30,098 bases of DNA from a virus. Both the position numbers and the translations under genes were made by a program. The stretch lies in the IMG/VR virus record IMGVR_UViG_3300030110_001259, positions 1 through 30,098 of that record, one strand, 5' to 3'. Below the pieces are notes generated by a model. It was not told where the DNA came from and ran no database searches. It was given only the letters and a program-made list of their open reading frames with translations. The stretch's first letter is position 1; every line of letters begins with the position of its first letter. Below are positions 1-30,098 of this stretch, piece by piece.

Positions 1-501
1 GGTATACGTCCTAATTGTACAGACAGTGTAGTAGAAGCAGGAGATGTTATACCTATACACGGTGGCTTTGATGGATACGTATATAGACAAGACCAAGGCG
101 ATACATTTGATGGTAGACTAATTCAAGCTAAGTATCGTAGTCCTGATCTTACCTTTGGAGATCCGGGCATTAGAAAACATATGCAAAGGGTAAATATAAA
201 CTACGCACCTGAATCAACTATTGACGCAGATATGTTTGTACGGTATGATTACGAAGATGCAAACTCCACACGACCTGCAGCGTATGCGTTAGATAGTTTA
301 AATGTTGGTGGTGTATATGGAGCATCAGCTACCACGTATGGCGTAGCAGCCTACGGTGGTCCTTCATCACCAATCGTTAGAAAGTCAGTAGAGGGTTCAG
401 GCTTTGCTGTAGCATTAAGAGTAGAAGATGGGTCTAATTCAACTGGGCCATATTCGTTAAAAGGATTTCAAATGGAGTTTCAATTAGGGGCTAGAAGATA
501 A
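1..501 (+). CDS. Tail structural protein, C-terminal part (5' end outside window)
   Basis: The reading frame is open from base 1 to a TAA at 499-501, giving 166 residues. The ATG at 181 is internal, because the frame upstream of it is uninterrupted and reads as ordinary protein (for example DQGDTFDGRLIQAKYRSPDLTFG). The C-terminus, SLKGFQMEFQLGARR, resembles the C-terminal end of large podovirus tail nozzle/tubular (T7 gp12-like) structural proteins, and the position just before the fibre genes fits that. I recognise the style of the ending rather than a defined domain, so the role is a moderate inference. The stop overlaps the start of the fibre gene in a TAATG, which suggests coupled translation. 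Confidence 0.6.
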   Translation, partial: GIRPNCTDSVVEAGDVIPIHGGFDGYVYRQDQGDTFDGRLIQAKYRSPDLTFGDPGIRKHMQRVNINYAPESTIDADMFVRYDYEDANSTRPAAYALDSLNVGGVYGASATTYGVAAYGGPSSPIVRKSVEGSGFAVALRVEDGSNSTGPYSLKGFQMEFQLGARR

Positions 502-3500
502 TGGGTGCAACCTACACAAGACAATCAACTTACGCAGATGGAGATACCATAACTGCGGCACATACGAATGATGAGTTTGACCAACTCTTAGCTGCTTTTG
601 CATCAAGTTCAGGACACACTCACGATGGTACAGCAGCAGAAGGTGGGCCTATTACATCGTTATTAGGTAATACACTTACCTTTGGTGCAGCTACTTCAGG
701 TACAGACATTACAATTACCTTTGATGGTGAGAGCAATGATGGTGTACTTAAATGGATGGAGGACGAAGACTACTTTGAGTTCTCTGACGACATACTTGTA
801 GCATCTACAGAAAAAGTACAACTTCGTGATACAGGCATATACCTATACTCATCTACTGATGGACAGCTAGATGCTATTGCAGATGGTGAAGTGGCTATTA
901 CATCCCCTATCGTAGACATTGATGCATCTACAGGTATTGCTCTTGATGGTGCAAACCTTAACTCTACGTGGACAGTTAATACAACAAATAAAATACAGTG
1001 GCGTGATTCTGGTTTGTACATTAATTCAAGCACAGATGGACAGCTAGACATTGTAGCTGACTCAGAAGTACAGATAGCTGCAACAACCATAGATATAAAT
1101 GGTAACGTAGATGTATCTGGAACTCTTGCAGTTGCAGGTGTATTAACTGGAGCATCTTTAGATATTAGTGGTAATATAGATATAGACGGCATTACCAACT
1201 TAGATGTTGTAGACATTGATGGTGCAGTAGATATGGCATCAACACTTACAGTTGCAGGGGTAGTTGACATAACTGATGCGACAGATTCTAGTGACGCTAC
1301 AGGTGACACAGGAGCTTTACGAACTGAAGGTGGAGCAAGCATAGCTAAGAAACTATATGTAGGAACAGACTTAGACGTAGACGGTACAACAAACCTTGAT
1401 GCCGTTGACATTGACGGAGCCGTACAATTAGATGCTACTCTGACAATAGGAGCTAACGACCAAGGCTACGATGTTATACTCTACGGTGATACAGCATCAG
1501 CTAATATGACTTGGGATACATCAGCAGATGACTTGATCTTCAACGGTGCAGCAGGACTTATTGTACCTGATGGACAGTTTACTTTAGGTAGTACAGCAGT
1601 ATCCGCAACGGCAGCAGAAATTAACTTAATTGATGGCGGTACATCAAGAGGTACAACTGCCGTAGCTTCAGGTGACGGTATCCTGATCAATGACGCTGGC
1701 ACAATGAGAATGACTAATGTTGACACTGTATCTACATACTTTTCTAGTCATAATGTTGGTGGCAGTAATATCGTCACAACTGGTGCATTAAACTCAGGCT
1801 CTATTACGTCTGGCTTTGGGTCTATAGATATAGGCTCTAGTGCTTTATCAACAACAGGGTCTGTTACACTAGGAGCTACATCTTTTGGTGACAATGATAT
1901 AACAAATGTTGGAGATATTGCCCTTGATTCAATAAGTGCAGATGGTACAGATATTAACTTAGCTGTGTCAGATAACTCCGCTACAGCCCTTACAATTAAA
2001 CAAGGGTCAGATGCTTATCTTATAATTGATACAGCTAACAGTAGTGAGTCTGTATCTATTGGTACTGGTATATCTGGTACCGCTATTACATTAGGACACA
2101 GCACTTCAGAAGTAACAGTATCAGATAACCTTACAGTTACAGGTAATTTTACTGTCAACGGTACAACCACTACAGTTAATACAACTAACTTAACTGTTAC
2201 AGATCCACTCGTTAAGTATGGTCAAGGTGCTACAGGTACTTCAGTTGACCAAGGCTTTATTGTTACTCGTGGAGATGGTTCAAGTAGTAACACTGCAAAC
2301 AGAGGCTTTATCTGGGATGAGTCTGCGGATGAGTTTGCAACCATTGCAGCTAACACAGAAGCAGGAACTACTGCAGGTAACGTAACTATCAATGACTATG
2401 CACCGCTACACGTAGGAGCAATAACAGCAGATGATAACTCTACGTTCTCAGGTGAGATTGCTGCAGCATCTCTTGATATTTCTGGTAACATAGATGTAGA
2501 TGGTACAACTAACCTAGACGCTGTAGATATTGATGGTGCAGTGCAACTAGACGCTACACTTACTATTGGTGCTAATGATCAGGGTTATGATGTAATATTA
2601 TATGGTGACACTGCCTCTGCAAATATGACTTGGGATACCTCTGCTGACGATTTAATTTTTAATGGGGCTGCAGGTTTAATTGTTCCTGATGGACAACTAA
2701 CACTTGGTAGCACAGCAATATCTGCAACTGCTGCAGAGATCAACCTAATTGACGGTGGAACTTCTAGAGGCACAACCTCTGTAGCTTCAGGGGATGGCAT
2801 ACTTATTAACGATGGTGGTACAATGCGTATGACTAACGTAGATACTGTGTCTACATATTTCTCTAGTCACAATGTAGGTGGCGGTAACATTGTTACAACA
2901 GGTGCGTTAAACTCAGGATCTATTACATCTGGTTTTGGTACAATAGATACTGGCTCATCAGCTATTACCACAACAGGTGTAATTACTGGTGGTACAGTAG
3001 AAGCTACTGCAGATACGTCTGCAGGTGATAATGCAGCAATAGGTTATACTGCAGCAGAAGGACTTATACTTACAGGTCAAGGTAGTACCTCAGATATTAC
3101 AGTGAAGAATGACGCAGATGCTGTAGTGTTTACTGTTCCTACTGGCACAGATGACATACTATTTCCTGATGGTGCAAAGGCTATGTTTGGTGATGCGTCT
3201 GATTTAAAAATATCCCACGATGGAAGCAATAGTTATATCTATGATACTGGAACAGGTGGACTATATATTCAAGGTGATACATTTGTTTCTATAGGTAGTC
3301 CTAGTGGAGAGACAGGTTTAACATATACAAAAGATGGTGCGATTGCTTTACATCACGATAATAATTCCAAACTTGCCACTAGCGCAACTGGCATAACAGT
3401 CACAGGAACAGCCGTTGCTACAACTGACACAGATACATCTAACTCAGGAAGTGTCACACTAGACTTTGGTGCTAATCAAAACTTTGTACTTACACTTACA

Positions 3501-3734
3501 GGCAACGTAACTCTAGCTAACCCCTCTACTGAGCAAGTAGGACAATCAGGGTTTATAGCGTGTATACAAGACGGAACAGGATCACGAACATTGTCTTTAG
3601 GAACAGATTATGAAACAGCAGGTGGATCAGGTATTACTCTAACTACAACAGCAAGTGCTACAGACCTCATACCTTACGTAGTTATTGCAGCCAACCGTAT
3701 TCTACTTGGCACACCACAGTTGGCGTTCTCATAA
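501..3734 (+). CDS. Repetitive tail fibre protein (1077 aa)
   Basis: This protein is rich in Gly, Ser, Thr, Asp and Ala and poor in Lys, Arg and Cys, typical of beta-rich phage fibres that contact the host. Several repeat classes are visible. RDTGIYLYSSTDGQLD and RDSGLYINSSTDGQLD occur near residues 110 and 170. LDISGNIDIDG-type strands recur, and a 160-residue block is duplicated (residues 294-453 and 667-826). The C-terminal third carries LKISHDGSNSYIYDTGTGG and a final beta-rich region with DFGANQNFVLTLTGNVTLA, a style common in marine phage fibres. The ATG at 501 overlaps the previous stop (TAATG) and the end overlaps the next gene the same way. The fibre role is confident; the receptor and the trimeric state are not visible in the sequence. 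Confidence 0.85.
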   Translation: MGATYTRQSTYADGDTITAAHTNDEFDQLLAAFASSSGHTHDGTAAEGGPITSLLGNTLTFGAATSGTDITITFDGESNDGVLKWMEDEDYFEFSDDILVASTEKVQLRDTGIYLYSSTDGQLDAIADGEVAITSPIVDIDASTGIALDGANLNSTWTVNTTNKIQWRDSGLYINSSTDGQLDIVADSEVQIAATTIDINGNVDVSGTLAVAGVLTGASLDISGNIDIDGITNLDVVDIDGAVDMASTLTVAGVVDITDATDSSDATGDTGALRTEGGASIAKKLYVGTDLDVDGTTNLDAVDIDGAVQLDATLTIGANDQGYDVILYGDTASANMTWDTSADDLIFNGAAGLIVPDGQFTLGSTAVSATAAEINLIDGGTSRGTTAVASGDGILINDAGTMRMTNVDTVSTYFSSHNVGGSNIVTTGALNSGSITSGFGSIDIGSSALSTTGSVTLGATSFGDNDITNVGDIALDSISADGTDINLAVSDNSATALTIKQGSDAYLIIDTANSSESVSIGTGISGTAITLGHSTSEVTVSDNLTVTGNFTVNGTTTTVNTTNLTVTDPLVKYGQGATGTSVDQGFIVTRGDGSSSNTANRGFIWDESADEFATIAANTEAGTTAGNVTINDYAPLHVGAITADDNSTFSGEIAAASLDISGNIDVDGTTNLDAVDIDGAVQLDATLTIGANDQGYDVILYGDTASANMTWDTSADDLIFNGAAGLIVPDGQLTLGSTAISATAAEINLIDGGTSRGTTSVASGDGILINDGGTMRMTNVDTVSTYFSSHNVGGGNIVTTGALNSGSITSGFGTIDTGSSAITTTGVITGGTVEATADTSAGDNAAIGYTAAEGLILTGQGSTSDITVKNDADAVVFTVPTGTDDILFPDGAKAMFGDASDLKISHDGSNSYIYDTGTGGLYIQGDTFVSIGSPSGETGLTYTKDGAIALHHDNNSKLATSATGITVTGTAVATTDTDTSNSGSVTLDFGANQNFVLTLTGNVTLANPSTEQVGQSGFIACIQDGTGSRTLSLGTDYETAGGSGITLTTTASATDLIPYVVIAANRILLGTPQLAFS
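1380..1859 (+). repeat. Fibre duplication, copy 1 (160 codons)
   Basis: Copy 1 of an in-frame intragenic duplication encoding fibre residues 294-453, starting DGTTNLDAVDIDGAVQLD. The second copy lies 1119 bases downstream. Their proteins differ at 9 of 160 residues by my count, yet the DNA differs at most synonymous sites. Confidence 0.95.
2499..2978 (+). repeat. Fibre duplication, copy 2 (160 codons)
   Basis: Copy 2 of the intragenic duplication, encoding fibre residues 667-826. In the first 66 codons compared with copy 1, 46 codons differ and every difference is synonymous. See the matching finding. Confidence 0.95.
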
Positions 3735-6172
3735 TGAGTGGTCCTTTTGGTGCATCACAATTTATGTATGCCACAGATAGTGGGTTTTATCCTTTTGAGA
3801 TAACTAATTCTCTTAGACTTGATTATGTAGCTGAGTCTCGTTTAAAAATGACACCTAGTTCTAGTCCTACTTCAGCTCAAAAATTTACTATGAGTTATTG
3901 GTTAAAAAGAACTCAAATTAGTGCAAGTAATACAAGAACTTACTTTTTATATGCACCTTACTCTGGCGGTGATGGTAGTAATGAATCTCATTGTTCTTTT
4001 GACGACAACAATGGTAACGGAGGATCTTTTAGAATATACGATAGTGGTACTTCTAGAGGTTCTTTAGTATCAGTGTCTAAATTTAGAGATAGTGGTGCTT
4101 GGGTTAATATTGTATGTGCTGTGGATACAACTCAAGGAACAGCAGGTGATAGAGTAAAACTTTATATTAACGGTGTTCAATCTTCGTTTACAGGAACACA
4201 GCCAGCACAAGATGTTACTTGGGGATGGAATGGTACTACTGAACATTGCTTTGGCTCATATAGAGATTCTAGTGGAAGTTTTGGTGATTATTACGTTGCA
4301 GACTTTAATATGATTGATGGACAACAATTAGCTGCGTCATCATTTGGAGAATTTAAAAATGATATTTGGGTTCCTAAAAACACATCAGGATTAACTTTTG
4401 GAACAAATGGTGTAAGGCTAGAGTTTAAACAAACAGGAACAAGTGCTGATAGTAGCGGAATTGGTGCAGACACAAGTGGTAATGACCATCATTTTTCAGT
4501 AACAAATTTATCTGCACACGATGTAGTTTCTGATAGTCCAACTAATAATTTTTGCACTATGAATTCTGTAGACACAGACCCTGACGTAACATTTTCTGAA
4601 GGAAACTTAAAGTTAGCAGTTGGAAGTTCTCCAGTCGGAGGTGTAAGAGGAACTTTTGGCCTTACTTCTGGAAAATGGTATTGGGAAGTATTTAACAATG
4701 ATACTGGTAATGGAGTTGGCATTGGTGTTTTTGGTAGGACTGCTGCAATTACTGCTTGGCCTTCTATTGTTAGTGGTACTCTTTATATTACTGCGTTAAA
4801 AAACGTCAATGGCACAGAATCTTCATATGGTGCTACTTATACTGATGATGACATTATTGGTGTTGCTCTAAATTGTGATGATGGAGAAATTACTTTTTAC
4901 AAAAACAACGCATCACAAGGCACTCTTTCTACAATACCTACTACATCTTTTCCTGCGTGGGCTGATGGTGCTACTTCTGCAAGTGCAACTGCAACTGTTA
5001 ATTTTGGACAAGATAGTTCATTTGCTGGTGCAGCTACGGCACAAAATAATACAGACGGAAATGGTATAGGTGACTTTTACTACGCACCACCAACAGGTTT
5101 TTTAGCTCTATGCACATCCAATCTTTCTGCCCCTGCCGCAACCATAGACCCAAATCAAGGGGGTTCACCTCAAGATTATTTTCACACAAAATTGTATACT
5201 GGTAATGGTTCCACTCAAAGCATTACAGGAGTTGGATTTCAACCAAACTTTACATGGATTAAAAATAGAGGGCAACATGACGATCATGCTTTGACAGACA
5301 GTGTACGAGGCGTAACAAAAGAACTAAGTTCTGATAATACTGATGCTGAAATTACAAACGCAGATGGTTTAACTGCTTTTGGAGCAGACGGATTTAGTTT
5401 AGGTGATGACGATATATACAATACAAGTAGTGAATCTTATGTATCTTGGAATTGGAAAGCAGAAACTGCATTTAGTAATGACGCTAGTGCAACAGGTGTA
5501 GGTGCGCTTGACAGTGCAGGAACAATAAATACTGATGTTGGTTTTGCTATTATTGGGTACACAGGAACAGGTTCTGCAACTACAATAGCTCACGGATTAG
5601 GAAAAAAACCTCAATTTATTATAGCAAAAAATAGAGAGGGTAGTGATAATTGGCGTTGTTATGCAGAATCAATAGGAGCAGGAAAAAGACTTCAACTCCA
5701 CGATAATTCCGCAGAAGGTTCTTCAAGTTCTACGTGGAATAATACTGAACCAACTACTGCTGTTTTTAGTGTGGGATCTGCTGATGAAACAAATCACAGT
5801 AGTGAAGATATGATAGCATATTTATTTACAAGTATAGATGGCTATTCAAGTATTGGTGAGTATAAAGGAAATAATGACGATAATGGCACGTTTGTTTATA
5901 CTGGGTTTAGACCAGCTTTTATTTTAATTAAACGAACTAGCTCAAGTGGTGATTGGTTAATTTATGATTCTAAACGAGATGGAGGAAATGGAAATAACGC
6001 TGTTTTATATCCAGCAGAAGATATTGATGAAGAAAATCAAGCATCTCGTAGAATAGATATATTAAGTAATGGATTTAAACCTCGTACAAGTAACTCAAAT
6101 TTAAATGGGTCTTCTGATTATTTCTATTACGCTATTGCTGCCCAACCCTTTAAATACTCTAACGGTAGGTGA
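3734..6172 (+). CDS. Tail fibre/adhesin with ConA-like and SPRY-like domains (812 aa)
   Basis: Probable second host-contact protein. Residues about 25-245 look like a LamG/concanavalin-A-like jelly roll: FTMSYWLKR, then AWVNIVCAVDTT, then VKLYINGVQSSFTGTQ. Residues about 290-430 look like SPRY: GKWYWEVFNNDTGNGVGIGV, then DIIGVALNCDDGEITFYKNN. The C-terminal part from 481 has three related modules that open with YTGNGSTQSITGVGFQPNF (488), YTGTGSATTIAHGLGKKPQF (609) and FVYTGFRPAFILIKR (720). Each is followed by a K-x-R segment and a W or Y strand. Both lectin-like folds often bind glycans, so surface-sugar recognition is likely but inferred. The start overlaps the fibre stop (TAATG). The DNA looks more A/T-rich than the fibre upstream, which would fit a swapped host-range module. 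Confidence 0.78.
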   Translation: MSGPFGASQFMYATDSGFYPFEITNSLRLDYVAESRLKMTPSSSPTSAQKFTMSYWLKRTQISASNTRTYFLYAPYSGGDGSNESHCSFDDNNGNGGSFRIYDSGTSRGSLVSVSKFRDSGAWVNIVCAVDTTQGTAGDRVKLYINGVQSSFTGTQPAQDVTWGWNGTTEHCFGSYRDSSGSFGDYYVADFNMIDGQQLAASSFGEFKNDIWVPKNTSGLTFGTNGVRLEFKQTGTSADSSGIGADTSGNDHHFSVTNLSAHDVVSDSPTNNFCTMNSVDTDPDVTFSEGNLKLAVGSSPVGGVRGTFGLTSGKWYWEVFNNDTGNGVGIGVFGRTAAITAWPSIVSGTLYITALKNVNGTESSYGATYTDDDIIGVALNCDDGEITFYKNNASQGTLSTIPTTSFPAWADGATSASATATVNFGQDSSFAGAATAQNNTDGNGIGDFYYAPPTGFLALCTSNLSAPAATIDPNQGGSPQDYFHTKLYTGNGSTQSITGVGFQPNFTWIKNRGQHDDHALTDSVRGVTKELSSDNTDAEITNADGLTAFGADGFSLGDDDIYNTSSESYVSWNWKAETAFSNDASATGVGALDSAGTINTDVGFAIIGYTGTGSATTIAHGLGKKPQFIIAKNREGSDNWRCYAESIGAGKRLQLHDNSAEGSSSSTWNNTEPTTAVFSVGSADETNHSSEDMIAYLFTSIDGYSSIGEYKGNNDDNGTFVYTGFRPAFILIKRTSSSGDWLIYDSKRDGGNGNNAVLYPAEDIDEENQASRRIDILSNGFKPRTSNSNLNGSSDYFYYAIAAQPFKYSNGR

Positions 6173-6181
6173 GAAAACAGT

Positions 6182-6334
6182 ATGACTTGGAAATATAACA
6201 ATGATAGAATTATTAAAGAAGGTAAGCCTTGGCAGGATGACGAAGGCATAAAACATCCTTGGTGTTGGGCTAGATGGGATGACGAATATAAAGGCTCTAA
6301 AGGTCTAGTTTGGTATGAGGATGAAAAACCATGA
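6182..6334 (+). CDS. Small Trp-rich protein (50 aa)
   Basis: A 50-residue reading frame beginning MTWKYNNDRIIKEGKPW. It holds six Trp residues plus many Asp, Glu and Lys (HPWCWARWDDEY). It starts 9 bases after the fibre stop, behind GTGAGAAAACAGT, which is a weak ribosome site. Its TGA overlaps the next ATG (ATGA). Tight coupling on both sides and a non-random composition support a real gene. I do not recognise the family. A place between fibre and lysis-like genes would suit a fibre accessory protein, but nothing in the sequence proves it. Confidence 0.6.
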   Translation: MTWKYNNDRIIKEGKPWQDDEGIKHPWCWARWDDEYKGSKGLVWYEDEKP

Positions 6335-6600
6335 GTAAAGAAAACAACAGTTGGCATCTCAGTAAGTCTGTGCCTGTAACACTTATAGTAGCACTTGTAC
6401 TGCAAGCAGCCGCAATCGTGTGGACTGTATCACAGATGCAATCTAGCATTGAAGCTAACGCTACTAATATCATACGACTAGAGTCACGAACAGAAAAGCT
6501 AGAGCTACTCGTACAAAACCAAGCTGTAGCTTTAGCACGAATAGATGAGAACATAAAAGCAATACGAACTCACGTAGAGCGTATAGCATCTAAGGATTAA
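6331..6600 (+). CDS. Single-TM coiled-coil protein, holin/spanin-like candidate (89 aa)
   Basis: Residues 14-34 (VPVTLIVALVLQAAAIVWTV) form one strong membrane helix after a short charged N-terminus. The rest is a heptad-rich helix with Ile/Leu spacing (NIIRLESRTEKLELLVQNQA) ending in charged residues. This architecture fits a small phage lysis-membrane protein (holin or inner-membrane spanin) or a membrane-anchored virion accessory. I recall similar unassigned proteins in marine alphaproteobacterial phages. No lipobox partner is seen nearby, so a full spanin pair is not supported. The start shares an ATGA with the Trp-rich gene upstream. Confidence 0.55.
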   Translation: MSKENNSWHLSKSVPVTLIVALVLQAAAIVWTVSQMQSSIEANATNIIRLESRTEKLELLVQNQAVALARIDENIKAIRTHVERIASKD

Positions 6601-6612
6601 GGATAAAAACGA

Positions 6613-8724
6613 ATGGCAATGAAAACCTTATCAGACAATAGAGCTACAATATTATCACGTATGTTTAATATTAATACGCCTTTAACTGAGATAGATGTAG
6701 AAGAATTAATGAGCGACCCTGTTGTAGCTGAAAGAATGAATGTTTATGAGCAGTTTTTAAGTGGAAAACCTTTTCAAGCAGCCAAAGGTGGATTTATTTT
6801 TTCTCCTGATGAGTTAAGTGATCCACAAGTTAAAGAAGAAATGAAAGATAATCCTGAGTTTTCTGAGTTTAGTGTAGATCAACAAGCTGCTACAGCCAAC
6901 AAGATGCAACAAAGGTTTCCTTTACCTCAAAACAATCGTAATGTTAGAGGTTTTCAAACTGGTGGAGCAACTACATCTGCTGTAACTGAACTTGTAGCTC
7001 CTGATCCTGTAGAAGTAGAAAGAATACGTAAACAACAAGAAGCTTTACAAAAACTAGCTACAGATCAAGCTACTACTATATCTAACGTATATGGTGATCC
7101 TTCTAAAGTTATAACACCTGCTACTGTAGCACCTATTGCTTCAGGTGCAGATCAAACTATTGCTGCAGGAACAGGGGCTGTATCAGGTGCTGCACCCTCA
7201 GTTGCTACACCTACATCAACTACTACATCACAAGTAACTACACCTGTTGCTCAAACACCTCAAGGAATTATGACAGCAGCTACTGCTGCACCTGAAGTAA
7301 AAACTGCTACCGATGCTATGACGGCAGCACAAGGAACAGTATCTACTGGAGCGCAAGCTGTAGGACAAACAGCTACTACTACAGCAGTATCTGATTTAAA
7401 TGCTGCTCAAGGTACAGCTACACTAATGAATAATCCTGTACAACGTAGTATACAAACAGGAGAACTTGTTAGTGGTGCAGCAAATGCTGCTACTGCCTCT
7501 GCTTTCAGTGAACAAGTACAAGCTGCTACTGCAACCCCCTCTGCTCAAGCTACTGTACAAGGACAACTCAATACACTTATGGATGACTTTGAGGGTGGAG
7601 CTACACCATCGTGGGCTGCAGGGGCTATGAGAGCCGCTACAGCAGCTATGGCACAACGTGGGTTAGGTGCATCTAGCATGGCTGGACAGGCTATTGTACA
7701 GGCTGCTATGGAAGCTGCACTACCTATAGCTCAAGCTGATGCACAAATAGTTGCACAATTTGAAACACAGAACTTGTCAAACAGACAACAACGTGCTATG
7801 CTTGCAGCACAACAACGTGCTACATTTATGGGCATGGAGTTTGACCAAGCATTCCAAGCAAGAGTACAGAACTCTGCACGTATAGGTGACATAGCTAACA
7901 TGAACTTTACTGCAGACCAACAAGTTGCACTAGAGAATAGTCGTGCAGTAAACACTATGAATATTTCTAATTTAAATAATAGACAAGCTAATGTAATGGC
8001 TGAAGCTGCTGCTCTGTCTCAGTTAGACATGACTAATCTTTCTAATAGACAACAAGCTGCAGTTATGAATGCACAAAACTTTATGCAAATGGATATGCAG
8101 AACCTAAGTAACGAACAACAAACTGGAATGTTTACTCAACAATCTGTGCTTCAATCTTTGTTTACTGACCAAGCTGCCATAAATGCAGCCAATCAATTTA
8201 ACGCTACATCAGAGAATCAAACTCAACAGTTCTTTCAAAGTCTAGCATCACAAGCTAATCAATTTAATTCAACACAAACTAACGCTATGGCTCAGTTCGA
8301 TGCCGAAAACTTGAGTACACTACAAAGATTTAATGCTGAACTAGAGAATCAAAGAGATCAGTTTAATGCACAGAATGCTTTAGTTATAGCACAAGCTAAT
8401 GCTCAGTGGAGACAAAGTGTTTCTACTGCAGATACTGCTGCACAAAATGCAGCTAACTTAGAGTTTGCTAGAACTATAAATGGATTAACTGGTAACGCTA
8501 TAGATCAGATATGGCAAAGAGAAAGAGACTTAATGTCTTTTGCTTTTACTGCATCAGAAAGTGCAGCAGATAGAGCAGTTAACATTGCAATACAAAAACT
8601 AAGTGGTGAACAAAAAGCAGAACTGTACGACAATATAGGTAAAGGAAAATTGTTTGGTAATTTATTAATGGGTGTACTAGGTAAAGCTACAGGTATTAAC
8701 TACCTCACAGGTGGATCAGTATAA
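6613..8724 (+). CDS. Helical internal virion/ejection-type protein with 22-residue repeats (703 aa)
   Basis: Three parts are visible. Residues 1-115 are unique and fairly polar. Residues about 115-310 are low-complexity Ala/Thr/Gln/Pro. From about 330, a conserved-looking Ala-rich helix (WAAGAMRAATAAMAQRGLG) leads into ten 22-residue repeats at 386-605, many starting NLSNRQQ. The C-terminal part ends GNLLMGVLGKATGINYL, an apolar segment. Cys is absent. A long Gln/Ala-rich helical array in a podovirus tail-gene cluster fits a protein stored in the capsid and ejected to build a channel, in the place of T7 gp14/gp15. That is by position and composition, not by a recognised domain. Its TAA overlaps the hydrolase ATG (TAATG). 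Confidence 0.6.
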   Translation: MAMKTLSDNRATILSRMFNINTPLTEIDVEELMSDPVVAERMNVYEQFLSGKPFQAAKGGFIFSPDELSDPQVKEEMKDNPEFSEFSVDQQAATANKMQQRFPLPQNNRNVRGFQTGGATTSAVTELVAPDPVEVERIRKQQEALQKLATDQATTISNVYGDPSKVITPATVAPIASGADQTIAAGTGAVSGAAPSVATPTSTTTSQVTTPVAQTPQGIMTAATAAPEVKTATDAMTAAQGTVSTGAQAVGQTATTTAVSDLNAAQGTATLMNNPVQRSIQTGELVSGAANAATASAFSEQVQAATATPSAQATVQGQLNTLMDDFEGGATPSWAAGAMRAATAAMAQRGLGASSMAGQAIVQAAMEAALPIAQADAQIVAQFETQNLSNRQQRAMLAAQQRATFMGMEFDQAFQARVQNSARIGDIANMNFTADQQVALENSRAVNTMNISNLNNRQANVMAEAAALSQLDMTNLSNRQQAAVMNAQNFMQMDMQNLSNEQQTGMFTQQSVLQSLFTDQAAINAANQFNATSENQTQQFFQSLASQANQFNSTQTNAMAQFDAENLSTLQRFNAELENQRDQFNAQNALVIAQANAQWRQSVSTADTAAQNAANLEFARTINGLTGNAIDQIWQRERDLMSFAFTASESAADRAVNIAIQKLSGEQKAELYDNIGKGKLFGNLLMGVLGKATGINYLTGGSV
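7768..8427 (+). repeat. Ten tandem 22-codon repeats
   Basis: Protein-level repeat of period 22 (two hendecads) in the 703-residue protein. Units begin QNLSNRQQ, MEFDQAFQ, MNFTADQQ, SNLNNRQA, TNLSNRQQ, QNLSNEQQ, TDQAAINA, FFQSLASQ, FDAENLST and FNAQNALV. The spacing holds without insertion through all ten by my count. The DNA is diverged between units. Confidence 0.85.
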
Positions 8725-9662
8725 TGGACTTTAATAAGATGTTTAATAGGGGTTATCAAGGACTTAACTCTATTGCAGAAGGTCTAACTCGTCCTGAAGG
8801 TGGAGGCGTTGCAGGTGTAGCTGATTCACTTATTCAAAGACTACATGGTAATTTACCTAAAAAAGGTGAAAATATACGTACAAAAGCTAGTACATTAATT
8901 GATCCTATTATAGATGACTCTGATCCAGAAGACGATAATATACTTGGTGGTAACCCTGTGCCATCAGCTTACAACGAAATAGCAGATACAGTAAGTGAGT
9001 TTGTACCACAAGGAGATACGTCTGTTGTACAAGATCAAGAAGAACTTGAAGAAAAAACGTGGGACATTCAAAGTAGTAATGGTAGAACATTTACTGTAAC
9101 ACAAAATGATTTAGATGTATTAGCTAGAACAATAGCTGCAGAAGCTAGAAGTGAATCTGTGTTAGGACAAGCAGCAGTAGCTCATGTAGCTTTAAACAGA
9201 CTTGTATCTCAACACGGTGGTGAAGAAAATCTTACTGACATACTATTAGACGCTGAACAATTTAGTGCTTGGAATGTGAGTCAAGATTATACTGACATGA
9301 AAAATGTATATGTAAACAAAAATGATCCTGATTATGAAAATGCTAGAAACATATCTATAGCGGTACTTGATGGTAGAATAACTGATCCTACTTATGGATC
9401 TAATCATTATTACGCTAATAAAGGTAAATACAAATTAACTTCACCTCCTTATTGGTATAACGAAGAATTAAAAAGAGCAAAGACTAACAGATTCCAAATA
9501 GGAAATCATTTGTTTACAGGAAGAGCAGTGTCGTGGAATACAACTTACAATAGCTACGACTACAGAAAACAATTTGATACATACAAAGTAATACCTACAA
9601 AAAGATCTCAAGCACTAAGATGGGCTGAATTAAATAGTATGGACGTATACGATGAAAGATAA
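8724..9662 (+). CDS. SleB-type cell-wall hydrolase (312 aa)
   Basis: Residues about 128-272 match the Hydrolase_2/SleB family of peptidoglycan hydrolases. The landmarks are LDVLARTIAAEARSESVLGQ with the expected catalytic Glu140, AAVAHVALNRL, EQFSAWN at 178, and SNHYYANKG at 226. In this family the enzyme cleaves the glycan strand. The N-terminal 110 residues are acidic and unrelated, perhaps a virion attachment region. It sits among probable internal virion proteins, not beside a holin cassette, so it may act at DNA entry, at lysis, or both; the sequence cannot decide. No signal peptide is seen. The start overlaps the upstream stop (TAATG). Confidence 0.85.
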   Translation: MDFNKMFNRGYQGLNSIAEGLTRPEGGGVAGVADSLIQRLHGNLPKKGENIRTKASTLIDPIIDDSDPEDDNILGGNPVPSAYNEIADTVSEFVPQGDTSVVQDQEELEEKTWDIQSSNGRTFTVTQNDLDVLARTIAAEARSESVLGQAAVAHVALNRLVSQHGGEENLTDILLDAEQFSAWNVSQDYTDMKNVYVNKNDPDYENARNISIAVLDGRITDPTYGSNHYYANKGKYKLTSPPYWYNEELKRAKTNRFQIGNHLFTGRAVSWNTTYNSYDYRKQFDTYKVIPTKRSQALRWAELNSMDVYDER

Positions 9663-9798
9663 CCCTCTCGTACCTAGACGAAAACCTAAACAACAAGATG
9701 TAGCTACATATCGTGTGAATGACTCACAAATTCAAGCTATAGAAGTAGCATCTTTTATGGTAGATTTACCTCAAGTAATGGAAGAAGATAATGAGTGA
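9652..9798 (+). CDS. Small hypothetical protein (48 aa)
   Basis: It starts at an ATG inside the end of the hydrolase gene (11-base overlap), begins MKDNPLVPRRKPKQQDVATY and stops 8 bases into the next gene. The N-terminus is basic and Pro-rich and the C-terminus acidic (MEEDNE). It fills what would otherwise be the only gap in this part of the late operon. No family is recognised. Confidence 0.6.
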   Translation: MKDNPLVPRRKPKQQDVATYRVNDSQIQAIEVASFMVDLPQVMEEDNE

Positions 9799-10546
9799 TG
9801 AAGTAAGACAAAAAATATTGACTGCTCCTGTACCCGGTATGTCATGGACAAGCACAGATAGAAGAGTATTCCCTTGGGAAAATCCTGTTGTCTATACAAA
9901 AATAGATGAGGTAATTAAGTACCACTTATCTAAACTTAATGAAGATCAGGCTATAGAAAGTACAATAAAGTTAGCACAGCTAGGGTTTCCACTTATGGCG
10001 TTAACTAATACTATTCTTACAGATGCAGTATCAGATGGCATACACACTATAGACAGTAGTGAAGCTGCACGACCTGCTATTTTTAAACATTTACTTACAA
10101 CTGTAGAAGCAGCAGGAATAGATTTTAAAACTGGAATGGAAGAAGACAATAACTTACAGAACCAAGCTGAAGTAGATCATCTTGAAGCATTAATAGAAAA
10201 ACAACTAAATGATTTACCTGATGATGTACCCGATATGGATGAGTATGTAGATGAAGACAATTTATTTACTGACGCACTTGATTATTTAGCTGAAGGTAAC
10301 TTTGACTTTGATCAAACTGAAGATTTAAATCCGGGTTTTTCTGATCCTCCTCCTATAATGCGTGATAGAAATGATGAAATGGACAGACTTGATGACCTCA
10401 TAGAAAAAAATAAACCTAAGATAGATGAGGCTGCACCACCAGAAGAGGGTGGTCCTTTTAATCCATTTCCTTTAGGTTCAGACGAGAATCCTATAATGGC
10501 AGAAGAAAAACCTAAAAGAGGTTTAATGAGTAGGGAGACAGTATAA
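9791..10546 (+). CDS. Acidic virion-cluster protein of unknown function (251 aa)
   Basis: Residues 1-120 look folded (MSDEVRQKILTAPVPGMSW, then IKLAQLGFPLMALTNTILTD). Residues 120-251 are strongly acidic and Pro-rich with little predicted structure (DLPDDVPDMDEYVDEDN, PPPIMRDRNDEMD). It lies between the hydrolase and two large proteins in the same operon, with an 8-base overlap upstream and TAATG downstream, so a structural or assembly role is likely by context. The acidic tail would suit a chaperone-like or scaffold-binding role, but no domain is recognised. Confidence 0.6.
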   Translation: MSDEVRQKILTAPVPGMSWTSTDRRVFPWENPVVYTKIDEVIKYHLSKLNEDQAIESTIKLAQLGFPLMALTNTILTDAVSDGIHTIDSSEAARPAIFKHLLTTVEAAGIDFKTGMEEDNNLQNQAEVDHLEALIEKQLNDLPDDVPDMDEYVDEDNLFTDALDYLAEGNFDFDQTEDLNPGFSDPPPIMRDRNDEMDRLDDLIEKNKPKIDEAAPPEEGGPFNPFPLGSDENPIMAEEKPKRGLMSRETV

Positions 10547-11739
10547 TGGGAGCAGGTTTTTTTAGTGGATTAGGCGATGTTATTGATACACGTATTCTAG
10601 AAAATACAAAGTGGACTCGTGCTAATTACACAGACAATAAAAATAAAGCTACCAAGATGGGTGCTGCTATTACTAAAAATTATAACGAAGAGGTAGAAGA
10701 TCTAACTGATATTTTGAATAAAGCTAGTGCTTTAAATATTCCTAAGAGTGCATTACAAGGAGCTTATAAAGATGGAAAAATGCCGGGTTTAAAAACCTTT
10801 GTTAATACTGTAGCAAAAAGAGATGACCTTACACCTAAAGACTTTCAAGAACTGTACAAAGCTGCAAGTGCATATGCAGACGGAGCAGACGTAGATTTTA
10901 ATGATGCATTAAAGAGAGCCTTAAATGTTATACCTCGTGGAGGAAGTGCAAAAAACAATAAAGCTTCTTGGATAGCTCACATGATTGGATTAGGTAGAGT
11001 AGGTGAACAACCTATTACAGCTACTGGTCCTTTAGGAGAATTGAGTCAGTCACAAACTCAGGCAGCTTTTTCTAGCATTGGTAGTCCTTACTCTGGAGAT
11101 ACTACACTAGACGATATAAAATTTCCTGATGTTAGACTTGATCCTACTGTTCTTAATGCTTTTAATGAACGCAAAGAAAATAGTGCAGAAGCAGATCAAG
11201 AAAATCTTATAACAAGACTAGAGAATGTAGCTCTTCCAGAAAATGATTTAGAAAGATTAGGATTTAATCAAAAACTACAACAGCTAAAAAACTTAAATAT
11301 ATCAAGCGGAACAGGAATAGAACAGTTTGCTAATGTAATAGAAAGTATAAACAATGCAATACTAGAACAAATGAAAACAGTTCCAGAGTTAAGAAATCCT
11401 GATGGTAGTGTGCCTACATTTACGACACACGGAAGAGGTATAATGTCAGCTTACGATTTATTTGCAACTGCATATAATAGTGATCCAAGACTTATATTTG
11501 ATAATGTAAATTACTCAACTTCTTTTAAAGAAAATTATAAACGATACTTAGATAGTCTGCCTAAGTTTAATTCTAGAGAAGAAGCCACAAATAAAATATC
11601 AAAAAGTGGTAACAACTATTATATAGGTATGTATCCATTACAAAGAACAGATGCAAATAATATTATAACAGATAATTTTGTATTTATAGGTGATGAATTA
11701 GTAATGGGATCTGCTTTAGTAAGAGGTTTTGATGGCTGA
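10546..11739 (+). CDS. Probable internal virion protein (397 aa)
   Basis: A mostly helical, Lys/Asn/Asp-rich protein starting MGAGFFSGLGDVIDTRILEN. No catalytic motif or membrane segment is evident. Its operon place directly before the giant 1442-residue protein, and after a helical array protein and a cell-wall hydrolase, mirrors the run of ejected proteins in podoviruses. Internal virion protein is therefore an inference from order. TAATG overlap at its start and an 8-base overlap at its end couple it to both neighbours. Confidence 0.5.
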   Translation: MGAGFFSGLGDVIDTRILENTKWTRANYTDNKNKATKMGAAITKNYNEEVEDLTDILNKASALNIPKSALQGAYKDGKMPGLKTFVNTVAKRDDLTPKDFQELYKAASAYADGADVDFNDALKRALNVIPRGGSAKNNKASWIAHMIGLGRVGEQPITATGPLGELSQSQTQAAFSSIGSPYSGDTTLDDIKFPDVRLDPTVLNAFNERKENSAEADQENLITRLENVALPENDLERLGFNQKLQQLKNLNISSGTGIEQFANVIESINNAILEQMKTVPELRNPDGSVPTFTTHGRGIMSAYDLFATAYNSDPRLIFDNVNYSTSFKENYKRYLDSLPKFNSREEATNKISKSGNNYYIGMYPLQRTDANNIITDNFVFIGDELVMGSALVRGFDG

Positions 11740-14700
11740 AAAAAATAATGAAAGTGCTTTAAATAATTTCTGGTCAAGGCTTACTACTAAAAATGTACCC
11801 AGTTACTTTAGAAAGTATGATGAGTCAAACTTAGCACTTAGAACTCAAGAACAAATCAATAAAGGTTATCGTGCTGGAACAACTGCAGGTGCTTTTAGAG
11901 GAACTGAAGAAGGTAAAGAAGCTTTTGGAACAGGTACACCTACTTCAAAAAAATCAAGAGAAGCTTTACTTAGACCTTTAGAAGAGCCATCTACAGATAT
12001 TTTACTTGCTCGTTCTTTTAGAAAGCCAACTGAATCAGAACTAGAAGAGTCTAGACAAGAACTTAACAGGCTTGCTGCAGAAAAAAGAAGAGAAGTTAAT
12101 GCTAAAGCAGTAGACCCTGATACAGGTGAAATTGATTATATCAACACAGACGATGAAACAAGATGGTTAGGCTGGGAGTCACCTTCGTTTTTTGTAAACA
12201 GAGCAAAGAATGCGTTAGGTGTACCACTAGATGATTCAAATTTTGTAGGAACTAAAACTGATAGATCTCAACAAGCTTACTGGGATACTTGGGCAAGAGA
12301 TTCAAATCAAGAATTAGATCCGGGTTTAAACTTATCTCACTTTAAAGACGATAGGTTGTATCATTATATAGCAAAAGCAGAATTTAATAGAACAGGGTTA
12401 AGAGAAGGCTTTAAAGATAAAAACGGAAACACTGTATCCAGAGAAGAAATAATAAACAACTGGGATAAAGAGGCAAGAGGAAGATACTTAGATAATACTT
12501 TATCACACTTGCAACAAAATGCAATGGTTGACTCTTACAATACACGACAAAGAATAGATGCTTATCTAGCAGATGTTCTTTGGAAGGAGCATAAAGGATC
12601 TATTGCTAGTCCAAACCTTACCAAAGAAGAAAAAATAAAAGCTATATTAAACGGTGTAGCTACTGTTGCACTTGACCCAACTACTATTTTTAGTGCAGTA
12701 ATTGGAAGAGCAGCATCAGTTGCGTTTGGTAAAGCTACAGTAAACCGAATGTCTGCAAAACATATACAAAAATTTGATAGAAGGTTTAAGAAAAAATATA
12801 AAATTAATGACGATGATTCGATAGAAGATGCTATTAAAAACAAAACAAACATGAGTCAAGCAGCAAAGAATTCACTTCTTTTAAGATACTCTACTGCAAA
12901 AAGAAAACTTCAAAATAAGGTTGTAGACCGGGCAACTACAAGCGAAAAAAAGCGTATCTTCTGGGGTGTAACAGGAAGTGACGTATTAGCAACATCAACT
13001 GTTGAAGCTACAGGTGCTGGATTTGCAAACTTCACTGACCAATTAACACAAATGGAATTAGGATCTAGAAACGCTATTTCGAAAGGTGAGATAGGTTTAC
13101 TAGCTGCATTTGGTGCGCTTGGCAGTGGTCCAATTGTAGCAACTAATATGATTAGAAGAGGTGGCGTAATTGAAAATGTAAAGCATCCTCTTATCTACGA
13201 TAATTACTTAAATTTAAGTAAGCTACAAGATAATAAATTTGCTACTTTAAATATGAAAGAAGCTGTTGACAAAGTTCCTGCGGAAACATGGGATAAACTT
13301 ATTGAAAGAATACAAGGTAATACATTAGTTCTTTCTTCTTTTGCTGACAAAGCAAAGCGAGGTGAAAGAATTTTCTTTACTCAAAAAGGAGAGAGAATAG
13401 AAGATGAACTTATGTTTTATGATTTATTTTTTAAAGGAGATGAAACTTTAGGAATAAGAGGTATACTAGATATATTTCAAGACTACGGTATCGGATACTC
13501 AAAGGGTGGTAGAGGTAAACTTACAGACGCAAACGGTAAAACATATCAAGATAACTTTAGTAACTGGACAGGAGATTTGCTGTTAGCTTTGCCTAAGAAC
13601 GTACAAAAAGAATTACAAACTATGTTTGATGAATCTTTAGGTAAATTAGATATAGAAAGATTTAAAGGTAAAACTTTAAAAGAGTTTGTAGATTTAGATG
13701 CAAAACGAATAAGAAGTGCAGCACAAGTTTTGCAACAAAGAGGTGAGTTTAGAAACATTGCTTATGTTGATTTAGAAAGAGGAGCAGATCCAGAAGAAGC
13801 TATAAAAAAAGCTTTAGATGTACCCGGACCAAAAACTATAAACAGACTTATGAATGATGTTAATGTCTTTCAAGGAGGTTATATAAGAGGTTTGATATCT
13901 CACATAGGTACAACAGCACTCAACATTAAAGGTTGGCAGTGGTCAACATCTACTCAAACTGCTGCTGATGCTGTAAAGATGGGTTTGTATATGGGAAGAT
14001 CAGGACTTGAACTTCTCGCTATGCGTGGAGATAAAGCTGGAGAGTATGCAACAAGAGCTAAGAACTTATTAAAAAGCAATAGTTTAAAAATGAGATCTTT
14101 GTGGGAAGCAGATACTACTTATGCAGAAATGAATCAGGTATTTGAAGCTAACCCTGAAGCGGTTGGAAATTTAGTTAAGTATTTTATTGGTGGTGTAGAT
14201 AACACTCCTGCTGACATGGAAAAAGGTCTTTTTATAGGGGAAACACTAAGAAAAGCAGACGGTAAATTTTTTGATTACTTACAAATAGCAGCAGGTGCAA
14301 AGGCTGTAGATGTATTTACTAAATTTGTAGAGTTAAATTATGGACTTAATAAATTTGCTTTAAATAGATACGGTATGACACATCGTGAGTTATTAAATTC
14401 ACCTGACGTAGTAAAAATATTACAAAGTGAAGAGTATGCTACAGGAATGTTACAAGCAGCAGATCAAGCAGCAAAGAATACATGGTCTAAAAAATATGGT
14501 GTATCAAAAGAACAAGGTGGTACACTCATACAACAAGTTGCTTTAATGATAGAAGGCATTAGAAGAGTTCCTATTTTAGGAATTGAATTACCTTTTGGTC
14601 AGTTCTTTAATAACACTATAGCATATATGGTAGAGCATTCTCCTATTGGCCCAATAAAATATTTATTTGACAGAAGTATGGGTAAAAAAATAGACCCTGC

Positions 14701-16060
14701 TGATCCTAACAGATTTATAGATCATTTATCTAAAAGTATTGTAGGCACAAGTATTATAATGCACTTTGCAAACAGTGAACAAATGGCTATGGACATACGA
14801 GATGGACTGAGTTGGAAGCAAGGTCGTGACAGAGATGGTAATATACTAGACAAAGCATATAAGTTTCCTGAGATTTTCTTTAAAGGAGCAGGTAGATTGG
14901 TAGCGTATGGTAGATTGGGAGTAACACCATCAGAAAAAGAACTTAGTGAAATTGCTAATGACGTAAGAGAAGCATTAGATGATCCAAATAGATCTGCATC
15001 GTCTATAACTGATGCGTTATTTGAAGCAGGTGGAGACATACAAGACAAGCTCCCTTTCTTTATGCAGCAAGAGTTTTATCAAAGTATACCTAGAGAACTA
15101 TTACTTGATGTTGGAACACAATTAGGGCCAGCAAATTTATTTAGAGGTCTAGATAATACTCTTGAAGACGTAGGAAGAGCTTTTGTTGATGTGCTTACAG
15201 GAGAAAAAGGAGTAGCTGAATCTTTTATTAATGGTCTTCAAAACACAGGAAGCAAATCTGTTTCAGGAAGATACAGAGCTTTTGATATGCTGGATGGTTT
15301 TATTGAATTACAACAAGATGATCCTACAGTTAGATTTAAAAGTGGAGATTCCCAACACTATTGGACATTAATAACTTATACAGACAACATATTAAACTCT
15401 ATGTTTGATACTAAACAAGCTCCTGTAAAAAGAAGTCCATTTAGATATAGAGAATTAAAAAGTAAATGGTCTAATGCTTATTTAAATGCGCCACCCTCGT
15501 CCTTTGAAAGGATAATGAATGAAGTTGGATACCCTAATTGGAAAGCAGGTATGCCAGCAAAGTTTAAAGAAGTAGGTAATACCTTAAACGGTTATTTATG
15601 GGATGTACTTGAAAGAAAAGCGGCTGTTATACAAGCTACTGAAACTTATATCCAAGCAAAAACCCCTGAAGATAGACTCAATTTAGTTAAAGCAGCAGTA
15701 GCTTCTGCCCAAACAGAAGTAAGACAAGACATAACAAAAGCATTTTCAGAACAAAGTGATTACGTTAAAGATCCAGTATCAGGAGATATTATAAAAGAGA
15801 AGCCTCACGATGAAGGAAGAAGACTTTATCTACTTATGACATTAGGAAACATAAAAGGGGTTAGTATTCAAGACATAAACAAAGAAGTTAGTAGTGCTGA
15901 AACCTTTGACGGAGAACCTTTATACATAAATAAAGATACAAAAGAGTCTATAACAAATGTTTATGATTTATCTAATGCACAACTCAATAACTTAATTATA
16001 CAGTTTGATACTGACAATACACTAGACGCAGTAGACATAGAAAAAGTTAGAAAAAACTAA
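11732..16060 (+). CDS. Giant internal virion/ejection protein, T7 gp16-like by size and place (1442 aa)
   Basis: The largest gene and the last of the late arm. I chose the ATG at 11732, one codon after an in-frame TTG; it overlaps the previous gene by 8 bases. Apolar, Gly/Ala-rich stretches occur near residues 303-336 (ILNGVATVALDPTTIFSAVIG) and 451-474 (GEIGLLAAFGALGSGPIVATN), separated by basic segments. The remainder is charged and helical. T7 gp16 has a similar size and last-in-cluster place, but no transglycosylase motif is seen here; the separate SleB-type enzyme may supply that activity. Function as an ejected channel or DNA-translocation protein is inference. The stop directly abuts the stop of the opposing gene. 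Confidence 0.6.
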   Translation: MAEKNNESALNNFWSRLTTKNVPSYFRKYDESNLALRTQEQINKGYRAGTTAGAFRGTEEGKEAFGTGTPTSKKSREALLRPLEEPSTDILLARSFRKPTESELEESRQELNRLAAEKRREVNAKAVDPDTGEIDYINTDDETRWLGWESPSFFVNRAKNALGVPLDDSNFVGTKTDRSQQAYWDTWARDSNQELDPGLNLSHFKDDRLYHYIAKAEFNRTGLREGFKDKNGNTVSREEIINNWDKEARGRYLDNTLSHLQQNAMVDSYNTRQRIDAYLADVLWKEHKGSIASPNLTKEEKIKAILNGVATVALDPTTIFSAVIGRAASVAFGKATVNRMSAKHIQKFDRRFKKKYKINDDDSIEDAIKNKTNMSQAAKNSLLLRYSTAKRKLQNKVVDRATTSEKKRIFWGVTGSDVLATSTVEATGAGFANFTDQLTQMELGSRNAISKGEIGLLAAFGALGSGPIVATNMIRRGGVIENVKHPLIYDNYLNLSKLQDNKFATLNMKEAVDKVPAETWDKLIERIQGNTLVLSSFADKAKRGERIFFTQKGERIEDELMFYDLFFKGDETLGIRGILDIFQDYGIGYSKGGRGKLTDANGKTYQDNFSNWTGDLLLALPKNVQKELQTMFDESLGKLDIERFKGKTLKEFVDLDAKRIRSAAQVLQQRGEFRNIAYVDLERGADPEEAIKKALDVPGPKTINRLMNDVNVFQGGYIRGLISHIGTTALNIKGWQWSTSTQTAADAVKMGLYMGRSGLELLAMRGDKAGEYATRAKNLLKSNSLKMRSLWEADTTYAEMNQVFEANPEAVGNLVKYFIGGVDNTPADMEKGLFIGETLRKADGKFFDYLQIAAGAKAVDVFTKFVELNYGLNKFALNRYGMTHRELLNSPDVVKILQSEEYATGMLQAADQAAKNTWSKKYGVSKEQGGTLIQQVALMIEGIRRVPILGIELPFGQFFNNTIAYMVEHSPIGPIKYLFDRSMGKKIDPADPNRFIDHLSKSIVGTSIIMHFANSEQMAMDIRDGLSWKQGRDRDGNILDKAYKFPEIFFKGAGRLVAYGRLGVTPSEKELSEIANDVREALDDPNRSASSITDALFEAGGDIQDKLPFFMQQEFYQSIPRELLLDVGTQLGPANLFRGLDNTLEDVGRAFVDVLTGEKGVAESFINGLQNTGSKSVSGRYRAFDMLDGFIELQQDDPTVRFKSGDSQHYWTLITYTDNILNSMFDTKQAPVKRSPFRYRELKSKWSNAYLNAPPSSFERIMNEVGYPNWKAGMPAKFKEVGNTLNGYLWDVLERKAAVIQATETYIQAKTPEDRLNLVKAAVASAQTEVRQDITKAFSEQSDYVKDPVSGDIIKEKPHDEGRRLYLLMTLGNIKGVSIQDINKEVSSAETFDGEPLYINKDTKESITNVYDLSNAQLNNLIIQFDTDNTLDAVDIEKVRKN

Positions 16061-16062
16061 CT
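16045..16062. terminator. Small hairpin at the convergent junction, possible weak bidirectional terminator
   Basis: AGTTAG, then six A, then CTAACT: a perfect 6-bp inverted repeat with a 6-base loop. It covers the stop codons of both converging genes (plus stop 16058-16060, minus stop 16063-16061). The stem has only two G-C pairs and no clear T-run follows on either side, so strength as an intrinsic terminator is doubtful. Confidence 0.35.
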
Positions 16063-16258
16063 ATCTTCTAATATCTGTGTATCTCTTACACCACATAAAC
16101 ACTTCAGTTAAATGTTCAATAGCTTTATCTTTCTCTAAAGAATCACTCATAGTATCTTGTATGTATTCCTCTAAAGGGTCTAGCTTTTCAGCTACCCCTT
16201 TTATGAGTTTATACTTTCGATCTTTAATATACTGTTCTGCCTCTCTGATTATACTCAT
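16061..16258 (-). CDS. NrdJ-coupled small protein (65 aa)
   Basis: I chose the ATG at 16258, which shares ATGA with the reductase stop; a GTG nine bases further upstream is possible. The protein is helical and charged, starting MSIIREAEQYIKDRKYKLIK and ending FMWCKRYTDIRR. One Cys sits in the C-terminal MWCKRY segment. Strict coupling to the ribonucleotide reductase suggests a role in the same pathway or complex, but I recognise no domain. It is the last gene of the minus arm and its stop touches the opposing operon. Confidence 0.7.
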   Translation of the reverse strand: MSIIREAEQYIKDRKYKLIKGVAEKLDPLEEYIQDTMSDSLEKDKAIEHLTEVFMWCKRYTDIRR

Positions 16259-17964
16259 ACTCCACACGAGCCTCCTTGACCACTGATGTCACATATGTCG
16301 TGAGTCAATACACCTTCTTCAAACTCTTCCCCTAATTTCTCAACTGCTTCACTGTAAGGTACAGACGTAAGCGGCTGACCACCACGACTGCCATCAGGGT
16401 AGCACGTAAACCCACGTAGCCTGTGGGCGTAGCTTGCTAAAGTATAAGCAAAGTCACGTACTGTATCTTCGTTGTTGAGTTTACTACCCCAAGCAGGAAG
16501 ATTAATTGTAGAACTAATACTCATGTCTACATAGTCTTGTACGTCAGCTTGAAACTTTATCCTTCTTTCGTAGTCTGAAGCTAAGTCTAACGCACTCTCA
16601 ACTTGTTCTGGGTCTGTACCGTAAAGATCAATGAGTTCTTGTGCGGCACTATCTACAACATATTGATAATGCCATCTCGTATTTCCTTTAAGATATCTCC
16701 TCTTATATGCCACAGCAAAGATAGGCTCAATGCCTGTTGATGTACCAGCTAGTATGCCGATAGATCCTGTAGGTGCTATAGCTCTATTCGCTACTGGTTT
16801 GGTAATAGATAACTTCTCTGAGAACTCCTTAGAGACTTTATCAGACTCTCCCCTATATACTGAAAGCCACTGGTGTAACTCAGGAGTGACCTCATATTTA
16901 TATCCTTTTTTTATGAGCCACTCGTGTACACCCATAAAGCCTAGACCTAATCTCCTATTTTTAGATCTTACTTTATACACCTTATCGTAAGGTAGCTGTG
17001 CCTTTAACGTCCCACAGATAAGGAACATAGTGGCTAGACGTACAACATCCTTTAGCTCAGTAAGAGTTTCGATGCGTCCAAAGTTCAGTGAACCCAAGTT
17101 ACATACATCACTATCGTCTTCACTTGTTACTTCGGTACAAGCGTTACGTAGTGTCTCATTCTCTTTATCAAAGAAGTTAAATGAGAATCCGGGTTCTGCT
17201 GTCTTCATAGCTTGTGTAACATTAGCCTCAAATGTAGGTCCAACTACACCAGTTTCGTAGTAGTTAAGCAACCATTTTGTATCGTAGTTTACTGAAACAT
17301 TTGTCATATCTAAAGGTGCAGGGAAGTTAAAGTCTTCTTGCTTTATATCCCAGAGAGTTTTACCTGTACTACCTACAGGCATTGATGCCCAATCTTTAGC
17401 CTTCAAAAACTTATAGATGTCAGGATGTTGCCAGTTAAGACTAGCGTAGATAGCTGATCTTCTACTGCCACCCTGCATCACCCTTCTCCCAATCTCATTT
17501 ATCATGTTCATCTTAGGTATAGGTCCAGATGCTTCGCCACCTGTCCTCTGTATTGGTTCGCCTTCTCCTCTGTAGATAGAGTAGTCTACACCTATACCAC
17601 CACCTGTCATCAGACAACTCTCTGACTTCCAAGATAGGTTAGCCCAATCTTCTCGTGTATCTTCTTCAGCTTTGAGTAAGTAACAGTTATTAAAGAACTT
17701 GTTGAGTCTACCTGCGTAGTACAAGTAACGACCACCGGGAATAAACTTCATGTCTCGAATGTATTCTTCTAGCTGTTGTCTCTCTTCTTTAGATAGGTAA
17801 GCATCGGAGTTACCTGATGAGGCAGGGGATTTACATACATCTTCTACAAGAGTGTGAGCTAATGCAGCCCACGTTTCTGCTCCATCGTGTCTGTACTTCT
17901 GGTTGAATATGTCTTCTGAGAATTTAGATCTCAGCATAGGGTTTAAGTTAGATCTGTATTGCAT
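16255..17964 (-). CDS. nrdJ: Adenosylcobalamin-dependent (class II) ribonucleotide reductase (569 aa)
   Basis: Makes deoxyribonucleotides for phage replication. The reductase finger loop NACTEV supplies Asn274, thiyl Cys276 and Glu278. The redox pair is Cys94 (FFNNCYLL) and Cys288 (SDVCNLGSLN). APTGSIG at 398 is the phosphate-binding loop. The C-terminus carries Cys558 and Cys567 (GGSCGV), which in this family pass electrons to the active-site disulfide. No small-subunit (NrdB) gene and no glycyl-radical motif is seen, so class II with B12 cofactor is the consistent reading; class is inferred from compact size and lack of a partner. It would need cobalamin from the host. A TAATG junction couples it to MazG. 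Confidence 0.9.
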   Translation of the reverse strand: MQYRSNLNPMLRSKFSEDIFNQKYRHDGAETWAALAHTLVEDVCKSPASSGNSDAYLSKEERQQLEEYIRDMKFIPGGRYLYYAGRLNKFFNNCYLLKAEEDTREDWANLSWKSESCLMTGGGIGVDYSIYRGEGEPIQRTGGEASGPIPKMNMINEIGRRVMQGGSRRSAIYASLNWQHPDIYKFLKAKDWASMPVGSTGKTLWDIKQEDFNFPAPLDMTNVSVNYDTKWLLNYYETGVVGPTFEANVTQAMKTAEPGFSFNFFDKENETLRNACTEVTSEDDSDVCNLGSLNFGRIETLTELKDVVRLATMFLICGTLKAQLPYDKVYKVRSKNRRLGLGFMGVHEWLIKKGYKYEVTPELHQWLSVYRGESDKVSKEFSEKLSITKPVANRAIAPTGSIGILAGTSTGIEPIFAVAYKRRYLKGNTRWHYQYVVDSAAQELIDLYGTDPEQVESALDLASDYERRIKFQADVQDYVDMSISSTINLPAWGSKLNNEDTVRDFAYTLASYAHRLRGFTCYPDGSRGGQPLTSVPYSEAVEKLGEEFEEGVLTHDICDISGQGGSCGV

Positions 17965-18347
17965 TATCTGTTGTCTCCGCTTCCTTTAATTTTGCCTTGT
18001 CTCTTACGATTGTTTAACTTGTCCATGTTTACTTCTATAACTTCTTTGAGAGAACTCTTATACGCATTAGCTATAGCTGTAGCGTAGAATATTACGTCAC
18101 CTAACTCTTTGACCATGTCAGCTTTTGATACAGACTTAGCATCACGTATAGTCTTCTGCATCTTACCTGCAACTTCACCTGCTTCACTCATCAAACCAAA
18201 TAGATTTTCAAACAATCTCTTCTCTGGTGGTGTAATAATCATGTTCTCTACCCACTCACTGTAAGCAGTGAACTGATCTGTTGTATCATTTATATCTAAC
18301 TTACTATCAAAGTACCCCATCTTTTGTAGCTCCTCATGTGTAATCAT
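17964..18347 (-). CDS. mazG: MazG-like nucleotide pyrophosphohydrolase (127 aa)
   Basis: The MazG/all-alpha NTP-PPase signature is visible: SEAGEVAGK supplies Glu55 and Glu58, and KELGDVIFY supplies Glu81 and Asp84, the Mg-binding ExxE and ExxD pairs. The family hydrolyses NTPs or dNTPs to monophosphates; phage copies are thought to alter nucleotide pools or alarmone levels, though the substrate cannot be read from sequence. The C-terminus is basic (NNRKRQGKIKG). It lies directly before the reductase with a 1-base overlap, forming a dNTP-supply pair. A ribosome site AAGG lies in the end of the gene before it. Confidence 0.88.
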   Translation of the reverse strand: MITHEELQKMGYFDSKLDINDTTDQFTAYSEWVENMIITPPEKRLFENLFGLMSEAGEVAGKMQKTIRDAKSVSKADMVKELGDVIFYATAIANAYKSSLKEVIEVNMDKLNNRKRQGKIKGSGDNR

Positions 18348-18351
18348 ATTG

Positions 18352-18516
18352 TTACCTTTCTTGTATCTTTATATTAGTTAAAACTATATCATCAACATCA
18401 TAGAATACATCCTCTACGAGTTCTCTTATATCTTGCTCGTGTCCACCTTCATACATAGATAGTATGTTAGCTTCCTCATCTACTTCAATTTTAAATACTA
18501 CAGTAAAAGATTTCAT
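18352..18516 (-). CDS. Small hypothetical protein (54 aa)
   Basis: Starts MKSFTVVFKIEVDEEANILS and is acidic in the middle (HEQDIRELVEDVFYDVDDI). The alternating pattern suggests a small beta-alpha fold. Its ATG shares ATGA with the DUF3310 gene stop. Its end carries the AAGG ribosome site for mazG, 4 bases before that start. No family recognised. Confidence 0.7.
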   Translation of the reverse strand: MKSFTVVFKIEVDEEANILSMYEGGHEQDIRELVEDVFYDVDDIVLTNIKIQER

Positions 18517-18794
18517 AGCACATCTTTACCTTGTAGTACGTTGATACGCATCTCTGCGTAACGTCTAATTTTTTCTAAGTCAGTTATCTCTGACTCTACT
18601 GCATCCATACCTTCATATATTTTGTATCCTGCACGACTAGCATACTTAATTATATTACCAATCTCAAAAGTGAACCCATTCTGCATTATAAATGTTACTG
18701 GCTCTATAGAGTAACGAGTATAGTGAGAGGGTTCTTTTATTATGTCCTCTTCTTTTTTCTTTCCTGATAGATATTTAGGTACATCTACACTCAT
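18513..18794 (-). CDS. DUF3310-type protein (T7 gp1.7-like) (93 aa)
   Basis: The family core is clear: PSHYTRYSIEPVTFIMQNG, then GNIIKYASRAGYK, then DLEKIRRYAEM, matching the DUF3310 pattern of P-HY, IEP-FI, GN-IKY--RAG and DLEK. T7 gp1.7, the best-known member, is reported as a nucleotide kinase that also makes phage sensitive to dideoxythymidine, so a nucleotide-metabolism role is plausible. It lacks a Walker A motif, as the family does. ATGA coupling joins it to the endonuclease I gene before it. Confidence 0.82.
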   Translation of the reverse strand: MSVDVPKYLSGKKKEEDIIKEPSHYTRYSIEPVTFIMQNGFTFEIGNIIKYASRAGYKIYEGMDAVESEITDLEKIRRYAEMRINVLQGKDVL

Positions 18795-19234
18795 TTATCT
18801 TTCCTTTCAGTTTTTAGTACTATTCGTTTATGTTTAATTAGTTTCCCTTTTTCTTTTAACCATTCTTCAGGTATAACCCTGTGAGCATACTTAAAGTTAT
18901 TCTTCTCACACCAATCTGTATATGTACTCTTAGCTCCTTTGTAAAGCTTTGCTTTAGCATTACTAAATATAAATCTAATGTCTAACTCTGGATGCTGTTG
19001 TCTTATACAAGTATGTTTGTGCCTATCTTCAGAGTCGAAGATTCCTTTGCTCTCTATTATGATTCCGTTGTCTAACAAAAAGTCTGGTGTGTAGGTACGA
19101 TACCTCAAGTCTTCCCATTCTACTTTAAGTTGCTCGTATCTTACTTTGGTTTGTACCTCTTGTAAGAACGCAGCGATCTGTTTCTCAAGACCACTACGAT
19201 ACCTGTACTTACTGTGCCTACGTGCTTTTGGCAT
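18791..19234 (-). CDS. Endonuclease I, T7 gp3-type Holliday-junction resolvase (147 aa)
   Basis: Strong resemblance to T7 endonuclease I along its length: YRSGLEKQI, YTPDFLLDNGIIIESKG, DRHKHTCIRQQHPELDIRF, KLYKGAKSTYTDWCEKN and VIPEEWLKE. With the ATG at 19234, metal and catalytic residues are Glu17, Glu34 (by rough alignment), Asp51, Glu61 and Lys63. A TTG five codons upstream is an alternative start. The enzyme cuts branched DNA, resolving junctions before packaging and, in T7, helping degrade host DNA. It overlaps the gene before it by 17 bases and shares ATGA with the DUF3310 gene after it. Confidence 0.92.
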   Translation of the reverse strand: MPKARRHSKYRYRSGLEKQIAAFLQEVQTKVRYEQLKVEWEDLRYRTYTPDFLLDNGIIIESKGIFDSEDRHKHTCIRQQHPELDIRFIFSNAKAKLYKGAKSTYTDWCEKNNFKYAHRVIPEEWLKEKGKLIKHKRIVLKTERKDK

Positions 19235-19433
19235 CTGTCTTTTCTTCAACAGGTTTCAGTATCTTTCTTAGCTCTGCTAGTTTTACTGTACCTGCTGCTT
19301 TAAGACAGTTAAGTTGATGGTCAAGTAGAGTTATAGCATTCTGGTTTATCTGAACCTCTTGCACTAATTTCTTTTGATCATCAGTTAAATCAGCCTCTTC
19401 ATGTTTTACATTATCTATTGTAATTGATGTCAT
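19218..19433 (-). CDS. Small coiled-coil phage protein (71 aa)
   Basis: I chose the ATG at 19433, which shares ATGA with the nuclease stop, over longer upstream starts inside the nuclease gene. The protein opens MTSITIDNVKHEEADLTDDQ and continues as a helix ending in charged residues. The opening (TSITIDN, an acidic linker, then a helical QKKLVQEVQINQ) resembles a small conserved type found in many T4-like and marine phages, whose function I do not know. Placed between two nucleases, it may be a small accessory protein. Confidence 0.7.
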   Translation of the reverse strand: MTSITIDNVKHEEADLTDDQKKLVQEVQINQNAITLLDHQLNCLKAAGTVKLAELRKILKPVEEKTDAKST

Positions 19434-20290
19434 GCTACTTCCTTTCCTATTTGTACGTAGTCTATCATTGGTTTTTCTCTGGCAGTTGATACGAGTGAAG
19501 GCTGTGTCTTTAACGTAGGCCAACACTTATGTTTGTATGAACAGAAACTACACTCAGTACACAACTTCTTATTACCTGTAGCTTTTTTATAGAATGTTTC
19601 ATTTACTGCTTCATAACACCTTTCAAAAGGCTCGTCTTTATCTAAGTAATCATACGTGTCTTCAATGTTATTAATTACTTCTTCAGTATTAACTGTTGAT
19701 GCATTAACATATTTGAACTGACCTGTACCTTTGTTGACTACCCACCAACCACCAACATCTTTGTCTGCTCCTTTAGCGTACCCTACCAGTTGAGGTATGT
19801 AGCCGAAGCTATCGCCTTGCTGTAGAGTTTCTAAGTTTACAAACTTATTGTTGTATGACCAAGGGGATGCAGACTTTATGTCGTCAACTTTACCATCTAA
19901 GACTAAGTCATACTCTCCTTGTATCTCTTTACCATCACCTAACTTTAAGGTGACGTTATCATTGTCTTCAAACTGGACACCAGAAGCCCGAAGTAAACCC
20001 TTAAAGACAGCCTCCACTATATCACCTAACAACATATTCATTAGGAAGTGAGGTGGAAACGGAGTCTTGTCTTTAGGGTCATTCTTCTCGAACCAGAGTT
20101 GGCACTTCGGACGACCTACGTTGGACATCCGAAGCTTGAACTCATCTCTAGGCTTCCCATTGAACTGCTTGTCTAATGCATTAGATACATCTGTTGCTAC
20201 CTGATCCATAATATCTTTGGATACAGAAGCTTCTCCAGCCATAGCTTTAGCTAAAAAAGAATAGACAGATAGTTCAGCAGGGTGTTCCAT
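19430..20290 (-). CDS. PD-(D/E)XK exonuclease with Cas4-like Cys cluster (286 aa)
   Basis: Nuclease landmarks run in the usual RecB/Cas4 order: Glu93 in LLGDIVEAVF, Asp128 in GEYDLVLDG, the D-x-K pair Asp137/Lys139 in VDDIKSAS, and Gln167/Tyr171 in PQLVGYAKG. One Cys lies upstream (RPKCQLWF, Cys63) and four sit near the C-terminus (CTECSFCSYKHKCW: 244, 247, 250, 256), the layout of Fe-S nucleases such as Cas4 and AddB. It probably degrades DNA ends in replication or recombination, the job of T7 gp6. Substrate polarity cannot be seen. A TAATG junction links it to the gene before. Confidence 0.85.
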   Translation of the reverse strand: MEHPAELSVYSFLAKAMAGEASVSKDIMDQVATDVSNALDKQFNGKPRDEFKLRMSNVGRPKCQLWFEKNDPKDKTPFPPHFLMNMLLGDIVEAVFKGLLRASGVQFEDNDNVTLKLGDGKEIQGEYDLVLDGKVDDIKSASPWSYNNKFVNLETLQQGDSFGYIPQLVGYAKGADKDVGGWWVVNKGTGQFKYVNASTVNTEEVINNIEDTYDYLDKDEPFERCYEAVNETFYKKATGNKKLCTECSFCSYKHKCWPTLKTQPSLVSTAREKPMIDYVQIGKEVA

Positions 20291-21195
20291 TATACTGCGG
20301 CTCCTTCTACGTTTACGAAGTCAGCATCATCTAAGTCTTTGTTCATAGTCTTAGCTACAATCTCAGACATTCCTTCCGATGCACCACTACCATTCTTGGT
20401 AGCCCACTGATCAAGAACATATCCATTAGACCAAGAGATCCACTCAAAGAATCCTTTAAGTATGTCATTGTCTGCATCTACAATCTCTATCTTATCTTTT
20501 ACTTGTACAACTATAGAAGCATATGTATTTCCTGTAGGAAGAGTATGCTCTTTAGCTGTTAAAGATATGTTGTAGTTTATAGGCAATGCATTCTTTCTAG
20601 ATATATCTTTAATAGCCATATCTAAAGCTCTGATGCTATCTCTGTTCTTGATGTCCATAATGAATGGTATATTAGTACCAACATCAGATAGAGGCTTACC
20701 TGTCTCGTCTACAGGATCAGACAAAGTAACTGTACCAAAGACAACTTTAGTTTTCTTTACTTGTCTCATCAGTTCTTTTGTAGCTTGAGGTAGACCATCC
20801 CAATCTTGAACGTAACCTGTAGGTCTTCCAATGTTAAACCCACCTACGTTATCTTTGAGATCACCCTTGAGGTCGATAGACAGTACAGTCTTCTGCATTT
20901 GGTTAGACTCACTATCCCATCGTGTCCACTGTTGTCGTATAACGAACACTCTGACCGAAGGGTTATTGCTGTAAGCAATCTTACCATCACCTAAGTCCAA
21001 CTTGTATGCACCAGAAGGTATTACTTCTATCTTCATAGACTTACCTGCTACATCTCTAGAACCCATGATGCCTGAGTGTATCTGAGTCATCCTAGCTAGG
21101 CTAGAAGATTTCTTACCACCTTCACCAACGGATACACCCATCATCTCTGACATAGACATACCATTTTCTGTGGCAACTGTTATTTCTGTATTCAT
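20290..21195 (-). CDS. Conserved replication-cluster protein, possible ssDNA-binding protein (301 aa)
   Basis: No domain is recognised with confidence. The N-terminal 45 residues are Met/Ser/Gly-rich; the middle is mixed beta with aromatic and basic residues (VFVIRQQWTRWDS, MRQVKKTKVVFGTVTL); the C-terminus is acidic (KDLDDADFVNVEGAAV). Its place between DNA polymerase and exonuclease, next to endonuclease I, parallels T7-type modules with an SSB, and an acidic tail is typical of SSBs that recruit partners. An SSB role is an inference from context. It follows the only sizeable gap in the minus arm and has a good ribosome site (AAAGGTAAG) 8 bases before the ATG. Confidence 0.6.
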   Translation of the reverse strand: MNTEITVATENGMSMSEMMGVSVGEGGKKSSSLARMTQIHSGIMGSRDVAGKSMKIEVIPSGAYKLDLGDGKIAYSNNPSVRVFVIRQQWTRWDSESNQMQKTVLSIDLKGDLKDNVGGFNIGRPTGYVQDWDGLPQATKELMRQVKKTKVVFGTVTLSDPVDETGKPLSDVGTNIPFIMDIKNRDSIRALDMAIKDISRKNALPINYNISLTAKEHTLPTGNTYASIVVQVKDKIEIVDADNDILKGFFEWISWSNGYVLDQWATKNGSGASEGMSEIVAKTMNKDLDDADFVNVEGAAV

Positions 21196-21214
21196 ATTAT
21201 CTTACCTTTCATAA

Positions 21215-21242
21215 GTTATAAGAGCCTATAGTTTTACTACAA
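21215..21242 (-). promoter_or_regulatory. Possible sigma-70-type promoter in the largest gap of the minus arm
   Basis: On the minus strand, TTGTAG (21242-21237), then 16 bases, then TATAAC (21220-21215). The -10 matches 5 of 6 consensus bases and the -35 only 3 of 6; the latter overlaps the polymerase stop. This 41-base gap is the one clear break in a tightly overlapped arm. Match is weak and AT-rich DNA gives such hits by chance. Confidence 0.28.
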
Positions 21243-23285
21243 TACGTCTTTTGTGTCAAGCCAATTATTACCTATTTTTGCTTCTAGTAACATTGGTACA
21301 CACAACTCTATTCCATAGGCTTCGTGTATTATTTTATCTAAATCATCATTCAAATTACGTATAATCTGTAGCACATACTCCTTCTCATTTGGGTGTACAT
21401 CAACTACGGCTGAGTCGTGTACTGTGTTAACGAGACAAGACTGCAAAGGTCTTAGTCTTTCTTCTAGTTCCATAACTACGACAGGTACAATATCTGCTGT
21501 AGCTAATCCTTGCACAGGGTAGTTCTTGATCATAGTGAAGTGAGTTACCTTACCACCTGCCCTGCGTTGTGCATCAGGGAAAGCGTACTGCCTACCTGAC
21601 ACGTTAGTTATCTTACCTGTAGCAAGTACTTCTTTAGCGAGAGACTTATGCCACGTAGCTATGCCTGAGTACTTATCGTTGAAGTGTGTATAGTATGAGG
21701 CTTCTGCCCTACTCCTGCCATAGCCACTAGCCCCAAAGAGAGGAGCAAAGGTATGAGCCTTCGCTTCTTGGCGTGATGTCTTCTGACCTGCATCAGTTAT
21801 AACTTTAGCTGTATAACTATGCACATCAAACCCTGTGTTAATCTCATCAATGGCTGTCTTATCTTCAGATAGGTGTGCAGCTACACGAAACTCTAGCTGT
21901 GCGAAGTCAGCCTCTAAGATGTGTCCACCTTCCCATCGTGATACAAATACTTTCTTTACTGGAAACGTACCACCACGAGGCATATTTTGCATATTGGGAT
22001 TGCGTCCACTGAACCGACCTGTAGCTGATACGTGTTGTGTCAGTCCAACGTGGAGTAACCCATCAGGTTTAGTGAAGATACTGATACCCTCTACGAATGT
22101 AGATAGGTACGATGTAAGTGCAGATAATCTTTTAACGTCTTGTATAAACAATACTGCCTCGTTCATTTTATTGTTACGTGCTGTACTAATAAGTATGTCG
22201 AGACTATCTTTGCCTGTCTTGAAACCATTAGCATTTACCCACGACTTATCTCTAGGTGATAACTTAAACCCTGCCACAACTCCTGTGTCTAACAGTAAGT
22301 ATCCTTTTGCATTACAGTCTGGACAACCACTAGGCTTTTTAAAGTTACTACCATCTTTCTTTATTTTAAATACTTTACCTTTTCCTTTACACTTAAAACA
22401 CATCTTAGCTTTAGTCTTACTTAATATAGTACTGTAAGTACTAAGTGTATCTTTAAACTCTTCAGGTGATATAGACTCAAATGTATCCACCCAAGTTTTT
22501 TTGTCAATGGGGGTGCGACTAAATAACACTTTAGACATTTGTTCACCACTGTTGAGATTGATTGGTGTGTCACCCATGTACTTGCGTACTGTAAGATTGA
22601 GTCTGTCTTCTATCGCTACCTTCTCATCTTCAAACTCTTTGCGTACACTCTGCAAGACATCTGCATCAATCTTTATACCATTCATATACATACGAGTAAG
22701 TGTTTTGCATACATTGAAGGTTATGTCTCTGACGTTGTGCAAGGTTTGACTTTCAGCAGTAGCATAGTCCTTTTCTTGACTGTGATATAGTGACGCAGTT
22801 GCATTTAAGTCACATCTTAGGTAGTGATCTAGCTCTTTTATAGGTATCTCATTCGTATTATACCCATCTTTGTAGTATTTCTTGAGCGTGTCGTCCTTCT
22901 GATGATCTAATTCACGATACTCTGCACACGCTTCAAGGCTCAGAGGACGTTTTTGACCCCTAAGTAGTACATATTCAGCTAACATTGTGTCATATATGTC
23001 ACCATCATACTTAAAACCACTAGCCCACAGCCACATCAAGTCGTGTTGTGCGTTGTGCATTACCACTAGAGTAGCATTATCTAACACAGCTTGTAGTTGT
23101 CTTGCCCGGTCGCCCGATATGTCTTGATAGTCAACGTGATCAAACGTCATAACGTACTGTTCATCAGGGTTGTCTAGGTTTTGTATTCCTACTTGTGTCA
23201 ATGTATTGGTAGGCTCAAAGGGATCAAGGTGTGTCTTACCATCTCTCTTTGTTACTGTGTTCTCTACATCTAGTACTAGTCTCAT
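21237..23285 (-). CDS. Family-A DNA polymerase with 3'-5' exonuclease and inserted DnaJ-type zinc finger (682 aa)
   Basis: Replicative polymerase. Exonuclease residues are intact: Asp6/Glu8 (LDVEN), Asp82 (HNAQHD), and Tyr155/Asp159 (YLRCD). Residues 296-324 hold CFKCKGKG and CPDCNAKG, a DnaJ-like two-CxxC zinc finger, between exonuclease and polymerase. Polymerase motif A is LEADFAQLEFR (Asp460), motif B RQEAKAHTFAPLFG (Arg505, Lys509, Phe513) and motif C VHDS (His623, Asp624). Phe513 aligns with E. coli Pol I Phe762, the position used to compare viral polymerases. Motif C ends in Ser where cellular enzymes have Glu. A strong ribosome site, GAGGAGA, lies upstream of the ATG. The DnaJ insertion is the described hallmark of HMO-2011-type phages. 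Confidence 0.95.
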   Translation of the reverse strand: MRLVLDVENTVTKRDGKTHLDPFEPTNTLTQVGIQNLDNPDEQYVMTFDHVDYQDISGDRARQLQAVLDNATLVVMHNAQHDLMWLWASGFKYDGDIYDTMLAEYVLLRGQKRPLSLEACAEYRELDHQKDDTLKKYYKDGYNTNEIPIKELDHYLRCDLNATASLYHSQEKDYATAESQTLHNVRDITFNVCKTLTRMYMNGIKIDADVLQSVRKEFEDEKVAIEDRLNLTVRKYMGDTPINLNSGEQMSKVLFSRTPIDKKTWVDTFESISPEEFKDTLSTYSTILSKTKAKMCFKCKGKGKVFKIKKDGSNFKKPSGCPDCNAKGYLLLDTGVVAGFKLSPRDKSWVNANGFKTGKDSLDILISTARNNKMNEAVLFIQDVKRLSALTSYLSTFVEGISIFTKPDGLLHVGLTQHVSATGRFSGRNPNMQNMPRGGTFPVKKVFVSRWEGGHILEADFAQLEFRVAAHLSEDKTAIDEINTGFDVHSYTAKVITDAGQKTSRQEAKAHTFAPLFGASGYGRSRAEASYYTHFNDKYSGIATWHKSLAKEVLATGKITNVSGRQYAFPDAQRRAGGKVTHFTMIKNYPVQGLATADIVPVVVMELEERLRPLQSCLVNTVHDSAVVDVHPNEKEYVLQIIRNLNDDLDKIIHEAYGIELCVPMLLEAKIGNNWLDTKDVL

Positions 23286-23296
23286 CTATCTTCTCC

Positions 23297-23830
23297 TCAA
23301 ATAAAATTTTCACTAGAATAAAACTTAAACCGTTTGTTCTTAGAGCTTGCTCTATTCTTAACTGCTTTCATATTATCTGAAACTGAAACCCAACGCAAGT
23401 TTTCTATTTTATAGTCTAGTTTATCCTCATTTATGTGGTCTACATTATAATTATCTTTTGGTAATTGGTTAGGTACAAATGCCATTCCAAATATTCTGTG
23501 TGCGTATACTCGTTTACCCTGTTTTCCATTATTAATAGTATAACATGGATATACTGCACGACTACAATTTGGCATGATGGTATTTCCTGTGTGTGTATTA
23601 ACAATATAAGGAAAGTCTGTGCGACTTTCATACATAGGTAATGGGTGTATGCCCCCAGTAGAGTACAATAAATATTTTTCTTTTGGTACAGACTTTAAGA
23701 AATCTGAAGTTCTGTTTAAGTCAACTCTACGTTGACCTGATTCTCCAAAAAATATTGCTATGTCTGCTATATCTAATACATCTTGAACTAAAGTTGTATC
23801 TTCTTTTATAAAGAAATCTAACTGTCTCAT
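23297..23830 (-). CDS. HNH endonuclease, probable free-standing homing-type (177 aa)
   Basis: The C-terminal half carries an HNH core: VYAHRIFGMAF (His111), NVDHINEDKLDYKIENLRW (Asp131/His132, Asn144) and SVSDNMKAV (Asn153). Residues 1-70 are a separate N-terminal part that I do not recognise. The gene lies between helicase and DNA polymerase, a place often occupied by mobile endonucleases. Its start shares ATGA with the helicase stop, so it is built into the operon's translation. The DNA looks more A/T-rich than its flanks, with fewer G/C-ending codons, which suggests late arrival. Mobility is inferred; no intron is seen in its neighbours. Confidence 0.82.
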   Translation of the reverse strand: MRQLDFFIKEDTTLVQDVLDIADIAIFFGESGQRRVDLNRTSDFLKSVPKEKYLLYSTGGIHPLPMYESRTDFPYIVNTHTGNTIMPNCSRAVYPCYTINNGKQGKRVYAHRIFGMAFVPNQLPKDNYNVDHINEDKLDYKIENLRWVSVSDNMKAVKNRASSKNKRFKFYSSENFI

Positions 23831-25056
23831 GCTGAATACCTAGCTGTATCTCCATCTAACTCAACTGTTATGCGACCATGCCACCCACCTTGTAATTTAT
23901 TTTTAGATATAATCAAGTGTCTCTCTGGATCTTTGTCGCCACTATCGTAGTCTACTCTGTTCATTGATATGAGTATCATCAAGTCTGTCTCTGCGGCTTT
24001 ACCTGTCTTACTACCTTCAAGCATGGACTGATCTACGTTGACTACATTCTGTGCTGATGCTGATAGCTGTGACATATAGAAGATAGCACAGTCATACTGT
24101 TTAGCTATGTTACGAGCATGAATGGCGGCATCTTTTAGATACACATCGGACTTATCACTAGTACGTGAAGCAAACTTATCACCCATGTCAAGTACAACTA
24201 TGTCTGGCTTGTACCCTTTGATGACAGCTTCAACCCACTCCATCGTTTTACCAGTGGTATCTTTTAGTACGAGTTGTTGCAGTACAGGGTTATACTTTTG
24301 TGCTGCTTTAAGTGGGTTAGCTACGATCTGTTTACTTGTCATTCCTGTAGCTGCATTCATGTATCTTTCACCTACCCTATCATACGATTCTTCGTTAACT
24401 AGCACCATGCACTTAGCACCTTGAGAAGCGAACCCCCCTTCAGAGGCTATAAGAGAGGCGTGGAAGCTTGTCTTTCCTGTGTTAGGTCTTGCACCTACCA
24501 TAATTAAATGACCCCCACTCACGCCTTCTATTCTGCGACCAAGGCTAGGAATGTTAAACTTCCATTGTGCTTGCTGTTGGTTCATTTTGAGTAGCGTATC
24601 CATGCTTATGTCATCCCATTCCACCTTGAGGTTAGGCATGAAGTCATCTTGGTAGTCTGTGATTACATTACGTATAGCTTCTAGGCTGTGAGACTTACCA
24701 TTTACGTAATCCAATCCGATGTTAGCTATCTTCTCTCCTACTACTCTTTGGAATAGTTTAGATAAAACATCTGTAGCTATGTCATTACTAAGAGGTGTCT
24801 CTCTATCTATCTTTCTAAACAAATCTCTAAAGACTTCTTTGTTTGCAGTAGTCATTGTTCCATTGTTAGCATAGAACAAAGCTTCAAGTGTAGATGTAGT
24901 TAAAGACTTCTCATACTTTTCCATAGCGTATTCAAGCGTCTGCTTTATCTTACGTAAGTCCTTTGTGAATAACGAATCAGGAAATCTTATACCTTTGTGT
25001 TGGTCGTAGATGTCCTTATCCATCATCGTTTTAAGTAAGGCTAGTTCGTGCATCAT
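23827..25056 (-). CDS. DnaB-like replicative helicase (409 aa)
   Basis: RecA-fold ATPase. Walker A is GARPNTGKTS (188-197), Walker B IVVLDMGD (286-293), the glutamine sensor FYMSQLS (Gln330), and the C-terminal ISKNKLQGG at 383 matches the arginine-finger region of DnaB/T7 gp4-type helicases. The N-terminal 180 residues are helical, like a DnaB N-domain. It unwinds DNA ahead of the polymerase and pairs with the separate primase before it; in T7 these are one fused protein. The start ATGATG overlaps the primase stop, so either ATG could serve. Confidence 0.92.
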   Translation of the reverse strand: MMHELALLKTMMDKDIYDQHKGIRFPDSLFTKDLRKIKQTLEYAMEKYEKSLTTSTLEALFYANNGTMTTANKEVFRDLFRKIDRETPLSNDIATDVLSKLFQRVVGEKIANIGLDYVNGKSHSLEAIRNVITDYQDDFMPNLKVEWDDISMDTLLKMNQQQAQWKFNIPSLGRRIEGVSGGHLIMVGARPNTGKTSFHASLIASEGGFASQGAKCMVLVNEESYDRVGERYMNAATGMTSKQIVANPLKAAQKYNPVLQQLVLKDTTGKTMEWVEAVIKGYKPDIVVLDMGDKFASRTSDKSDVYLKDAAIHARNIAKQYDCAIFYMSQLSASAQNVVNVDQSMLEGSKTGKAAETDLMILISMNRVDYDSGDKDPERHLIISKNKLQGGWHGRITVELDGDTARYSA

Positions 25057-25883
25057 TGTGTGTACTCCTTTAATTTTAATACATCTTCTTCTGTTTTATA
25101 TTTAATGTCATCTTGTAACATCATTACCATTGTGTTGATCCCTGTCCAAGATTCAATCTCCCTTTTGTACTCAATGCTTTTATGTGTAGCGTCAGGATCA
25201 AGTGCTACAATAATCTTTGTGTAGTCTTGTAAGTATTCCATATGATCGTAGTTTATATTAGTACCTAAGATTGCTATGCCTGTGACATTTGGACACACCT
25301 TTGCTACAGTGATAGCACTAATGACATCTTCTACTAGTACAACTACTCCGTTTGGCTCACCCATACATCTAGTATAAACATATGCATTACCTGTGTACCT
25401 ATACCATTTAGGTACAGCACGACTAGCATAACCATTAAGTGATCTACCAATCGCATCTATTAACTTTCTGTGCTTATCTCGTATCAGAAACACAGCACGT
25501 TCATCTTTTACATCATACATAACATCTTTATATTCACTCTCTAAGTTCCACCTAGATATAAACCTATGATAGGTAGTCTGTGATGGTTCAGGATAAGTGA
25601 TATATTCTGGTATCTCGAAGACAGGTATAGTCTTTTGTGCTGTTTTTTCTAACTCGTTTCTGTAATCAGTTATCTTTTTTCTTATTTCTGTAGCAGACAA
25701 ACTAATATTTAATACTCCTTTACTTAAACAATTAAGTTTATAGCAGTTATACAACACAACACCATCTTCTCGTGTGGCAGTAAAAGTATTAATAGATCTG
25801 CAAACAGGACAGTCACCTCTAAAGTTTTCACCTTCTTTAAGATAAAGGTCTTCTATGTATTCTTTAAGATTGTTTTCTTCCAT
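25053..25883 (-). CDS. DNA primase with zinc ribbon and TOPRIM (276 aa)
   Basis: I chose the ATG at 25883 because GAGAGGAG lies just upstream of it; a GTG at 25916 and an ATG at 25904 are in frame but lack such a site. A zinc ribbon is formed by Cys25, Cys28, Cys47 and Cys52. The TOPRIM core has Glu185 in VVVLVEDVISA and the DxD pair Asp229/Asp231 in IIVALDPDA. It makes RNA primers for the adjacent helicase and polymerase. It is short for a bacterial DnaG and similar to the primase half of T7 gp4. It overlaps the recombinase by 20 bases and the helicase by ATGA. Confidence 0.88.
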   Translation of the reverse strand: MEENNLKEYIEDLYLKEGENFRGDCPVCRSINTFTATREDGVVLYNCYKLNCLSKGVLNISLSATEIRKKITDYRNELEKTAQKTIPVFEIPEYITYPEPSQTTYHRFISRWNLESEYKDVMYDVKDERAVFLIRDKHRKLIDAIGRSLNGYASRAVPKWYRYTGNAYVYTRCMGEPNGVVVLVEDVISAITVAKVCPNVTGIAILGTNINYDHMEYLQDYTKIIVALDPDATHKSIEYKREIESWTGINTMVMMLQDDIKYKTEEDVLKLKEYTQ

Positions 25884-26790
25884 CTCTTCTCCTCTCTTGT
25901 GCATCTTTTGCACCACTAAATGTATTGACTAAGTAAGGCACAAGACTTTGATGTGACTGATGCCCTGTCACTTGCTTTATACCTATCCAATCAACGCCTA
26001 CTTCTGACATCTCTACGACAGCAGTACGTCTAAGATCCCTAGCTTGTAGCTCATTAGATAGATTAACTTCTTGCTTTACCTGTTTGAAAAGCTTAGATAT
26101 TTCATCTTCTTCATAGCAAGAATAGTTACCTGCCCTCGCTACAGTACGAGGTGCTACATACTCTGACAACCCATCATACTCTTCTTTTTGTTTTTGCAGA
26201 ACTTTAGTTAACGTGTCACCTATAGATAGGTGTACGTCCACTCCTCTTTTGTTTTGACGTATGTCCATTCTTTGTGCAACTAAGTCTACAGAGTCCCACT
26301 TCAACAATCGTATGTCACCTACACGTTGTCCAGACTCATAAAGTATATGACATATCAATCCAATACTACGCCATTTAAAGTCTGAGTATGCCGTGTTTAA
26401 AAATAGTTTTACTTGATCATAAGTCCACACAGTTCTGCGTGGTTTACATTTTAATTTAGGAACAAGTGCCATAAGATTTTGAGGTATGATACTGTGTCTA
26501 ATACAATCGTTTAATACTATACTAACATTAGTTGATATATAATTAGCGGCTCTAGTTCCTTTGTCCAACCACGTATCATATGCTGTATTAAGATGGGCAT
26601 ACCTTATATCTTTTACAGGTAGTCTGCCTAGTATCTTATTACCTTGTACCTTAGTTTCACAAGCAACTTTTAAGTTACTCATATATTTTTTCTGACTAGA
26701 TGTAGTTAAAGCACAGAAAGATTTACTTCTCATATAGTAACTACACGCAGTTTCAAAAGTTGAATTGTGTTTTAATTCAATGTGTCTCAT
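25864..26790 (-). CDS. int: Tyrosine recombinase/integrase (308 aa)
   Basis: An N-terminal core-binding SAM-like region (residues 10-115) precedes the catalytic domain. Catalytic positions are Arg156 (ESGQRVGDIR), Lys181 (QNKRGV), Arg254 (ARDLRRTAV), His277 (TGHQSH) and nucleophile Tyr286 (VPYLVNT). The usual His of the HxxR box is Arg251, a substitution tolerated in some family members. It could integrate the phage or act as a resolvase. It has no adjacent intergenic attP, repressor or excisionase, and is locked between a micropeptide and the primase by overlaps, which is unusual for a lysogeny module. Confidence 0.9.
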   Translation of the reverse strand: MRHIELKHNSTFETACSYYMRSKSFCALTTSSQKKYMSNLKVACETKVQGNKILGRLPVKDIRYAHLNTAYDTWLDKGTRAANYISTNVSIVLNDCIRHSIIPQNLMALVPKLKCKPRRTVWTYDQVKLFLNTAYSDFKWRSIGLICHILYESGQRVGDIRLLKWDSVDLVAQRMDIRQNKRGVDVHLSIGDTLTKVLQKQKEEYDGLSEYVAPRTVARAGNYSCYEEDEISKLFKQVKQEVNLSNELQARDLRRTAVVEMSEVGVDWIGIKQVTGHQSHQSLVPYLVNTFSGAKDAQERRRDGRKQS

Positions 26791-26861
26791 AGTGAAAATA
26801 TATATAAAATGATAGCTAAAAGTACTGCAAATTCAAGTACTTCTCTAAATGTAGGCATCAT
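26787..26861 (-). CDS. Membrane micropeptide (24 aa)
   Basis: A 24-residue frame starting MMPTFREVLEF, whose residues 8-24 are a single apolar helix (LEFAVLLAIILYIFSL). Its first ATG shares ATGATG with the stop of the gene before it, and its TGA shares ATGA with the recombinase start. The exact fit between two coupled genes, and the coherent membrane composition, argue for translation. No family is recognised; it could be a leader peptide for the recombinase. Confidence 0.5.
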   Translation of the reverse strand: MMPTFREVLEFAVLLAIILYIFSL

Positions 26862-27196
26862 TTTACTACCCTTAGATGTGACCTGTCACCTTTACGTTTA
26901 ACTGGTGGGTCACGCTGAAAAGATTTTTCTATGATTGCAACCGATGCATCAGCCATAGCGTACACTAGACGTAGTGTCTCTATTCTCAAATCATCATACA
27001 ACTCAGGATGTTCTTCTTCTAAATCAAACTCTGGTTGTTCAGTACTTATATAAGTAGTTATGTCATCCCGGTAATCTCCTAAATGTTCCGCTACTGCTTC
27101 AGCAAATACATCAGATACTATAGGCATGAAGTGATAATCTTCTTCATCGTAATGAACTATTGCGTAGTGTACTTCTGGTAAGTCTTCATTTGTCAT
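26858..27196 (-). CDS. Acidic hypothetical protein (112 aa)
   Basis: Starts MTNEDLPEVHYAIVHYDEED, with a strongly acidic, likely helical body (EQPEFDLEEEHPELYDDL) and a short basic tail (PPVKRKGDRSHLRVVK). No motif recognised. AGAGGA lies 4 bases before the ATG. It overlaps the gene before it by 11 bases and the micropeptide by ATGA. The acid-rich surface recalls small phage inhibitors that mimic DNA, but that is only a compositional resemblance. Confidence 0.7.
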   Translation of the reverse strand: MTNEDLPEVHYAIVHYDEEDYHFMPIVSDVFAEAVAEHLGDYRDDITTYISTEQPEFDLEEEHPELYDDLRIETLRLVYAMADASVAIIEKSFQRDPPVKRKGDRSHLRVVK

Positions 27197-27362
27197 TGTC
27201 CTCTATCCTTTCGATTGTTATGGAGTCTGCTAGTGTGCCGAACTCTTTGTATTGTGCTGCATAGTAGTCTCCGTAGTTAGCTATGTGCCTGTATAACTCG
27301 TAAGGGTCGCCAGAGTCAACTAGCACACCCTCATGTCTAAAAGTTATATTGTATTTAGGTAT
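27186..27362 (-). CDS. Small protein with apparent ATA start (58 aa)
   Basis: An open frame fills the 158 bases between two genes but holds no ATG. From an ATA at 27362 it reads MPKYNITFRHEGVLVDSG (first residue taken as Met) and ends TIERIEDNDK. AAAGGA lies 8 bases before the ATA, and the 8-base overlap with the gene before matches the spacing common in this arm. The first in-frame GTG (27326) would remove the well-formed first strand. The N-terminus resembles the MPRYEV opening of the 59-residue protein at 27988-28167, and both end in an acidic strand, so they may be distant relatives. Function unknown. Confidence 0.55.
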   Translation of the reverse strand: MPKYNITFRHEGVLVDSGDPYELYRHIANYGDYYAAQYKEFGTLADSITIERIEDNDK

Positions 27363-27507
27363 CGTCTTTTCCTTTCTTAGTCTTTGTTAATATGTTTATT
27401 ATTTTATCTAAGTGTTGTATCCTTTCTTCTAGGAACTGTATCTTAGCGTCTATGTGTCTGATCTGTGTCATCAAACTTAGTCTTTCATGTGTTTCAAAAT
27501 CCATCAT
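27355..27507 (-). CDS. Small coiled-coil protein (50 aa)
   Basis: I chose the ATGATG at 27507 that shares ATGA with the previous stop, over an in-frame ATG 36 bases upstream inside that gene. The sequence (MMDFETHERLSLMTQIRHID, then FLEERIQHLDKIINIL) has heptad-like Ile/Leu spacing and a Lys-rich tail, so a short coiled coil is likely. Its end holds the AAAGGA ribosome site of the following gene. No family recognised. Confidence 0.65.
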   Translation of the reverse strand: MMDFETHERLSLMTQIRHIDAKIQFLEERIQHLDKIINILTKTKKGKDDT

Positions 27508-27995
27508 TGTAACCACTCTGGCATAGCCCTGTTCTTGTTCCATCTAGCAAAGCCCATTTTGTCACGCTTGTAGAATGCACGATAGGCTTGGATAGGATAC
27601 TTCTCATCTGTTTTGCAGTCATCGTGACCACTGAAACACTGAGGGTGTGGTGTCAATGCACCTATTGGAATATAAGAAACACCTTGATGAAGAGAGTCGT
27701 GATGTTTAGCACAGCCGTGTATCTTGCCATATCTGTGTGTATACTCATTGAGCATAGCATCATACAGTAGCCAAGCAAACCTGTAGTTAGCATTAGTCTC
27801 CATTGCCCAAAGTGTACATGGGTGCTTTTGATGCACAGGTTTGTACAACCCAAGTCTTTCTGCATACTCTGGTGCATGATGCCACAGGCTAGTGCATAGC
27901 ATCTGTGCTTCTTCTAGTGGCATCTTCACTACGTGTTGGTCACACAACGCTTTAGCTATAGCGTCAGGGTGGTAGTCTATTATAAATCTATTCAT
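27504..27995 (-). CDS. Conserved phage protein with HVVKM motif (163 aa)
   Basis: Contains a pattern I recall from many cyanophage and other marine phage proteins of unknown function: an early CDQHVVKM, LEEAQMLCT, KPVHQKHPCTLWA, NYRFAWLLYD, then AYRAFYKRDK and FARWNKNRAMPEWL at the end. Conserved His, Cys and Trp residues suggest an enzyme or metal site, but no reaction is known to me. GAGGAGG favours the second of two tandem ATGs (6-base spacing), used here; the first, at 27998, is possible. It overlaps the gene before by 8 bases. Confidence 0.75.
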   Translation of the reverse strand: MNRFIIDYHPDAIAKALCDQHVVKMPLEEAQMLCTSLWHHAPEYAERLGLYKPVHQKHPCTLWAMETNANYRFAWLLYDAMLNEYTHRYGKIHGCAKHHDSLHQGVSYIPIGALTPHPQCFSGHDDCKTDEKYPIQAYRAFYKRDKMGFARWNKNRAMPEWLQ

Positions 27996-28167
27996 CATCG
28001 TCCTCCTCTATTTCTACTATTTCAATAATGTCTTCGTCATATCCCCCTTCATAGGTTTTCCAATAACCTTGTTCTTGAGCTTCATAATATGCTTCATCAT
28101 AATTCTTTGCATTAACTTTAGCTACCTCAGTAGCCATATAACTTCTTGTTACTTCGTATCTAGGCAT
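27988..28167 (-). CDS. Small beta-alpha acidic protein (59 aa)
   Basis: The start at 28167 (MPRYEVTRSYMATEVAKVNA) lies 8 bases after GGAG; the ATG two codons upstream is too close to that site. An alternating first strand is followed by an Ala-rich helix (NYDEAYYEAQEQGYW) and a very acidic end (IIEIVEIEEDDDE). The acidic end itself encodes the GAGGAGG ribosome site of the HVVKM gene. No function recognised. Confidence 0.7.
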   Translation of the reverse strand: MPRYEVTRSYMATEVAKVNAKNYDEAYYEAQEQGYWKTYEGGYDEDIIEIVEIEEDDDE

Positions 28168-28303
28168 CTTCATACTCCTTTGTTGGATGCCATATGTCAA
28201 TACAAGCACCACAGTTATTGCACAATAATGTAGTGCAATCTTCAAACTCAGGGAAGCCCTCAGTTAATTGAGTATCACAATACATACAGTATTCAATCAG
28301 CAT
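28160..28303 (-). CDS. Zinc-ribbon microprotein (47 aa)
   Basis: Two CxxC knuckles are spaced as in a zinc ribbon: CMYC (Cys6, Cys9) and CNNC (Cys28, Cys31), with further Cys23 and Cys34. TTATAGGAGG before the ATG is an excellent ribosome site. The C-terminal TKEYEDA contains the ribosome site and ATG of the next gene (AAGGAGTATGAAGATG). Zinc binding is a confident reading of the pattern; nucleic-acid or protein binding is inferred. Confidence 0.72.
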   Translation of the reverse strand: MLIEYCMYCDTQLTEGFPEFEDCTTLLCNNCGACIDIWHPTKEYEDA

Positions 28304-28306
28304 TAG

Positions 28307-28474
28307 TTATCCTCCTATAACACTCGTTACTTCTTCAGTTGATTCTTGTGACAAGTTAGTAAAGTTAATTGTCATCTCGTCATCATCCCAGATATCCTCG
28401 TTTACTTTCCAGTACTCAACACCTGTGTCAAATGTGAGCCTATACAAAGCACGTAGTAGTTCTGATCTAGTCAT
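28307..28474 (-). CDS. Small acidic hypothetical protein (55 aa)
   Basis: Starts MTRSELLRALYRLTFDTGVE, followed by an acidic, aromatic section (WKVNEDIWDDDEM) and a Thr/Ser-rich end. AGGAGA lies 7 bases before the ATG. Its C-terminal VIGG is written with the GGAGGA that serves as ribosome site for the zinc-ribbon gene. It overlaps the gene before by 8 bases. No family recognised. Confidence 0.68.
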   Translation of the reverse strand: MTRSELLRALYRLTFDTGVEYWKVNEDIWDDDEMTINFTNLSQESTEEVTSVIGG

Positions 28475-28622
28475 ATTTCATCTCCTCTCTTGGATAGTAT
28501 ACGTCCACAATGCTGTTACATTTAGGACAGGACAGGTTAGTAACCATGATGTAGTCTTCTTCATCTTCTAAATCGTGGTCACCTCCCCAGATTAATTCAG
28601 TTTGACAATGCCAACAGTTCAT
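28467..28622 (-). CDS. Zinc-ribbon protein of a widespread small phage type (51 aa)
   Basis: CWHC at residues 3-6 and CPKC at 32-35 form a compact zinc ribbon. The linker is acidic (GGDHDLEDEEDY), followed by MVTNLSCPKC. I recall near-identical openings (NCWHCQTELIWGGDHD) in small proteins of many unrelated phages, function unknown. The start shares ATGA with the gene before it, and the C-terminal PREEM encodes the ribosome site of the gene after. Confidence 0.78.
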   Translation of the reverse strand: MNCWHCQTELIWGGDHDLEDEEDYIMVTNLSCPKCNSIVDVYYPREEMKYD

Positions 28623-28780
28623 TCAAAAACAACTTCATAAGATGTGGTTGCACCAGATTTGGGGTCAAGTGCCATCATACGCTCTTTACCCTTTGTAAAA
28701 TTTTTATAGTCTTTAGAAACCTTGCGAAAGTTTGCTTTTGATATATGAATCTTACCATTTTTTATTTCATATGTCTTCAT
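28619..28780 (-). CDS. Small basic hypothetical protein (53 aa)
   Basis: Starts MKTYEIKNGKIHISKANFRK and is Lys-rich through the middle (VSKDYKNFTKGKERMM), ending in a beta-like SYEVVFE. The ATG lies in a GAGTATCAAGATGA element inside the end of the previous gene, giving a 14-base overlap. A basic helix-rich body could bind nucleic acid, but no family is recognised. Confidence 0.68.
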   Translation of the reverse strand: MKTYEIKNGKIHISKANFRKVSKDYKNFTKGKERMMALDPKSGATTSYEVVFE

Positions 28781-28925
28781 CTTGATACTCTTTCTCTAAA
28801 TATTCCCACGCATTTTCATAAGCATGGTGCCAATCTGTATGGTAGCCTGTGGCTATGTCATCATCAGCAAGTCTTTTTGCCATATGATTAAAACTATCCT
28901 CATGGTCAAGCGGTAATTCACTCAT
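28767..28925 (-). CDS. Small acidic, aromatic protein (52 aa)
   Basis: Starts MSELPLDHEDSFNHMAKRLA at the ATG that overlaps the stop of the gene before it by 8 bases; a longer in-frame start lies inside that gene and is less likely. The end, HHAYENAWEYLEKEYQDEDI, is a helix whose EYQDE codons contain the next gene's ribosome site and start. No domain recognised. Confidence 0.68.
   Translation of the reverse strand: MSELPLDHEDSFNHMAKRLADDDIATGYHTDWHHAYENAWEYLEKEYQDEDI
28777..28790 (-). promoter_or_regulatory. GAGTATCAAGATGA gene-junction element, copy 1
   Basis: On the minus strand the element provides GAG as ribosome site and ATG as start of the 53-residue basic gene. The same bases code for EYQDE in the gene ending here. 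Exact match to copy 2. Confidence 0.65.
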
Positions 28926-29103
28926 CTTGATACTCCTCTTCATCGTCTTTCTGCATAAACGCATCAAGGCTGTCTGCCTTTGCTACCTCTGTATAGTGGT
29001 GATACATTTCATCATATGCAAATTGCAATAATGTCTTCATATCCCAATCATCTATACATTCCATGCAAGCCTCTGCAATCTCATCGTCTGTGTACTTACT
29101 CAT
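28918..29103 (-). CDS. Small acidic helical protein (61 aa)
   Basis: Starts MSKYTDDEIAEACMECIDDW and contains two Cys (Cys13, Cys16; CMEC) with Asp/Glu-rich helices, ending FMQKDDEEEYQDE. One CxxC alone is not a zinc ribbon. The ATG is at a GAGTATCAAAATGA junction and the C-terminus encodes the next GAGGAGTATCAAGATGA. Function unknown. Confidence 0.7.
   Translation of the reverse strand: MSKYTDDEIAEACMECIDDWDMKTLLQFAYDEMYHHYTEVAKADSLDAFMQKDDEEEYQDE
28922..28935 (-). promoter_or_regulatory. GAGTATCAAGATGA gene-junction element, copy 2
   Basis: Identical 14 bases to copy 1, preceded by another GAG. It writes the C-terminal EEYQDE of the 61-residue protein and the ribosome site plus ATG of the 52-residue protein. 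Confidence 0.65.
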
Positions 29104-29242
29104 TTTGATACTCCTCTTTTAGTTGTTCTAATACATTTATAGCCGTATGAATGTGACCTGTGCCACGATCTTTTATCTTCTTTGATAGTATAGATATTAT
29201 CTGATCAATCCTATCTTGTAAGCTAATAAAATTGTTAGTCAT
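29096..29242 (-). CDS. Small helical protein (48 aa)
   Basis: Starts MTNNFISLQDRIDQIISILS, amphipathic, with a basic centre (KKIKDRGTGHIHT) and the end VLEQLKEEYQNE. GAGAGGATAAAG precedes the ATG. It overlaps the genes on both sides by 8 bases. No family recognised. Confidence 0.68.
   Translation of the reverse strand: MTNNFISLQDRIDQIISILSKKIKDRGTGHIHTAINVLEQLKEEYQNE
29100..29113 (-). promoter_or_regulatory. GAGTATCAAAATGA gene-junction element, copy 3
   Basis: One base different from copies 1 and 2. It encodes EEYQNE of the 48-residue protein and starts the 61-residue protein. A looser fourth version, GAGTATGAAGATGC, is at 28164-28177. Confidence 0.6.
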
Positions 29243-29399
29243 CTTTATCCTCTCTTTCTATTCTAGTTACTTCATATTCGTCAAGTATATCCCTGACCAT
29301 TTGTTCGCCATGAGCATATATATACATATGAAAAGGATATAAATATGCACCGTCTAATTGTACCTTATATCTAATCCATTCTGGTTTAGGATATATCAT
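29235..29399 (-). CDS. Small aromatic protein (54 aa)
   Basis: Starts MIYPKPEWIRYKVQLDGAYL and is rich in Tyr and other aromatics (YPFHMYIYAHGEQM), with a charged end (EYEVTRIEREDKDD). It looks like a small beta-alpha-beta protein. ATGA couples it to the basic gene before it; an 8-base overlap joins it to the next. Function unknown. Confidence 0.68.
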   Translation of the reverse strand: MIYPKPEWIRYKVQLDGAYLYPFHMYIYAHGEQMVRDILDEYEVTRIEREDKDD

Positions 29400-29542
29400 T
29401 TGAACTTCTCCTTTTCTTTAAACTTTTGTCTGTTGTAGTGTGCCTTACTTCCTTTCTTAGGTGGCACAACTTGCGGTGGTTTGCGATCCTGTAACATAGC
29501 TTTAGCTACAGGATTGCGTACCTTTATCTTAGGAAGTTTCAT
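29396..29542 (-). CDS. Small highly basic protein (48 aa)
   Basis: Starts MKLPKIKVRNPVAKAMLQDR and ends KAHYNRQKFKEKEKFK; nearly a third of residues are Lys or Arg. The NPVAKAML opening followed by a Val/Pro stretch and a basic tail is a pattern I recall from many small phage proteins of unknown role. ATGA junctions at both ends. Nucleic-acid binding is a reasonable guess from charge only. Confidence 0.7.
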   Translation of the reverse strand: MKLPKIKVRNPVAKAMLQDRKPPQVVPPKKGSKAHYNRQKFKEKEKFK

Positions 29543-29736
29543 TTGAACTTTTCCTTGTACCATTTGATTTTTAAATCTCTAACTTTACGAGACAAAGAAT
29601 AGTATTGGTTATACAAGTTATCTTCATACTCTTTTATCTCATCGTTAGCTTGCTCACTTTCATGTATGTCTTTAGATAGTCGGGACATTTTATCCCGACA
29701 TACCTTTATCTGTTGTGTTAGTCCTACGATAGTCAT
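29539..29736 (-). CDS. Coiled-coil protein (65 aa)
   Basis: Starts MTIVGLTQQIKVCRDKMSRL and continues as one long charged helix with heptad-like spacing (LSKDIHESEQANDEIKEYED, NLYNQYYSLSRKVRDLKIKW). A dimeric coiled coil is likely. ATGA junctions with both neighbours. No specific family recognised. Confidence 0.7.
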   Translation of the reverse strand: MTIVGLTQQIKVCRDKMSRLSKDIHESEQANDEIKEYEDNLYNQYYSLSRKVRDLKIKWYKEKFK

Positions 29737-30098
29737 GCCGCTAACTCCAAGAACTCAGGGCTACTCACCCACTTACTTACCTCTTGCTCTCTAGCTAACA
29801 TACTCACAGCCTTGGTGTCGTTGCCTGTGTTACGTAAGGTAAACCCATTACGCTCATCAGCATATGATGCGTAGTTCGTGAACGCACTATACAAAGCGAA
29901 CAGATTGTTACCTCGTGTTGCTCTCTCACTTAGGAATAAATCATGCAACTTACGAGACTTACGTTCCGACTTGACTATTTTGTTGATAGCCTCACTTACA
30001 TAAAGAGAATCTGATAGGTTAGTATCAGCCCATGACTGTAGTCGTTTGCCTTGTAGGTCGAAGTTAGTCTTAGCTACTCGTAACTCACGCATGAAGTT
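29733..30098 (-). CDS. DUF932-like protein, C-terminal part (5' end outside window)
   Basis: The frame stays open to the window edge (two more codons, Asn-Phe, before the ATG at 30092), so this is probably the C-terminal 121 residues of a longer protein. The end matches the DUF932/phage-plasmid-like family as I recall it: ALYSAFTNYASYADERNGFT, then NTGNDTKAVSMLAREQEVSKW. Members are common early genes in phages and plasmids; their molecular function is not established. Its TGA shares ATGA with the coiled-coil gene. Confidence 0.78.
   Translation of the reverse strand, partial: NFMRELRVAKTNFDLQGKRLQSWADTNLSDSLYVSEAINKIVKSERKSRKLHDLFLSERATRGNNLFALYSAFTNYASYADERNGFTLRNTGNDTKAVSMLAREQEVSKWVSSPEFLELAA

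Follow-up and report, generated by a model that had tools for sequence, protein, structure and literature searches.

A phage fibre gene as a probable mosaic: two long-separated versions of one module with conserved residues and saturated synonymous sites

The putative fibre gene of a virus record from IMG/VR, which was analysed over its whole length of 30,098 bases (the window in the following), encodes two segments that are almost identical in amino acid sequence and strongly diverged at synonymous sites, and this raises the question of how both came to reside in one gene. Residues 294-453 and 667-826 of the deduced protein of 1077 amino acids are identical at 151 of 160 positions, with a DNA identity of 76.5% over these 160 codons. 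At the start of the segments all 66 residues are identical (294-359 and 667-732), yet 46 of the codons differ, the differences comprising 3 first, no second and 45 third codon positions. A recount agreed with the preliminary description of this locus both in the position and number of the matching residues and in the number of silently differing codons. The identity between the two module copies, designated A and B (Table 1), starts at residue 292, and their homology (E value of 8.6e-92) is far above chance.

The proteins matching the product of the open reading frame are phage fibre and structural proteins; no Pfam family exceeded the cut-off, with a sub-threshold match only, and no PHROG was assigned. 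The designation as fibre gene rests on the annotation of the homologues and on the gene position. The genes adjoining it are the same in L183, a second contig carrying both copies, and the upstream gene is the same in L103. An antisense open frame of 213 amino acids within the fibre gene (770-1411, minus strand) is open in L183 and L103 too and is probably a by-product of the codon use of the fibre. The next structural gene (3734-6172, plus strand) specifies a protein with SPRY and DUF7483 domains that is 47% identical to its counterpart in L183, the upstream regions 1-501 and 501-1376 being 94% and 98% identical, respectively; its product may be a faster-changing host-contact protein. The module of the window is part of no PHROG and four of 31 module members matched an uncharacterised PHROG family, and a sequence search of the PDB with the module gave no match. 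An AlphaFold2 monomer model of the module, built from 31 sequences, was of middling confidence (mean pLDDT of 69.6) and had paired strands in the regions 22-57 and 101-114, followed by a helix (115-124). A fold search of the PDB with this model returned nothing with an E value below 0.001, and the matches at E values above 0.4 are meaningless.

Table 1. Features of the fibre gene region, in window positions.
Feature	Position	Strand	Basis and relatives (nucleotide identity)
Fibre-like structural protein ORF	501-3734	+	Open frame, gene position, annotation of homologues
Hinge motif 1, DGITNLDVVDIDG	1185-1223	+	Motif scan; alignments to other fibres often end at 1221-1260
Module copy A, residues 293-453	1377-1859	+	98% L103, 94.8% L183 copy A, 91% L001/L002, 77% copy B
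Hinge motif 2, DGTTNLDAVDIDG, start of copy A	1380-1418	+	Motif scan; pile-up of left ends at 1361-1380
Linker between the copies	1860-2440	+	97% L103, 95% L104, 94% L183 and L003, 88-92% L105 and L112-L115
Module copy B, residues 666-826	2496-2978	+	94% L183 copy B
Hinge motif 3, DGTTNLDAVDIDG, start of copy B; putative junction	2499-2537	+	Relatives leave the window here
Segment after copy B	2979-3170	+	82% L004, 79% L005; not common to L183
Conserved C-terminal fibre segment	3422-3734	+	93% L056, 89% L183

The DNA polymerase encoded by the window (21237-23285, minus strand) matched those of HMO-2011-type marine podoviruses (HMO-2011 and the roseophages CRP-1, CRP-2, CRP-207 and CRP-603) over its full length, with identities of 55-64% (64% to CRP-603 and 55% to HMO-2011). 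As judged from this sequence comparison, the match places the phage in or beside the HMO-2011-type group. A DNA polymerase with a zinc-finger insert and a tyrosine integrase gene beside the replication genes are hallmarks of these phages (PMC6918029, PMC8528129), and the window phage resembles them in the integrase gene and, apparently, in the insert. The polymerase appears to belong to family A and to carry a DnaJ-like zinc-finger insert (CFKCKGKG ... CPDCNAKG); with respect to two CXXCXGXG motifs, the first element fits, whereas the second fits at the cysteines and not at the first glycine. The integrase gene (25864-26790, minus strand; phrog_1 integrase, E value of 2e-27) is located near the replication genes. 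An open reading frame of 569 amino acids (16255-17964, minus strand) resembles the large chain of ribonucleotide reductase, and another of 177 amino acids between the helicase and polymerase genes (23297-23830, minus strand) contains an HNH-endonuclease-like stretch, NVDHINEDKLDYKIENLRW. Beyond short N-terminal matches, the HMO-2011-type isolates do not share the fibre that carries the A/B module, and the match of HMO-2011 covers residues 1-57 only. Part of the module is present in a fibre-like or baseplate gene of the Pelagibacter phage HTVC008M, with 75.7% nucleotide identity over 226 nt of copy A and 68% amino acid identity; this phage differs in being larger (147 kb record), and only about 20% of the window fibre is covered by the match.

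Synonymous and nonsynonymous differences between A and B were counted according to Nei-Gojobori, which yielded a proportion of synonymous differences of 0.79, a value beyond correction, and a dN of 0.045. When synonymous codons were shuffled within each copy, the resulting null distribution had a nucleotide identity of 0.759 +/- 0.013 and a longest exact run of 17.3 +/- 4.1 nt, compared with observed values of 0.766 and 17 nt. Accordingly, the synonymous sites of A and B are saturated, with no remaining similarity, and not scrambled past saturation. The first 67 codons lie slightly under the null (P = 0.085) and the codons thereafter slightly over it (P = 0.03 for an identity at or above the observed one), and the composition of the two copies is not strongly separated (GC3 of 0.286 and 0.211). 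At 42% identity of fourfold degenerate sites, A and B share 94% of their amino acids, whereas the DNA polymerase and a relative share 57% at 42% and the next structural gene 47% at 52%. The module seems to be under tighter constraint than the polymerase when pairs of comparable synonymous distance are considered, the A/B pair having been picked for its high protein identity.

Viral contigs were scanned with A, B and the linker as queries, and the module turned out to be widespread among them. Copy A is 98, 91 and 87% identical in nucleotide sequence to modules of other phages and 77% to B. Copy B is followed, after L183, by L056, with 88.5% identity over its first 200 nt and over its last 253 nt, and its last 273 nt are 85-88% identical to L004 and L005. 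In a DNA tree, A groups with copy A of L183 and L103 (100/99) and then with L001 (92/89), whereas B groups with copy B of L183 (99/97); the deeper forks lack resolution. The alignment of each copy to related fibres, as suggested in the preliminary description, revealed separate DNA affinities of A and B. The closest relatives also change along the gene, being L103 for A and the linker, L183 and then L056 for B, L004 for the segment following B and L056 for the C-terminal segment.

Phages carrying one version of the module are found on both sides, the main evidence coming from L001, L002 and L104 for A and from L056 for B. Colinearity with the window extends in L103 over positions 1-2542 (93.7%) and breaks off within the first part of B; in L003 and L104 it covers 1374-2542 (about 89%) and also breaks off at 2542. 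L106, L107 and L109, in which a complete A is missing, share the linker and end at approximately 2542 as well. No second copy above 33% was detected in L001 and L002, which contain copy A, and no B in the 700 nt following A and the linker in L104, where the best match was 28%. On the other side, L056 resembles the window in its N-terminal part (91%) and its C-terminal part (93%) and possesses a B-like module (88.5% to B and 82% to A) and neither A nor the linker. The one module of L004 and L005 corresponds to B in its end and in the sequence following it (2451-3170 at 81-82%). No second copy was present in L056, L004 and L005, the nearest single-copy relatives of B. A single-copy donor within 5% of B was not found in the scanned contigs, the nearest being L056 with its split module. 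This module (L056 4034-5332) is interrupted at the equivalent of window positions 2727-2752 by an insert of about 790 nt made up of other fibre sequence, and the split is a second exchange point inside the module; left ends of alignments also pile up at 2721-2740. A scan with a B-specific 23-mer also gave L182, which lacks any alignment to the window.

The positions at which the relatives leave the window coincide with a repeated motif. A motif scan detected DG-TNLD-VDIDG three times in the fibre (Table 1), and 118 of the 722 deduplicated ORFs from the collected loci contain it, up to four times per ORF. The fibre was aligned to other loci, and the left ends of the 928 distinct alignments were counted in bins of 20 nt: 91 fell into the bin 1361-1380 and 109 (57 and 52) into the two bins 2441-2480, compared with about six per bin for an even distribution. 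The window, L183, L103, L003, L104 and L109 have DNA in common up to approximately 2518-2542, and past this point all but L183 leave the window and enter several different sequences.

L183, which was found by scans with B-specific patterns, shows a colinear match (94%) to window positions 1-2968 and departs near 2968. Between the two contigs, the copies A are 94.8% and the copies B 94.1% identical, whereas A and B are 77-79% identical in both contigs. Gene conversion or concerted evolution between the copies was rejected, since the corresponding copies of different contigs are far closer than A and B within one contig. The dS values were 0.22 for residues 1-292, 0.20 for A, 0.17 for the linker and 0.19 for B, and the respective dN values were 0.011, 0.010, 0.030 and 0.023; the dN/dS ratio of each copy, the calculation of which had been proposed in the preliminary description, was about 0.05 for A and about 0.12 for B, with about 0.05 for the N-terminal part. 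Accordingly, synonymous rates are ordinary in both copies, and both are subject to purifying selection. Independent retention of both copies at ordinary rates across the gene, which the preliminary description had regarded as speaking against its reading, is largely what was found in L183.

Repeats of this kind were surveyed in 722 deduplicated ORFs of at least 350 amino acids in 409 sequences, consisting of the window and the collected loci. With a criterion of at least 45 codons and at least 90% amino acid identity, 65 internal repeats were detected in 49 of the 722 ORFs, mostly at 71-88% nucleotide identity; as the loci had been collected by similarity to such modules, these 49 ORFs do not represent a rate for all phage fibres. 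The pair of the window (149 codons, 96.6% amino acid and 77% nucleotide identity) lies well within the range, as exemplified by repeats in L063 (115 codons, 96.5% and 74%) and L098 (213 codons, 96% and 81%). Such repeats are a common feature of these fibres, and a special mechanism does not have to be invoked for the divergence of the copies. Internal repeats at 92-96% nucleotide identity, unlike the pair of the window, occur in L369, L392, L060, L380 and L118 and are apparently recent duplications.

The preliminary description had considered selection against homologous recombination between the copies, which would delete 1.1 kb; such selection would have actively driven their synonymous sites apart. 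The pair of the window itself is compatible with this proposal: its nucleotide identity of 0.774 is exceeded by each of the six matched copies from other contigs (rank 0.00 of 6), and fourfold degenerate sites are identical at 9 of 33 positions over the first 66 codons, roughly as expected if the codons had been chosen independently. An early small comparison had likewise hinted at stronger DNA divergence of within-gene copies, a trend that was gone after three more scans and a stricter control. Each within-gene repeat was then ranked among segments of other contigs with the same protein similarity (+/- 0.035) and with both flanks unrelated, and the 32 repeats with at least three matched segments gave a mean rank of 0.50 (Wilcoxon p = 0.86) and, at fourfold degenerate sites, of 0.52 (p = 0.65). 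Within-gene copies were thus not more diverged in DNA than matched between-contig copies over these 32 repeats, which argues against a general selection of this type; the pair of L183 ranked at 0.25 of 8 and those of other fibres up to 1.0, the A/B differences and the longest exact run fit the codon-shuffle null, and several fibres retain the repeats at 92-96% nucleotide identity mentioned above. The ranks are to be read with the limits that repeats of related fibres are not fully independent, that repeats below 45 codons and of low complexity were left out, and that assembly tends to lose near-identical repeats, a bias that would lower ranks and not raise them. The proposal is consequently regarded as highly improbable, and only a marginally better, still very slim chance is given to a selection or survival filter that favoured copies with little shared DNA in the pair of the window.

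An assembly artefact, in which two related phages were merged into one contig at the repeated module, might be suspected for a 30 kb IMG/VR virus record with a junction at a shared motif, and it is extremely improbable because the separate contig L183 has the same order of A, linker and B at 94% with differences spread throughout; moreover, the longest exact match between A and B is 17 nt. Recent tandem duplication, which predicts copies that are alike in DNA and mutually closest, was discarded, as modules of other phages reach 98% and 91% identity to A, compared with 76.5% between A and B. An ancient tandem duplication in one ancestral fibre, followed by strong purifying selection on both copies and the loss of one copy in many descendants, would account for the joint retention of A and B at ordinary rates in L183 and is compatible with the poor resolution of the deep forks of the tree. 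It has to be set against this that the single modules of L001, L004, L005 and L003 (83-91%) resemble A more closely than B does (77%), that phages with the same linker enter different sequence exactly at the motif, and that the single-copy phages of both types demand several independent losses, and we consider this explanation unlikely.

The term duplication used in the preliminary description is in this respect misleading: the likeness of A and B is real, but the data speak for copies that had diverged before they were brought together, and A and B were probably not duplicated within the lineage of the window. Two of the options named there, exchange with a diverged relative and strong constraint, are supported in combination, with separate DNA lineages and junctions at the repeated motif. 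Because A and B have separate affinities, relatives break off at the motif, single-copy relatives exist and the copies of L183 evolve at ordinary rates, the fibre gene is very probably composed of exchangeable modules in mosaic fashion, with A and B as long-separated versions from a pool circulating among marine phages, joined by recombination and kept alike in their residues by purifying selection. The crossover would have occurred between non-matching copies of DG-TNLD-VDIDG, the motif before B in one phage pairing with the motif after the linker in another, so that a left part with A and the linker, as in L103, L003 and L104, was connected to a right part with B, as in L056, L004 and L005, in the order seen in the window. 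Purifying selection, acting in the separate lineages before the joining and on both copies since then, would have preserved the residues while the synonymous sites became saturated, and the conserved residues may serve the fold of the repeated fibre segment. Other module pairs at the synonymous distance of A and B have protein identities from about 70% upward; the identity of A and B over 66 residues is at the high end of between-contig pairs at such distances and counts against the joining explanation, as do the missing close donor of B and the contig of L103, which ends 51 nt past its departure point and might contain a second copy further on.

Modular tail fibres and receptor-binding proteins of phages, and the exchange of their modules, are well known (Smug et al. 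2023, PMC10684548). The window fibre has in common with the fibres described there the conservation of the N-terminal part, continuing exchange between distant phages and fragments with sharp boundaries that occur in otherwise different fibre proteins: its alignments to relatives start and stop sharply at recurring module boundaries, adjoining segments have different closest relatives, and A and B appear to have separate origins in other phages, with a single-copy donor of B at 88.5% at best. It differs from the surveyed mosaics in that two old versions of one module reside in one gene and are visible as a repeat within the protein whose synonymous sites are saturated, a form of mosaic for which no description was found in a limited literature search. 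The puzzle of silent change hence becomes a readable trace of module exchange, and fibre repeats that combine a conserved protein sequence with synonymous saturation would mark joins between versions from long-separated phage lineages. The frequency of such repeats in the surveyed ORFs, together with the null result for recombination avoidance, provides a baseline against which a truly unusual case can be recognized.
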